DNA of 64,000 nucleotides from Rhodococcus rhodochrous (GTDB lineage: Bacteria; Actinomycetota; Actinomycetes; Mycobacteriales; Mycobacteriaceae): NCBI RefSeq assembly GCF_014854695.1, contig NZ_CP027557.1, positions 1,860,001 to 1,924,000 on the forward strand, written 5' to 3'. The notes under the pieces were generated by a model that made no database searches, was not told the origin of the DNA, and saw nothing but the letters and a program-made list of their open reading frames with translations. Positions 1 to 64,000 of this stretch are shown here, in pieces. How positions within the stretch are numbered: the stretch's first letter is position 1; every line of letters begins with the position of its first letter. A program made the position numbers and the translations under genes.

Positions 1-1
1 C

Positions 2-142
2 GCCGCGACCGCCAAGTTCAAGGAGGGCTTCATCGCCTCCGACGGCAGCCGTGTCGTGAACGAGGCAGAGGCCGAGGCCCTCGGTGCCGACGAGGTCCAG
101 CAGGAGCAGGTCTCCGTCAAGCGCACCACCGTTCGCAAGTGA
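2..142 (+). CDS. atpA: F1F0 ATP synthase subunit alpha, C-terminal end (partial)
   Basis: Only the last 46 codons are present; the gene begins before the window. The frame ends with ...VSVKRTTVRK and a TGA 48 bases before atpG. The piece contains the helical end of the alpha subunit (KFKEGFIASDG) and then a charged tail of about 30 residues. Such a C-terminal extension is typical of mycobacterial and related alpha subunits and is absent from E. coli; in mycobacteria it helps suppress ATP hydrolysis. Identity rests on this tail and on the following atpG-atpD-atpC order. The product is part of the catalytic F1 head on the cytoplasmic face of the membrane. Confidence 0.9.
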   Translation, partial: AATAKFKEGFIASDGSRVVNEAEAEALGADEVQQEQVSVKRTTVRK

Positions 143-190
143 GCGGGGAGTCCATGACCCAGCGTCCAGTGAAGGGAGTGTGATCGACGA

Positions 191-1174
191 ATGGCGAACT
201 TGCGCGAACTGCGCTCGCGGATCAAGTCGGTCAACTCGACCAAGAAGATCACCAAGGCGCAGGAACTGATCGCGACGTCGCGTATCACGAAGGCCCAGGC
301 CCGAGTGGCAGCGTCGAAGCCGTACGCCGAGGAGATCACCAAGGTGCTCTCCGAGCTGGCGAGTGCGTCGGCCTCGTTGGATCACCCCCTGCTCAACGAG
401 CGCGAGAACCCCAAGCGTGCCGCAGTGCTGGTCGTGACCAGCGACCGCGGTATGGCCGGCGGTTACAACTCCAACGTCCTCAAGGAAGCCGAGGAGCTGC
501 GTCAGCTGCTCCTCAGCGAGGGCAAGGAGCCTGTGCTGTACGTGATGGGCGGCAAGGGCCTCGGCTACTACACGTTCCGTGAGCGTGAAGTGGCCGCTGC
601 CTGGACGGGCTTCTCGCAGGACCCCCGTTACACGGACGCCGCGAAGGCGAGCCGTCACCTGGTCGAGCTGTTCATGGCGGGTTCGGGCACCGAGGTGCCC
701 GCCCCGAACGGCGAGGGCACCATCGAGGGCGTCGACGAACTGCACATCGTCTACACCCGCTTCGTGTCGATGCTGACCCAGACCCCCCAGGTTCGCAGGA
801 TGGCTCCGCTCGAGGTGAGCATCACCGAGGACGAGATCGACCTCGGCGAGGACATGCTCACCGACGGACGCCGCGCTACGGACACCGAGGGACCGCAGGC
901 CGTGTACAACTTCGAGCCGGAGGCCGGAGTTCTGCTCGAGGCTCTCCTGCCGAAGTACATCAGCACGCGCATCTACGCGTCGCTGCTGGACGCGGCGGCC
1001 TCCGAGTCGGCAGCCCGTCGTACCGCCATGAAGGCCGCGACGGACAACGCGACGGAACTGGTGAACACCCTCAGCCGTCAGGCGAACCAGGCCCGCCAGG
1101 CCCAGATCACCCAGGAAATCAGCGAGATCGTCGGCGGTGCCGGTGCGCTCGCCTCGAGTGCAGGAAGTGACTGA
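191..1174 (+). CDS. atpG: F1F0 ATP synthase subunit gamma
   Basis: Central rotor stalk of F1, 327 aa, converting rotation of the c-ring into conformational changes in the alpha/beta hexamer. The N-terminal helix starts [19 protein letters not shown] and the C-terminal helix contains the conserved TDNATELV segment, which together form the coiled coil inside the head. Residues about 164-178 ([15 protein letters not shown]) are an extra loop characteristic of the mycobacterial/corynebacterial gamma subunit. The ATG is preceded by a GAAGGGAG-like ribosome site. It lies between atpA and atpD in one operon, 6 bases from atpD. Confidence 0.98.
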
Positions 1175-2629
<1,455 letters not shown>

Positions 2630-2635
2630 GCCACC

Positions 2636-3004
2636 GTGGCTGAGATGAGCGTGGACATCGTTGCCGTCGAGGAGCGTGTGTGGTCCGGATCGGCGACTCT
2701 CGTCACCGCCCAGACCACCGAGGGCGAGATCGGCATCATGCCCGGTCACGAGCCCGTGCTCGGCCAGCTCGTCGAGGGTGGCGTCGTGTCCGTCAGGACC
2801 GCGGACGGTGAGCGGATCGTCATGGCCGTCCATGGCGGATTCCTCTCGGTGACCGCGACGACGGTGACGGTGCTCGCCGAAGCCGCCGACCGCGTGGAGG
2901 ACATCGACGTCGAGGCAGCCAAGTCGACTCTGAACGATGCAGATCGTGACGAGTCGGAGATCGCAGCGGCCCGCGGCCGCCTGCGGGCTGTCGAACGAGC
3001 TTGA
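2636..3004 (+). CDS. atpC: F1F0 ATP synthase subunit epsilon
   Basis: Central-stalk regulatory subunit, 122 aa, starting with GTG ([16 protein letters not shown]). The N-terminal beta-sandwich contains the family motifs [16 protein letters not shown] and [10 protein letters not shown] (here [11 protein letters not shown]). A helical tail rich in Ala/Arg follows ([17 protein letters not shown]). It closes the atp operon as in M. tuberculosis, where the next gene encodes the same DUF2550 protein seen here. It binds gamma and the c-ring and modulates coupling. Confidence 0.97.
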
Positions 3005-3044
3005 TCGTCGAAACAACGAGAAGCCGCGACGGAGCCGACGAGCA

Positions 3045-3479
3045 GTGTCACTTGGATTTCTGATTCTCAATATCCTTGTGGTGCTGCTCGCGGTCTCCGT
3101 CGCGGCTTTGTTGTACCGTCTCTTCACCTTGCGCGGCGGGGGTACCGCCGCCATCCTGCGAGTGATGCCTCAGAACGAGGGTTCCGGCTGGAGGCACGGA
3201 ATCGTTCGGTACGGCGACAACACACTCGCTTTCTTCAAGCTTTCGAGCCTTCGGCCCGGACCCGACGTACGCCTGACCCGTCAGGGCATCGATGTGCGTT
3301 CGCGGCGCAAGCCGGAAGGCAGTGAATTCGACATCATGACCGAGGACATCGTGATCCTCGATGTGATCGACCGCGACAACTCGTACGAGATCGCGCTCGA
3401 CAGCGGCGCTTTGATGGCCTTCATGTCCTGGGTCGAATCCAGGCCGGACGGCCGGTCGCAGCGCCGCCGCCCCGTCTAG
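3045..3479 (+). CDS. DUF2550 membrane-anchored protein
   Basis: 144 aa, homologue of the M. tuberculosis gene directly after atpC (Rv1312, DUF2550). I chose the GTG giving MSLGFLILNILVVLL, because it puts one transmembrane segment (about residues 3-24) right at the N-terminus; a longer in-frame extension would run into atpC. The rest is a soluble domain with GWRHGIVRYGDNTLAFFKLSSL and an Arg-rich tail (SRPDGRSQRRRPV). No catalytic motif is visible. Its conserved place beside the ATP synthase operon suggests a link to membrane energetics or the envelope, but its function is not known. Confidence 0.9.
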   Translation: MSLGFLILNILVVLLAVSVAALLYRLFTLRGGGTAAILRVMPQNEGSGWRHGIVRYGDNTLAFFKLSSLRPGPDVRLTRQGIDVRSRRKPEGSEFDIMTEDIVILDVIDRDNSYEIALDSGALMAFMSWVESRPDGRSQRRRPV

Positions 3480-3489
3480 AGGGACTTCC

Positions 3490-4062
3490 TCACGCGCCCG
3501 CTCCCGGCTTCCACAGCACGTCGCCGTCCGGGTTCGCGATCCGGCACAGGATGAAGAGCAGATCCGAGAGCCGGTTCAGGTACTTCGCCGGCAGGACGTT
3601 CGTATCGTCCGGAGCCGCGTCCACCGCCGCCCACGCCGACCGTTCCGCACGCCGTGCGACCGTCCTGGCGGTGTGCAGCAGAGCAGCCCCCGGCGTACCG
3701 CCCGGAAGAATGAACGAGTTGAGCGGTTCCAGCTCCTCGTTGAACTCGTCGCACCAGCCCTCGAGCCGGTCGATGTACTGCTGGGTGATCCGCAGCGGCG
3801 GGTACTTCGGGTTCTCGACCACGGGCGTCGACAGATCAGCGCCGGCATCGAAGAGATCGTTCTGGATCTGACGGAGTACCAGGACGAGCCGTTCCGAGAG
3901 TGCTCCCAGTGCGAGCGCCACACCGATTGCGGCGTTGGTCTCGTCGCAGTCGGCGTAGGCGACCAGACGAGGGTCGTTCTTCGAGACGCGCGAGAAGTCG
4001 CTGAGTCCCGTCGTTCCGTCGTCTCCGGTGCGCGTATAGATCCGTGTCAGGTGGACTGCCAT
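3490..4062 (-). CDS. Cob(I)alamin adenosyltransferase, PduO type
   Basis: 190 aa enzyme of the PduO/MMAB class that transfers the adenosyl group of ATP to cob(I)alamin to make coenzyme B12. The family ATP-binding signature is at the N-terminus ([23 protein letters not shown]), and later motifs [26 protein letters not shown] and [15 protein letters not shown] are intact. The start is the ATG giving MAVHLTRIY; the open frame extends further upstream but only as antisense to murA. It faces murA divergently and converges on the DUF2550 gene with a 10-base gap. Its product would serve B12 enzymes such as methylmalonyl-CoA mutase, consistent with the epimerase gene further along this window. Confidence 0.95.
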
Positions 4063-4120
4063 GAGCGTCACGGTACCGGCTCTGCTCTTCCCACGGACAC
4101 GCCCGTTACGCTGTGTCGTT

Positions 4121-5401
4121 GTGAGTGAACGCTTTCTTGTCACAGGTGGGAACCGCCTTTCCGGCGACGTCGTCGTCGGGGGTGCCAAGAACAGCGTCCT
4201 CAAGTTGATGGCCGCGGCACTGCTCGCCGAGGGCACCACCACGATCACCAACTGCCCCGACATCCTCGACGTGCCCTTGATGGCCGATGTCCTGCGTGGA
4301 CTCGGATGCGAGGTCGAACTCGAAGGCGACGCCGTACGCATCACGACGCCTGCCGAACCCGAGTACCGCGCCGACTTCGCGGCCGTGCGGCAGTTCCGGG
4401 CGTCGGTCTGCGTACTCGGCCCGCTGGTTGCACGCTGCCGCAAGGCGATCGTGGCGCTACCCGGAGGCGACGCCATCGGCTCCCGTCCGCTCGACATGCA
4501 CCAGGCAGGTCTGCGACTGCTCGGCGCCCATTCGTCGATCGAGCACGGATGCGTCGTCGCGGAAGCGGACGATCTGCACGGTGCCACCATCCGTCTGGCG
4601 TTCCCTTCGGTGGGAGCGACGGAGAACATCCTCATGGCCGCGGTCCTCGCCAAGGGTGACACGACCATCGACAACGCAGCCCGCGAACCCGAGATCGTCG
4701 ACCTGTGCAACATGCTCGTCCGCATGGGGGCACGGATCACCGGTGCGGGCAGTACGACGCTGCGGGTCTCGGGAGTCTCGTCCCTCCGTCCCACCGAGCA
4801 CCGGTGCATCGGCGACCGGATCGTTGCGGCGACGTGGGGGATCGCAGCAGTGATGACGCGGGGCGATATCGCCGTCCGCGGCGTCAATCCGAAGCACCTC
4901 GCGTTGGTGCTGGACAAGTTGCGCAGTGCCGGCGCCGAGGTCCTGCCGTTGGCCGACGGATTCCACGTCGTGCAGAAGGACCGGCCCCGTGCCGTCAACT
5001 TCGCGACGCTGCCGTATCCGGGATTCCCTACCGACCTGCAGCCCATGGCCATCGGTCTCGCGGCCATCGCCGACGGGACGTCGATGATCACCGAGAACGT
5101 CTTCGAAGCACGGTTCCGGTTCGTCGAGGAGATGGTGCGTCTCGGTGCGGACGCCCGCACCGACGGCCATCACGCGGTTGTGCGGGGAGTCGAGCAGTTG
5201 TCGAGTGCTCCCGTGTGGGCATCGGACATCCGTGCGGGCGCAGGTCTGGTGCTCGCCGGCCTGTGTGCGGACGGGGTCACGGAAGTGCACGACGTCTACC
5301 ACATCGACCGTGGTTATCCGCGGTTCGTCGAGATCCTCCAGGAGCTCGGCGGAACCATCGAGCGGGTGGGTGTCGAGGAAGGCCGACTCCTGTCGCACTA
5401 G
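4121..5401 (+). CDS. murA: UDP-N-acetylglucosamine 1-carboxyvinyltransferase (Asp-type MurA)
   Basis: First committed step of peptidoglycan synthesis: transfers enolpyruvate from PEP to UDP-GlcNAc in the cytoplasm. 426 aa from the GTG giving [19 protein letters not shown]; a longer frame with an ATG 60 bases upstream exists, but the family starts at this point. The conserved KNS ([11 protein letters not shown]) is near residue 24. The active-site loop reads [13 protein letters not shown], so position 117 is Asp where E. coli has Cys. This is the same replacement as in M. tuberculosis MurA and is known to make the enzyme insensitive to fosfomycin. It lies directly upstream of the rRNA operon, as in mycobacteria. 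Confidence 0.97.
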
Positions 5402-5521
5402 GGAGAAATCCCTGGTCGGGACCTGTGTCCGGCGTCACCGGTGGCGATTTCGGTTCGGTCGGCGCCTTTCGGGGACATCCACCTGGGCTTTCCTCGAGGG
5501 CTACCCCTCTGACCAGGCGAT

Positions 5522-5550
5522 TTGGCAGGCTGTTGATCCTCGCGTAACTT
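5522..5550 (+). promoter_or_regulatory. Candidate rRNA promoter P1
   Basis: TTGGCA and TAACTT separated by 17 bases, about 410 bases before the mature 16S. Spacing and hexamers fit the housekeeping sigma factor. Inferred from sequence only. Confidence 0.45.
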
Positions 5551-5632
5551 ATTCCAGGTCAGAGCGACACGGACACCGACCCGGGCCGAGAGGAACGGGA
5601 CAACGAGGTTGGACGAAGGCGCCTGAACTTGG

Positions 5633-5661
5633 TTACGAGCCCCCGATTCTTCTGGTAAGGT
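5633..5661 (+). promoter_or_regulatory. Candidate rRNA promoter P2
   Basis: TTACGA and TAAGGT separated by 17 bases. The -10 is followed by a GC-rich discriminator (CGGTGG), as is common for growth-regulated rRNA promoters. Inferred by eye. Confidence 0.4.
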
Positions 5662-5959
5662 CGGTGGCCCCGGAGGTCGAAGAGACCTCCTGATGAACAG
5701 TCACCCCGGAGTGAGCGAACCGGAAGGTTCGGGATCGATGGTGTGTGCGTGTTCTTTGAGAACTCAACAGTGTGCCGATGAATGTCAGTGCCAAATAATA
5801 TTTGGTGCGGCCATCGAATTTGTTCGGTGGTTGTTGCTGGACATCGCATTCTTCCGTCTGCGGTGATCCAGTGTTTGAGCTAGTTTGAGTTTGTATGCTA
5901 GTGATTTGACTCTTGTGTCTTTGACTGATTACCTCGCTTCGGTGGGGAATCTTGAGTCT

Positions 5960-10911
<4,952 letters not shown>

Positions 10912-10914
<3 letters not shown>

Positions 10915-10934
10915 ATGTTACGCGTCCACTGTGC
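10912..10934 (+). other. 23S precursor processing stem, 3' arm
   Basis: AAGATGTTACGCGTCCACTGTGC, partner of the arm in the spacer before 23S. The 23S-5S spacer (10915-11020) holds no tRNA. Confidence 0.8.
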
Positions 10935-11020
10935 GGTATCTGAAACAACACACACATCAGATATCGGGAATCCCCCTGCGGGAGAACCGAATCCGATGCG
11001 TGGAATATTGTTTCATAGAG

Positions 11021-11137
11021 TTACGGCGGCCATAGCGACAGGGAAACGCCCGGTCCCATTCCGAACCCGGAAGCTAAGCCTGTCTGCGCCGATGGTACTG
11101 CACTCGACAGGGTGTGGGAGAGTAGGACACCGCCGAA
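11021..11137 (+). rRNA. rrf: 5S ribosomal RNA
   Basis: About 117 bases beginning TTACGGCGGCCATAGCGACAG and ending AGTAGGACACCGCCGAAC. The ends pair (CGGCGG with CCGCCG), and the loop CCGATGGTACTGC and the segment CCGAACCCGGAAGCTAAG are conserved in 5S. It closes the rRNA operon. Confidence 0.95.
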
Positions 11138-11147
11138 CACCCGTTCC

Positions 11148-11185
11148 GAAAGGGGACCCACATTGTGGGTCCCCTTTCGTGTTCT
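11148..11185 (+). terminator. rRNA operon terminator
   Basis: Perfect 14-bp stem (GAAAGGGGACCCAC and GTGGGTCCCCTTTC) with a 3-base loop, starting 10 bases after 5S. A short T-containing tail (CGTGTTCT) follows. Confidence 0.9.
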
Positions 11186-11442
11186 CCGGGTCCTCTTCAG
11201 ACGTGTCGGAGGATCCCACCCCACGGAAAGTCCTTACGCTCCAAAAGGATTTCGGGTACGGTGTGCCCGCTCCGATCGCCGGCACCCAACGGATCACGAC
11301 CTCGTAACAAACACGCTCTGTTCCAGGCTATGCCCACTTATGTCGGTAACGTCCGCTCATGCACGATCGCACGGTTCGTGTGGGTTCGGCGTGTGAGCGC
11401 CTGTCGGGGGCGTTCTCGTCGACGACGAGGAGGGGCGAGACG
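11186..11442 (+). promoter_or_regulatory. ehuB upstream region
   Basis: Gene-free stretch between the rRNA terminator and ehuB. A weak promoter candidate is TTACGC (11234-11239) and TACGGT (11257-11262) with a 17-base spacer. A 6-bp inverted repeat CTCGTC/GACGAG lies just before the GAGGAGGGGCG ribosome site. Osmotic control would be expected for this transporter, but nothing here proves it. Confidence 0.35.
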
Positions 11443-12336
11443 ATGACGAATCGATCGACTACGGGTACCGCCGGCAGGTTCACGGCGGTGATCGCGGGAC
11501 TGGGACTCATCGGCGCGGCCGTCACAGGATGCACGAGCGTCGACACCGACACCGAGGGCTCGACCCTCGAACGACTCCAGCAGGAAGGCACCGTCACCGT
11601 CGGGTTCGCCGGCGAGGCACCCTACAGCTTCATGCAGGACGGCGAACTCACCGGGGCCACCGTCGCTCTGCACCGCGAGATCTTCAAGAACCTCGGCATC
11701 GACAACGTCGAAGGTGTGGCCACCGACTTCGGTGCGCTCATCCCCGGCCTGCAGGCCGGACGATTCGACGTCGTCAGCGCCGGCATGTCGATCCTCCCGC
11801 AGCGTTGCGAACAGGCACTGTTCAGCGAGCCGGAGTTCAACTACACCACCGCACTCATGGTCCCGCAGGGCAATCCGGAACAACTCGCCGACATGCAGTC
11901 GATCGCCGAGAGTGGCGTCCGGATGGCGGTCATGACCGGCGCGATCGAAGCGGACTACGCCTCTGCGCTCGGTATCGACGCGATGCAGGTGGCGTCTCCC
12001 CAGGACGGGATGGATGCGGTCGTCAACGGACGCGCCGACGTCTTCGCGCTGACGGGTATCTCCCTGAACTGGATGAAGCAGAACAACGAGGGTGCGCCCG
12101 TCGACGTCACCGAGTCGTTCGTCGCGGAGATCGACGGGGTGCCTCAGGTGGGCGCCGGCGGAACGGTCTTCCGCAAGGAGGACACCGAACTGCGCGACGC
12201 CTACAACGAGGAACTCGCGAAGATCACGTCCGATCCGCAGAAGTACCTGTCGATCGTCGGCGAGTTCGGGTTCACGGAGGCGGAGATGCCCGATCCGGGG
12301 CTGACGACCGAGATGCTCTGCGAGGGCGTTTCCTGA
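11443..12336 (+). CDS. ehuB: Ectoine/hydroxyectoine ABC transporter, substrate-binding lipoprotein
   Basis: 297 aa periplasmic-type binding protein of the amino-acid (SBP_bac_3) family. The start is the ATG after GAGGAGGGGCGAGACG; an in-frame ATG 84 bases upstream would only add a tail before the signal peptide. Signal peptide with lipobox-like VTGC at about residues 26-29, so it is probably a lipoprotein. EhuB-like motifs run through it: IFKNLGIDNV, GALIPGLQAGRFDVVSAGM, RCEQALFSEP and FRKEDTELRDAYNEELAKI. These match what I recall of Sinorhizobium EhuB much better than glutamine binders. First gene of ehuBCDA. Substrate is assigned by family resemblance, not tested. Confidence 0.85.
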   Translation: MTNRSTTGTAGRFTAVIAGLGLIGAAVTGCTSVDTDTEGSTLERLQQEGTVTVGFAGEAPYSFMQDGELTGATVALHREIFKNLGIDNVEGVATDFGALIPGLQAGRFDVVSAGMSILPQRCEQALFSEPEFNYTTALMVPQGNPEQLADMQSIAESGVRMAVMTGAIEADYASALGIDAMQVASPQDGMDAVVNGRADVFALTGISLNWMKQNNEGAPVDVTESFVAEIDGVPQVGAGGTVFRKEDTELRDAYNEELAKITSDPQKYLSIVGEFGFTEAEMPDPGLTTEMLCEGVS

Positions 12337-12352
12337 TCCCGGCTGCGTCGTA

Positions 12353-13087
12353 ATGGATTTCGGTTCCAAGATCGAACTGCTGTGGAACTCCCTTCCGCAA
12401 CTGTTCGACGGTCTGCTCGTCACCGTCGAACTGACCGTGGGGAGTGCGGTCTTCGCGTTCCTGCTCGCCGTGGCCCTCGGGCTGGCGGCAGGCGCGAAGA
12501 ACCTCGCCCTGCGCGGCAGTGCGCGGGTGTTCATCGAGTTCTTCCGCGGCACTTCGCTTCTCGTTCAGCTGTTCTGGTTCTTCTACGTCCTGCCGTTGTT
12601 CGGGTTCCGGCTCGAATCGATCGTGTGCGGGATCCTCGCCCTGTCGCTCAACTACGGCGCCTACGGAGCGGAGGTGGTGCGCGGTGCGATCGCCTCGGTG
12701 CCGAAGCCGCAACTCGAGGCGGCGACAGCGCTGAATTTCGGCTACTGGCAACGCATGCGACGGGTGATCTTCCCGCAGGCCTGGGCCGAGATGATCCCGC
12801 CGCTGACCAATCTGCTCATCCAGCTGCTCAAGGGAACGGCACTGGCGAGTTACATCCTCCTGCAGGACCTCACATTCCAGATCGAGCAGCTCCGTAGAGG
12901 CAGTGGCGACACCATCTTCGCGTTCGGTGTGGGGTTGGTGCTGTACTTCGTGCTCGGCTATCTGCTGACGCTGCTGATGAATGCGCTCGAGGTGCGCGCC
13001 AAGAGTCGACTCGGGACCGGTCCCACTCTGCGTGAGATCTTCGGGCTCGCCCCTGTCTTCGATCAGCCGGTAGGGGCACGCTCATGA
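12353..13087 (+). CDS. ehuC: Ectoine/hydroxyectoine ABC transporter, permease EhuC
   Basis: 244 aa inner-membrane permease of the His/Glu/Gln family with about five membrane segments. The EAA loop that docks the ATPase reads LEAATALNFGYWQRMRRVIFPQA. The N-terminal domain contains the typical FIEFFRGTSLLVQLFWFFYVLP. It starts 16 bases after ehuB and its stop overlaps the start of ehuD by 4 bases. EhuC and EhuD probably form a heterodimeric channel. Confidence 0.85.
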   Translation: MDFGSKIELLWNSLPQLFDGLLVTVELTVGSAVFAFLLAVALGLAAGAKNLALRGSARVFIEFFRGTSLLVQLFWFFYVLPLFGFRLESIVCGILALSLNYGAYGAEVVRGAIASVPKPQLEAATALNFGYWQRMRRVIFPQAWAEMIPPLTNLLIQLLKGTALASYILLQDLTFQIEQLRRGSGDTIFAFGVGLVLYFVLGYLLTLLMNALEVRAKSRLGTGPTLREIFGLAPVFDQPVGARS

Positions 13088-13728
13088 CCGTCGATTGGAG
13101 TTGGGAACGCGCGGCCGACGCGCTTCCGGTACTGCTCGAAGGGTTCCGGATCACCTTGCTGGCCACGGTCCTCGGATTCGTGGTCGCCGCGGTGCTCGGG
13201 CTGGTGGTGGCCGTCGCCCGTCGCTCGCTGCCGAAGGTCCTCGCGACGGCGTTGTCCGCCGTCGTCCAGTTCATCCGGCTCACCCCGCTCGTGGTGCAGC
13301 TGCTGTTCGTCTACTACCTGCTCCCGCAGTTCAGTGCGTTGCAGATCGGCATCGCGGTACTGGGGATCCACTACTCGACCTACATGGCCGAGGTGTACCG
13401 GGCGGGCATCGACGCGGTTCCGAAGGGACAATGGGAGGCGTGCCGCGCCCTGTCGTTGTCGCCGATGCGCACGTGGCGTGCGGTGATCCTGCCGCAGGCC
13501 GTGCGCCGCGTCGTGCCTGCGCTGGGAAACTATGCGGTGTCGCTGTTCAAGGACACCCCGTTCCTGTTCACGATCTCCGTCGTGGAGATGGTGACCGCGG
13601 CCCAGCAGTTCGGTGCGCGCAACTTCCAGTACCTCGAGCCGCTCACGCTGGCCGGCCTGATCTTCCTCCTCGCCAGCTACCCGACGTCGTTGCTCGTCCG
13701 CCGATTGGAGCGTCGCCTTGCCTATTGA
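13084..13728 (+). CDS. ehuD: Ectoine/hydroxyectoine ABC transporter, permease EhuD
   Basis: 214 aa second permease of the importer. Contains IRLTPLVVQLLFVYYLLP and the EAA loop WEACRALSLSPMRTWRAVILPQA. It overlaps ehuC by ATGA and overlaps the start of ehuA by 11 bases, showing tight translational coupling. Membrane-spanning helices fill most of the protein. Function is assigned from the neighbouring EhuB-like binding protein. Confidence 0.85.
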   Translation: MTVDWSWERAADALPVLLEGFRITLLATVLGFVVAAVLGLVVAVARRSLPKVLATALSAVVQFIRLTPLVVQLLFVYYLLPQFSALQIGIAVLGIHYSTYMAEVYRAGIDAVPKGQWEACRALSLSPMRTWRAVILPQAVRRVVPALGNYAVSLFKDTPFLFTISVVEMVTAAQQFGARNFQYLEPLTLAGLIFLLASYPTSLLVRRLERRLAY

Positions 13729-14554
13729 GATGCACAAGGAAGCCGGTGCCGACGGCGACTCGCTGTCCGCCGCCACGTCCGACGGGTCGATGATCCGATT
13801 CGACTCCGTGGTCAAGAAATTCGGCGATCACGTGGTCCTCGACCATCTCGACTTCACCGTCGCTCCGGGGGAACGGGTCACGTTGATCGGTCCGAGCGGT
13901 TCGGGCAAGACGACCATCCTGCGCCTGCTCATGACCCTCGAGAAGATCGACGACGGTGTGGTGTGGGTCAAGGGCGAACCGCTCAGCCACGAACGCAAGG
14001 GGTCGCGCCTCGTCCCGGCCTCCGAGCGCTACCTGAGGACGATGCGCCGCAACATCGGCATGGTCTTCCAGCAGTTCAACCTGTTCCCCAACATGAACGT
14101 GATGGAGAACCTCACCGAGGCTCCGGTGCACGTCCTCGGCCGCAGCAAGGCCGACGCACGCGACCGTGCGCGGGAATTGCTCGCGATGGTCGGTCTGTCC
14201 GACAAGGAGACCGCCCATCCCACACAACTGTCGGGTGGTCAGCAGCAGCGGGTCGCGATCGCCCGTGCCCTCGCGATGGATCCGGAGATCCTGCTGCTCG
14301 ACGAGGTCACCTCGGCCCTCGATCCCGAACTCGTCGCCGACGTGCTGGACGTGCTGCGGACGATCGCCGAGACGACCGACATCACGATGCTGATCGTGAC
14401 GCACGAGATGCACTTCGCCCGCGACGTCTCCGATCGTGTGCTGATGTTCGACCAGGGTCGCATCGTGGAGGAGGGTCCGCCCGAGCGCATCTTCACCAGT
14501 CCCCGGGAGGAACGCACCCGCAAGTTCCTCGACGCGGTGCTGGCGGGGGAGTGA
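13718..14554 (+). CDS. ehuA: Ectoine/hydroxyectoine ABC transporter, ATP-binding protein
   Basis: 278 aa ATPase of the polar amino acid ABC family. Walker A GPSGSGKTT, Q-loop MVFQQFNLFPNMNV, signature LSGGQQQRVAIARAL and Walker B ILLLDEVTSALDPEL are intact, followed by the switch His (VTHEMHF). The TTG start is chosen because a GGAG lies 7 bases before it; the alternative ATG four codons later has no ribosome site. The insertion after the Walker A region (KGEPLSHERKGSRLVPASERYLRTMR) is also seen in EhuA proteins. Last gene of the operon, ending 9 bases from the convergent cyclase gene. Confidence 0.85.
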   Translation: MPIEMHKEAGADGDSLSAATSDGSMIRFDSVVKKFGDHVVLDHLDFTVAPGERVTLIGPSGSGKTTILRLLMTLEKIDDGVVWVKGEPLSHERKGSRLVPASERYLRTMRRNIGMVFQQFNLFPNMNVMENLTEAPVHVLGRSKADARDRARELLAMVGLSDKETAHPTQLSGGQQQRVAIARALAMDPEILLLDEVTSALDPELVADVLDVLRTIAETTDITMLIVTHEMHFARDVSDRVLMFDQGRIVEEGPPERIFTSPREERTRKFLDAVLAGE

Positions 14555-14563
14555 GGCCGGCCG

Positions 14564-16111
14564 TCAGTCCGCGAGCGGGGTCGCCAGCCGGGTCGGTTCG
14601 GAGCGGCCACGCAGGGTGATCTCCTCGCCCAGCTCCCACCGGGCGCGTTCGTCCTCCGGGGCGAGCTGCACGGTGCGGGCCGACGCCGCGACGTAACCCG
14701 GAACGGTCTTCGCGAGATCGGACAGTCTCGCGGCTTCGTTGACCGGATCGCCGATCACGGTGTACTCGAAGCGTTCCTGAGCGCCGATGTTCCCGGCGAC
14801 CGCGCGACCTGCCGTGACCCCGATACCTGCGCGACACTCCGGCACTTCGTCGGCGAGGCGTCGTGCCATCCTTCTCGCCGCGCCGAGAGCGGAGCCGGCG
14901 GCGTTGTCGAGGGCGACCGGCGCCCCGAAGATCGCGAGCGCCGCGTCGCCCTCGAACTTGTTGACGAATCCTTCGGCCGCGTGGACCTCTTCGACGACGA
15001 CTGCGAAGAATCGGTTGAGCAGCGCCACCACTTCGGTGGGCGGGCGACTCGCGGCCAACGCGGTGGAGCCGACGATGTCGACGAACAACACCGCGACGTC
15101 CCGTTCTTCGCCGCCGAGGACACCGGGATTGGCCAGCGCCGCGGCCGCGACCTCCCGTCCGACATGTCTGCCGAACACGTCGCGCAGCTTCTCGCGTTCG
15201 CGCAATCCTTCGGCCATCCGGTTGAATCCCGTCTGCAACTGCCCCAATTCGGTTCCGTCGTAAACGACGACCGCGGTGTCGAAGTCACCCGACGCGATTC
15301 GCTGCATCCCGGCGCGCACCGATTCGATCGGCGCGATCGTCGACCGGATGGTGAGGAACATCAGCAGCGAGCCGGTGAGCAGACCGAGTCCGCCGATGGC
15401 GAGGATCGTGATCGCCAGTCGCGTGGGCGTGACGGGACGGATGAAGCTGAAGACCGCGATGAACAGCAGGCCGACGACGGGCACCGCGCTACCCAGGGCC
15501 CAGGCGAGCATCACCCGTCCGGTGGTGCCGGCCAGTCGCGGACGGCGAGGCGTTCCGACCTCGAGCGCGCGCGCCGCGATGGGGCGCAACGCGAAATCGG
15601 TGAACATGTACGCGAATCCGCACACCGTGACGCCGGCCAGGGTGATGGTCAGCGCGACCTTCGGGATCGTCTGTGGGTCGATGACCCCGAAACCGACGGT
15701 GAACAGGATCAACCCGATGAACCACAGTGCTCCTTGCTGGAGGGTGGTGCGCCAGGGCATCCGCAACGCGATCCGCTGTTCCTGCGGGGTGGGTGGGCGG
15801 TTCTCCAGCGCCCACCGCAGCCTGCGGAGCGTCGCCCGGGTACCGAGTACCGAACCGACCACGACGGCCGAGACCACGTAGACCGGAGCGAGGATCGCGG
15901 TCACGATGAGGAAATCGGAGCTCAGCACGGACGGGCCCGGGATCACGACGTTGATGAGAGCAGCCACGATCAGGGCACCGACGAGATGCGTACCGATGAG
16001 CGAGAACGTCAACAGGGTCTGGATCCGGATGCGTTGCCGTCGGATCGGTTCGGCAGGCTCTCCCAGGATCGCCGATCCGAGCGGGGCCGTGCGGTGACTG
16101 CGTGCGGGCAT
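14564..16111 (-). CDS. Membrane-bound class III adenylate cyclase with HAMP domain
   Basis: 515 aa. The N-terminal half has about six transmembrane helices (e.g. VGALIVAALINVVIPG, LWFIGLILFTVGFGV). A HAMP linker follows (IRSTIAPIESVRAGMQRIASGDFDT), then a C-terminal cyclase domain. The catalytic residues are present: metal-binding Asp in VLFVDIVGST and GDAALAIFG, the substrate-specifying Lys in NKFEGDA, and the Asp/Asn/Arg set in TVIGDPVNEAARL. This combination predicts cAMP synthesis. The architecture matches the M. tuberculosis Rv1318c-Rv1320c cyclases, which sit at the same relative place; here there is one copy. It is divergent from nucS. Confidence 0.93.
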   Translation of the reverse strand: MPARSHRTAPLGSAILGEPAEPIRRQRIRIQTLLTFSLIGTHLVGALIVAALINVVIPGPSVLSSDFLIVTAILAPVYVVSAVVVGSVLGTRATLRRLRWALENRPPTPQEQRIALRMPWRTTLQQGALWFIGLILFTVGFGVIDPQTIPKVALTITLAGVTVCGFAYMFTDFALRPIAARALEVGTPRRPRLAGTTGRVMLAWALGSAVPVVGLLFIAVFSFIRPVTPTRLAITILAIGGLGLLTGSLLMFLTIRSTIAPIESVRAGMQRIASGDFDTAVVVYDGTELGQLQTGFNRMAEGLREREKLRDVFGRHVGREVAAAALANPGVLGGEERDVAVLFVDIVGSTALAASRPPTEVVALLNRFFAVVVEEVHAAEGFVNKFEGDAALAIFGAPVALDNAAGSALGAARRMARRLADEVPECRAGIGVTAGRAVAGNIGAQERFEYTVIGDPVNEAARLSDLAKTVPGYVAASARTVQLAPEDERARWELGEEITLRGRSEPTRLATPLAD

Positions 16112-16153
16112 GGTCGTTCGAGACTAGTCGAGTCGATCCTCTAGGGTGGCTGT

Positions 16154-16828
16154 GTGCGTCTTGTGATTGCCCGTTGCCGTGTGGACTACATCGGACGCCT
16201 GACGGCTCATCTGCCGACGGCCCGACGTCTCCTCCTCGTCAAATCCGACGGTTCGGTGAGTGTCCACGCCGACGACCGTGCCTACAAGCCTCTGAACTGG
16301 ATGAGCCCACCCTGTTGGCTCGAGGAGGAGTCCGTCGAGGACGCCGAGGCCCTGTGGGTGGTCACCAACAAGGCGGGTGAGCAGCTCCGGATCACTCTCG
16401 AGGAGATCGACCACGATTCGAGCCACGAGCTCGGTGTCGACCCCGGCCTGATCAAGGACGGTGTCGAGGCGCACCTGCAGGAACTTCTCGCCGAGCACGT
16501 CGAGACCCTCGGGACGGGCTTCACCCTCATCCGGCGCGAATACCCCACGGCGATCGGCCCGGTGGACCTGTTGTGCCGCGATGCCGACGGAGCGACCGTC
16601 GCCGTCGAGGTGAAGCGCCGCGGCGAGATCGACGGCGTGGAACAGCTCACCCGTTATCTCGAACTGCTCAACCGGGATCCGCTGCTCGCACCCGTCAGTG
16701 GCGTGTTCGCGGCCCAGCAGATCAAGCCGCAGGCACGGACGCTGGCCACGGACCGCGGCATCCGCTGCCTCGTGCTCGACTACGAGGCGCTGCGGGGTAC
16801 CGAGAGCACCGAGTTCAGATTGTTCTGA
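16154..16828 (+). CDS. nucS: Mismatch-specific endonuclease NucS (EndoMS)
   Basis: 224 aa, almost collinear with M. tuberculosis NucS (Rv1321). The N-terminal DNA-binding/dimer domain contains [17 protein letters not shown] and [17 protein letters not shown]. The C-terminal RecB-like nuclease has [26 protein letters not shown] and [17 protein letters not shown] and K of the active site are present. It ends ...STEFRLF, a tail resembling a sliding-clamp-binding peptide. In actinobacteria lacking MutS/MutL this enzyme carries out mismatch repair by cutting both strands at G-T type mismatches. GTG start 42 bases from the divergent cyclase gene. Confidence 0.97.
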
Positions 16829-16830
16829 TC

Positions 16831-17154
16831 GTGCCGCGCCGCAACAGATCCCGCACCGGTCGCAAGCGCGGCGGGGCGGCCGACGAATCCCCGACCTATT
16901 TCGGGGCGACGGTGCGCACCGAGAACGGTCCCGCGGGGGCCGAAGGGGAACGCTTCACCGTGCGCACCGTGCCGGGTTCGCGTGCCACCAAGCCGTACCG
17001 GTGCCCGGGATGCGATCACGAGATCGCGCCGGGAACACCCCATGTCGTCGCCTGGCCGACCGATGCGCTCGGCGGTGCGGAGGACCGGCGGCACTGGCAC
17101 AGCGGATGCTGGGCGGGACGCGGGACCCGCCGCCCCACGCGACGCTGGTCCTAG
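16831..17154 (+). CDS. Conserved small protein with a CxxC zinc-ribbon-like core
   Basis: 107 aa, very basic N-terminus (MPRRNRSRTGRKRGG) followed by a core KPYRCPGCDHEIAPGTPHVVAWP and a His/Cys-containing end (RRHWHSGCWAGRG). Cys-x-x-Cys plus the later His and Cys suggest one metal site. GTG start 2 bases after the nucS stop, so it is probably co-transcribed with nucS. In other actinobacteria this type of protein is often annotated 'ATP/GTP-binding', but I see no P-loop. Role unknown; coupling with nucS makes a DNA- or RNA-related role possible. Confidence 0.75.
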   Translation: MPRRNRSRTGRKRGGAADESPTYFGATVRTENGPAGAEGERFTVRTVPGSRATKPYRCPGCDHEIAPGTPHVVAWPTDALGGAEDRRHWHSGCWAGRGTRRPTRRWS

Positions 17155-17180
17155 CGTCCGGTCGCCGTTCGGCCGTCGGC

Positions 17181-17411
17181 TCAGGGAAGGTCGGCGAACG
17201 CCTTCTTGACGTCGCGGTACCACCCCATCGCTTTGATCGGGTGCCGCCAGCGTCCTTTCATCTGTTCGTGTGCCGGCTGATGGGTCGCGTCGCCACCTCG
17301 AGCGGCATCGCGCAGATGACAATCCTGTGCCTTGATGATCTCGTCGGCGGTCTCTCCGCTGAACTCCAGGTCGCAGGGGCCACCCAGCTGTCGGCAGGTC
17401 ATGGTCTTCAC
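17181..17411 (-). CDS. DUF1059 small protein
   Basis: 76 aa from a GTG preceded by GAGGAG (MKTMTCRQLGGPCDLEFSGETADEI...). The DUF1059 family core has a Cys-rich start (CRQLGGPCD) and the AHEQMKGRW segment. Predicted function is not known. It is divergent from a TetR gene, with a perfect inverted repeat in between, so it may be the target of that regulator. Confidence 0.8.
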   Translation of the reverse strand: MKTMTCRQLGGPCDLEFSGETADEIIKAQDCHLRDAARGGDATHQPAHEQMKGRWRHPIKAMGWYRDVKKAFADLP

Positions 17412-17462
17412 GGCGTCTCCTCTGTCGGTGAGGGTCGGTTGCACCCGAGATACTGCGTCGAA

Positions 17463-17487
17463 CTATCGGCACGGTGTGTGCCGATAG
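17463..17487. promoter_or_regulatory. Perfect 10-bp inverted repeat, candidate TetR operator
   Basis: CTATCGGCAC and GTGCCGATAG around 5 bases (GGTGT), in the gap between the divergent DUF1059 and TetR genes. A partial copy of the half site (GTGTCGATAG) recurs at 17533-17542, overlapping the likely -10 of the TetR gene. Geometry fits a dimeric regulator; the binder is inferred. Confidence 0.6.
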
Positions 17488-17539
17488 CGAGAATCATGCT
17501 CCTGATTGCGGCGATCGTCAACGGCACGGAGCGTGTCGA

Positions 17540-17552
17540 TAGAATTGCGCGT
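17540..17552 (+). promoter_or_regulatory. Leaderless promoter candidate for the TetR gene
   Basis: TAGAAT lies 7 bases before the ATG and no Shine-Dalgarno sequence is visible. Transcription would therefore start at or next to the A of ATG, as in many actinobacterial leaderless genes. Confidence 0.5.
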
Positions 17553-18143
17553 ATGACCGATTCGCCCACTGGCCCGCGACGCCGCGGCGCTGCGCGCACC
17601 CGAGAGCTGCTGCATGCGGCGCTCGAACTCGCGGCCGAGGTCGGTTACGCGGGGCTGAGTATCGAAGCGGTCGCACGACGGGCCGGAGTCGGGAAGCACA
17701 CGATCTACCGGCGCTGGCCGTCCATCGCAGCGCTCCTGCTCGACGCGCTCGGCCTCGTGTGGGTCAACGATCTGGATTACCGCACGGACGGGGACATCAG
17801 GTCGGACCTGCACGAGCAGTTCGTGCGCTCGTGTCACGCCCTGTCCACGCCGCCGATCGGACCCGTCTACCGAGCCGTCATCGCCGAGGCCCAAGCGGAC
17901 CCACAACTCCGGGCCACGTTGTACGAACGGTTCCTGTCCACGGTCGAACAGCGCACCTACGATCGGATCCTGCGAGCCCAGCGCAACGGTGAACTCGTCC
18001 CCGGGGCGGAGCTGGAGTATCCCGCGGAAGTGCTGTGTGGAACCCTCTACTACCGCTGGTTGTTGACACCCCGGCCTGTCGACGAGCAAGCGATCGACGG
18101 CCTGATCGACATGTTCATGGCCGCCTACGGGAACCGGGTATAG
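17553..18143 (+). CDS. TetR-family transcriptional regulator
   Basis: 196 aa. N-terminal helix-turn-helix: RTRELLHAALELAAEVGYAGLSIEAVARRAGVGKHTIYRRWPSIAALL (about residues 14-61). The C-terminal half is the AcrR/TetR_C_11-like ligand domain (LSTVEQRTYDRILRAQRNGELVPGAE). Likely a repressor of itself and of the divergent DUF1059 gene through the inverted repeat between them. Ligand unknown. Convergent with the small gene next to the MerR fusion. Confidence 0.9.
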   Translation: MTDSPTGPRRRGAARTRELLHAALELAAEVGYAGLSIEAVARRAGVGKHTIYRRWPSIAALLLDALGLVWVNDLDYRTDGDIRSDLHEQFVRSCHALSTPPIGPVYRAVIAEAQADPQLRATLYERFLSTVEQRTYDRILRAQRNGELVPGAELEYPAEVLCGTLYYRWLLTPRPVDEQAIDGLIDMFMAAYGNRV

Positions 18144-18184
18144 ACGGCCGCGGCCGATCGGGACCGGCGCGTCCGTTCGGCGCC

Positions 18185-18694
18185 TCAGCCGGCGGTGCCC
18201 GGCGCAGACGCTCGCGGCGCGGTATCGCGGTCGGCGATCGCCTGGCGCACCTCGTGGACGGCCGTGCGGATGGTGTCGCCGTAGGGATCGTCGGGGAGCG
18301 CGGACATGTGGTCCTGCCCGCGGTCGAGATGTTCCGCGGCCGCCCGGAACGACCCGAGGCGGCGGAAGTCGTCGGCCAGGTTCAGGTACAGGCTGGGATA
18401 GAAGCCAGCGACCCGGAGGGTGTCGTGGTGTCGTTGTGCGCGCCCGTCGGTGAGGGCATCGGCAGCGTCGAGGGCGCGGACATTCCAGACCAGGGACTCG
18501 GCGGGATCGTCGTACAGATCGGCGAGGTAGTGCGCGAGCGTGCAGCGATGGAACGCGTCGCCCGCCGCACCGATCCGCTCCCAGAGGGACAGCAGGTCGC
18601 GCCGGGCCGACTCGGTGTCGCCGTCGCGGCCGCGAAGGACCGCTGCGCTGATCGCATCCATCGTGGGATCGGGTCTCGAGGGGGAGGTGGACAT
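18185..18694 (-). CDS. TPR-like small protein downstream of the MerR/clamp fusion
   Basis: 169 aa, start ATG after CAGGAG. The protein is all-helical in appearance with repeated AAxxRG.D..ARRDLL and LAHYLADL..., LYLNLADDFRRLGSF patterns resembling tetratricopeptide repeats. It lies 44 bases downstream of the MerR/clamp gene on the same strand, probably one transcript. No enzymatic motif seen. I have the impression that similar pairs occur in other actinobacteria, but cannot check it here. It may bind a partner protein; function unknown. Confidence 0.75.
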   Translation of the reverse strand: MSTSPSRPDPTMDAISAAVLRGRDGDTESARRDLLSLWERIGAAGDAFHRCTLAHYLADLYDDPAESLVWNVRALDAADALTDGRAQRHHDTLRVAGFYPSLYLNLADDFRRLGSFRAAAEHLDRGQDHMSALPDDPYGDTIRTAVHEVRQAIADRDTAPRASAPGTAG

Positions 18695-18738
18695 GGTGGG
18701 GCTCCTGTCGAGGGATTCGGCAGATCGGGGACGCTGCG

Positions 18739-19794
18739 TCAGGGGGCACTGCGCGGCATGACGAGCGTGGTGAGATCCCCGTCTTCGGCCGACCGGACGG
18801 TGACCGGCAGATCGGTATCGCGCACGTCGAGCATCAGGTCGTCGCCGAGCGCATGACTCCAAGCGGGATACACGGTGACCAGGTCGAACCAGATCGTCAG
18901 CTCCGGTCCGGTGGCCGTACCGTCGAGCGGTGCCTCGTCCCCGTCGGGGAACACCAGGACCGGCCCGTCGGGGGAGGTCCGTAGGCCGACCGTCTCCGGT
19001 GCTCGCTGTTCGAGCACCGTCACCACGCGGCGTTTGCCGAGGGTGACCCGCTGCGTCACCGCGGGGAGAGATTTCAGGAGGAGGTGGTGGTCGGGGAACG
19101 GCTCGGGGAACAGACGGCAATGGAGGACGTCGCCACTGGAGGTGCGGAAGGTGACCGCCCGCTCGTCCGCTTCGACGGTCACCGACGGACTGCGTCGGAG
19201 CCGGGAGGTCGCGACCCGCAGGTCGTCGCCGGAGAGTGTGCCGGCCCAGGACGGGCAGGTCGGATCGGTGGGCACGAGTGTCCGGGTGGCGAGCCGGTAC
19301 CGGTCGGTGGCGGTCAACCTCACGCAGCCGGACTCGGTTTCCATGTGCACGCCGTTCAGCACCGGGATGTCGGGGTCGTGACCGGTGGAGGCCGAGACCT
19401 GATCGACGGCACCGGCGAGGACGGGCCCGGGCACCGTGCAGACCGCGCGACGTGATTCGGCCCGCAGGGACGCGCCGAGTGTCTCGGCGGCCCGTCGGAG
19501 CCTCTCGGCCTCCGTGGTCATCCCGGCGACGTGCTCATCGAGCAACCTCGCTGCCTCGTCCGCGTCGGCGGCGAAGAACTCGCCGATGGTGGGCAGCGGC
19601 ATCCCGATCTCCCGCAACTGCCGCAGCCGGCAGGCGCGGGAGACCTGGGATCGGCTGTAGAACCGGTATCCCGTCGACGGATCGACCTGCGCGGGGCGCA
19701 GCAGGCCGGCGTCGTCGTAGAACCGCAATGCGCTCGCGGTCAGTCCGACGAGTTCGGCGAACACGCCGATCGACATCATCTCCGGGTCGGTCAC
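18739..19794 (-). CDS. MerR-type DNA-binding domain fused to DNA polymerase III beta-clamp domains
   Basis: 351 aa. Residues 7-65 are a MerR winged helix (SIGVFAELVGLTASALRFYDDAGLL, TGYRFYSRSQVSRACRLRQLREIG), followed by a helix of about 45 residues that should dimerise. From about residue 120 the sequence changes to sliding-clamp type: DQVSAST..., PVLNGVHMETESGCVRLTATDRYRLATRTL at 144-173, CRLFPEPFPDHHLLLKSL near 228-245, and the end DLTTLVMPRSAP, all as in domains II and III of DnaN. Clamp domain I is missing, its place taken by the MerR part. A true replication clamp is encoded elsewhere, so this is a specialised paralogue. Function unknown. Confidence 0.85.
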   Translation of the reverse strand: MTDPEMMSIGVFAELVGLTASALRFYDDAGLLRPAQVDPSTGYRFYSRSQVSRACRLRQLREIGMPLPTIGEFFAADADEAARLLDEHVAGMTTEAERLRRAAETLGASLRAESRRAVCTVPGPVLAGAVDQVSASTGHDPDIPVLNGVHMETESGCVRLTATDRYRLATRTLVPTDPTCPSWAGTLSGDDLRVATSRLRRSPSVTVEADERAVTFRTSSGDVLHCRLFPEPFPDHHLLLKSLPAVTQRVTLGKRRVVTVLEQRAPETVGLRTSPDGPVLVFPDGDEAPLDGTATGPELTIWFDLVTVYPAWSHALGDDLMLDVRDTDLPVTVRSAEDGDLTTLVMPRSAP

Positions 19795-19849
19795 CGGCCC
19801 ATCATGGAGCCTCGACCGACTCGAAGGTCAAGCCCGAGGGCGGCGACCG

Positions 19850-21091
19850 TCAGTTGCGGACCTTGCTGGCCACGGCGGGGGAGCGGCCCTGCACCCCGGA
19901 ACCGACCGAGGGTGAGCGATGCGGTGCCGAGGCGTTCGGCGTGCGCGGCGTGGACTGCGAGCCCTGCCCGCCGGTGTTCGGCTGCGCAGCCGAGTTCGAG
20001 CCGGATGCGGAACCGGGGGCATCGCTCGTCGGGATCCGCACCGTCCGGTCGGCCTGCGGCAAGGGCGTGGTCTTGTCGGTCTGCGGCAGCGGCGCGGTCT
20101 TGTCCGCCTTCGCGTCGGCCTCGGTGGGTGCCGGCTCCGTCGGGCTCTCGTCGTCCGCGCCCTTCTCGTCGCCGCCCTGCTTGTCGCGCGCCGTGCCGAG
20201 GACGGTCGTGCGGGGCTCGTCGAGCGAGATCTCCCGGTCGAGCAGTTCGCCTTCGCGGTTGATCGCCGCGAGGAGGGTGGGGACGTCGTCGAGCTGCTCG
20301 CGGACGGCGTCGAGCTGGCCGAGGATGCGTCCGCGCAGCACGCGGAGTTCCTCCGTGAGGTCGCGCGCGTTGGCGACCTTCCGTTCGGACTGTTCGGTGG
20401 CGCGGCTGAGCCGTCGTTCGGCTTCCTGCGTGGCCTCCTCGACACGGCGTTCGGCCTCGGCCTTGCTCGTCCGTTCGAGTTCGTCGAGGGCTCCGAGCAG
20501 CTTCGTGCGACGCTCGGCCATCGTGATCTCGAAGTCCTGCTGCACCTGCTCGCGCTTGGCCTCGGCCTCGGCGTCGAGTCGCTCGGCCTCCGCGCGGGCC
20601 GCGGCCACGATCCGCTCGGCCTCGGCACGGGCCGCGGTCATCGTCCGCTCGTGCTCGGCCGCGAAGGCGATGCGGGTGTCCTCGAGTTCGGCGAGCTTCT
20701 TCTCGTAGTCGCCCCGGAGGCGGATGCCCTCCTGCTCCGCCAGCGAGATCATCTCGGCGGCGTCGGCCTCGGCGCGGGCACGAAGCTCGGAGGCCTCGTC
20801 GGAGGCGAGACGCAGCATCCGCGAGATGCGGTCGCTCATACCCTCGGCGGTGGTGGGCGGCACCGACAGACGGTCGACGTCCTTGCGGAGTTCGTCGATC
20901 TCGTTGCGGGCGTTCTCGAGCTGACGGGCCAGATCGCGGGCCTGCGCGGCGGCGGCGTCGCGGTCGGTGGCGGTCACGCGCAGCTCGGCCTCGAACCGGG
21001 CGAAGTAGTTGGTCACCTCGTCGCGGTCGAATCCCTTCCGCACGATGGAGAACGGCAGGTGGCTGGGTGCGCGATCACGATCGAAGACCAT
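19850..21091 (-). CDS. DivIVA-domain coiled-coil protein
   Basis: 413 aa. The N-terminus has the DivIVA membrane-curvature/growth-pole motif LPFSIVRKGFDRDEVTNYFARFEAEL (residues 12-37). About 250 residues of Ala/Glu/Arg-rich coiled coil follow, then a disordered Pro/Ser/Thr-rich tail. In the tail a short unit DKTxPLPQxD repeats (DKTAPLPQTDKTTPLPQAD, then RTVRIP). Probably a cytoskeletal-like protein at the cell pole or septum; it is larger than Wag31/SepIVA and not obviously either one. Monocistronic, just downstream of the epimerase gene on the same strand. Confidence 0.85.
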   Translation of the reverse strand: MVFDRDRAPSHLPFSIVRKGFDRDEVTNYFARFEAELRVTATDRDAAAAQARDLARQLENARNEIDELRKDVDRLSVPPTTAEGMSDRISRMLRLASDEASELRARAEADAAEMISLAEQEGIRLRGDYEKKLAELEDTRIAFAAEHERTMTAARAEAERIVAAARAEAERLDAEAEAKREQVQQDFEITMAERRTKLLGALDELERTSKAEAERRVEEATQEAERRLSRATEQSERKVANARDLTEELRVLRGRILGQLDAVREQLDDVPTLLAAINREGELLDREISLDEPRTTVLGTARDKQGGDEKGADDESPTEPAPTEADAKADKTAPLPQTDKTTPLPQADRTVRIPTSDAPGSASGSNSAAQPNTGGQGSQSTPRTPNASAPHRSPSVGSGVQGRSPAVASKVRN

Positions 21092-21127
21092 GGAGACAAT
21101 CTACCCGGTCCCTGCGGGTACGACCCG

Positions 21128-21164
21128 GGTGCGCTCCCGCCCCATCCGTCTTCGGGAGCGCACC
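21128..21164 (-). terminator. Terminator after methylmalonyl-CoA epimerase gene
   Basis: 12-bp perfect stem GGTGCGCTCCCG / CGGGAGCGCACC around a 13-base loop, immediately after the epimerase stop on the minus strand and before the DivIVA-like gene. Confidence 0.65.
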
Positions 21165-21174
21165 GGAACGGCCG

Positions 21175-21660
21175 TCAGTGAGCGGGATGTGCTGCGGGTT
21201 CGACGAGCTCGACGAGGACGCCGCCCGCGTCCTTCGGATGCAGGAAGTTGATGCGCGAATCGGCGGTGCCGCGACGGGGTGCGTCGTACAGCAGCCGGAC
21301 GCCGCGCTCGCGCAACGCCGTGGAGACGGCATCGATGTCGGAGACGCGGTAGGCGAGCTGCTGCAGGCCCGGGCCGTTGCGGTCGATGAACTTCGCGATC
21401 GTGGAGTTCTCGTTCAGCGGGGCGAGCAGCTGGATCATGGTGGACCCTTCGGGGGTCCCCGGAACCGCCAGCATCGCCTCGCGCACGCCCTGCTCCTCGT
21501 TGACTTCCTCGTGGGTGGACACGAGGCCGAGGTTCTCGGCGTACCAGGTGAGAGCGGCATCGAGGTCGGGCACCGCGATACCGACGTGATCGATGGCGGT
21601 GACGAGTCCGGAAGCGAGAACGGACGCCGCCGGAGTGGATGTGGGAGAGGTCTCGGTCAT
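21175..21660 (-). CDS. mce: Methylmalonyl-CoA epimerase
   Basis: 161 aa member of the glyoxalase/VOC superfamily. Core begins AIDHVGIAVPDLDAALTWYAENLGL, with metal-binding His in this motif, Gln in STMIQLLAP, His/Glu in the middle (GLQQLAYRV) and the final Glu in VLVELVEP. It interconverts (2R)- and (2S)-methylmalonyl-CoA in propionate/odd-chain fatty acid breakdown, feeding the B12-dependent mutase. Divergent from the thiolase gene, exactly as Rv1322A/fadA4 in M. tuberculosis. Confidence 0.93.
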   Translation of the reverse strand: MTETSPTSTPAASVLASGLVTAIDHVGIAVPDLDAALTWYAENLGLVSTHEEVNEEQGVREAMLAVPGTPEGSTMIQLLAPLNENSTIAKFIDRNGPGLQQLAYRVSDIDAVSTALRERGVRLLYDAPRRGTADSRINFLHPKDAGGVLVELVEPAAHPAH

Positions 21661-21764
21661 GCTCTAGACGGTAGCGGTACCGTTGAGTGCACTCCTATCG
21701 GGATTCAGGTGAATATCCGATTGGAGTTTTCCGATCACATGCCGATCTTTCGGAGGAATGTCCC

Positions 21765-22955
21765 GTGAGCAGTTCTGTCATCGTCGCCGGAGCCCGGACG
21801 CCCATGGGGCGCCTGCAGGGTTCGCTCAAGGATTTCTCCGGATCGGATCTCGGTGGCGTGGCGATCAAGGGCGCACTCGAACGCGCCGGTGTGGCTCCTG
21901 AGCAGGTCGAATACGTCATCATGGGCCAGGTGCTCACCGCCGGCGCCGGCCAGATCCCGGCCCGTCAGGCGGCCGTCGCCGCTGGCATCCCGATGGACGT
22001 CCCGGCACTGACGATCAACAAGGTGTGTCTGTCGGGCATCAACGCGATCGCGATGGCCGACCAGCTGATCCGCGCCGGCGAGTTCGACGTCGTCGTCGCC
22101 GGCGGCCAGGAGTCGATGAGCCAGGCCCCGCATATGCTCGAAAAGTCCCGCGCCGGCTTCAAGTACGGCGACGTGACCCTGCGCGACCACATGGCCTACG
22201 ACGGCCTGCACGACATCTTCACCGACCAGGCGATGGGCAACCTCACCGAGTCGGCCAATTCCGGCGAGCGCTTCGTCTCCCGCGCCGAGCAGGACGCCTT
22301 CGCCGCCGCCTCGCACCAGAGGGCTGCCCGCGCCTGGAAGGACGGCCTGTTCGAGGACGAGGTCGTGCCGGTGTCGATCAAGCAGCGCAAGGGCGACCCG
22401 ATCGTCTTCGCCGCCGACGAGGGCATCCGCCCGGAGACCACCGCCGAGTCGCTCGGCTCGCTGCGTCCGGCCTTCTCGAAGGACGGCACCGTCACCGCCG
22501 GTTCGGCCTCGCAGATCTCCGACGGTGCCGCCGCGGTCGTCGTGATGAGCAAGGCCAAGGCCACCGAGCTCGGCCTGAGCTGGATCGCCGAGATCGGCCG
22601 CCACGGTGTCGTCGCGGGACCGGACTCGACCCTGCAGTCGCAGCCGGCACGGGCGATCGCCAAGGCCTGCGAGCGTGAGGGCCTCGACCCGACCGAGCTC
22701 GACCTCGTCGAGATCAACGAGGCGTTCGCCGCCGTCGGCATCGTCTCTGCCCGCGAGCTGGGCATCGATCCCGCGAAGGTGAACGTCAACGGCGGTGCGA
22801 TCGCGCTCGGCCATCCGCTCGGCATGTCGGGTGCGCGCATCGTGCTGCACCTGGCGCTCGAGCTGAAGCGCCGCGGCGGCGGCGTGGGCGCTGCCGCCCT
22901 GTGCGGTGGGGGCGGCCAGGGCGACGCGCTCATCGTGCGGGTCCCCAAGAACTGA
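21765..22955 (+). CDS. fadA4: Acetyl-CoA C-acetyltransferase (thiolase)
   Basis: 396 aa from GTG ([22 protein letters not shown]), chosen for the GGAGG 8 bases before it. Catalytic Cys about residue 89 in [13 protein letters not shown], His in [20 protein letters not shown], and the second Cys in [13 protein letters not shown] are present. This is the biosynthetic/degradative type II thiolase fold. It condenses or cleaves acetoacetyl-CoA in the cytoplasm. Followed by a strong hairpin terminator. Gene order matches fadA4 (Rv1323). Confidence 0.95.
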
Positions 22956-22975
22956 CCCTTTTCTCCGCAGCACGC

Positions 22976-23009
22976 TCACGGCCCCGGCGCAAGCATGCCG
23001 GGGCCGTGA
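22976..23009 (+). terminator. Terminator after fadA4
   Basis: 13-bp perfect stem TCACGGCCCCGGC / GCCGGGGCCGTGA with an 8-base loop, 20 bases after the thiolase stop. Confidence 0.8.
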
Positions 23010-23060
23010 TGTCTCTCACTGAACTACGGCTTGTCGTAGGCGTTTCGGCACAATGGCCGC

Positions 23061-23420
23061 ATGACCAACATCCTCGACGTGTCCACGCCCGCGAAACGGT
23101 TCCGGCTGATCGCGATCTGGGAAGCGGTGACCTGGCTCGCCCTCCTGATCGCCATGTTCTTCAAGTGGGTGCTCGGCTACGAAGAGGCCATCGCGATCCC
23201 GGGCATGGTGCACGGCGTGGCCGGCTTCATCCCGTTCGTGCTCATCGCGCTCCTCACGGCGCTGTCGCTGAAGTGGGATCTCAAGACGACCTTCCTCGCC
23301 CTCGTCTCGAGCGTGCCCCCGTTCGGCACGATCGTCTTCGAGCGCTGGGCCGTGCGCACCGGCCGCCTCGGAGAGCTGTCCGCTCCCGCCACCCGCGAGG
23401 ACGCCACCACGACCGTCTGA
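23061..23420 (+). CDS. DUF3817 integral membrane protein
   Basis: 119 aa with about three transmembrane helices: IWEAVTWLALLIAMFFKWVL, GMVHGVAGFIPFVLIALLTAL and TTFLALVSSVPPFGTIVF. The GMVHG motif is characteristic of DUF3817 (YdzA-like). A second, distant member of the same family is encoded at 49310-49687. Small integral membrane protein of unknown role; no operon partner. Confidence 0.88.
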   Translation: MTNILDVSTPAKRFRLIAIWEAVTWLALLIAMFFKWVLGYEEAIAIPGMVHGVAGFIPFVLIALLTALSLKWDLKTTFLALVSSVPPFGTIVFERWAVRTGRLGELSAPATREDATTTV

Positions 23421-23484
23421 CCTCACGGCGACGTCCCCCGGTCCGCGCAGCACGATTCGGACTACTCGTGACAAACTGGTGGAC

Positions 23485-24426
23485 GTGACTCGACCCGGTT
23501 CCCGTCCAGCACGTTCTGCCGCCGTCGCCGCGGCGATGTCCGGCGCGGTGGATCTCTCACCGCTCAAGGAGAGGGCCTCCGCGCCGCCACCTCCGCCTCC
23601 GTCCGGTGGCGACGGTGCCGCACCCGGTGCCATCGCCCCGATCGTGGACGTCACCGAAGCGACGTTCGAGACCGAGGTGCTGCAGCGATCGATGCAGGTG
23701 CCCGTGATCGTCGACCTGTGGGCGACCTGGTGCGAGCCCTGCAAGCAGCTCTCACCCGTCCTCGAGAAGCTTGCGAACGAAGCCAACGGTGCGTGGGTCC
23801 TCGCGAAGGTCGACGTCGACGCGAACCCGCGGATCGCGCAGGCCTTCGGTGTCCAATCGGTGCCCACGGTCGTCGCGATCGCGGCCGGCCAGCCGCTCGC
23901 CGACTTCCAGGGCGTGCAGCCCGAGCCCGCACTGCGTCAGTGGCTCGACGCCATCCAGAACGCCGTTGCAGGCAAGCTGTCGGGCCCCCCCGGCGCCGAG
24001 CCGGAGGAACAGCCCGCCGACCCGCGTTTCGAGGCCGCCGAGCAGGCACTCGAGAACGGCGACTTCGAGGGCGCCGAGGCGGCCTACCAGCTCGTCCTGA
24101 ACTCCGAGCCGAACAACACCGAGGCGCAGGCCGCGCTACGACAGGTGCGTTTCCTGGCCCGTGCGAGCACGGTTCCCGAGGATGCGATCGAGCGCGCCGA
24201 TGCCGCCCCGAACGACCTCGAAGCCCAGTTCACGGCGGCCGACGCCGAACTGTTCGCGCAGCAGCCGGAGGCGGCCTTCGGTCGTCTCATCGAGTTCGTG
24301 CGTCGCAGCGCCGGGGACGAACGCACCGCGGCACGTACCCGGCTCCTCGAACTGTTCGAACTGTTCGATGCGGCGGATCCGGTCGTGGTGTCGTCGCGCC
24401 GCAAGCTCGCGATGGCCCTCTACTGA
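23485..24426 (+). CDS. Thioredoxin-domain protein with C-terminal TPR region (YbbN/CnoX-like)
   Basis: About 313 aa, homologue of Rv1324. The GTG giving MTRPGSRPAR is chosen by comparison; another GTG two codons upstream is possible. A Pro/Gly-rich N-terminal region is followed by a thioredoxin domain with active site VDLWATWCEPCKQLSPVL and cis-Pro loop SVPTVVAI. The C-terminal half has helical TPR-like repeats (RFEAAEQALENGDFEGAEAAYQLVL, RLIEFVRRSAGDERTAARTRLLELFEL). This layout matches E. coli CnoX/YbbN, a redox-holdase that protects proteins. Both Cys of CxxC are present here. Convergent with the zinc-peptidase gene. Confidence 0.92.
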   Translation: MTRPGSRPARSAAVAAAMSGAVDLSPLKERASAPPPPPPSGGDGAAPGAIAPIVDVTEATFETEVLQRSMQVPVIVDLWATWCEPCKQLSPVLEKLANEANGAWVLAKVDVDANPRIAQAFGVQSVPTVVAIAAGQPLADFQGVQPEPALRQWLDAIQNAVAGKLSGPPGAEPEEQPADPRFEAAEQALENGDFEGAEAAYQLVLNSEPNNTEAQAALRQVRFLARASTVPEDAIERADAAPNDLEAQFTAADAELFAQQPEAAFGRLIEFVRRSAGDERTAARTRLLELFELFDAADPVVVSSRRKLAMALY

Positions 24427-24445
24427 TCCGTACCGATCCGCCCAA

Positions 24446-24477
24446 CCGGCCGCTCACCACTCGTGGTGGGCGGCCGG
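24446..24477. terminator. Bidirectional terminator hairpin
   Basis: 15-position stem CCGGCCGCTCACCAC / GTGGTGGGCGGCCGG with a 2-base loop and one T-G pair, between the convergent thioredoxin and peptidase genes. Confidence 0.8.
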
Positions 24478-24484
24478 TGCCGTC

Positions 24485-25933
24485 TCAGCGGTACCGCCCG
24501 CTGCAGGCCGCCTCGCCGCCGAGGACGCCGGTGCGGAAGGCATCCACCCGGGCGAATCCGCTCGGCACCGTGTTGCCGTTGACGTCGCTCGCGGCCAGTC
24601 CGTCGGTGAGCAGGCCCGAGACCGCTTCGTCGAGGTCGCCGGGGGACAGCCACACGAGCACCTGGCTCGGGTCGACGTTCGAGGCAAGGGTGCTGTCCGG
24701 GCTCAGCGCGGCACTGATCACGCCCGACAAGCAGGCCGCCCGCAGCGCTGTGCGCGGCTCGGTGAGCGACTGGCCGGCCTCCTTCTGCACCGCGAGGGCA
24801 TAGCGGGAGGCGACGAGCACGTAGGCGTTGTAGTCGCCGCGGACACCGGGATCGAAGCCGCTTCCCGGCGGGGCGGCCGTACCGCGCTCGCTCAGTGCCT
24901 CCATGTCGACGCCCACGGTGTTCGTCGCGGGGCAGTACGACACCGGTGAGGTGGCCCGGGCATCCGAGCATCCGAGGTCGGCGCCCGACAGATCGAGTTG
25001 CGGCAGGGCGTCGAGGTCGAAGACCTGGTGGAACGACTCGAAGATCGCCTCGACCGACTCGTCGGTGACCGGCAGTTCGCCGTCGTCGGCGGAGTTGTAG
25101 TACTGCGGCAGGTCGGCGCGACGCGACTCGATCTCGGCGGCGTCGATGCGCGCACACGAGCCGGCCCCGTCGGTGAATCCGATCTGCACGGCCGTCACCC
25201 GTTCGAAGGCCGAGCCGTGGATCGAGTCGGGGTCGTTCGGATCGGCGTCGCGGAAGAGCACCATCGACGCGAGCACGTTGTTCAACCCGTCGGAAGTGTC
25301 GAGCTGGAAGTGCGTCGACCGGCCCTGCGCGACGTGCCGCATGAATGCCCCGGCGAAACAGTCGGCCTGCTGCTCGAACACGATGCCGGGATCGTCCTCG
25401 GCGACCAGCCCCGCCGAATGCTGGACGGCGTGCCCGTACTCGTGGGCGAGGACCGTCACCGCGGCCATCGGCCCGAAGCTGTCGATGAGCTGCGGCATGA
25501 GGTAGGTGCGGTCCCACCCGATCTCGTCGCCGCCGCTGCAGTAGGCCGCGTTGATGAAGTCGTAGGTGGGTTTACCGCAGAAACGCGGTCCCCGTCGCTC
25601 GGACGGATCCCACGACACGATCGTCTCGACCGGGCGGAAGGTGCCCCGGGCGACCGACGCGAACTCCTGACGCCAGTACTCCTCGATGTCGGCGATCGCG
25701 TTGCCGGCCAGGACGTCGACGGGACCGCCGTCGGTGTTCTCGATCTCGATGTCCGCATCGGGCACCCCGCTGCGCGGACCCGACGCCCCGGAGGTGACGG
25801 GCAGCCCCGCCACGGTGAAGGGGTTGTCGTAGATCGACACCGCCGTTCCTTCGATCCGCTGGGCGCATCCCGCCAGCAGGACGACGGTCAGTGCGGGCAC
25901 CACCAGTCGCGCGAACCGGTGCGTCCGTCGCAT
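24485..25933 (-). CDS. Lipoprotein neutral zinc metallopeptidase
   Basis: 482 aa. Signal peptide with lipobox LLAGC (Cys at residue 23), so it should be anchored outside the cytoplasmic membrane. The zinc motif HEYGH is at residues 164-168, followed by the Glu/Asp region VFEQQADCFAGAFMRHV, as in the YpfJ-type peptidases. Several Cys suggest disulfides (CGKPTYDF...YC, ACLSG). Substrate unknown. It is downstream of glgB on the same strand but separated by 28 bases, so it may belong to the same transcript. Confidence 0.88.
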   Translation of the reverse strand: MRRTHRFARLVVPALTVVLLAGCAQRIEGTAVSIYDNPFTVAGLPVTSGASGPRSGVPDADIEIENTDGGPVDVLAGNAIADIEEYWRQEFASVARGTFRPVETIVSWDPSERRGPRFCGKPTYDFINAAYCSGGDEIGWDRTYLMPQLIDSFGPMAAVTVLAHEYGHAVQHSAGLVAEDDPGIVFEQQADCFAGAFMRHVAQGRSTHFQLDTSDGLNNVLASMVLFRDADPNDPDSIHGSAFERVTAVQIGFTDGAGSCARIDAAEIESRRADLPQYYNSADDGELPVTDESVEAIFESFHQVFDLDALPQLDLSGADLGCSDARATSPVSYCPATNTVGVDMEALSERGTAAPPGSGFDPGVRGDYNAYVLVASRYALAVQKEAGQSLTEPRTALRAACLSGVISAALSPDSTLASNVDPSQVLVWLSPGDLDEAVSGLLTDGLAASDVNGNTVPSGFARVDAFRTGVLGGEAACSGRYR

Positions 25934-25961
25934 GTCGTTGTGCTCCTGTCGTCGAGCAGTG

Positions 25962-28172
25962 TCACCTCCGCAACGACAGCCAGATGGCGCCGTGCGCAGG
26001 CAAGGTCACCCGAGCCGAGGCGGGACGCCCGTGCCACGAATGTTCGTCCGCCTCCACGGCGCCGAAGTTGCCCGCTCCGTTGCCCTGGTAGGCGGTCGCG
26101 TCCGTGTTGAGGACTTCCTCCCACGTGCCCGGTTCGGGCAATCCGACACGATAGTCGCCGTAGGTCGTGCCCGAAAAGTTGTGCAGGCACGCGAGCACCG
26201 AGCCGTCGCTGCCGTAGCGCAGGAACGACAGGACGTTGTTGTGCGCGTCGTTGGCGTCGATCCACGAGTATCCGCCGGGCGTGGTGTCGAGCGTGTAGAG
26301 CGCCGGATGCGAGCGGTAGATGCCGTTGAGATCGCACACCAGCCGGTGGATACCGGCGTGGAGCGGCTCGTCGAGCTGCCACCAGTCGAGCCCGCGTTCC
26401 TCGGACCACTCGGCGACCTGCCCGAACTCCTGGCCCATGAACAGCAACTGCTTGCCGGGATGCGCCCACATGTAGGCGAGCATCGACCGCAGACCCGCGG
26501 CGCGTGTGGCGTCGTCGCCCGGCAGCCGCGTCCACAGCGTGCCCTTGCCGTGGACCACCTCGTCGTGGCTGATGGGAAGCACGAAGTTCTCGCTCCACGC
26601 GTACACGAGCGAGAAGGTGATCTCGTGGTGGTGATAGGTGCGGTGCACAGGATCGCGGCCGAGATAGCCGAGGGTGTCGTGCATCCAGCCCATGTTCCAC
26701 TTCATGCTGAACCCGAGCCCGCCGACGTTCGTCGAGCGGGTCACGCCCGGCCAGGAGGTCGATTCCTCCGCGACGGTCACGATCCCCGGATAATGCTTGT
26801 GGACGGTGGCGTTGAGTTCCTGCAGGAACGCGACGGCCTCGAGGTTCTCGCGCCCGCCGTAGATGTTCGGCGTCCAGCCGCCCTCGGGGCGCGAGTAGTC
26901 GAGATACAGCATCGAGGCCACGGCGTCGACGCGCAGACCGTCGATGTGGAACTCCTCGATCCAGTACAGGGCGTTGGCGACGAGGAAGTTCCGTACCTCG
27001 GGTCGGCCGTAGTCGAAAACATAAGTGCCCCAGTCCAGCTGCTCACCGCGACGCGGATCGGGATGTTCGTACTGGGGGCTGCCGTCGAAGCGCGCGAGCG
27101 CCCACTCGTCCTTCGGGAAGTGGGCGGGCACCCAGTCCATGATCACGCCGATCCCGGCGGCGTGGAGACGGTCGACGAACGCGCGGAACTCGTCGGGAGT
27201 GCCGAACCGGGAGGTGGGAGCGTAGTAGGAGGTGACCTGGTAGCCCCACGACCCGCCGAAGGGATGCTCGGCGACCGGCAGCAGTTCGACGTGCGTGAAT
27301 CCGGTCTCGAGGATGTACTCGGCCAGCTGATCGGCGAGTTCGACGTAGTTCAGGCCCGGGCGCCACGAACCGAGGTGCACCTCGTAGACCGCCATCGGTT
27401 CCTGCCAGGGCTGCGCCTTCTCGCGGGTCGCAACCCAGTCGTCGTCGTTCCAGGTGTAACGACTCTCGGTGACCTTCGACGCGGTCGCGGGGGGCACCTC
27501 GGTGGCGAACGCCATCGGATCGGCTTTGTCGCGGACGGATCCGTCGCGGCCGTGCACCCGGTACTTGTACAGCGCGCCCGGTTCGACACCGGGAACGAAG
27601 ACCTCCCAGACACCGCTCGAGCCGAGCACCCGCATCGGGGTGGTGCGCCCACCCCAGCCGTCGAAGTCGCCGGTGACGGTGACCCCGCGTGCGCCCGGTG
27701 CCCACACGGCGAAGGACGTGCCCGTCACCGGGCCGTCCGGGGTCTCGTAGGTCCGCGGGTGGGCCCCGAGCACCTCCCACAGCCGTTCGTGCCGGCCCTC
27801 GCTCAGCAGGTGACGGTCGAGTTCGCCCAGCGTCGGCATGAAGCGGTAGCCGTCCGCGACGACCTCGACGTGATCGAACGGGTAGGTCACCACGAGCCGG
27901 TAGTCGGCGAGATCGAAGACCGGGATCAGGGCGCTGAAGACGTCCTCGCCCACGGGTTCGAGCGGATGGTCGCGACCACCGATCCGCGCGGCGACCTTCT
28001 CTGCCCCGGGGCGCAGCGCCCGGATGACCGTCCCCTCCGGATGCGGATGGGCCCCGAGCACCGCGTGCGGATCGTGGTGCTCACCGGCGGCGAGCAGGTC
28101 GAGGTCCTCCGGTCGCGGGCTGTGGCGCCGGCGCGGAACATCGGCGCCCGGCGTCTGGGGCGGCACGGTCAC
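25962..28172 (-). CDS. glgB: 1,4-alpha-glucan branching enzyme
   Basis: 736 aa, the normal length for GH13 branching enzymes. An N-terminal carbohydrate-binding module is followed by another ([28 protein letters not shown]) and the catalytic barrel. Nucleophile Asp about residue 416 in [17 protein letters not shown]; general acid Glu in [11 protein letters not shown]; stabilising Asp in [12 protein letters not shown]. The GTG start has AGGAGG 5 bases before it and overlaps the glgE stop by GTGA. It introduces alpha-1,6 branches into GlgE-built glucan. The open frame continuing another 637 codons upstream is antisense to nothing useful; it only shadows glgE. Confidence 0.97.
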
Positions 28173-30187
28173 GACTGCCTCCTGTAGGCGAGCGTTGTGC
28201 GGGTGGGAATGCCGATCGGGGGCAGGACCAGGATGTGCGCCACCGCCCGCCACGGCTCGAGGCGCACGTAGTTGGCCTGTCCCCACGAGTACTGTTCCCC
28301 ACTCACCTCGTCGTAAACGGGGAAGTGGTCGTGCCAGTCGTGTCCGATCGCCGGCATGTCGAGCCAGACCGTGCCCTGCTCGGCCCCGTAGGGGTTGAGG
28401 TTGATCACCGTGAGCACGCAGTCCCCGGTGGACGGATCGAACTTCGAGTAGGCGATCAGCGCGTCGTTGTCGACGTGGTGGAAGGTGATGTTGCGCAGTT
28501 GCTGCAATGCCGGGTGGGCGCGCCGGATGCGGTTGAGGGTGGTCAGCCACGGTTCGAGCGACTCGCCGCGCCGGCGTGCCTCGTCGTATCGGCGTGGCCG
28601 CAACTGGTACTTCTCCGAGTCGAGGTACTCCTCGCTGCCCGGTCGCACCGCGAGGTGCTCGAACAGTTCGTACCCCGAGTACACACCCCACGAGGGAGCC
28701 AGGGTGGCGGCGAGCGCCGCGCGCAGCGCGAACATGCCCGGCCCGCCGTGCTGCAGCGTCTCGTGCAGGATATCGGGGGTGTTGACGAACAGGTTCGGCC
28801 TGGCCTCGTCGGCCTTCGCGGCGATCTCGGTACCGAACTCGGTGAGCTCCCATTTCGCGACCCGCCACGTGAAATACGTGTACGACTGCGTGAATCCGCG
28901 TCGTGCGAGCCCGTACATGCGGGCGGGGCGGGTGAAGGCCTCCGACAGGAACAGCACGTCGGGATCGGTGCGCTTGATCTCGGCGATGAGCTGCTCCCAG
29001 AAGTTCGGGGGCTTGGTGTGCGGATTGTCGACGCGGAAGATGTCGACGCCCAACCGGATCCAGTGCCGGACCACACGCAGGACCTCGGCGTAGATGCCCT
29101 CGGGGTCGTCGTCGAAGTTGATCGGATAGATGTCCTGGTACTTCTTCGGCGGGTTCTCCGCGTACGCGATCGTGCCGTCGGGCAGCACGGTGAACCATTC
29201 CGGATGCTCCCGGGCCCACGGGTGGTCGGGGGCGCACTGCAGGGCGAGATCGAGTGCGACCTCGAGCTCGAGTTCCTTCGCTCGGGCGATGAAATCGCGG
29301 AAGTCCTGCTCGGTGCCGAGTTCGGGGTGGACGGCGTCGTGACCGCCCTCGTCGGAGCCGATCGCCCAGGGCGACCCGACGTCGTTCGGGCCGGCGACGA
29401 GAGTGTTGTTCGGTCCCTTGCGGTTGACCTTGCCGATCGGATGGATCGGGGGGAGGTAGACGACGTCGAATCCCATCGCCGCGATGCGTGGGAGATCGCC
29501 GGCGGCCGTGGCGAAGGTGCCGTGCCGCGGGGTTCCGTCCTCGTGCCAGCCTCCGGTGGACCGGGGGAAGAACTCGTACCAGGAGCCGAACAGTGCGCGG
29601 CGACGATCGACGAACGCCGTGAACGCCTTTCCGCGGGTGACCAGCTCGCGGAGGGGATGGGCGCGGAGGATCTCGGTGACGTCGGGGGAGAAGGCCGGGG
29701 CGATACGCTCGGCCAGCGATCGATCGGACCGCAGGGACGCAGCGACCGCGAGCAGAGCGGGGCGGTTGCCGCGCGGTGCGCCCTTGGCGGCCTTCTCGAA
29801 GATCCGTGCGCCGACCTCGAGATCGTTCGCGAGTTCGGTGGCGTCCTGCCCGGCGTCCGTCTTCGCGGTGACCGCGTGCCGCCAGGTCGCCACCGGGTCG
29901 CTCCATGCCTCGACCCGGTAGGTCCACGCCCCGACGCTCGTGGGGGAGAAGGTGGCGTGGAAGGTGTCGGGTTCGGTGCCCGGAACCATCGGGATCCGCA
30001 CCAGCCTGCCGGCGGATTCGGGGTCGTCGGCCGGTCCTCGGACGGCGAGTGTCGCGGCGATCGCGTCGTGGCCCTCGCGCCACACGACGGCGGAGACCGG
30101 CACCACCTCCCCGACGACCGCCTTCGTCGGATAACGCCCTCCGTCGATGGAGGGTTGTACGTCGTCGATGGCGAGCCGACCTGTCAC
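28169..30187 (-). CDS. glgE: Alpha-1,4-glucan:maltose-1-phosphate maltosyltransferase
   Basis: 672 aa GH13_3 enzyme that extends alpha-glucan with maltose from maltose-1-phosphate. Recognised by [31 protein letters not shown] at the start, the barrel motifs [18 protein letters not shown] and [15 protein letters not shown] (nucleophile Asp about residue 387), and [11 protein letters not shown] (acid Glu). I chose the GTG with GGAG 6 bases upstream; an alternative GTG adds 24 residues without a ribosome site. Co-translated with glgB. GlgE is a known drug target in M. tuberculosis because its substrate is toxic when it accumulates. Confidence 0.95.
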
Positions 30188-30330
30188 GCTAGCTCCGTTC
30201 CGTGCGGGTCCGAGTGGACGAGCAGGGCCGATGGGGGCAACGACCGTGTCTCGAACCACCGTAATGGAGGTCGCGCCGCGGGGCTGTGCATGCGGCGGGA
30301 CCCGCGAAGGATCCCCTCTGCAGCACCGAA

Positions 30331-30358
30331 ATTATCTGTAACTCAGCGTTCACTTCAA
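30331..30358 (-). promoter_or_regulatory. Candidate glgEB promoter
   Basis: On the minus strand, TTGAAG and GATAAT with a 16-base spacer, about 140 bases before the preferred glgE start. The best sigma-70-like match in the glgE upstream region. Confidence 0.45.
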
Positions 30359-30445
30359 TTGATCGGACGGCAACATCCCGCTCCCTACTGTTTGTTCTGC
30401 AAGACAACAACAGCCTCCCCGGAGGCACGACGAAGGGAAGAACAC

Positions 30446-30514
30446 ATGGGTCTGGTTGCCGGTCTGATCGGAGTCGTCGGAGACCTGCTGCACCTGCTCC
30501 TCGGCGGACTCTGA
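30446..30514 (+). CDS. Small hydrophobic peptide (22 aa), candidate gene
   Basis: ATG with an AAGGGAAG ribosome site 5 bases before it encodes MGLVAGLIGVVGDLLHLLLG + GL, then TGA. The peptide is almost entirely Leu/Val/Gly/Ile with one Asp and one His, and plotted as a helix the Asp and His fall on one face, so it should insert into or lie on a membrane. Two strong hairpins follow directly, so the unit looks like a free-standing gene with its own end. A -10-like TACTGT lies at 30386. I do not recognise it. It could be a membrane-active peptide, a toxin-like peptide or a leader peptide; too short for a safe family call. Confidence 0.45.
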   Translation: MGLVAGLIGVVGDLLHLLLGGL

Positions 30515-30521
30515 GTCCACC

Positions 30522-30540
30522 GGCCGACGGGGGGTCGGCC
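30522..30540 (+). terminator. Hairpin directly after the small peptide ORF
   Basis: 7-bp stem GGCCGAC / GTCGGCC with a GGGGG loop, 8 bases after the stop codon. Confidence 0.6.
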
Positions 30541-30550
30541 ACAGGAGAGA

Positions 30551-30580
30551 AGGCCCCGCGGTGTGCACGCCGCGGGGCCT
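30551..30580. terminator. Second, stronger hairpin before glgP
   Basis: 11-bp perfect stem AGGCCCCGCGG / CCGCGGGGCCT with an 8-base loop. It isolates the small ORF from glgP, whose own start is about 100 bases further on. Confidence 0.75.
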
Positions 30581-30683
30581 CTCCGTGTGCCGGGCGATCC
30601 CGTCCGCGACCGGCGTGGATGCGGGCACGTGAGATCGGCCGCCCGGCCGTCACGAAGCGTCCGCGGTCGGTAGTGTTCACCCC

Positions 30684-33260
30684 GTGAAAGCACTGCGCCG
30701 GTTCACCGTACGAGCCCACCTTCCCGAGCGGCTGGCTGCGCTGGGAGCCCTGACGGCCAACCTCAGATGGTCGTGGCACCCGCAGACCCAGGACCTGTTC
30801 GAATCGGTCGACCCGGACCTGTGGCGCCGGTGCAGCAACGACCCCGTCCGGCTGCTCGGCGAGGTGCCGCCCGCCCGACTCGACGCGCTCGCCGAGGACG
30901 GCGACTTCCTCGCCCGGCTCGACGCCGCCGCCGCCGACCTCGAGCACTACCTCACCCGACCCCGCTGGTTCCAGGAACAACAGGAGCGCGGCACGACACT
31001 GCCCGCCGGCATCGCCTACTTCTCCATGGAGTTCGGTGTCACCGAGGTTCTGCCGAACTACTCCGGCGGTCTCGGCATCCTCGCCGGCGACCACCTGAAG
31101 GCCGCCTCCGATCTCGGCCTGCCGCTCATCGGCGTCGGCCTGCTCTACCGCTCCGGCTACTTCCGGCAGTCGCTCAGCGCCGACGGTTGGCAGATGGAGC
31201 ACTACCCCTCCTACGACCCGCAGGGCCTGCCGCTGCGACTGCTCACCGAGTCCGACGGCACCGCAGCGCTCGTGCAGGTCGCCGTGCCGGGCGGACGCAC
31301 ACTCGATGCGCGGATCTGGATCGCCCAGGTCGGGCGCGTCCCACTGCTGCTGCTCGACTCCGACATCCCGTCCAACGACGAGGAGCTGTGCGGGGTCACC
31401 GACCGCCTCTACGGCGGCGACCAGGACCACCGGATCAAGCAGGAGATCCTCGCCGGCGTCGGCGGTGTCCGCGCCGTGCGCGCCTACACGCGCATCCACG
31501 GCCTGCCCGACCCCGACGTCTTCCACATGAACGAGGGACACGCCGGCTTCCTCGGCGCCGAACGCATCCGCGAACTCGTCACCGGCGCCGGCCTCGACTT
31601 CGACGAGGCGCTCGCCGCCGTGCGGGCCGGCACGGTCTTCACCACCCACACCCCCGTGCCCGCGGGCATCGACCGCTTCCCGATCGATCTCGTGCGTCAC
31701 TACTTCTCGGGCACCAACGGCGAGAACGAGTCGGCACTGCTGCCCGGCCTCACCGTCGACCGCATCCTCGCGCTCGGACGCGAGAGCAACCCGAACGTGT
31801 TCAACATGGCCCATCTCGGTCTGCGCCTCGGCCAGCGCTGCAACGGCGTGTCGAAGCTGCACGGCGAGGTCAGCCGCGGCATGTTCGAAGGACTGTGGCC
31901 CGGATTCGACGCCGCCGAGGTGCCGATCGGCTCGGTCACCAACGGTGTGCACGCCCCCACCTGGGCCGCGCGCGAATGGATCGCGCTCGCCAACCGCCTC
32001 GCCGGACCCGACCGGGTCGAGGAGGCCCGCGGCTGGGAACTGCTCCAGACCATCGACCGCAAGGAGCTGTGGTCGACCCGCAACACGCTGCGCGCCCAGC
32101 TCGTCGCCGAGGTGCGTCGCAGACTGCGCGAGTCGTGGCTCGAACGCGGCGCCACCGAGGCCGAACTGGGCTGGATCGAGTCGGTCTTCGATCCGAACGT
32201 GCTCACCGTCGGGTTCGCGCGGCGCGTGCCCACCTACAAGCGCCTCACCCTGATGCTGCGCGACCCCGAGCGGCTGCGCGCGCTGCTGCTGGACGACGAA
32301 CGACCCGTGCAGCTCGTCGTCGCCGGCAAGAGCCACCCCGCCGACGACGGAGGTAAAGCACTCATCCAGCAGGTCGTGCGGTTCGCCGACGAGTACGACG
32401 TACGGCACCGCATCGTCTTCCTGCCCAACTACGACATGTCGATGGCCCGCTATCTGTACTGGGGTTGCGATGTGTGGCTGAACAACCCGCTGCGCCCGCT
32501 CGAGGCGTGCGGCACGTCGGGCATGAAGTCGGCCCTCAACGGCGGTCTCAACCTGTCCATCCGCGACGGATGGTGGGACGAGATGTTCGACGGCGAGAAC
32601 GGCTGGGCCATCCCCACCGCCGACGGCGTCGACGACATCCGCCGCGACGACCTCGAGGCCGCCGCGCTGTACGAGTTGCTCGAACGCTCGGTGCTGCCGC
32701 GCTTCTACGACCGCGACCCCGACGGTGTGCCGGCCCGCTGGATCGAGATGGTGCGCCACACGCTCGAGAATCTCGGCCCGAAGGTGCTCGCCTCGCGCAT
32801 GGTGCGCGACTACGCCGTCGACTACTACATCCCCGCTGCCGCCGCGGCCGCGAAGGTGACCGCCGACGACTACGCGGGTGCACGGGCGCTGGCCGATTAC
32901 CGGCACCGCATCGAGGCGGCGTGGCCGGGAGTGCGTGTCGCGCAGGTCGATTCGACGCCGATTCCGGACGTGCCGCAGATCGGCCTGCCGCTGGGGCTGA
33001 CCGCGCACGTCCAGCTCGGCGACCTGACCCCGGAAGATGTCGAGGTGCAGGCCGTGGTCGGGCGGGTGAGCTCCGACGACACGATCGGCGACCCCGTCAC
33101 CGTGCCGATGGAACACATCGGCACCGACCCGTTGGGGGAGGAGTTCACCGCGACGGTGCCGCTGCCGCTCGCCGGCGCCGTCGGTTACACGGTGCGGGTG
33201 CTGCCCAAGCACGGCCTGCTCGCCTCACCCGCGGAACTCGGGATGGTCGCGCTCCCGTAG
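30684..33260 (+). CDS. glgP: Alpha-glucan (maltodextrin/glycogen) phosphorylase
   Basis: 858 aa from GTG (MKALRRFTVRAHLPERLAAL). It is of the GT35 'alpha-glucan phosphorylase' subtype with the N-terminal DUF3417 region (LRWSWHPQTQDLFESVDPDLW). Core motifs include YFSMEFGVTEVLPNYSGGLGILAGDHLKAASDLGLPL, VFHMNEGHAGFLG and the pyridoxal phosphate lysine about residue 615 in CGTSGMKSALNG. It releases glucose-1-phosphate from glucan chains. Divergent from glgEB, giving build-up and breakdown of the same polymer side by side, as in M. tuberculosis. Confidence 0.96.
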   Translation: MKALRRFTVRAHLPERLAALGALTANLRWSWHPQTQDLFESVDPDLWRRCSNDPVRLLGEVPPARLDALAEDGDFLARLDAAAADLEHYLTRPRWFQEQQERGTTLPAGIAYFSMEFGVTEVLPNYSGGLGILAGDHLKAASDLGLPLIGVGLLYRSGYFRQSLSADGWQMEHYPSYDPQGLPLRLLTESDGTAALVQVAVPGGRTLDARIWIAQVGRVPLLLLDSDIPSNDEELCGVTDRLYGGDQDHRIKQEILAGVGGVRAVRAYTRIHGLPDPDVFHMNEGHAGFLGAERIRELVTGAGLDFDEALAAVRAGTVFTTHTPVPAGIDRFPIDLVRHYFSGTNGENESALLPGLTVDRILALGRESNPNVFNMAHLGLRLGQRCNGVSKLHGEVSRGMFEGLWPGFDAAEVPIGSVTNGVHAPTWAAREWIALANRLAGPDRVEEARGWELLQTIDRKELWSTRNTLRAQLVAEVRRRLRESWLERGATEAELGWIESVFDPNVLTVGFARRVPTYKRLTLMLRDPERLRALLLDDERPVQLVVAGKSHPADDGGKALIQQVVRFADEYDVRHRIVFLPNYDMSMARYLYWGCDVWLNNPLRPLEACGTSGMKSALNGGLNLSIRDGWWDEMFDGENGWAIPTADGVDDIRRDDLEAAALYELLERSVLPRFYDRDPDGVPARWIEMVRHTLENLGPKVLASRMVRDYAVDYYIPAAAAAAKVTADDYAGARALADYRHRIEAAWPGVRVAQVDSTPIPDVPQIGLPLGLTAHVQLGDLTPEDVEVQAVVGRVSSDDTIGDPVTVPMEHIGTDPLGEEFTATVPLPLAGAVGYTVRVLPKHGLLASPAELGMVALP

Positions 33261-33281
33261 GAGACCGGACCCGCCGGGTAC

Positions 33282-35315
33282 TCAGCCGCGCAGACGCGTG
33301 AGTGCCCGGCGGACCACCGCCGGATCGGCCGTCTCCCAGAACGGCGGCAGCGACGCACGCAGATAACCGCCGTACCGCGCGGTCGCCAGACGCGAGTCGA
33401 GCACCGCCACCACACCCCGGTCGTCGGTGCTGCGCAGCAGACGCCCGACACCCTGCGCCAACAGCAGGGCGGCGTGGTTGGCGGCGACCGCCATGAACCC
33501 GTTGCCGCCGCGTGCCTCCACAGCGCGCTGCCGGGCGACCAGCAGCGGATCATCGGGGCGGGGGAACGGAATCCGGTCGATGATCACCAGCGACAGCGAC
33601 GGGCCCGGAACGTCGACGCCCTGCCACAGCGACAGGGTGCCGAACAGGCTCGTCGCCTCGTCGGCCGCGAACTTCTCGACCAGCGCGCCGGTCGCGTCGT
33701 CACCCTGGCACAGGATCGGCGTGTCGAGACGCTCGCGCAGCGCCTCGGTGGCGGCCTTCGCGGCGCGCATCGAGGAGAACAACCCGAGCGTGCGCCCCTC
33801 GGCGGCGGTGACGAGTTCGGCGATCTCGTCGAGGTGCGAGGGCGGCAGACCGTCGCGACCGGGTGGCGTCAGATGCTTCGCGATGTAGAGGATGCCCGCC
33901 TTCGCGTGATCGAAGGGTGACCCGACATCGATCCCGTTCCACGCGAGATCGCCCTTGTCGGAAGGCGGTTCGGCACCCGAAGCGGAGGTGGTGTCGCTGC
34001 GGGCGGGTGACTGCGGTGGCAGACCCCAGTTGACCGCGAGGCCGTCGAACGACCCGCCGACCGTGAGGGTCGCGGAGGTGAGGACGACCGTGGATTCACC
34101 GAACAACCGGCTGCGCAACAATCCGCCGACCGACAGCGGCGCGACCCGCACGGTGCGGCGCACGTTGCCGCGGAACTCGTCGGCGGCGAGCCACACGACG
34201 TCGGGGCGCTGCGACGGATCGCGCTGTTCGAAGGTCGTGAGCACCCGGACCGCACAGTCGTGCACCTCGTCGATCTCCGCCAGCGCCTGACTGCGGGCCG
34301 CGGCGACTTCGGGATCGGTGCCGGGCTTGGCCGGTCCGATCGCCGTGTGCACGGCCCAGGCGGCGTCGCGGATCGAGGCCAACGCGGCCGCGGCGCCCTC
34401 GGGCAGTTCGTCCCAGCGACCCGCCGGCAGTTCTTCGAGGAACGACTCCCAGTTCTCGGCGGCACCGTCGAGCCGGTCGATCTCCTCGTCCTCGACGAGC
34501 TTGACGCAGCGCCGCGCGGCCGCCGACACCGTGCCCGGCGACAACTCGGCCGTGGCGACGTTCGTGATCCGATCGACGAGTTCGTGCGCCTCGTCGACGA
34601 CCACGACATCGTGCTCGGGCAGGATCGAGATGCCGGTGATCGCATCGATCGCGAGCAGTGCATGGTTGGTGACGACCACGTCGACCTGCGCGGCCTCGGC
34701 GCGCGCGATCTCGGCGAAGCAATCTTCCCCCACCGGGCACCGCGACTTGCCGAGGCACTCGCGCGCGGTGACGGAGAGCTGACGCCACGCCTGATCGGAG
34801 ACACCGGGGGACAGGTCGTCGCGGTCGCCGGTCTCGGTGGTGGACGACCACTCCGTCACCCGCCGCACCTCGCGGCCGATGCGCGAGAGGGCGAAGGCGT
34901 CGAACAGTTCGGCGTCGGGCGTCTCCTCGGCGAGTCCGGTATGAATCTTGTTCAGGCACAGGTAGTTTCCGCGACCCTTGAGGATCGCGAAGCGCGGGCG
35001 CCGGCCGAGCGAACCGGTGAGGGCGTCGGCGAGTCGCGGCAGGTCGCGCTCGACGAGCTGCCGCTGCAACGCGATGGTCGCGGTGGAGACCACCACGGTG
35101 CGGCCCGTCTTCACCGCGTACCGGATGCTCGGCACGAGATAGGCCAAAGACTTGCCGGTACCCGTGCCGGCTTGCACGGCGAGGTGTTCGCCGGTGTCGA
35201 TGCTGTGCGCGACGGCCGAGGCCATCGTCAGCTGGTTGCGCCGCTCCTTACCGCCCAGCGCGTGCACCGCGGTTCGCAGCAATTCTGGGACTTCGGGGAG
35301 ATCCGGCACCGGCAC
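33282..35315 (-). CDS. dinG: DinG-type DEAH-box DNA helicase
   Basis: 677 aa from the GTG giving MPVPDLPEVPELLRTAV, chosen to match M. tuberculosis DinG length; the open frame extends 36 codons further. Walker A AVQAGTGTGKSLAYLVPSI, the iron-sulphur cysteines in NYLCLNKI, ARECLGKSRCPVGEDC, DEAH box VVVDEAHELVDR, and helicase motifs SATLTVGGSFD, GLFSSMRA and FGTLSLWQGVDVPGPSLS are present. It is an XPD-like 5'-3' helicase that resolves R-loops, G-quadruplexes and replication/transcription conflicts. Third gene of pncB-pncA-dinG, 19 bases after pncA. Confidence 0.95.
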   Translation of the reverse strand: MPVPDLPEVPELLRTAVHALGGKERRNQLTMASAVAHSIDTGEHLAVQAGTGTGKSLAYLVPSIRYAVKTGRTVVVSTATIALQRQLVERDLPRLADALTGSLGRRPRFAILKGRGNYLCLNKIHTGLAEETPDAELFDAFALSRIGREVRRVTEWSSTTETGDRDDLSPGVSDQAWRQLSVTARECLGKSRCPVGEDCFAEIARAEAAQVDVVVTNHALLAIDAITGISILPEHDVVVVDEAHELVDRITNVATAELSPGTVSAAARRCVKLVEDEEIDRLDGAAENWESFLEELPAGRWDELPEGAAAALASIRDAAWAVHTAIGPAKPGTDPEVAAARSQALAEIDEVHDCAVRVLTTFEQRDPSQRPDVVWLAADEFRGNVRRTVRVAPLSVGGLLRSRLFGESTVVLTSATLTVGGSFDGLAVNWGLPPQSPARSDTTSASGAEPPSDKGDLAWNGIDVGSPFDHAKAGILYIAKHLTPPGRDGLPPSHLDEIAELVTAAEGRTLGLFSSMRAAKAATEALRERLDTPILCQGDDATGALVEKFAADEATSLFGTLSLWQGVDVPGPSLSLVIIDRIPFPRPDDPLLVARQRAVEARGGNGFMAVAANHAALLLAQGVGRLLRSTDDRGVVAVLDSRLATARYGGYLRASLPPFWETADPAVVRRALTRLRG

Positions 35316-35334
35316 AGGGTATCGGTCCCCACCG

Positions 35335-35961
35335 TCACCTTCGGTCTGCGACCCCACTACCTGTGACTTCGGTGATATCGGTGTCGCCGGGAAGGTCAAT
35401 GACCAGCTCGACACCGGCCTCACGCATCCGCTCGAGGGCGGGGCGGATCGTCGTCTCCGACACCCCCGCGGTGTAGGGCAGCAGCACCCGAGCGCCGAAA
35501 CCCTCCTCTACCGCGTCGAGCGCGGTGGCCCGCACGCAGTGGTCGGTGGCGATCCCGACGATGTCGACATCCGTCACGCCGCGGTCGCGCAACCACGACA
35601 CCAGCGGCGTGCCCTCGTCGTCGATTCCCTCGAAGCCCGAATAGGCCGCGTCGTCGGCCCCCTTCGAGAAGACGGCCTCGAACCGGTCCGTGCTCAGCTC
35701 CGGATGGAAGTCCGCACCCGGCGTCCCGGCCCGGCAGTGCGGCGGCCACGAGTCGACGAAATCGGGTTCGGGAGAGAAATGGTCCCCGGGATCGACGTGA
35801 TGGTCGCGGGTCGCGACGATGTGTACGTAGTCGTCACCGCGCGCCTGCAGGAACCGTGTGATGTCGGACGCCACCCGCGAGCCGCCCTCCACGGCGAGCG
35901 AACCGCCCTCGCAGAAGTCGTTCTGGACGTCGACCACCAGCAATGCGCGCGTGGCACTCAC
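35335..35961 (-). CDS. pncA: Nicotinamidase (pyrazinamidase)
   Basis: 208 aa cysteine hydrolase of the isochorismatase family. Catalytic triad D11, K100 and C142 (LVVDVQNDF, FSKGAD, TDHCVRAT) and the metal ligands D53, H55, H61 and H75 all align with M. tuberculosis PncA shifted by four residues. It converts nicotinamide to nicotinic acid, and in that species also activates pyrazinamide. GTG start overlaps the pncB stop by GTGA. Its product is the substrate of PncB, so the two genes form a two-step salvage path. Confidence 0.95.
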   Translation of the reverse strand: MSATRALLVVDVQNDFCEGGSLAVEGGSRVASDITRFLQARGDDYVHIVATRDHHVDPGDHFSPEPDFVDSWPPHCRAGTPGADFHPELSTDRFEAVFSKGADDAAYSGFEGIDDEGTPLVSWLRDRGVTDVDIVGIATDHCVRATALDAVEEGFGARVLLPYTAGVSETTIRPALERMREAGVELVIDLPGDTDITEVTGSGVADRR

Positions 35962-37289
35962 CCCTCACGGACGAAGCGGGTGGGGATGGCGGGATCCCCG
36001 GCCGAGAGCGTCAGGCCCTCCCACGGCAGACGCACCATGCCCTGCCGGAGATACTCCCGGCTCTCTTCCAGGGTAGGCAGATCGCCGACCGCCTCGCCAC
36101 CACGGACCAGCGGGATCATCAGTTCGTGGACCTGCGAACCCTCGCCCGGCGGAACCTGCTCGGCGCGGGCCGGGTACACGACCTCCTCGACGAGCGTGCC
36201 CGTCCTCCGCGCGTACCGGACGGCCCGCTTGGCGCCCCCGCGGGACTCCTTCGCCGCACTGCGCTTCTCGACCGCGATGCCGTCCACCTCCACGAGTTTG
36301 AAGACCATCCCCGCCGTCGGAGCCCCCGACCCGGTGACCAGCGACGTGCCGACACCGTAGGCGTCGACCGGCTCGGCCCGCAGACCCGCGATCCCGTACT
36401 CGTCGAGATCACCGGACATCACGATCTTCGTGCGGGTCGCGCCGAGTCCGTCGAGCTGTTCGCGCACCTGGCGTGCGAGCACACCGAGATCGCCCGAATC
36501 GATCCGCACGCCACCGAGTTCGGGGCCGGCCACTGCGATCGCCGTGTTCACGCCGTCGGTGATGTCGTAGGTGTCCACCAGTAGGGTCGTGCCCACGCCG
36601 AGGCTCTCGACCTGGCTGCGGAAGGCGGACGCCTCGTCGCGGCCGGCCGTCGTGGTGTGCAGCAGGGTGAACGCGTGCGCGGCGGTACCCGCCGCGGGGA
36701 TGCCGTACCGTTGCGCGGCCTGCAGATTGGACGTCGAGTCGAAGCCCGCGAGATAGGCGGCGCGCGCCGCGGCGACCGCCGCTTCCTCGTGGGTGCGCCG
36801 CGAACCCATCTCGATGAGCGCGCGGCCGTCGGCCACACTCACCATGCGCGCCGCGGCCGAGGCGATCGCACTGTCGTGGTTGAAGATGGACAGGGTCAGC
36901 GTCTCGAGCAGCACGCACTCGGCGAAGGTGCCGCTCACCGACAGGATCGGCGAACCCGGGAAGAAGAAGTCGCCCTCGCGGTAGCCGTCGATGTCGCCGG
37001 AGAACCGGAAGTCGCGCAGCCACTCGACGGTGCGCGGAGTGAGGAAACCGGCTGCGAGTCCGAGTTCGGCCTCGTCGAACCGGAACGATGCGAGTGCCTC
37101 GATCAACCGTGCGGTGCCCGCGACGACGCCGTACCGCCGGCCCGGGGGAAGACGCCGGGCGAAGACCTCGAAGACGCACGGGCGGTCGCCCGTGCCGTCC
37201 GCCAGGGCAGCCTCGAGCATGGTCAACTCGTACATGTCCGTGAACAGTGCGGTGCCGGGACGACCGGCAGGGTGAATGGCTTCGGGCAC
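35958..37289 (-). CDS. pncB: Nicotinate phosphoribosyltransferase
   Basis: 443 aa, GTG start ([24 protein letters not shown]). Family motifs: [34 protein letters not shown], the histidine region [15 protein letters not shown], and [21 protein letters not shown] and [13 protein letters not shown] of the phosphoribosyl site. It makes nicotinate mononucleotide from nicotinic acid and PRPP in the Preiss-Handler NAD route. First gene of the operon and divergent from clpS with about 70 bases between. Orthologous position to pncB1 (Rv1330c). Confidence 0.95.
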
Positions 37290-37358
37290 CCGATCACTGT
37301 AGAGCCACGGCCTCCGAGGCGGGTTTTTCGCGGTGCTCCGAAGTCGTACCCTGGGAAC

Positions 37359-37715
37359 ATGGCGCCGTGTAGTACGACCACTCCGCTCGACGTCCGCTCG
37401 ACGGCCGGCCAGGCCGTTCCGGTCATGGCAGGACAGGCCGTTCCCGCCGAAGCCGAAATCGTCGAGGAGATCGAAGCGGTCGACAGGCCATGGGTGACCG
37501 TGGTCTGGGACGACCCCGTCAACCTCATGCACTACGTGACGTTCATCTTCCAGAAGCTGTTCGGGTACAGCAAGGCCAAGGCCACCGAGCTCATGCTCAA
37601 GGTCCACAACGAGGGCAAGGCCGTCGTGTCGAGCGGTTCGCGTGACAAGATGGAACACGACGTGCAGCGTCTGCACGCCGCCGGACTGTGGGCGACGATG
37701 CAGCGCGACGAATGA
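37359..37715 (+). CDS. clpS: ATP-dependent Clp protease adaptor ClpS
   Basis: 118 aa. The conserved ClpS core follows a 40-residue extension: [46 protein letters not shown], with the N-degron pocket residues DDP...M..V. It delivers proteins with destabilising N-termini to ClpC/ClpP. The N-terminal extension is longer than in E. coli and also a little longer than in M. tuberculosis; an internal Met (VMAGQAVP) could be an alternative start. It is followed by the DUF2017 gene with a 24-base gap. Confidence 0.95.
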
Positions 37716-37739
37716 TCCCCACAGGAGGGCCCGACCGAC

Positions 37740-38318
37740 GTGCGGCAGTGGACCAGGAAGAACTCGCTCAGCGGCCCCAAGCTCCGGTCGGAGATGGACG
37801 CCCACGAAGCGTCGGTGCTGCGGTCGCTCGTGTCCTCCGTGCTGGGCATGCTCGAGGAACGCGCCGGACAGGCCCCGCAGGACGACCTCGCGGCGCTGAC
37901 GGGTCTGCGCACCGGTAACGCCACCCCGCCCGAGATCCCGGCGCTGCGCCGCCTCCTGCCCGATTTCCACCGCCCGGACGCCGATGCCGTCGCCGATGTC
38001 GACGACGACGCCGCCGACCTCAACGGTGCGATGCGCAGCCTGCACGAACCGAGCATCATCGACGCCAAGCTCGCCGCCGGCGCGGTCATCCTGCGCACCG
38101 TGCCCGAAGGCGGCGGCAAGGTGGTGCTCAATCCCGAACAGGCCGAAGCCTGGCTGTACGGACTCAACGACGTGCGACTCGCGCTCGGCACCACCCTCAG
38201 CATCGACGCCGACACCCCCGACGTCCTCGACGACGACGATCCGCGTGCCCCGCATCTCGACGTCTACCACTGGCTGACGTGGATGCAGGACTCCCTCGTC
38301 CAGGCGCTGCAGCCGTGA
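37740..38318 (+). CDS. DUF2017 protein, homologue of M. tuberculosis Rv1332 (AosR), without cysteines
   Basis: 192 aa from GTG (MRQWTRKNSLSGPKLRSEMDAHEASVLRSLVSSVL). DUF2017 proteins are found between clpS and the P1 peptidase gene in actinobacteria. The M. tuberculosis orthologue has been described as AosR, a redox-responsive regulator that works with SigH; I recall this depends on cysteines. This protein has no cysteine at all, so a thiol-sensing role is unlikely here. Mostly helical, acidic middle (DADAVADVDDDAADL). Its stop overlaps the next start by GTGA. Confidence 0.88.
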   Translation: MRQWTRKNSLSGPKLRSEMDAHEASVLRSLVSSVLGMLEERAGQAPQDDLAALTGLRTGNATPPEIPALRRLLPDFHRPDADAVADVDDDAADLNGAMRSLHEPSIIDAKLAAGAVILRTVPEGGGKVVLNPEQAEAWLYGLNDVRLALGTTLSIDADTPDVLDDDDPRAPHLDVYHWLTWMQDSLVQALQP

Positions 38319-39409
38319 TCGTGCCGGGACCGACCGATTCGCTGCTCGACGTGACGGGTCTGAGTGTCGGCCACTGGCAGCGCCTCGACCCCGAGGTCAC
38401 CGTCGGCACCCCCGACATTCCCGGTACGGGCGCCGCCACGGGATGCACCGTCGTGCTCGCCGACCCGTCCGCCGTCGCCTCGGTGGACGTGCGCGGCGGG
38501 GGACCGGGCACCCGGGAGACCGACCTGCTCGATCCGAGCCACTCCGTGCAGCGCGTCGACGCGGTACTCCTCACCGGTGGCAGTGCGTACGGGCTGGCCG
38601 CCGCCGACGGCGTGATGCGTTATCTCGAGATGAACGGCAAGGGGATTCCGATGGGCGCGCCCGGCGCGGTCGTCCCGATCGTCCCCGGTGCCGTTATCTT
38701 CGACCTGCCGGTGGGGCAGTGGTCCGCGCGCCCGACCGCCGGTTCCGGCTGCACCGCCGCCGCCACCGCCAGTTCCACGCACTTCGACCGCGGCAGCGCC
38801 GGCGCCGGCACCGGTGCCCGCGCCGGGGCGCTCAAGGGCGGCATCGGATCGGCGAGCGTGCGGATCACGGACGGTCCCGCAGCCGGGGTGACCGTGGCGG
38901 CGCTGATGGTCGCCAACCCTGTCGGTTCGGTGTTCGACCCCGTGACCGGCCTGCCCTGGGGCGTCGACGCCGCGCGAGCCGAGGAACTCGGACTGTCGTC
39001 GCCGTCGGCGTCGGATCTCGCCGCGGCCCGCGCGCTCGGCGACAAGGGCACCGTCCTCAACACCACGATCGGTGTGGTCGCCACCGACGCACCGCTGTCG
39101 AAGGCGGCGTGCCGTCGCGTCGCGGTCACCGGACACGACGGTATCGGCCGCGCGATCCGTCCCGCGCACTCCCCGCTCGACGGCGACACGATCTTCGCCC
39201 TCTCGACCGGCACCGCCGACGTCTCCGACGCACTCCGCGACGCCCCGTCGATCCCGGCCTTCGCCCCCGAACTGCCGATCCTCGCCGCGGTGTGCGAAGC
39301 CGCGGCGGTGGTGGTCGAACGCGCGATCGTCGACGCGATCCTGTCCGCGACCTCCGTGGCCGACATCCCCGCCTATCGCGACGTGCTGCCCTCGGTCTTC
39401 GGCCGCTGA
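38315..39409 (+). CDS. P1-family peptidase / aminopeptidase (DmpA-like)
   Basis: 364 aa from the GTG that overlaps the DUF2017 stop. Ntn-hydrolase of the DmpA/P1 (peptidase S58) family: LTGGSAYGLAAADGVMRYLE, GAVVPIVPGAVIFDL and the autocleavage region DKGTVLNTTIGVVATDAPLSKAACRRVA. The last contains the Asn-Thr pair at which such proteins process themselves to expose a nucleophile. Homologue of Rv1333. Substrate unknown (possibly beta-amino or D-amino acid peptides). In M. tuberculosis the next genes are mec-cysO-cysM; here they are absent. Confidence 0.88.
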   Translation: MIVPGPTDSLLDVTGLSVGHWQRLDPEVTVGTPDIPGTGAATGCTVVLADPSAVASVDVRGGGPGTRETDLLDPSHSVQRVDAVLLTGGSAYGLAAADGVMRYLEMNGKGIPMGAPGAVVPIVPGAVIFDLPVGQWSARPTAGSGCTAAATASSTHFDRGSAGAGTGARAGALKGGIGSASVRITDGPAAGVTVAALMVANPVGSVFDPVTGLPWGVDAARAEELGLSSPSASDLAAARALGDKGTVLNTTIGVVATDAPLSKAACRRVAVTGHDGIGRAIRPAHSPLDGDTIFALSTGTADVSDALRDAPSIPAFAPELPILAAVCEAAAVVVERAIVDAILSATSVADIPAYRDVLPSVFGR

Positions 39410-39435
39410 CCGGTACGTGACGGCAGAATGGTGCC

Positions 39436-40062
39436 ATGACCATTCCCAGCGGTACCGGCGCCGACACCCGAATCCGGCCGATCTGGCAACGTGCCGGACT
39501 GTGGATCGGTGGGTTCGTCGCGATGCTCTACGGCATCGAGACCGTCGATGCGGTGCTCCCCGCCGATCTCGACGCGGCCGGTGTCGAACCCCGCACCGCC
39601 GACGGGCTGTGGGGCGTGCTGTTCGCGCCGATCCTGCACGCCGACTGGGCCCACCTCACCGCCAACACCGTGCCCGCGCTCGTCCTCGGCTTCCTGGTGC
39701 TGCTCTCCGGCATCGGGCGCGGCCTGGCCGCCACCGCGATCATCTGGGTCGTCGCAGGAGTGGGGACGTGGCTGATCGCGGGCTCGGGCGAGACCCACAT
39801 CGGAGCGTCGAGCCTGATCTTCGGGTGGCTCACCTATCTGATCGTGCGCGGCGTGTTCACCCGCAAGGCCGGGCAGATCCTGCTGGGAGTCGTGGTGCTG
39901 TTCCTCTACGGCGGCATGCTGTGGGGCGTGCTGCCGAGCGAACCGTGGATCTCCTGGGAAGGGCACTTCTTCGGTGCCGTCGGCGGCGTCCTCGCGGCGT
40001 GGGCGCTGTCCGCGGACGCGCGTCGCGCCCGCCGCACCACCACCTCCGTCGTGCCGCGCTGA
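39436..40062 (+). CDS. Rhomboid-family intramembrane serine protease
   Basis: 208 aa, homologue of Rv1337 with six predicted transmembrane helices. Catalytic Ser lies in ETHIGASSLIFGWLTYL and the partner His in WISWEGHFFGAVGGVL, with the WAHLTANTVPAL motif (H-x-x-x-N) upstream. The usual GxSG is GASS here, but the nucleophile Ser is kept. It would cleave membrane proteins within or near the membrane. In M. tuberculosis murI follows; here the next gene is the MBL protein. Confidence 0.9.
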   Translation: MTIPSGTGADTRIRPIWQRAGLWIGGFVAMLYGIETVDAVLPADLDAAGVEPRTADGLWGVLFAPILHADWAHLTANTVPALVLGFLVLLSGIGRGLAATAIIWVVAGVGTWLIAGSGETHIGASSLIFGWLTYLIVRGVFTRKAGQILLGVVVLFLYGGMLWGVLPSEPWISWEGHFFGAVGGVLAAWALSADARRARRTTTSVVPR

Positions 40063-40196
40063 CCACCCGCGCCGACAACCCACCGATCGGCCACGCGAAG
40101 TGGCCGAACGATCCGCGCGTCACACCTTCCCGGCCATTGTGAGTCTGCGCCGCAATACGCGCGTTGGCTTCATCGAGGGACCTTCGGCATGGCAGC

Positions 40197-40967
40197 ATGG
40201 CTGATATGCGCATGACCGTTCTGGGGTGCTCGGGCAGTGTGGCCGGGCCGGATTCCGCAGCCTCCGGCTACCTGCTGACGGCACCGGACACCCCGCCCCT
40301 GGTCATCGACTTCGGTCCCGGCGTCCTCGGCGCGCTCCAGCGCCACGCCGACCCCGGTGAAGTGTCGATCCTGCTGTCCCATCTGCACGCCGATCACTGC
40401 CTCGACCTGCCCGGTCTGCTGGTCTGGCGCCGTTACTCGCCGTCCCCGCCGCAGGGCCGCGTCCTCACCTACGGTCCCGCCGGCACCGCCCACCGCATCG
40501 GCGTGGCGTCCGCGGAGATCCCCGGCGAGGTCGACGACGTCAGCGACACCCTCGACGTCCGGATGCTCGGCGACGGCGAGCAGATCCGGTTCGGGAGCCT
40601 GACCATCTGCCCCGGTCGCGTCCATCACCCGCCGGAGGCCTACGGCTTCCGCATCACCAGTGACTCCGGCCGCACCCTCGTCTACACCGGCGACACCGGC
40701 ATGTGCGATTCGGTCGTCGAACTCGCCCGCGGCGCCGACGTGCTGCTCGCCGAGGCATCGTGGACCCACGCGCCGGGGGAACGCCCCGAGGGCGTGCACC
40801 TCTCGGGCACCGAAGCCGGACGCGTCGCAGCCCTCGCCGGTGTCGGCGAACTCCTCCTGACCCACATCCCGCCGTGGACCTCCCGCGAGGACGTCATCGC
40901 CGAGGCCAAGGCCGAGTACTCCGGACCGGTCCACGCCGTCACCGCCGGAGACGTGTACCGCATCTGA
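40197..40967 (+). CDS. MBL-fold cyclic nucleotide phosphodiesterase (Rv1339-like)
   Basis: 256 aa. Metallo-beta-lactamase fold with [22 protein letters not shown] (HxHxDH), [21 protein letters not shown] and [15 protein letters not shown]. It closely resembles Rv1339, described as an atypical class II cAMP phosphodiesterase that lowers cAMP; the adenylate cyclase of this window would be the matching source. Start: the ATG giving [14 protein letters not shown] is taken, but two later ATGs (MRMTVLG, MTVLG) fit equally well and the M. tuberculosis protein begins near the second. Upstream gap holds nothing else. Confidence 0.9.
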
Positions 40968-41001
40968 AAGGCCCGTCCCCGGATCGCCTAGGCTCGGACG
41001 A

Positions 41002-41790
41002 GTGACGACACGAGAAGACGGCAGAGCGGACGACGAACTCCGGAACATTCGCATCACCCGGGGTTTCACCAACCACCCGGCGGGCTCGGTGCTCGTCGAA
41101 TTCGGACAGACCCGCGTGATGTGCACCGCCAGCGTCGAGGAAGGCGTCCCCCGGTGGCGCCGGGGCTCCGGTCTCGGCTGGCTCACCGCCGAGTACGCAA
41201 TGCTCCCCGCCGCCACCCACACCCGCAGCGGACGCGAATCGGTCAAAGGCAAGCTCGGCGGCCGCACCCAGGAGATCAGCCGGCTCGTCGGCCGGTCGCT
41301 GCGCGCGTGCATCGACCTCGCCGCGCTCGGTGAGAACACCATCGCGATCGACTGCGACGTGCTGCAGGCCGACGGAGGCACCCGCACCGCGGCGATCACC
41401 GGCGCCTACGTCGCGCTGTGCGACGCGGTGACCTACCTGCGTGCCGCGGGCAGCCTCGCCGACCCGCAACCCATCTCGTGCCAGATCGCCGCCGTCAGCG
41501 TCGGCGTGGTCGACGGCCGCGTCCGCCTCGACCTGCCCTACGAGGAGGACGTGCGCGCCGAGGTCGACATGAACGTCGTCGCCACCGAGACGGGCACCCT
41601 CGTCGAGGTCCAGGGCACCGGCGAAGGCGCGACCTTCCCGCGCTCCACGCTCGACGCGATGCTCGATTCCTCGCTCGCCGGCATCGAGGAACTGTGCCGG
41701 ATCCAGCGCGAGGTGCTCGCCGAGCCGTACCCGGGCACCCTGCCCGAGCCGGTCGAGGCGGGGGTCGTCAAGAAGAAGTTCGGAGTCTGA
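41002..41790 (+). CDS. rph: Ribonuclease PH
   Basis: 262 aa, GTG start. Phosphorolytic 3'-5' exoribonuclease that trims tRNA precursors, forming a hexameric ring. Motifs [84 protein letters not shown] and the phosphate-site residues are intact. One base separates it from rdgB, so the two are co-translated. Same order as Rv1340-Rv1341. Confidence 0.97.
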
Positions 41791-41791
41791 C

Positions 41792-42409
41792 GTGCGGGTG
41801 CTGGTCGCAAGTCGCAACGCGAAGAAACTGCGCGAACTGCAGCGCGTGCTCGACCGCGCCGGGATCGAGGGCATCGAACTCGTAGGCCTCGACACCGTCC
41901 CGCCCTACCCGGAGGCACCCGAGACGGGGGAGACCTTCGAGGCGAACGCCGGAGCCAAGGCCCGCGACGGCGCCGTCGCCACGGGGATGCCCTGCGTCGC
42001 CGACGACTCCGGTCTCGAGGTCGACGCCCTGCGCGGCATGCCCGGCGTGCTCTCGGCGCGCTGGAGCGGACGCCACGGCGACGACGAGGCGAACACCGCA
42101 CTGTTGCTCGGCCAAATGCAGGACGTGCCGGACGAGCGGCGCGGCGCGGCATTCGTATCGGCCTGCGCGCTCGTGGTGCCGTCGGACCACGGATTCGTCA
42201 CGACCGTCGTGCGCGGCGAATGGCGCGGCAGCATCGTGCGCGAGCCGCGCGGCGAGAACGGCTTCGGCTACGACCCGGTCTTCCTCCCCGAAGGTGAGGA
42301 ACGCACCGCGGCGGAACTGTCCGCGGAGGAGAAGGACGCACAGTCGCATCGAGGACGGGCACTCGCCCAGCTCGTGCCCGCCCTCGCTGCGCTCGCCGCG
42401 AGCCGCTAG
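41792..42409 (+). CDS. rdgB: Non-canonical purine NTP pyrophosphatase (dITP/XTPase)
   Basis: 205 aa, GTG start. HAM1/RdgB family: begins LVASRNAKKLRELQRVL, then PETGETFEANAGAKARDGA, CVADDSGLEVDALRGMPGVLSARW and ENGFGYDPVFLPEGEERTAAELS. It removes dITP, XTP and similar nucleotides to protect DNA and RNA. The stop codon overlaps the 3' end of the convergent DUF3349 gene by 4 bases. Confidence 0.97.
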   Translation: MRVLVASRNAKKLRELQRVLDRAGIEGIELVGLDTVPPYPEAPETGETFEANAGAKARDGAVATGMPCVADDSGLEVDALRGMPGVLSARWSGRHGDDEANTALLLGQMQDVPDERRGAAFVSACALVVPSDHGFVTTVVRGEWRGSIVREPRGENGFGYDPVFLPEGEERTAAELSAEEKDAQSHRGRALAQLVPALAALAASR

Positions 42410-42771
42410 CGCGCGCCGGCCTGCGTTCCCGGTTCGGCGGGTACGGTCGGCTCGTCGCCGCGGGAGAGTTCACCGCCCACGACGGGCCAGCCCGCAGCGA
42501 CCAGCTGTTCACGGACGCGCTCGACGTCCTGCGGGTCCGGTTCCTCGTGGATCACCCCTGCCACGATCTTCCGCAGGGTGTCGTGGTCGACCTGCCGCTC
42601 CGGGTGCTCGGACGCGGTCGCCGCTGCCGTCTCGATCGCCTCGAGGAGTTCCTCGTCGGTGAGACGACGCTTGAGCACGGCGAGCAACGCGAAGTGATCC
42701 TTCGCCGGGATCCCTTCGGGATATCCCGCACGCAACCAGTCCAGTACCACCCGTGGATTCCAACGCGCCAT
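42406..42771 (-). CDS. DUF3349 small acidic protein
   Basis: 121 aa from the ATG (MARWNPRVVLDWLRAGYPEGIP) that follows GGAGG; a longer GTG-start form has no better site. DUF3349 is an actinobacterial domain with the segment VLDWLRAGYPEGIPAKDHFALLAVLKRRLTDEELLEAI. Function unknown. It ends 4 bases inside the end of convergent rdgB. Confidence 0.85.
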   Translation of the reverse strand: MARWNPRVVLDWLRAGYPEGIPAKDHFALLAVLKRRLTDEELLEAIETAAATASEHPERQVDHDTLRKIVAGVIHEEPDPQDVERVREQLVAAGWPVVGGELSRGDEPTVPAEPGTQAGAR

Positions 42772-42798
42772 CGTCGCCTCCTCACTCACCGTCCCGCA

Positions 42799-42823
42799 CG
42801 GACCCTTCGAACCGAAGGGTCCG
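42799..42823 (-). terminator. Hairpin between DUF3349 and TetR genes
   Basis: 11-bp perfect stem CGGACCCTTCG / CGAAGGGTCCG with a 3-base loop. Probably ends the upstream TetR transcript on the minus strand. Confidence 0.65.
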
Positions 42824-42911
42824 GCGGAAACCCCCTGTCAGGGTCACAGGGTTCCCGCCACGATAGCGAGGAACACCTGATTCGCCCCGTCAGGGCAGTG
42901 AATGTCCCCTT

Positions 42912-43535
42912 TCAGGGCAGTGACATGTCCTGCAGATACGCCGTGACCATGGCAGTGAGTTCGTCGGCCACGACGTCCCGTTCCATCGGGGGACGGTCGA
43001 GAACGTAGGAGACGGCCACGTTCTCGACCGTGCGCACGAGAATCCACGCGATCGCCTCCACCGGACGGTCGCCGCGTCCGCGGAGATGGAAACGCAGCCA
43101 CATGGTGAGCAGGTCGTCGATCCGCCGTTCGAAGGCGGCGAGCCGGCTGTCGGGGGAGCGCGGTAGTTCCTCGATGAGCACCCGCAGCAGGCGCGGATTC
43201 TCGGCGAGCGCATCGAGCAACTCACCCATCGTGTCGCGCACCGACACAGGGGTGGGTGGGCCTTCCAGTGCGTCCGCGAACACGCGCGAAATGCGAGCAT
43301 GCATCGCATCCGTCCAACGGTCCACCACCTCGGCGACGATGGCGTCCTTGTCCGGGAAGTACTGGTACACCGAGCCCGGACTGATCCCCGCCACGCGCGC
43401 GATGCGGTTCGTCGAAGCTCCCTCGTAGCCGTTGTCCAGCAGAACCGTGCGTCCCGCGGCGATGATCCGCTCGACCATCGCGCGGGAGCGTTCCTGTTGC
43501 GGCGCGCGACGCCGACGCCGGTCGCTCGGGCTCAT
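42912..43535 (-). CDS. TetR-family regulator of the DUF2236 oxygenase pair
   Basis: 207 aa. Arg-rich N-terminus, then helix-turn-helix MVERIIAAGRTVLLDNGYEGASTNRIARVAGISPGSVYQYFPDKDAIV (about residues 20-67). The C-terminal ligand domain has LLRVLIEELPRSPDSRLAAFERRIDDLL. Divergent from the oxygenase gene with 56 bases between; it most likely represses that gene and itself. The gap contains an imperfect palindrome ACGCGAG-N6-CTCGTGT. Confidence 0.9.
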   Translation of the reverse strand: MSPSDRRRRRAPQQERSRAMVERIIAAGRTVLLDNGYEGASTNRIARVAGISPGSVYQYFPDKDAIVAEVVDRWTDAMHARISRVFADALEGPPTPVSVRDTMGELLDALAENPRLLRVLIEELPRSPDSRLAAFERRIDDLLTMWLRFHLRGRGDRPVEAIAWILVRTVENVAVSYVLDRPPMERDVVADELTAMVTAYLQDMSLP

Positions 43536-43558
43536 CGCCGCACCGGAAATGCGAATTG

Positions 43559-43578
43559 AACGCGAGTAACAGCTCGTG
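43559..43578. promoter_or_regulatory. Imperfect palindrome, candidate TetR operator
   Basis: ACGCGAG and CTCGTGT around 6 bases (TAACAG), one mismatch, in the 56-base gap between the divergent TetR and DUF2236 genes. Confidence 0.45.
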
Positions 43579-43591
43579 TGAACATCGCCTC

Positions 43592-44833
43592 ATGGTGACA
43601 CAGGAGTTGCTACGGGACGAGAGCACGTGCCCGTACCCCACGCGGTACGAGGGCAATCGGCCCCGCAACGAGCGCATCGGGAGACCGCTGAAGAAGTTCG
43701 CCCGGATCCACGAGGTGGATCAGCGCTTGCTCGACCGCATCGGCCGCAGGATGTTCGCACGCGACGAGGTGGGGGCCGCGCTCGTCCACGGTATGCGCCG
43801 CGACCGGGACGACCCGCAACGCGTCACCATGAAGCAGTTCCACCGGGCACTGGAACACGGCATCGAGTCCGTACCCGACGCTCCCGCCGCGCTGCGCGAG
43901 TTCTTCGCCGTCGTCGACACCGTCCCCGACTGGGTGGACTGGAACCTGCTCGAGCAGGGCGCACGGGCCTTTCGCCGTATGGGCCGCACCCGTAACGACG
44001 TGCTGCTCCAGCTGTCGCTCATCGGCGGCTACCGCTTCGGCGGACCTCCGGACCTCCTCGTGGAGACCGGCGGACTCACCGGATCCACCGCCATGCGCCG
44101 CCTCGGCGAGACCCAGAAGTGGGGCACCGCCGTCGGTGAACCCGGTGGCATGCGCCGGAACGGGGACGGCTTCAAGCTCACCGTGCACGTGCGCGCCATG
44201 CACGCACTCGTCAACGATCGGTTCGAGAACAACGGCCGATGGGACATCGAGCACTGGGGACTGCCGATCAATCAGACCGACCAGGCCGCGACCCTCGGAC
44301 TGTTCAACGGCACCCTCCTCCTGGGCGTCCGCGCACTCGGTTACACCGTGAGCCGCGACGAATCCCGCGCCGTGATGCACCTGTGGAAGTACGTCGGCTG
44401 GCTCATGGGCGTGGACGAGGAGTGGCTGTTCGACTCCGAACGCGAGCAGCACCGCTTCAACTACCACGTGGTGCTCGTGCAGGACGATGTCACGCCGGCG
44501 GGCGCCGACCTGTCCCGTGCACTCGTCGACGGCCAGCGCACGCTCGACTACGGGCGTTTCTCCCGGCTCCGGGGTGCCTACGAGCGACTGCGGTTGCTCA
44601 GCATGCTGCGCTTCTTCCTCGGGGAGCAGGGACTCCACGATCTGGGGCTTCCGGTCACTCCGCCCTGGGCGGTCGTCCCGGTCCTTGCGACGAACATCGT
44701 CAAGTCCCAGGTGCTGAAGAGATGCGTTCCCGGACGTCGGCTGCTCGAGCACCTCGGCGACCGTGCGGCACGCCGCGAACTGGAACTGAAGTTCGGTTCT
44801 GCGAAGCCGGACGTGGGCGCCCTGCAGGTATGA
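43592..44833 (+). CDS. DUF2236 (MpaB-like) haem oxygenase-family protein
   Basis: 413 aa from the ATG giving MVTQELLRDESTCPYP; upstream in-frame TTG/ATG positions were rejected because they lie within the divergent promoter. DUF2236 includes ER-bound oxygenase MpaB and the rubber oxygenase Lcp. The likely haem-ligand histidine is H204 in HVRAMHALVNDRF, with an Arg/Thr-rich segment before it (RLGETQKWGTA). No Tat or Sec signal peptide is seen, unlike Lcp, so it should be intracellular. The substrate is unknown; in actinobacteria such genes are often beside a TetR regulator, as here. Confidence 0.85.
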   Translation: MVTQELLRDESTCPYPTRYEGNRPRNERIGRPLKKFARIHEVDQRLLDRIGRRMFARDEVGAALVHGMRRDRDDPQRVTMKQFHRALEHGIESVPDAPAALREFFAVVDTVPDWVDWNLLEQGARAFRRMGRTRNDVLLQLSLIGGYRFGGPPDLLVETGGLTGSTAMRRLGETQKWGTAVGEPGGMRRNGDGFKLTVHVRAMHALVNDRFENNGRWDIEHWGLPINQTDQAATLGLFNGTLLLGVRALGYTVSRDESRAVMHLWKYVGWLMGVDEEWLFDSEREQHRFNYHVVLVQDDVTPAGADLSRALVDGQRTLDYGRFSRLRGAYERLRLLSMLRFFLGEQGLHDLGLPVTPPWAVVPVLATNIVKSQVLKRCVPGRRLLEHLGDRAARRELELKFGSAKPDVGALQV

Positions 44834-44836
44834 CCA

Positions 44837-44879
44837 AAGCGGCCGTGGGAGGAGCATCGTGCTCCTCCCACGGCCGCTT
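44837..44879. terminator. Very strong bidirectional terminator
   Basis: Perfect 20-bp stem with a 3-base loop (TCG). Left arm runs 44837-44856, right arm 44860-44879. It lies between the oxygenase gene and the convergent anti-sigma kinase gene. Confidence 0.92.
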
Positions 44880-44917
44880 CGAATCGGGGAACTCGCGACG
44901 CGCGCCTACCGCGCAGA

Positions 44918-45412
44918 TCAGCTCGCGTCGTGGGACGAGAGTTCGTCCCCGGCCCTGTCGTCCTCAGCCCTGTCCGTTTCGTCGAGGACCCATCGCATCT
45001 CGACGATCGTGCCCTTCGGGCCGGCCGAGACCCGGACGTCGCTGGCCAGATTGCGGATCAGCGTCAGCCCGTGACCGCGTGAACGTCGGGCGTCGCTGTC
45101 GACGGCGTCGTGCCAGGAGCCGTGGTCGACGACCCGCACGACCACCTCACCCTCGTCGGGTAGATACGTCGCCTCGTAGTCGAGCGTGCCGTGCGCATCG
45201 TCCGGCGCATAGGCGTGCTCGACGGCATTCGCGAGCGCTTCGTAGCTCGCGAGCAGTATGTCCTGTCTCTGGTCCTCGCTGAGGGGGAGCTTCGCCAGCC
45301 ACCGCCTCGTGACGACCCGCAGGCCTGCAATCTCGGTCGGGTCGGCTCGCACACCCGACGAACGGATCTCGTCGGGAAAGAGCAAAGCTGACTCCTCGGG
45401 CGCAGACGACAT
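44918..45412 (-). CDS. Anti-sigma factor kinase (RsbW-like, HATPase)
   Basis: 164 aa. GHKL ATPase with N-box ALANAVEHAY, G1 box VVDHGSW and G2 box SRGHGLTLIRNLASDV. This is the RsbW/SpoIIAB family: it phosphorylates a STAS protein and, when unoccupied, binds an alternative sigma factor. Start ATG chosen with GAGGAG just before it; the frame is open further upstream only as antisense. It is downstream of the STAS gene (28-base gap) and probably co-transcribed. No sigma factor gene lies nearby, so the target is encoded elsewhere. Confidence 0.9.
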   Translation of the reverse strand: MSSAPEESALLFPDEIRSSGVRADPTEIAGLRVVTRRWLAKLPLSEDQRQDILLASYEALANAVEHAYAPDDAHGTLDYEATYLPDEGEVVVRVVDHGSWHDAVDSDARRSRGHGLTLIRNLASDVRVSAGPKGTIVEMRWVLDETDRAEDDRAGDELSSHDAS

Positions 45413-45440
45413 GGCTCCTCGGTTCGACGGGTACGGCGGT

Positions 45441-45815
45441 CTACTCGGAGACGCCTTCCGGCGAGGCACCGAGGCCGACGAGCGCGTCGTCGAGCTTCGG
45501 ATGGATCGCCAGGACCTCTCCGAGGCCGAGGAGTTCGAGCGGGCGTGCCGTGGCACTGCCGTGTGCCACGACGGCGAAACCGGTGCTGTCGGCGGCTCGC
45601 TTGGACAACTCGACCAACAGAGCGATACCCATCGAAGCGAGGAAATCAACCCCGCTGAGATCGACGATCAGTCCGGAGATGTCGGAGTCGAGGAGCGCGA
45701 GGGCTTCCTGCTCGAGGAGCGGGGCACTCGTCATGTCGACTTCGCCGTTGACGGACAGCACGGCCACGGAGCCGTTACGGGTCGTGGAAAGAGTCATATG
45801 CGGATGCGCGGTCAT
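45441..45815 (-). CDS. STAS-domain anti-anti-sigma factor (RsbV-like)
   Basis: 124 aa. STAS fold with VAVLSVNGEVDMTSAPLLEQEAL and the phosphorylation site Ser61 in VDLSGVDFLASMGIALLVEL. It would be phosphorylated by the neighbouring kinase and dephosphorylated by the PP2C phosphatase encoded divergently. Start: ATG giving MTAHPHMTL, with AAGGTGA 8 bases before; MTLSTTR is a possible shorter form. Divergent from the response regulator-phosphatase gene, about 150 bases apart. Confidence 0.9.
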   Translation of the reverse strand: MTAHPHMTLSTTRNGSVAVLSVNGEVDMTSAPLLEQEALALLDSDISGLIVDLSGVDFLASMGIALLVELSKRAADSTGFAVVAHGSATARPLELLGLGEVLAIHPKLDDALVGLGASPEGVSE

Positions 45816-45967
45816 GGGATCGTTCACCTTGCCATCATGCAAGATCGTGCCGATAGATGCACACAACGGTCCATCGGCCGCGGCCGCGACCCGCCGTGAC
45901 CACCCTGTGACCATGCTGTCGTCGAGTCTGTAATGTTCCCTTTCGAGCAGGGAGGGAGGGGCGCCGA

Positions 45968-47158
45968 GTGGACATGCACCGAGCGCAGAGCGAGTCGGTC
46001 GAACCACCGTCGTTGCTCCTCATCGAGGACGATCCGGGCGACGCGCTCATCGTGGAGGAACTCGTCGTCGACAGTGCCCCCGAGATGACCGTCGTGTGGG
46101 TGCAGACACTCGCGCAGGCCCGCGACGAACTCGCCACATCGGCTCCCGACTGCGTACTTCTCGACCTCCACCTGCCCGATGCGAGCGGCCTCGAAGCCGT
46201 CGCCCGCATCCAGGAGATCACCGATTCCGTCCCCATCGTCGTCCTCACCGGCCTCGCGGAGGAACAGACCGGCCTCGCCGCGCTGTCCGTGGGCGCCCAG
46301 GACTATCTCGTCAAGGGACGCGTCGAACCCGATCTGTTCGGCCGCGCCGTCCGCTACGCCATCCAGCGAAAGCAGACCGAGATCGCGGCGGCGGAACTCC
46401 AGGCGAGTCAGCTTCACGCGCAGGAGAACGCCCGACTCGAACGCGGCCTGCTCCCGTCCCCGCTCCTGCGCGACGGGCAGGACTTCGACGTCGTCGCCCG
46501 TTACCGACCCGGCCGGTCGTCGGCTCTTCTCGGCGGCGACTTCTACGACGTCGTGCAGACCGGCGACGGAACCGTCCACGTCCTCATCGGCGACGTCTCT
46601 GGTCACGGTCCCGACGAGGCAGCCCTCGGCGTGGGCCTACGCATCGCGTGGCGCACGCTCGTGCTCAGCGGGGTCGACGGTCCCCGCCGCTTGCACCAAC
46701 TCGAGGAACTGCTCGTCGCCGAGCGCACGGAGAGCCGCTTCTTCGCGTCGATGACGAACCTCACGATGTGTGCCGACCGCAGCACCGTCGAGGTCATGCG
46801 CGCCGGTCATCCCGGGCTGCTGCTCCGCCACGGCGGAACCATCGACTGGGTCGAAGCGCCCGGTGGTCCCGCCCTCGGCCTGCTGCCGGGAGGGGCCACC
46901 TGGCCCGTTCACGAGTTGGATCTGCCCGAGGACGGCGCGATCGTGCTGTTCACCGACGGATTGTTCGAGGGCCATCGGGGCGACGGCCCGGAACGACTCG
47001 GTGAGGAAGGACTCCTCGAGCTCGCGCGCGAACGCGCCCATCTGCCGGCCGCCGACTTCACCGACTCGCTCATCGACGGTGCCGAGAAACTCGCGGACAG
47101 TCGGGGAGGACTGTCCGACGACGTGGCAGTCGTCCACGTGCAATGGAACAGGAAGTGA
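45968..47158 (+). CDS. Response regulator fused to PP2C-type serine phosphatase (RsbU-like)
   Basis: 396 aa. N-terminal receiver: LLLIEDDPGDALIVEEL, phosphoacceptor D66 in DCVLLDLHLPDASG, Lys in YLVKGR. A linker helix follows, then a SpoIIE/PP2C phosphatase with LLGGDFYDVV, LIGDVSGHGPDEA, GHPGLLLR and FTDGLFEGHR (metal-binding Asp present). Phosphorylation of the receiver should switch on dephosphorylation of the STAS protein. GTG or the ATG two codons later are possible starts; GGAGGGAGGGG lies upstream. First gene of the phosphatase-kinase-regulator operon. Confidence 0.93.
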   Translation: MDMHRAQSESVEPPSLLLIEDDPGDALIVEELVVDSAPEMTVVWVQTLAQARDELATSAPDCVLLDLHLPDASGLEAVARIQEITDSVPIVVLTGLAEEQTGLAALSVGAQDYLVKGRVEPDLFGRAVRYAIQRKQTEIAAAELQASQLHAQENARLERGLLPSPLLRDGQDFDVVARYRPGRSSALLGGDFYDVVQTGDGTVHVLIGDVSGHGPDEAALGVGLRIAWRTLVLSGVDGPRRLHQLEELLVAERTESRFFASMTNLTMCADRSTVEVMRAGHPGLLLRHGGTIDWVEAPGGPALGLLPGGATWPVHELDLPEDGAIVLFTDGLFEGHRGDGPERLGEEGLLELARERAHLPAADFTDSLIDGAEKLADSRGGLSDDVAVVHVQWNRK

Positions 47159-47168
47159 TCACCACCGC

Positions 47169-48794
47169 ATGACGAACAGCGACGCAACGGCGGAGACGGG
47201 GGACGTGCGTCGCCCTCCGTCTCGCAGGATGACGGTCCAGGCATGGTTCCTGCTCGTACTCGGCGTGATGGGTGTGCTGGTCGTCGTCGGCACCGTGGTC
47301 GGCAGCCACTTCCTCCGTGAGACGACCGAGTACTCCAACTACGTGCGCGACCGGATCCAGCCCGCTCGCGTCGAGGCATACCGGTTGCAATCGGCACTGA
47401 TCAACCAGGAGACGGGCGCGCGGGGCTACATCCTCGCCGCCGATCCCGATTTCCTCATGCCCTACGAGGAGGGGCGACGTGAGGAGGAAGCCGCGGCCGC
47501 CGAGCTGCGAGCCCTCGTCGGCGACGAGGAGAAGCTGATGGCGGACCTCGAAGCGATCGAAGCGCATGCGGCGGAGTGGCGACGCGTGTACGCCGAGCCG
47601 CTCATCTCCACCGTCGTGCCGGGGGAACCGCAGTTCGTCGACCCCGCGGTCGTCGCAGCCGGCCGGGACGCATTCGACCGGATCCGGACGGCGTTGGACG
47701 TCCAGAACGCCGACCTCACACAGGCCCGAGAGGACGGCATCGCAACTCTCGAGGACACCCGCACCACGCGCGATCGCATCCTCGCCGGCATGGTGGTGGT
47801 GTTCCTCCTCACCGGTGTCGGTCTGGCCGTCCTGCTCCAGACGATCGTGGTACGCCCGATCCAACGTCTGCGGCAGGCGTCGCGCAGCGTCGTCGCGGGG
47901 CAGAACTTCGAGCGCGAAATCGTGCCGCAGGGCCCCGCCGACATCTATGCGTTGGGCCGCGACGTCGAGGACATGCGCGAGCGGATCGTGCGCGAACTGC
48001 AGGTCGCGCACGAGCGTGAGGAGCAACTCGAGAACCAGACGACGGAACTGCGGCGCTCGAACTCCGAACTCGAACAGTTCGCCTACGTCGCCTCCCACGA
48101 CCTGCAGGAGCCGCTGCGTAAGGTCGCGTCCTTCTGCCAACTCCTCGAGAAGCGCTACGGCGACAAGCTCGACGAACGCGGCACCCAGTACATCGCCTTC
48201 GCGGTCGACGGCGCGAAGCGTATGCAGGTGCTCATCAACGATCTGCTGACCTTCTCCCGCGTCGGACGCGTCAGCGACGCGCACGTCCGCACCGAACTGG
48301 ACGTGACCCTCGACGCGGCCTTGACGAACATCTCGCAGGCGGTCGACGAATCCGGGGCGACGATCACGCGGCCCGAGTCCCTGCCGACGATCGTGGGCGA
48401 TCCCACACTGATGATCATGTTGTGGCAGAACCTGATCGGCAACGCGATCAAGTTCCGCCATGAGGACCGTCCCGTGGAGATCCGGGTCGACTGCGAGGAG
48501 ATCGTCGACGGGGACGACGAGTTCTGGCGATTCTCCGTGCAGGACAACGGCATCGGTATCGCGGAGGAGTTCGCCGACAAGGTCTTCGTGATCTTTCAGA
48601 GGCTGCACGGCCGGGACGTCTACACCGGCACCGGCATCGGCCTGGCGATCTGCCGGAAGATCGTCGAATACCACGGTGGAGAGATCTGGCTCGACCCGCA
48701 GTATCGGGAAGGCAGTCGATTCTGCTTTACGATTCCCAAGGCAGGCGACGACATGTCTGCAACCGAAGTCGCTCTGAAAGGGGCATCTGCATGA
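47169..48794 (+). CDS. Membrane sensor histidine kinase with CHASE3 domain
   Basis: 541 aa. Transmembrane helix ([21 protein letters not shown]), an extracytoplasmic CHASE3-type helical domain ([29 protein letters not shown]), second helix ([20 protein letters not shown]), HAMP ([18 protein letters not shown]). The HisKA box [16 protein letters not shown] has H310, and the ATPase has [17 protein letters not shown] and [18 protein letters not shown]. The kinase half resembles phytochrome-type kinases that pair with Rcp1-like regulators, but no chromophore domain is present. Its stop overlaps the next start by ATGA. Confidence 0.94.
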
Positions 48795-49231
48795 GCGTTT
48801 CCGGGCGGCCGATCGACGTCCTCCTAGTCGAGGACGACCCCGGCGACGAATTGATGACGCGCGAAGCGTTCGAGGACAACAAGATCGGAAACACCCTTCA
48901 CGTGGTCCGCGACGGCGAGGAGGCACTCGACTTCCTCTACCGGCGCGGGGAGTACGAGAACGCCCCTCGGCCCGACCTGATCCTCCTCGATCTGAACCTG
49001 CCCAAGTACGACGGGCGGCAGGTCCTCGAGCAGGTCAAGTCCGACACCGACCTCACCGACATCCCCGTCGTCGTCCTTACCACCTCGGCAGCGGAGGAGG
49101 ACATCCTCCGCAGCTACAAGCTGCACGCCAACGCGTACGTGACGAAGCCGGTCGACCTCGACCAGTTCATCCGCGCGGTGCGCCAGATCGACGAGTTCTT
49201 CGTCCAGGTGGTGCGCCTGCCGCGACGCTGA
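48791..49231 (+). CDS. Single-domain response regulator (Rcp1-like)
   Basis: 146 aa receiver without an output domain: [18 protein letters not shown], phosphoacceptor D67 in [24 protein letters not shown] and TKPVDLDQF. The insertion [18 protein letters not shown] is typical of the Rcp1 class. Co-translated with the histidine kinase gene. It may carry phosphate to the receiver-phosphatase protein or act by protein contact. Confidence 0.94.
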
Positions 49232-49252
49232 GCGCGCACACGGGCACAACGA

Positions 49253-49287
49253 AATCGGGCGGATCCTTCGAAAGGATCCGCCCGATT
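49253..49287. terminator. Strong bidirectional terminator
   Basis: Perfect 16-bp stem AATCGGGCGGATCCTT / AAGGATCCGCCCGATT, loop CGA. It lies between the response regulator and convergent DUF3817 genes. Confidence 0.9.
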
Positions 49288-49309
49288 CGTGTTCGTGGAG
49301 GTTGCCGGC

Positions 49310-49687
49310 TCAGACGCCGAAGTCGGCCTTCACCTGCTGAGTGCGCTTGTGCTCGACGAAGAAGGACAGGAACGGGATGGTACCCGCCAGGAGCGTCCAC
49401 ACCGTCCGGGCGATCGGCCAGCGCACCTTGATCGACAGGTCGAAGGTGAGGACCAGGTACACCGCGTACACCCAGCCGTGCACGATCGCGATCCAGGCCG
49501 GCACGTTCTCGACACCGATGATGTACTTGGCGACCATCTCACCGGTGAGGATCAGCAGCCAGATACCGGTCGCGTAGGCGAGCACGCGGTAACGCAGCAG
49601 GGCGGACCGGATCTTCTTCCGGTCGGCCTCACTGACGACGCGCGGCGTGGTGGCTTGGCCGGACGCCTGCTCGGGGGTCGTGCTCAC
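49310..49687 (-). CDS. DUF3817 integral membrane protein (Rv1342c-like)
   Basis: 125 aa with three membrane helices (YRVLAYATGIWLLILTGEMVA, AWIAIVHGWVYAVYLVLTFDLS, ARTVWTLLAGTIPFLSFFVEH). The IVHGWVY motif and length fit DUF3817. It overlaps the end of the LprD-like gene by GTGA and is co-translated with it. Second DUF3817 gene of the window. Function unknown. Confidence 0.9.
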   Translation of the reverse strand: MSTTPEQASGQATTPRVVSEADRKKIRSALLRYRVLAYATGIWLLILTGEMVAKYIIGVENVPAWIAIVHGWVYAVYLVLTFDLSIKVRWPIARTVWTLLAGTIPFLSFFVEHKRTQQVKADFGV

Positions 49688-50100
49688 TGAGCGCTCCTAT
49701 CGGACCTGCGCGCGAGTTGCGCGAGGTACTCGTTGTACTCGTTGATCTGTCGTGCGTCGGGATCCGCGGTTTCCTGCTCGCGTGCCTCGGCGAGCGTGCG
49801 CGGACGGGTGGGGAGAAGATCCTCGGGGATCTCGGTGGGCCCGTCCGGCTCGGACGGACGTCGTCCGCCGGTGCTCTCGGCTTCCTGCTCCTCCGCTTCG
49901 AGGCGCACGAAGCGTCGATAGGCGTAGACGCAGAAGAATGCGAAGGCAGGCCACTGGAGCGCGTAGCCGAGATTCTGGTAGGTGCCGCCCACCGCTTCGA
50001 AGGCGGTCCACTGCCAGTAACCGAGGCCGAGGCATCCGGCCGCGGCCACCAGGACCAGGATGATCAGGGCCAACCGGCGGGGAGGGCGATGCTCGGACAC
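49684..50100 (-). CDS. LprD-like membrane protein (Rv1343c homologue)
   Basis: 138 aa from a GTG (MSEHRPPRRLALIILVLVAAAGCLGLGYWQWTAF). The Ala/Gly-Cys after the first helix resembles a lipobox, and M. tuberculosis Rv1343c is annotated as lipoprotein LprD. However a second helix (YALQWPAFAFFCVYAYRRFV) follows, so it could equally be a two-helix membrane protein. The rest is a charged cytoplasmic tail (EAEEQEAESTGGRRPSEPDG). First of a two-gene unit with DUF3817. Confidence 0.85.
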   Translation of the reverse strand: MSEHRPPRRLALIILVLVAAAGCLGLGYWQWTAFEAVGGTYQNLGYALQWPAFAFFCVYAYRRFVRLEAEEQEAESTGGRRPSEPDGPTEIPEDLLPTRPRTLAEAREQETADPDARQINEYNEYLAQLARRSDRSAQ

Positions 50101-50169
50101 GCCCTCGACGGTACCCGAACGGTGCACCGACCTGCCAAGACCGGTCGGTGCACCGTGGGTGAGGTCACG

Positions 50170-50254
50170 TGGTGCGCGAGGGGGGACTCGAACCCCCACG
50201 TCCTATGGACACTGCGTCCTAAGCGCAGCGCGTCTGCCGTTCCGCCACTCGCGC
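50170..50254 (-). tRNA. tRNA-Leu (anticodon UAG)
   Basis: 85 bases. On the minus strand it begins GCGCGAG and ends CTCGCGC, with discriminator A and encoded CCA. Anticodon stem CTGCG / CGCAG closes the loop CTTAGGA, giving anticodon UAG (codon CUA). A variable arm of leucine type (TGTCCATAGGACG) and the T arm GGGGGTTCGAGTCCCCC follow. Confidence 0.95.
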
Positions 50255-50271
50255 GTCACGGACACAATACG

Positions 50272-50769
50272 TCACGAGGACGGCTCTTCCCTACGGAAGG
50301 TGAAGCGGCGTCGCCCGGCCCAGGTCGATGTCTGGGTGTGGAAGTTGGGGCACAGAAACCGGACGTTGTCGGGTCTCGAATCGTTGGGATTTCCGTCGAT
50401 GTGGTCGACGTGGAAGACCAACGGCTGGCCGTACCAATGTGGCTCCGTGCCGCAACCCTCGCGTTCGTGTGGGCGACCGGACTCGATGAGAGCCCGACGC
50501 AGCAGATGAGGTTTGGTTCGTGGCGAGCCTGCCGGTGTCTCGACCAGGATCGTGGTCCAGTGCCGCTTCACCACAGGCCCACCCTGTACGGGAGGGCGGC
50601 CGGTGAAGTGGGACGTATCGATACCGAGTGCCCTGATCCTGCGGGTCAGATGCGTGTGATGTCCTCCGTTGGGTTTGAGACCGAAGTACCGCATGACGTC
50701 GGCGAAGTTGACGCAGCTGCGAACTGCCTCTTCAAGCATCTCCTTCGTGTACTTGACCGGTCGTGTCAC
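50272..50769 (-). CDS. HNH endonuclease-like protein, degenerate zinc site
   Basis: 165 aa from the GTG that overlaps the stop of the preceding frameshifted paralogue. N-terminal helix-turn-helix-like part (KYTKEMLEEAVRSCVNFADVMRYFGLKPNGGHHTHLTRRI) and a C-terminal HNH core (FHVDHIDGNPNDSRPDNVRFLCPNFHTQT). The tandem paralogue has four Cys framing the core (CENC and CPNC); here they read EREGC and CPNF, so two of the four zinc Cys are lost while the catalytic HVDHIDG is kept. Probably still folded but destabilised, or decaying. Neighbour of tRNA-Leu. Confidence 0.8.
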   Translation of the reverse strand: MTRPVKYTKEMLEEAVRSCVNFADVMRYFGLKPNGGHHTHLTRRIRALGIDTSHFTGRPPVQGGPVVKRHWTTILVETPAGSPRTKPHLLRRALIESGRPHEREGCGTEPHWYGQPLVFHVDHIDGNPNDSRPDNVRFLCPNFHTQTSTWAGRRRFTFRREEPSS

Positions 50770-51307
50770 CGTGTCCCCGCTTCCGCCTCGATGCTCGACT
50801 CGGCTGGAGCCGCGTCGAGGGCTCGGATGGGTCGGTTGTGCCGGATCCTCCTGCCCCAGGTGGGTGTCTGGCTGTGGCAGTTGGGGCACAGGAAGCGGAG
50901 GTTCTCCGGACGGGAATCGTTCGGATTGCCGTCGATGTGGTCGACGTGCAGTGCGAGCGGCGATTTCCGCCATTCCGGACCGGTGCCGCAGTTCTCGCAC
51001 CTGTGCGACCGCCCGGATTCGATGAGCGCTCGTCTGAGGCGGGCAGCTTCTCTACGGTTGGAGCCGGCCGGTGAGACCGTGAGCACCTCGACCAGTGCAG
51101 GCGGTTCCGGGGCGGTATCCCCTTCTGGTGGGCCATACCCCGGAAGTGGGACGTGTCGATTCCATAGAGCTTGATTCGTCGGCTGATGTTGGCATGGTTG
51201 CCGCCGTCTTCCCGTAATCCGAATTGCCTCAACACGCCCGCGACGCTGGTCGCCTTCGCGACCGCCTCTTCGAGGACCTCCCGCGTGTACTTCACCCTTC
51301 TCCCCAC
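50766..51307 (-). pseudogene. HNH endonuclease, frameshifted paralogue
   Basis: The N-terminal part (RRVKYTREVLEEAVAKATSVAGVLRQFGLREDGGNHANISRRI...IDTSHFRG) is in one frame and the C-terminal part (PPALVEVLTVSPAG...RRALIESGRSHRCENCG, LHVDHIDGNPNDSRPENLRFLCPNCHSQT) in the next. The change falls at the CCCC run 51138-51141 (GGGG on the coding strand); one extra G would restore a protein of about 180 aa that aligns end to end with the downstream HNH gene. All four zinc Cys and the HNH residues are intact. Either a real inactivation, a phase-variable tract, or a base-calling error. Confidence 0.75.
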
Positions 51308-51707
51308 CGTGCCCCCTGTCGAATATTTGTTCGATTGTCCCGAAGCTATCGCGGGGGTCCGACACGTTGTCGATCTTGCGATGCACGATCCGCGACGCCC
51401 GTCAACAGGTAACGATTCGATAACGAAAAACGTGAGGGATTCCTCGGGTTCATGGACGTCCACGCATCGGCGCAGCCAGGAGTGATTCGGGTTACCGACC
51501 AGTTACTTTCGAGCGAGCGTGTGAGCGAAATCACTGGTGGGAGGGGTGCCGGGCAAACTGCGTGAAACAAAACATGAGGAACCCCTCATGATTTTGTGCG
51601 AACCTTGGCGTGCCCGAACAGCGGACCACTAGTCCAGCAGCACACCGGCGCGCAGCGCTGACACACGAAGCCTCGACGCCGGGGTGTTCAGGAGAGGAAC
51701 CACACGC
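51308..51707 (+). promoter_or_regulatory. fas upstream region with palindrome
   Basis: 400 bases without a gene between the divergent HNH pair and fas. It is locally AT-rich, with a 7-bp perfect inverted repeat CATGAGG-AACC-CCTCATG at 51573-51590 that extends to about 12 bp (ACAAAA...TTTTGT) with one bulge. A weak promoter TTGGCG (51606)-ACTAGT lies downstream of it. The ribosome site AGGAGAGGAACC precedes the fas GTG. No ORF with support. Confidence 0.55.
51573..51590. promoter_or_regulatory. Perfect inverted repeat, candidate operator of fas
   Basis: CATGAGG-AACC-CCTCATG, about 120 bases before the fas start and just upstream of a -35-like TTGGCG. Suitable for a dimeric repressor or activator of fatty acid synthesis. 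The protein that binds it is not identified. Confidence 0.5.
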
Positions 51708-54700
51708 GTGACGATCGACGAGACCACACCAGGCGACAACGGACGGAACTCGAAGGCATCACGACGCACCACCGATCGGTCCACGGCAGCCGCTCCGGCC
51801 CGTGCTCTGGTCGACAAGCTCCTCGCGGGTGAGCCCTACGCGCTCGCATTCGGTGGCCAGGGTGCCCCCTGGCTCACCTCGCTCGAGGAACTCAGCCGCG
51901 ACAACGGACTCGAACCGGTCCTCACCGACCTGGTCAACCGCGCCACCGCGCACCTCGCCCCGGTCGCGAGCGACCTCGTCGTGGTCCGCCCGACGGGCTT
52001 CGACCCCGTCGCGTGGATCCTCGAGGCCGAACTCGCCGACGAGGACGACGCGCCCGCCGGCCCCTCCGAAGCAGCTCTCACCTCTGCCGCTGTGTCGCTT
52101 CCCGGCGTCTTCCTCACCCAGGTCGCCGCGCTGCGCGCGCTCGCGAACCAGGGCCTCGACGTCGACTCCGTCGCGCCGAGCTCGGTCATCGGCCACTCGC
52201 AGGGCGTCCTCGCCGTCGAGTCCGTCGCCGCCGCCGGCCGCAAGGATGCCGAGATCCTCGCCATCGCCCAGCTCATCGGTGCCGCCGCGACTCTCGTCGG
52301 TCGCCGCCGCGGCCTGATCTCCGGCGCCGGCAAGTACCCGATGCTCGCCGTCGCCAACGTCGACCCCGAGCGCCTGCGCGCGATCGTCGCCGAGGTCTTC
52401 GAGGGCCAGGACCCCGAGCGCAGCGCCGTCGTCGCGATCCGCAACGCACGCCGTCGCGTCGTGCTGTCGGGCCCGCCCGCCGCTCTCAAGCGCGTGCAGC
52501 AGCGCTGCGAGCAGATCTCCGCCGCAGAGACCCGCGAGCGTGAGGCCAAGAAGCGCGGTGGCGCCGTGTTCTCCCCGACCTTCGAGCCCGTCGCGGCCGA
52601 GGTCGGCTTCCATCACCCCGCCTTCGCGGACGCCGTGGAGCAGGTCGCCGACTGGGCCGCCCGTTGCGAGCTCGACGCCGAACTCGCGCGCAGCCTCGCA
52701 CAAGCCATCCTCGTCGCCCCGATCGACTGGGTCGAGCAGGTCGACTCCGCCGTCGCATCCGGCGCCTCGTGGATCCTCGACCTCGGTCCGGGTGAGCTCC
52801 TCACCCGCATGACCAGCTCGGGCCTGCGTGGTCAGGGCGTCGGCATCATCGCCGCCGCGACCCGCGGCGGTCAGCGCAACCTCCTCACCCCGGGCGCCGA
52901 GCCCGAGGTTCCGCGTGCCTGGTCGGAGTTCGCTCCGAAGCCGGTCGCGCTGCCCGACGGCCGCATCGCCGTCGAGACGGCCTTCACCCGCCTGACGGGC
53001 CGCTCGCCGATCCTGCTCGCGGGCATGACCCCCACGACCGTCGATCCGAAGATCGTCGCCGCCGCCGCGAACGCCGGCCACTGGGCCGAGCTCGCCGGTG
53101 GTGGCCAGGTCACCGAGCAGATCTTCGCCGACCACGTCGCCGAGCTCACCGAGCTGCTCGAGCCGGGTCGCGCCGTCCAGTTCAACTCGATGTTCCTGGA
53201 CCCCTACCTGTGGAAGCTGCACGTCGGCGGCAAGCGTCTCGTGCCCAAGGCCCGCGCGGCCGGTGCGCCCTTCGACGGTGTCGTCGTCACCGCCGGTATC
53301 CCGGAGCTCGACGAGGCCGTGCAGATCATCTCCGACCTGCGTGAGGCCGGCATCGAGCACGTCGCCTTCAAGCCGGGCACGGTCGCGCAGATCCGTTCGG
53401 TGATCCGTATCGCCAACGAGGTTCCGGACTACCCGGTCATCGCCCACATCGAGGGCGGCCGCGCCGGTGGTCACCACTCGTGGGAGGACCTCGACGACCT
53501 GCTCCTCGACACCTACGCCGAGCTGCGCACGCGCCCGAACCTGGTGCTGTGCGTCGGCGGTGGCATCGGCACGCCGGAGAAGGCCGCCGAGTACCTGACC
53601 GGTCGCTGGTCGACCGTCTACGGCTTCCCGGCCATGCCGCTCGACGGCATCCTCGTCGGCACCGCCGCGATGGCGACTCTCGAGGCCACCACGGCTCCCG
53701 AGGTCAAGCAGCTGCTCGTCGATACCCCCGGCACCCCCGATTGGGTCGCCGCCGGCACCGCGACCGGCGGTATGGCCTCCGGCCGCAGCCAGCTCGGCGC
53801 CGACATCCACGAGATCGACAACGCCGCATCGCGCACGGGTCGCCTCCTCGACGAGGTCGCCGGTGACGCCGACGCCGTGGCCGCACGCCGCGACGAGATC
53901 ATCGAGGCCCTGAACGGAACGGCCAAGCCGTACTTCGGTGACCTCGACACCATGACCTACCTGCAGTGGCTCGAGCGCTACCTCGAGCTGGCCGTCGGCG
54001 CGGACAACGGTGCCGAGTTCGACTGCGGCACCGATCTGGCGGACGTCCTCGCCGAGGCGCACACCAGCCCGTGGCTGGACGTGTCGTGGCGTGAGCGTTT
54101 CCGCGACATGCTGCAGCGCGCCGAGGCCCGCCTGCACCCCGTCTGCCGGGGCCCGATCCCGACGCTGTTCGACGACGACGCGGTGCTCGAGCGCCCGTAC
54201 GCCGCGATCAAGTCTCTGCTCGCGCAGTACCCCGACGCGGGCGACGTCGTGCTGCACCCCGCCGACGTGCCGTTCTTCGTGTCGCTGTGCCGCACGCCCG
54301 GCAAGCCCGTGAACTTCGTTCCGGTCGTCGACCAGGACGTGCGTCGCTGGTGGCGTTCGGATTCGCTGTGGCAGGCTCACGATCCGCGGTACTCCGCCGA
54401 CCAGGTCTGCGTCATCCCCGGCACCGTCGCCGTCGCCGGCATCACCCGCGTCGACGAGCCGGTCGGTGAACTCCTCGACCGCTTCGAGAAGGCCACGGCC
54501 GACGAGCTCGTCGCCGAGGGAGCGGAGCCCGTCGAGCTTCCCGCGCGTCGCCACCGCGACATCGCGCCGGGTCTGCTCGACGCCGTGCTGTCCTCGCCCG
54601 ACGTCTCGTGGGCGGGTCGCCAGACCCGCAACCCGATCCACCGTCTCGGTGATCTGGACGAGTGGACCGTCGAGTCGGAGACCGCTGCCTCGCACGCCCC

Positions 54701-57700
54701 GACGGGTGCGACCCTGACGATCCTCGACGACGAGCACGTCGGCCTGCGGGTTCCGCTGGTGCGCGACAAGGCCGTCGAGATCCGCCTGACCGTGCCCGCC
54801 TCGGTCGTCTCCGGTGGCGCGCCCGTCGTCACCGAGGCCGACGCCGATGCGTCGATGTCGGCTCTGCTCGGTGTCGCCGCCGGTCAGGAACTGCCCGAGG
54901 TCAAGAAGGGCGCTGCCCGTATCACCCTCGGCTGGCTCCCGGAGAAGATCGCCGACCACGCCGGTGTCACCGGTTCGGGTCTGCCCGCGACCCTGACGCC
55001 GAGCGGCAACGGTGTGCCCGATGTGCTCGTCGGTGCCTGCTGGCCGGCCGTCTTCGCCGCGCTCGGCGCCGCCCGCACCGAGACCGATCTCTCGGTCATC
55101 GAGGGCATGCTCGACCTGGTTCACCTGGACCACGCGATCGACGTCAAGAACGGTCTGCCCACCGATCCGGCCTTCCTGGGCGTCAAGGCCGAGGTCACCG
55201 GTGTCTCCGACACCGACCTGGGTCGCGTCGTCGAGGTCGACGTGGTCATCACCGCCGACAGCGGTGACGGCTCGGGCGACCGGGTGGTCGCCACCCTGGC
55301 CGAGCGGTTCGCGATCCGCGGCCGCACCGGCACCGCTGATCTCGCCGATCCGGTCCGCGCTGGTGGCGCTCTCACCGAGGCCGTCGCCGACACCCCGCGT
55401 CGTCGCCGCCGCGACGCCGTGATCGTCGCGCCGACCGACATGAGCGCCTTCGCGAAGGTCTCCGGCGACCACAACCCGATCCACACCTCCGACAATGCCG
55501 CGCTGCTCGCCGGTCTCGGAAGCCCGATCGTCCACGGCATGTGGCTGTCGGCCGCGGCCCAGCAGGTCGTCACCGCGATCGAGCAGGACGCGAAGCTGCC
55601 GGTCCGTCGTCTCACGGCGTGGACCGCCCGCTTCCTGGGCATGGTCCGTCCGGGCGCGAAGATCGACGTGCGCGTCGACCGCATCGCCACCGACGGTGGA
55701 GCCGAGGTCGTCGAGGTCGGCTGCCGCGTCGACGGTGATCTGGTGATGGTCGCGACCGGCCGTATCGCCGCGCCGAAGACCGTCTACGCCTTCCCGGGCC
55801 AGGGCATCCAGCGTCCCGGCATGGGCCTCGACGCCCGTGCCCGCTCGAAGGCCGCCCGCGAGATCTGGGAGCGCGCCGACAAGCACACCCGCGAGGCGCT
55901 CGGCTTCTCGATCCTGGCCGTGGTCCGCGACAACCCGACGGTTCTCAAGGCTCGCGGTGTCACCCACAAGCACCCCGACGGCGTGCTGCACCTGACCCAG
56001 TTCACGCAGGTCGCGATGGCGACCCTCGGTGTCGCGCAGATCGCCGAGCTCAAGGAGGCGGGCGCGTTCGTCGACGACGCCTTCCTGGCCGGTCACTCGG
56101 TGGGTGAGTACAACGCGCTCGCCGCGGTCGCCGGTGTGCTGCCGCTCGAGGCCGTCCTCGAGGTGGTCTTCCAGCGCGGCTCCGCGATGCACGCCCTCGT
56201 GCCGCGCGACGAGCACGGCCGCTCGAACTACCGCATGGCCGCGATCCGGCCGTCGCAGTTCGGTGTGGACGATGCGGACCTGCAGGCCTTCGTCGCCGGT
56301 GTCGCCGAGGAGACCGGGGAGTTCCTGGAGATCGTCAACCTCAACCTGCGCGGATCGCAGTACGCGATCGCCGGTACGGTCGCCGGCCTCGAAGCCCTCG
56401 AGTCCGTGATCGAGCGTAAGGTCGCCGAGTTCGGTGGCAAGCGCGCGTTCATCCTGGTCCCGGGCATCGACGTGCCGTTCCACTCGACCGTGCTGCGCGG
56501 CGGTGTCGACGACTTCCGCGAGCGTCTGCTCGCCCTGCTGCCGCAGGAGATCGACCCGAACATCCTCATCGGCCGGTACATCCCGAACCTCGTGCCCAAG
56601 CCGTTCAACCTGGGCCGCGAGTTCATCCAGGAGATCGCCGACCTGGTGCCGTCGCAGCCGCTCGCCGACGTCCTCGCGGACTTCGACAGCTGGTCGGCCA
56701 GGCCGGTCGAGCTCACCCGCGTGGTGCTCGCCGAGTTGCTGGCCTGGCAGTTCGCGTCGCCGGTGCGCTGGATCGAGACGCAGGACCTGCTGTTCGCCGA
56801 CGAGGCCGACGGTGGTCTCGGTGTCGAGCGGTTCGTCGAGGTCGGCCTCGGTGGCGCTCCCACCGTCGCGAACCTCGCGTCGCAGACGCTGAAGCTGCCC
56901 GGTCGTTTCGGTCAGCCCGTCGAGGTGCTCAACATCGAGCGCGAGGCGTCGATCGTGTACTCGACCGACACCGATCCCGCTCCGGTCGAGGACGACGAGC
57001 CGGCCGCACCGGCCGCCGACGCCGCGCCTGCCGCTGCTGCGGCCCCGGCACCCGCCGCGGCTCCCGCTGCGCCGGCCGGTGGCCCGACCCCGGACGACAT
57101 CGCGTTCAAGGCCGCCGACGCCACCAAGGTGCTCATCGCCCTGTGGACGAAGCTGCGCCCGGATCAGATCGGTCCCGCCGACACGATCGAGGCGCTGTGC
57201 GACGGCGTGTCCTCGCGCCGCAACCAGCTGCTCGTCGACCTCGGTTCCGAGCTTTCGCTCGGTGCGATCGACGGTGCCGCCGACGCCGACATGGGTGCCC
57301 TCGCCGGCACGGTCGACCGTCTCGCCCGCACCTACCGCCCCTTCGGCCCGGTGCTGTCGGACTCGATCAACGATCATCTGCGCAAGGTGTTCGGTCCGTC
57401 GGGCAAGCGTCCCGCCTACGTCGCCGACCGCGTCACCAAGGTGTGGGGTCTGGGCGAGGGCTGGGCGTCGCACGTCACCGCCGAAGCTGCTCTCGGCAGC
57501 CGCGACGGTTCGTCCGTCCGCGGCGGCGACCTGGGCGGCCTGAGCGATGGTGCCCTCGCGGATGCTGCTTCGGTCGACAAGCTGATCGACGCCGCCGTGC
57601 AGTCGGTGGCCTCGCGTCGCGGAATCGCCGTGTCGATGCCGTCCGCCGGTGGCGGCGGGGGAGCGACGGTCGACGCCGCTGCCCTCGGCGAGTTCGCCGA

Positions 57701-60700
57701 GCAGATCACCGGTCGCGACGGGGTTCTCGCCAGTGCCGCCCGTCTCGTGCTCGAGCAGCTCGGCCACACCGAGCAGGTCTCGGGCCTGGCCGACAAGGCC
57801 GACGACGAACTCGTCGACCTGGTCTCCGCCGAGCTCGGCTCCGACTGGCCGCGTCTGGTCGCTCCGGCATTCGACGAGCGCAAGGCCGTCCTGATCGACG
57901 ATCGCTGGGCCACCGCCCGCGAGGACCTGGCGCGCGTCTGGCTCGGGGAGCAGCTCGAGGTCGAGCGCTTCACCGGTGCAGGGCGGACCGTGGCTGCGCA
58001 CGCCGAGTTCTGGGGCCGCAAGGCCACCGAGGCCGGTCGTACGGAGCTCGCGCAGACCTACGCCGCGATCGCCGAGACCGCCGTCGTCACCGAGGGTGCC
58101 GAGTACGCGGACGAGGTCGCCGTGGTCACCGGCGCCAGCAAGGGCGGTATCGGCGCAGCCGTCGCCGCGAAGCTGCTCGCCGGCGGCGCGACGGTCGTCG
58201 TCACCACGTCCTCGTTGAACGACAGCCGCCTGGGCTTCTACAAGGAGCTGTACGCACGCAACGCTCGCGCCGGTGCGGCGCTGTGGGTGGTTCCCGCGAA
58301 CATGGCGTCCTACAGCGACGTCGACGCCCTGATCGAGTGGATCGGCACCGAGACCGTCGAGGTCGCCGGTGGCGCGAAGAAGCTGATCAAGGACGCGCTC
58401 ACCCCCACGCTGCTCTTCCCGTTCGCCGCGCCGCGCGTGGCGGGTTCGCTCGCCGACGCCGGTGCGCGCGCCGAGATGGAGATGCGGGTGCTGTTGTGGT
58501 CGGTCGAGCGACTGATCGCCGGACTGTCGAAGATCGGGTACGACCGCGACGTCGACACCCACCTGCACGTGGTGCTGCCCGGTTCGCCGAACCGAGGCAA
58601 GTTCGGTGGCGACGGTGCCTACGGTGAGGCCAAGGCCGCACTCGACGCGATCATCAACCGGTGGAGCGCCGAGCGCACCTGGGCCGAGCGCGTCACCCTC
58701 GCCCACGCCCTCATCGGCTGGGTGCGCGGCACGGGCCTGATGGGCGGCAACGACCCGCTGGTCGAGGCTGTCGAGGCCGCCGGTGTCCGTACCTGGTCGA
58801 CCGACGAGATGGCCGGCGAGCTGCTGAAGCTGGTCGGACCGGAGGCCACGCGTCTCGCCGCCGAGGCTCCGCTCGTCGCGGACCTGACCGGTGGACTGTC
58901 CGAGGTGGACGTCGACCTGCCGGCGCTCGCGAAGCAGGCGCAGGAGGCGGCCGACGCCGTCGAGGAGGACGAGGACGACACCGCGACCATCGCGGCGTTG
59001 CCCGAACCTCCGCGTGCCGAGGAGCTGCCGACCCCCGAGTGGGGCACGGTCACCGCCGACCTCGCCGACACGGTCGTCATCGTCGGTGCCGGTGAGCTCG
59101 GCCCCTACGGCTCCGCTCGCACCCGCTTCGAGATGGAGGTCGACGAGGAACTGTCGGCCGCCGGTGTGCTCGAGCTGGCGTGGGTCACGGGCCTGATCGG
59201 CTGGGAGAACGATCCCAAGCCGGGCTTCTACGACACCGAGACCGGTGAGCTGGTGCCCGAGGCGGAGATCGCCGACCGTTACCACGACGCGGTGGTCGAG
59301 CGCTGCGGCATCCGCCGCTACGGCGACGACGGTGCGATGATCGACAACACGGCTCCGCTGCTGACCTCGGTCTTCCTCGACAAGGACCTGTCCTTCGTCG
59401 TCGGTTCCGAGGCCGAAGCCCGCGCGTTCGTCGACTCCGATCCGGAGAACACGGTTGCGTCGGTCGACGCCGAGTCGGGCGACTGGACGGTCACCCGCAA
59501 GGCCGGCACCGAGATCCGCGTGCCGCGCAAGGCGAAGCTGACCCGCACGGTCGGCGGCCAGATCCCGACCGGCTTCGACGTCACCAAGTGGGGCATCCCC
59601 GCCGACATGGCGGACTCGGTGGACCGGGTGGGTCTGTGGAACATCGTCACCACGGTCGACGCCTTCCTCACCGGTGGCTTCACCCCGTCCGAGCTGCTCC
59701 GCTGGGTGCACCCGTCGATGGTCGCCAACACGCAGGGCACCGGCATGGGTGGCATGTCCTCGATGCGGTCGCTGTACATCGACACGCTGCTCGGCGAGTC
59801 GCGGGCGAACGACATCCTGCAGGAGGCCCTGCCGAACGTCATCGCCGCGCACGTCGTCCAGTCGTACGTCGGTGGCTACGGCGCGATGGTGCACCCGGTC
59901 GCGGCGTGCGCCACGGCTGCGGTCTCCGTCGAGGAGGGCGTGGACAAGATCAAGCTCGGCAAGGCCGACCTGGTCGTCGCCGGTGGCTTCGACGATCTCG
60001 GTATCGAGGGCATCGTCGGCTTCGGTGATATGTCCGCGACCGCCAAGTCGGAGGACATGCAGGCCAAGGGCATCAGCGATCGTCGCTTCTCCCGCGCCAA
60101 CGACCGTCGTCGCGGTGGATTCGTCGAGTCGGCCGGTGGCGGCACCGTCCTGCTCGCCCGCGGCGATGTCGCGCTCGAGATGGGCCTGCCGGTGCTCGGT
60201 GTGGTCGCCTGGGCCGGATCGTTCGCCGACGGTGTGCACACCTCGATCCCGGCGCCCGGCATCGGTGCGCTCGGTGCGGGTCGCGGTGGACGCGAGTCGG
60301 GTCTGGCGAAGGAACTGCGCAAGCTCGGTCTCACGGCCGACGACATCGCGGTGATCTCCAAGCACGACACCTCGACCGCCGCGAACGACCCGAACGAGGC
60401 CGAGCTGCACGAGCGTCTGGCGGGTGCGCTGGGCCGCAGCGAGGGCAACCCGATGTTCGTGGTCTCGCAGAAGTCGCTGACCGGTCACGCCAAGGGCGGC
60501 GCCGCCGCCTTCCAGCTGATCGGCCTGTGCCAGGTCCTCGCGCAGGGTGTGGTTCCGCCGAACCGCAGCCTCGACTGTGTCGACGAGAAGATGGCGGAGT
60601 TCGAGCACCTCGTGTGGCCGCGCACGCCGATCCGGTTCGGCGAGCAGCTCCCGCTCAAGGCGGGTCTGCTCACGAGCCTCGGCTTCGGGCACGTGTCGGG

Positions 60701-60989
60701 TCTGATCGCGGTGGTCCATCCGCAGGCGTTCGTCGAGGCGATCCCGGCCGAGCGCCGGGAGGCCTACCTGGCGAAGGCTGCCGAGCGCACCGTCGCCGGC
60801 AAGCGTCGCCTGGTGGACGCGATGACCGGTGGAGCGTCGCTCTACCAGCGGCCTGCGGATCGTCGTCTCGGTGACGATCACGTGCCGGCTTCGGCCACGC
60901 GTCAGCTAGAGGCGGACATGCTGCTCTCGCCGGAGGCCCGCCTCGGTGAGGACGACGTGTACCGCTCCGGTCTGCCCGGCTGCAAGTAG
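51708..60989 (+). CDS. fas: Type I fatty acid synthase (multidomain, FAS-I)
   Basis: 3093 aa, close to mycobacterial FAS-I (about 3070). GTG start after AGGAGAGG; a GTG eight codons earlier would sit on the ribosome site. Domains in order: acetyltransferase (IGHSQGVLAVE, Ser about 163), enoyl reductase (LLAGMTPTTVDPKIV, about 437), dehydratase (KVSGDHNPIHTSD, about 1252), malonyl/palmitoyl transferase (FPGQGIQRPGMGLD; LAGHSVGEYN, Ser about 1463), an Ala/Pro linker, carrier domain (CDGVSSRRNQ, about 1830), ketoreductase (VVTGASKGGIGAAV, about 2137) and ketosynthase (VAACATAAVS, about 2730). It makes C16-C24 acyl-CoA for membranes and mycolic acids. AcpS follows 14 bases later. Confidence 0.98.
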   Translation: MTIDETTPGDNGRNSKASRRTTDRSTAAAPARALVDKLLAGEPYALAFGGQGAPWLTSLEELSRDNGLEPVLTDLVNRATAHLAPVASDLVVVRPTGFDPVAWILEAELADEDDAPAGPSEAALTSAAVSLPGVFLTQVAALRALANQGLDVDSVAPSSVIGHSQGVLAVESVAAAGRKDAEILAIAQLIGAAATLVGRRRGLISGAGKYPMLAVANVDPERLRAIVAEVFEGQDPERSAVVAIRNARRRVVLSGPPAALKRVQQRCEQISAAETREREAKKRGGAVFSPTFEPVAAEVGFHHPAFADAVEQVADWAARCELDAELARSLAQAILVAPIDWVEQVDSAVASGASWILDLGPGELLTRMTSSGLRGQGVGIIAAATRGGQRNLLTPGAEPEVPRAWSEFAPKPVALPDGRIAVETAFTRLTGRSPILLAGMTPTTVDPKIVAAAANAGHWAELAGGGQVTEQIFADHVAELTELLEPGRAVQFNSMFLDPYLWKLHVGGKRLVPKARAAGAPFDGVVVTAGIPELDEAVQIISDLREAGIEHVAFKPGTVAQIRSVIRIANEVPDYPVIAHIEGGRAGGHHSWEDLDDLLLDTYAELRTRPNLVLCVGGGIGTPEKAAEYLTGRWSTVYGFPAMPLDGILVGTAAMATLEATTAPEVKQLLVDTPGTPDWVAAGTATGGMASGRSQLGADIHEIDNAASRTGRLLDEVAGDADAVAARRDEIIEALNGTAKPYFGDLDTMTYLQWLERYLELAVGADNGAEFDCGTDLADVLAEAHTSPWLDVSWRERFRDMLQRAEARLHPVCRGPIPTLFDDDAVLERPYAAIKSLLAQYPDAGDVVLHPADVPFFVSLCRTPGKPVNFVPVVDQDVRRWWRSDSLWQAHDPRYSADQVCVIPGTVAVAGITRVDEPVGELLDRFEKATADELVAEGAEPVELPARRHRDIAPGLLDAVLSSPDVSWAGRQTRNPIHRLGDLDEWTVESETAASHAPTGATLTILDDEHVGLRVPLVRDKAVEIRLTVPASVVSGGAPVVTEADADASMSALLGVAAGQELPEVKKGAARITLGWLPEKIADHAGVTGSGLPATLTPSGNGVPDVLVGACWPAVFAALGAARTETDLSVIEGMLDLVHLDHAIDVKNGLPTDPAFLGVKAEVTGVSDTDLGRVVEVDVVITADSGDGSGDRVVATLAERFAIRGRTGTADLADPVRAGGALTEAVADTPRRRRRDAVIVAPTDMSAFAKVSGDHNPIHTSDNAALLAGLGSPIVHGMWLSAAAQQVVTAIEQDAKLPVRRLTAWTARFLGMVRPGAKIDVRVDRIATDGGAEVVEVGCRVDGDLVMVATGRIAAPKTVYAFPGQGIQRPGMGLDARARSKAAREIWERADKHTREALGFSILAVVRDNPTVLKARGVTHKHPDGVLHLTQFTQVAMATLGVAQIAELKEAGAFVDDAFLAGHSVGEYNALAAVAGVLPLEAVLEVVFQRGSAMHALVPRDEHGRSNYRMAAIRPSQFGVDDADLQAFVAGVAEETGEFLEIVNLNLRGSQYAIAGTVAGLEALESVIERKVAEFGGKRAFILVPGIDVPFHSTVLRGGVDDFRERLLALLPQEIDPNILIGRYIPNLVPKPFNLGREFIQEIADLVPSQPLADVLADFDSWSARPVELTRVVLAELLAWQFASPVRWIETQDLLFADEADGGLGVERFVEVGLGGAPTVANLASQTLKLPGRFGQPVEVLNIEREASIVYSTDTDPAPVEDDEPAAPAADAAPAAAAAPAPAAAPAAPAGGPTPDDIAFKAADATKVLIALWTKLRPDQIGPADTIEALCDGVSSRRNQLLVDLGSELSLGAIDGAADADMGALAGTVDRLARTYRPFGPVLSDSINDHLRKVFGPSGKRPAYVADRVTKVWGLGEGWASHVTAEAALGSRDGSSVRGGDLGGLSDGALADAASVDKLIDAAVQSVASRRGIAVSMPSAGGGGGATVDAAALGEFAEQITGRDGVLASAARLVLEQLGHTEQVSGLADKADDELVDLVSAELGSDWPRLVAPAFDERKAVLIDDRWATAREDLARVWLGEQLEVERFTGAGRTVAAHAEFWGRKATEAGRTELAQTYAAIAETAVVTEGAEYADEVAVVTGASKGGIGAAVAAKLLAGGATVVVTTSSLNDSRLGFYKELYARNARAGAALWVVPANMASYSDVDALIEWIGTETVEVAGGAKKLIKDALTPTLLFPFAAPRVAGSLADAGARAEMEMRVLLWSVERLIAGLSKIGYDRDVDTHLHVVLPGSPNRGKFGGDGAYGEAKAALDAIINRWSAERTWAERVTLAHALIGWVRGTGLMGGNDPLVEAVEAAGVRTWSTDEMAGELLKLVGPEATRLAAEAPLVADLTGGLSEVDVDLPALAKQAQEAADAVEEDEDDTATIAALPEPPRAEELPTPEWGTVTADLADTVVIVGAGELGPYGSARTRFEMEVDEELSAAGVLELAWVTGLIGWENDPKPGFYDTETGELVPEAEIADRYHDAVVERCGIRRYGDDGAMIDNTAPLLTSVFLDKDLSFVVGSEAEARAFVDSDPENTVASVDAESGDWTVTRKAGTEIRVPRKAKLTRTVGGQIPTGFDVTKWGIPADMADSVDRVGLWNIVTTVDAFLTGGFTPSELLRWVHPSMVANTQGTGMGGMSSMRSLYIDTLLGESRANDILQEALPNVIAAHVVQSYVGGYGAMVHPVAACATAAVSVEEGVDKIKLGKADLVVAGGFDDLGIEGIVGFGDMSATAKSEDMQAKGISDRRFSRANDRRRGGFVESAGGGTVLLARGDVALEMGLPVLGVVAWAGSFADGVHTSIPAPGIGALGAGRGGRESGLAKELRKLGLTADDIAVISKHDTSTAANDPNEAELHERLAGALGRSEGNPMFVVSQKSLTGHAKGGAAAFQLIGLCQVLAQGVVPPNRSLDCVDEKMAEFEHLVWPRTPIRFGEQLPLKAGLLTSLGFGHVSGLIAVVHPQAFVEAIPAERREAYLAKAAERTVAGKRRLVDAMTGGASLYQRPADRRLGDDHVPASATRQLEADMLLSPEARLGEDDVYRSGLPGCK

Positions 60990-61003
60990 GCACGGGTCTC
61001 GGG

Positions 61004-61411
61004 ATGGGAGTTGCGGGTGTCGGGTTCGACCTCGTGTCGGTGCCGGAGTTCGCGGAACAGCTGAGTCGGACGGGAACGACGATGCTGGCGAACTTCACAC
61101 CGGGTGAGCGTCGCGACGCGAACACCCGCAGCTCCGATCCCGCCCGTCACTTCGCCGCCCGGTGGGCGGCGAAGGAGGCGGTGATCAAGGCGTGGTCGGC
61201 GTCGCTGTTCGGCAGCCCACCGGTGCTACCGGAGACGATCCATCAGCAGATCGAAGTGGTCTCGGACGCGTGGGGTCGCCCGAGCATCCGGCTGCACCGG
61301 CAGGTCGCCGAGAAGCTGACCGGCGTCCGGATCCATGTGTCGTTGACCCACGACGGTGACATGGCCGGCGCGTTCGTCGTCCTCGACGAGGTCGACGGCC
61401 GACGTACGTAG
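61004..61411 (+). CDS. acpS: Holo-[acyl-carrier-protein] synthase
   Basis: 135 aa, start ATG GGA GTT GCG 14 bases after fas. Contains GVGFDLVSVPEFAEQL with the Mg-binding Asp, and ARHFAARWAAKEAVIKAW with the second Mg ligand Glu. It attaches 4'-phosphopantetheine from CoA to the carrier domain of the adjacent FAS. Length and motifs are normal. Convergent with a TetR gene at a hairpin. Confidence 0.96.
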   Translation: MGVAGVGFDLVSVPEFAEQLSRTGTTMLANFTPGERRDANTRSSDPARHFAARWAAKEAVIKAWSASLFGSPPVLPETIHQQIEVVSDAWGRPSIRLHRQVAEKLTGVRIHVSLTHDGDMAGAFVVLDEVDGRRT

Positions 61412-61420
61412 ATGTGGGGA

Positions 61421-61456
61421 ATCAGGCCGAGGGAGCGCGAGCTTCCTCGGCCTGAT
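61421..61456. terminator. Hairpin overlapping the end of the TetR gene
   Basis: 12-bp perfect stem ATCAGGCCGAGG / CCTCGGCCTGAT with a 12-base loop that can pair further. It begins 10 bases after acpS and includes the last codons and stop of the convergent TetR gene. It can terminate both transcripts. Confidence 0.75.
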
Positions 61457-62222
61457 CCGTTTCGGTGTCCCGCCGGTCGGCCTGTTCGCGTACGGATCCC
61501 TCGCGTTCCTCACGGCGTTGGCGTCGCTTGGCCTGAGCGCGTGAGTCCTGTTCGGCGATCTGCAGATAGGCGACCATGATGCGCTTGAGTTCGACGACGG
61601 CGTCGGCATGGGTCTGGTCATCCTGCACCGAGAAGTTGAGCATCGAGTACACGATGTGGACGAGCACCTCGGCCATGAGCTTGCGGCGCGGTCGCGGGGT
61701 GTCCGGGGTGAGCGGTGCCAGCATCCGCGCGACCTGCTCGGCGAACTCGCGTTCGTGGATGGCGCCGGTGGCCCGGGTGGACGGGGTGGACTGCATCGCG
61801 AGCCACACCTCGCGGCGGGACGGATCGGTGGTCCACAGTCCGGCGAGGTGGTCGACGAAGCTGTTGAGGAAGCGCAACCAGTCGACGGACGGGATCTTGC
61901 CATTGAACTGGGCGAGCTCGCTCTGGACGCCGACGAGGTCCTGCCGGTTGAGCTCGCACACGATCACGTACTTGTTGGCGAAGAACTGGTAGAGGGTGCC
62001 GATGGGGACGTCTGCGCGGGATGCGACCTCCTCACAGGTGAACGACTCGAAGCCGACTTCGGTGAGCAGTTCACGCGAGGCGGCCAACAGGGCGTCGAAC
62101 TTGCGGCGGCTCCGCTCCTGGGTGGGCCGCCGACGCGGCACGAGCTCCTGGGGCTCGGCCTGAACCTCGAGCGCCGGATCGATCCGGCGCGGGGCGCGGC
62201 GGCCGTTCGTTGCTGACTCCAC
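61422..62222 (-). CDS. TetR-family transcriptional regulator
   Basis: 266 aa. N-terminal tail, then helix-turn-helix RSRRKFDALLAASRELLTEVGFESFTCEEVASRADVPIGTLYQFFANKYVIV (about residues 38-88). The ligand domain has REVWLAMQSTPSTRAT and VLVHIVYSMLNFSVQ, and a long Arg/Glu/Asp tail (QAKRRQRREEREGSVREQADRRDTETDQAEE) is unusual. It does not resemble M. tuberculosis FasR, which regulates fas. It lies between acpS and an ABC exporter. GTG start. A TGTGA-N9-TCACA repeat lies just upstream (62266-62284). Confidence 0.88.
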   Translation of the reverse strand: MESATNGRRAPRRIDPALEVQAEPQELVPRRRPTQERSRRKFDALLAASRELLTEVGFESFTCEEVASRADVPIGTLYQFFANKYVIVCELNRQDLVGVQSELAQFNGKIPSVDWLRFLNSFVDHLAGLWTTDPSRREVWLAMQSTPSTRATGAIHEREFAEQVARMLAPLTPDTPRPRRKLMAEVLVHIVYSMLNFSVQDDQTHADAVVELKRIMVAYLQIAEQDSRAQAKRRQRREEREGSVREQADRRDTETDQAEEARAPSA

Positions 62223-62301
62223 GCGCCCAGGCTAGCCGGACGTCCGTGCTTTCCCGAATACTTGATGTGAGTCAGAGTGTCACAAACCGGGCAGCCACAG
62301 G

Positions 62302-63087
62302 TCACCGCGCGGTTCGATGCCGGAACAGTGCGGTGGCGGCGACCAGGCCGATCGCGGTGAACGCCGCGCACCACCCGACCGCGACGATCGCGGACGACCC
62401 GATCCCGGTGCCGGTGAGCAGCCCCCGGACGGTCTCGATCACCGGGGTGACCGGCTGATGCTCGGCGAAACCGCGCAGCCATCCGGGCATCGTCTCGGGC
62501 GGGACGAACGCGCTGCTCACGTAGGGGAGGAAGAGCAGGAAGAAGGTGAACCCGCTCGCGGCCTCCTCGTTGCCTGCGAGCATCCCCAGTGCGGCCGAGA
62601 CGGCGGAGATCGCGAGGACGAACAACGCGATGACGCCCACGGCGGCCACCCATTCGACGAGACCGGCGTCGGGCCGGAATCCCATGAGCGCGGCCACCAC
62701 GAACACCACGACGGTACTGGCGAGATTGCGGACCAGGCTCGCGACGACGTGCCCGGTGAGCACGGCCGAACGGGCGATGGGCATGGACCTGAACCGGTCG
62801 ACGATGCCGCGGTGCATGTCGGAGGCGACCGCGACGGCCGTCTGCGCTGCCCCGAAGGACGCCGACAGCAGCACGATGCCGGGCACGACGTAGTTCAGAT
62901 AGTCGGTGCCGGTGTCGATCGCGCCGCCGAAGACGTAGACGAACAGCACGAGCAGCAGGACCGGCAGCGCGAGTCCCATGAGCAGCGCGTCGGGGCTGCG
63001 GAGCATCCGTCGCAGGTTCCTGCCGGTCACGGCGGCGTGGTCGCGCGCGGCGAAGCGGAGCGGGGTGGGGTGTGCGAGGAGTGTCAC
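62302..63087 (-). CDS. ABC-2 type exporter permease (DrrB-like)
   Basis: 261 aa from a GTG overlapping the ATPase gene by 4 bases. About six membrane helices (LLMGLALPVLLLVLFVYVFG, VVPGIVLLSASFGAAQTAVAVASD, VGVIALFVLAISAVSAALGML). Middle segment MHRGIVDRFRSMPIARSAVLTGHVVAS is typical of the DrrB/ABC-2 family. Together with the ATPase it would export a hydrophobic compound. Substrate not indicated. Confidence 0.9.
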   Translation of the reverse strand: MTLLAHPTPLRFAARDHAAVTGRNLRRMLRSPDALLMGLALPVLLLVLFVYVFGGAIDTGTDYLNYVVPGIVLLSASFGAAQTAVAVASDMHRGIVDRFRSMPIARSAVLTGHVVASLVRNLASTVVVFVVAALMGFRPDAGLVEWVAAVGVIALFVLAISAVSAALGMLAGNEEAASGFTFFLLFLPYVSSAFVPPETMPGWLRGFAEHQPVTPVIETVRGLLTGTGIGSSAIVAVGWCAAFTAIGLVAATALFRHRTAR

Positions 63088-64000
63088 CGGACGACCTTCG
63101 TTTCGTCGCTGGAGCCGGTGAGGGTGAGGAAGACGTCGTCGAGGGTGGGGGAGTGCAGCCCGAACTTCTCGACGGGCACCGCTTCGGCGGCGAGGCGCTC
63201 GAGCAGGGCGGCGACGTGGGGCAGGTCGCCGCCGGTGTGGACCTGCAGTGTCAGTGCGGCCCGGTCGATCTCGCCGTCGAGCACCGACGCCGCGTGGGCG
63301 AGGTCGACGTCGGTGGCGAAACGCAGCTCGAGATATCCCCCGCGCACCAGCGACTTGAGTTCGTCGGGTGTGCCCTCGGCGACGATCCGGCCGCCGTCGA
63401 GGACGGCGATGCGGTCGGCGAGCCGGTCGGCCTCCTCGAGGTACTGGGTTGTCAGGAAGATCGTGACGCCGTCGTCGGCGAGTTCGCGGATCGCCTCCCA
63501 CATCACCAGGCGGCTGCGCGGGTCGAGGCCGGTCGTGGGTTCGTCGAGGAACAGTACCTGCGGGGATGCGACGAGGCTCATGGCGATGTCGAGGCGTCGC
63601 ATCGTGCCACCCGAGTACGTGCCGGCGCGACGGTCGGCGACGTGCCCGAGATCGAAGCGTTCGATCAGGTCGCGGACGCGGCCGGGAATCGCGGCCGACG
63701 GCAGGTGCGCGAGGCGCGCAGCGAGACGGAGGTTCTCCGTGCCGGTGAGGAGGTCGTCGATCGCGGCGTACTGGCCGGTGAGCGCGATGTTCTCGCGCGC
63801 GGCGTGGGCGCGGGCAGGAAGGGGCAGGCCGACCACCGTGACGGTGCCTGCGTCGGGGCGCAGCAGGGTGGTCAGGACGCGGACGGTGGTGGACTTGCCG
63901 GCGCCGTTCGCGCCGAGTAGTGCGAAGACGGATCCGGGCTCGACCCGGAGGTCGACACCGTCGAGAACGGTGGTCGGGCCGAACGACTTGCGTAGGCCCC
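63084..64000 (-). CDS. ABC exporter ATP-binding protein (DrrA-like), N-terminus cut off
   Basis: 305 codons visible; the frame is still open at the window end (GLRKSFGPTTVLDGVDL...). Walker A GANGAGKSTTVRVL, signature TYSGGTMRRLDIAMSL, Walker B QVLFLDEPTTGLDPRSR and switch TTQYLEEADRLAD are present. The C-terminal domain ends HSPTLDDVFLTLTGSSDE as in DrrA-type drug/lipid exporters. Operon with the permease (GTGA overlap). Probably only 5-20 residues are missing. Confidence 0.92.
   Translation of the reverse strand, partial: GLRKSFGPTTVLDGVDLRVEPGSVFALLGANGAGKSTTVRVLTTLLRPDAGTVTVVGLPLPARAHAARENIALTGQYAAIDDLLTGTENLRLAARLAHLPSAAIPGRVRDLIERFDLGHVADRRAGTYSGGTMRRLDIAMSLVASPQVLFLDEPTTGLDPRSRLVMWEAIRELADDGVTIFLTTQYLEEADRLADRIAVLDGGRIVAEGTPDELKSLVRGGYLELRFATDVDLAHAASVLDGEIDRAALTLQVHTGGDLPHVAALLERLAAEAVPVEKFGLHSPTLDDVFLTLTGSSDETKVVR

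Follow-up and report, generated by a model that had tools for sequence, protein, structure and literature searches.

A MerR-type regulator whose effector domain is probably a sensor derived from half of the DNA sliding clamp

What can a protein do that joins the DNA-binding head of a MerR regulator to part of the bacterial replication clamp? The question is raised by a gene in a 64,000-nt stretch of the Rhodococcus rhodochrous genome (contig NZ_CP027557.1), which is referred to here as the window. The gene and the parts of its product are as follows.

18739..19794, minus strand: MerR/beta-clamp (domains II-III) fusion gene, 351 aa, GTG start, TGA stop
19570..19776, minus strand: MerR winged-helix domain, residues 7-75 (Pfam MerR_1, 2.4e-15; PDB sequence matches)
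19465..19563, minus strand: long helix, residues 78-110, predicted in the AF2 model where the MerR dimerisation helix would be
19060..19455, minus strand: clamp domain II, about residues 114-245 (profile and fold; border approximate)
18742..19059, minus strand: clamp domain III, about residues 246-351 (profile and fold; border approximate)

The winged helix was N-terminal in 82/82 fusion relatives by Pfam MerR_1, and its PDB sequence matches were BmrR, BrlR, CueR, EcmrR and TipA. Regulators of the BmrR, TipA, EcmrR and BrlR type resemble the fusion in the MerR head (best PDB matches, about residues 4-118) and in carrying a C-terminal effector domain, but the effector domain of the fusion is a sliding-clamp half; no BmrR- or TipA-type drug-binding domain was found among its Pfam matches. 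Domain II carries LTATDRYRL and FPD, both belonging to subsite I of the clamp's binding pocket, and domain III ends in the pocket's LVMP and has lost the residues of the dimer interface. Profile alignment, the AF2 model and structure and fold matches all supported the clamp fold, as anticipated by the sequence-only reading, which had placed clamp domains II-III after the MerR part and named a structure prediction as the check on that fold. That reading had also put the MerR head in the place of clamp domain I; DnaN has three domains per subunit, and the alignment of the fusion with DnaN indeed begins at DnaN position 123. The true dnaN gene is separate in the same genome, at about 3 kb on contig C1. 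Chance similarity to the clamp was ruled out by profile and fold, and an assembly joint, a concern raised from the outset, by the recurrence of the same junction in many independent genomes. The union of a MerR head with clamp domains II-III is thereby confirmed as a real architecture.

Among 18 genomes of the genus, nine full-length copies of the fusion (the window's included) and two shortened ones were found, and in a class-wide draw at least 29 of 394 genomes had a single match that began at or before residue 10 and reached residue 240 or beyond. In a scan of contigs from all species, the best 80 of 570 matches included full-length or nearly full-length copies from Rhodococcus, Mycolicibacterium, Actinomadura, Thermocrispum, Kocuria, Nocardioides, Gordonia, Brevibacterium, Streptomyces, Nocardia, Nocardiopsis and others; all bear actinomycete names, one of them (L062), titled Rhodococcus, being labelled Cyanobacteriota in the tree. 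The reference set comprised 109 relatives whose match spans from before residue 10 to past residue 240, four of them outside 330-400 aa; it left out the window's own copies (L002, L112), decayed or cut copies (L007, L025, L049, L048, L094, L110) and L138. When 296 genomes were drawn across the phylum at E 1e-30, a threshold at which weaker fusions could be missed, the listed matches covering both halves all lay within the window's own class, and those listed from other classes were confined to one part, either the clamp part (two starting at 77-82) or the MerR part. Rows of the window's genus were scattered in the tree of alignment A2, for example near Thermocrispum and among Streptomyces, with bootstrap not settled; this scatter points to horizontal transfer. 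Four comparisons gave dN/dS values of 0.12-0.36 (MerR half) and 0.21-0.33 (clamp half), which indicate purifying selection on both halves. A phage origin was rejected: viral contigs gave 19 loci, all matching from query residue 87 or later and none with a winged helix, and a phage collection gave three matches limited to residues 1-71.

To describe what the clamp half has kept, pocket and interface residues (E. coli numbering) were taken from the accessible part of a review, in which the LF anchor of clamp-binding motifs docks in subsite I (PMC11139829). Counts refer to alignment A2, which holds the window protein and 81 of 105 others after thinning of near-identical rows. At subsite I, T172, R174, P242, M362 and the shared P363 were invariant (82/82 fusions), L155 and R176 were each present in 81/82, and position 175 was Y in 78/82. 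Position 174 is R in actinomycete DnaN, and positions 152 and 246, part of subsite I in E. coli, are conserved neither in actinomycete DnaN nor in the fusions. Subsite II, which accommodates the Gln of the usual clamp-binding motif, was rewritten: N320, invariant in 31 DnaN sequences, was E or D in 59/82 fusions, Y323 was T in 65/82 and V344 was D in 51/82, and position R365 was variable (R or K in 44/82). The window protein has D304, T307, D328, R348 and S349 at the changed positions. The pocket residues, whose retention the sequence-only reading had asked to be checked, are thus kept in subsite I and not in subsite II, and the proposed binding of ordinary clamp partners becomes doubtful with the rewriting of the site that takes the motif Gln.

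Of the columns conserved in the 31 DnaN sequences at 3.4 bits or more, those still conserved in the fusions numbered 9/11 at subsite I, 1/5 at subsite II and 20/83 elsewhere, most other DnaN-conserved columns having decayed. In a permutation test that treats columns as independent and ignores relatedness, subsite I differed from all others at p = 1e-4 (0.001 and 0.002 at two stricter thresholds). Conservation of the pocket may in part be memory of the fold, its columns being conserved in DnaN too. Collectively, these counts suggest that selection has kept a ligand anchor site while the features of the ring decayed.

The losses outside the pocket concern the ring itself. Interface residues I272/L273 fall in an alignment gap in most fusions, and E304, present in 31/31 DnaN, is changed. 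Position 198, basic in 31/31 DnaN, has gone from K to D in 52/82 fusions, position 268 is E in 70/82 and R269 is mostly E, Q or D. Positions 198, 205, 268 and 269, conserved as basic in DnaN and acidic or neutral in the fusions, presumably line the clamp's DNA channel; arginines 174 and 176 are kept. Net charge has a median of -8 in the fusion clamp half, the same as in DnaN domains II-III, so the loss of basic residues alters the charge locally and not overall. Given the absence of domain I, the deletions and substitutions at the domain III interface and the acidic or neutral residues at several positions that are conserved as basic, ring formation by the clamp half appears unlikely, contrary to the clamp-like body pictured in the sequence-only reading. 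Since the requirements for a ring have been lost and the ligand pocket is partly kept, the clamp half is probably a sensor. The architecture, the clamp fold, the loss of ring features and the constraint on subsite I are all results of sequence comparison or prediction.

The region ahead of the fusion gene carries three elements.

19826..19831, minus strand: -35 element TTGACC, 37-38 nt upstream in 102/109 upstream regions
19810..19826, minus strand: putative operator inverted repeat, family consensus CTTCRA-n5-TYGAAG, within the 19-bp spacer
19801..19806, minus strand: -10-like element CATGAT, 6 nt ahead of the start codon

The family layout is TTGACC TTCGAGTTGGTTGAAGCCC nATGAT followed by 6-7 nt and then GTG or ATG, and the site in the window runs from 19831 to 19801. 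Among 109 upstream regions, which include the window's and some same-species copies (84 unique sites among 103), TTGACC with at least 5 of its 6 letters stood 37 or 38 nt from the start codon in 102; in three of the remaining seven, a diverged -35 element occupies that place. A spacer of 19 bp is the length found in MerR-activated promoters, and promoters of the BmrR and TipA class likewise have a long spacer containing the operator. By sequence, a 19-bp spacer with an inverted repeat between -35 and -10 matches the MerR-type operator layout. Conserved upstream motifs, suggested earlier as a route to the operator, thus yielded a likely one, TTGACC-19 bp-nATGAT with its inverted repeat. Covariation within the repeat was weak: of nine column pairs, only 7-21 was clearly above shuffles (p = 0.0015), pair 11-17 was borderline (p = 0.051) and the remaining pairs were not above shuffles. 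No AGGAG-like site was found ahead of the fusion's GTG in the window, which fits the leaderless message predicted for the fusion, its transcription start being inferred.

A search of the window's own genome for the -35 element plus repeat with up to 3 mismatches, in which weaker sites would be missed, returned one exact site, the one described here, and two 3-mismatch matches. With a weight matrix, the 84 unique sites scored 21 or more (these being the matrix's own training sites) and 18 MerR-only control loci scored -37 to 3.7; one site above 12 bits was detected in the window, and a second matrix site in none of 226 fetched loci. The single exact site and the lack of a second matrix site suggest that the operon is very likely self-regulated and the regulon small.

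Promoter sequence is also the subject of one decayed copy. L049 from Rhodococcus gordoniae, which is the same as L007, lacks about 124 codons of its clamp half, and about 106 bp at 5898-6003 correspond to window positions 19851-19747, the best match being inverted (95%). The inverted stretch holds the entire promoter and the first codons; decay by inversion at the switch itself is perhaps what happened. In L006 (genome G005, same genus), the fusion stops after about residue 196 and continues into sequence of the TPR-like gene downstream, again a decayed copy. Two of the 18 genus genomes thus hold decayed copies, and the system appears dispensable. A further copy (L127, G320:C1:1950670-1951706) is frameshifted or decayed, with the fusion split across two frames near residue 176 and the downstream gene in pieces.

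That downstream gene is the one recurrent neighbour of the fusion.

18185..18694, minus strand: TPR-like partner gene, 169 aa, 44 nt past the fusion stop; AGGAG at 18702-18706

A TPR-like gene lay immediately downstream on the same strand in 68/80 loci by tblastn, four of these matches being under 100 aa, and in 47 loci by a cruder clustering of called ORFs. No TPR match was found in 12/80 loci, and the distant fusion subfamily L130-L141 has no TPR neighbour; the partner is therefore not required. Diverged TPR forms detected by profile search adjoin fusions of 34-36% identity and sit on two plasmids. The AF2 model of the window's TPR-like protein, built with 49 rows (alignment A4), was all helical with a pLDDT of 91.8, and TPR proteins were among its weak fold matches, none below E 0.001. 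A family member was present in 87/394 class genomes, and the family also occurs without the fusion. Clustering of neighbours in the 80 loci, which are the best 80 of 570 matches and hence the nearest relatives, some on short contigs, gave no shared gene set apart from TPR; the largest other clusters held 5 to 8 of 80 loci, mostly from Nocardia or of common families and in varying places. The promoter layout, the conserved partner gene and the single exact operator in the genome were likewise read from sequence or predicted. Assignment to a defence system was rejected: the sole PADLOC result was a match of 33 bits between the MerR part and mad1, and the TPR protein had none.

Plasmids carry the pair as well. 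On plasmid pADI95-16b (L172, 1-2493), a fusion and TPR pair is preceded by a gene for DNA polymerase III alpha, which ends about 3.6 kb before the pair, and then by a hypothetical gene, which ends about 2.5 kb before it. L173 and L174, on Streptomyces and Kitasatospora plasmids, have fusions of 34% identity, and a TPR relative of 217 aa, similar in the two plasmids, comes after each of them; transposase genes flank the pair of L173. Four of five plasmid-record relatives are annotated as MerR family transcriptional regulator and one has no annotation; in these records, then, the clamp half has gone unnoticed.

The reading that we favour, at a probability of roughly 0.57, is that the fusion is an autoregulated MerR one-component regulator with a domesticated half clamp (domains II-III) as its effector domain, controlling its own operon through a ligand of the pocket. 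MerR proteins bind as dimers and activate transcription by ligand-induced untwisting, and by analogy with them two copies of the fusion would associate by way of the MerR helix and occupy the inverted repeat within the 19-bp promoter spacer of the fusion gene. Binding of a ligand to the clamp pocket, with subsite I as anchor, would alter the MerR dimer; the altered dimer would untwist the overlong spacer and turn on the leaderless fusion-TPR operon. The response to the ligand would be more fusion and more TPR protein.

Candidate ligands are clamp-targeting peptides of the griselimycin type and clamp-binding proteins. We tentatively entertain the first as one possible specific form, in which the fusion would be a target-mimic antibiotic sensor: a decoy of the DnaN drug pocket would bind clamp-aimed natural products and trigger a TPR-led response. 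Its ligands would be of the griselimycin or mycoplanecin kind, or ones differing at the subsite II end. In the accessible part of PMC10817943, griselimycin and mycoplanecin occupy both DnaN subsites and mycoplanecin A hydrogen-bonds Arg365. The window protein has serine (S349) at that position, where R or K occurs in 44/82 relatives, and the window copy may therefore have a ligand other than these very drugs.

In an equally tentative reading, the ligand would be a protein that binds clamps (a polymerase, a repair protein or a clamp-loader protein) or the C-terminal peptide of such a protein. The fusion would then read the level of free clamp partners, and with it the state of replication or repair. 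Three genes lie close to the fusion in the window.

16154-16828, plus strand: NucS mismatch endonuclease (NCBIfam NF002876), with the clamp-binding-like C-terminus EFRLF, about 2 kb from the fusion
14564-16111, minus strand: membrane adenylate/guanylate cyclase with a HAMP domain
19850-21091, minus strand: DivIVA-like gene adjoining the fusion promoter on its upstream side (match below the Pfam cut-off)

The retained dock for the LF anchor, as the accessible part of the review describes it, and the nearby NucS speak for a protein ligand, but the altered subsite II (N320 to E/D, Y323 to T, V344 to D) speaks against it and NucS adjoins the fusion in only 2/80 loci, both Rhodococcus. Links to NucS, TetR, DivIVA-like, cyclase or glyoxalase-like neighbours, at 1 to 3 of 80 loci each, were rejected. 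Fusion-less TPR relatives add a second argument: several have a uracil-DNA glycosylase (ung) gene directly upstream, Pfam UDG was found in all four such loci picked by eye, and about ten of 30 loci look alike. This adjacency is no more than a hint of DNA repair; at two further fusion-less TPR loci, the gene upstream encodes a subtilase or an acetyltransferase instead. TPR paralogues directly after the glycosylase gene include L155, L160, L166, L168 and similar loci of genus g28, where a fusion copy (L114) is also present whose upstream sequence is identical to that of L051 from Streptomyces.

A two-protein feedback switch, in which the TPR partner itself would control the fusion by docking inside the clamp pocket or close to it, is unlikely. 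Such docking would suit a gene that is immediately downstream on the same strand in most loci and has a diverged form even beside the 34-36% identical fusions. However, no clamp-binding-like motif was seen by eye in the TPR consensus, and each partner exists without the other. Less probable still is a clamp half that is a mere structural remnant, aiding dimerisation or stability and binding no ligand: decay of the ring features would be expected of a remnant, but subsite I is nearly invariant while most else drifts, and the dN/dS of the clamp half is low, at 0.21-0.33. That the fusion still acts as, or loads onto, a clamp at a promoter or fork is highly improbable, the kept domain II-III fold being outweighed by the missing domain I, the lost interface and the basic residues turned acidic or neutral.

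With DnaN the fusion has in common the domain II-III fold and subsite I, but it is without domain I, has lost the interface and several conserved basic residues, and has a rewritten subsite II. GriR and MypR, as described in the accessible part of PMC10817943, are second DnaN copies in the griselimycin and mycoplanecin clusters that serve self-resistance. Like the fusion, they are duplicated clamps used beside replication; they are DnaN genes, whereas the fusion is half a clamp with a DNA-binding head and its own promoter. A literature search that left out preprints and covered few subscription journals found no published account of MerR/half-clamp fusions, and in the accessible part of PMC7762955 the clamp is mentioned only in a reference title.

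If the proposed mechanism is correct, the replication clamp would join the repertoire of MerR effector domains, as a clamp taken off DNA and turned into a sensor. The pocket of the fusion is the one to which the clamp-directed antibiotics griselimycin and mycoplanecin bind, and the system could therefore be a natural reporter for clamp-binding compounds or proteins. Should the antibiotic-sensor form hold, it would be a resistance regulator that senses with a piece of the drug's own target.
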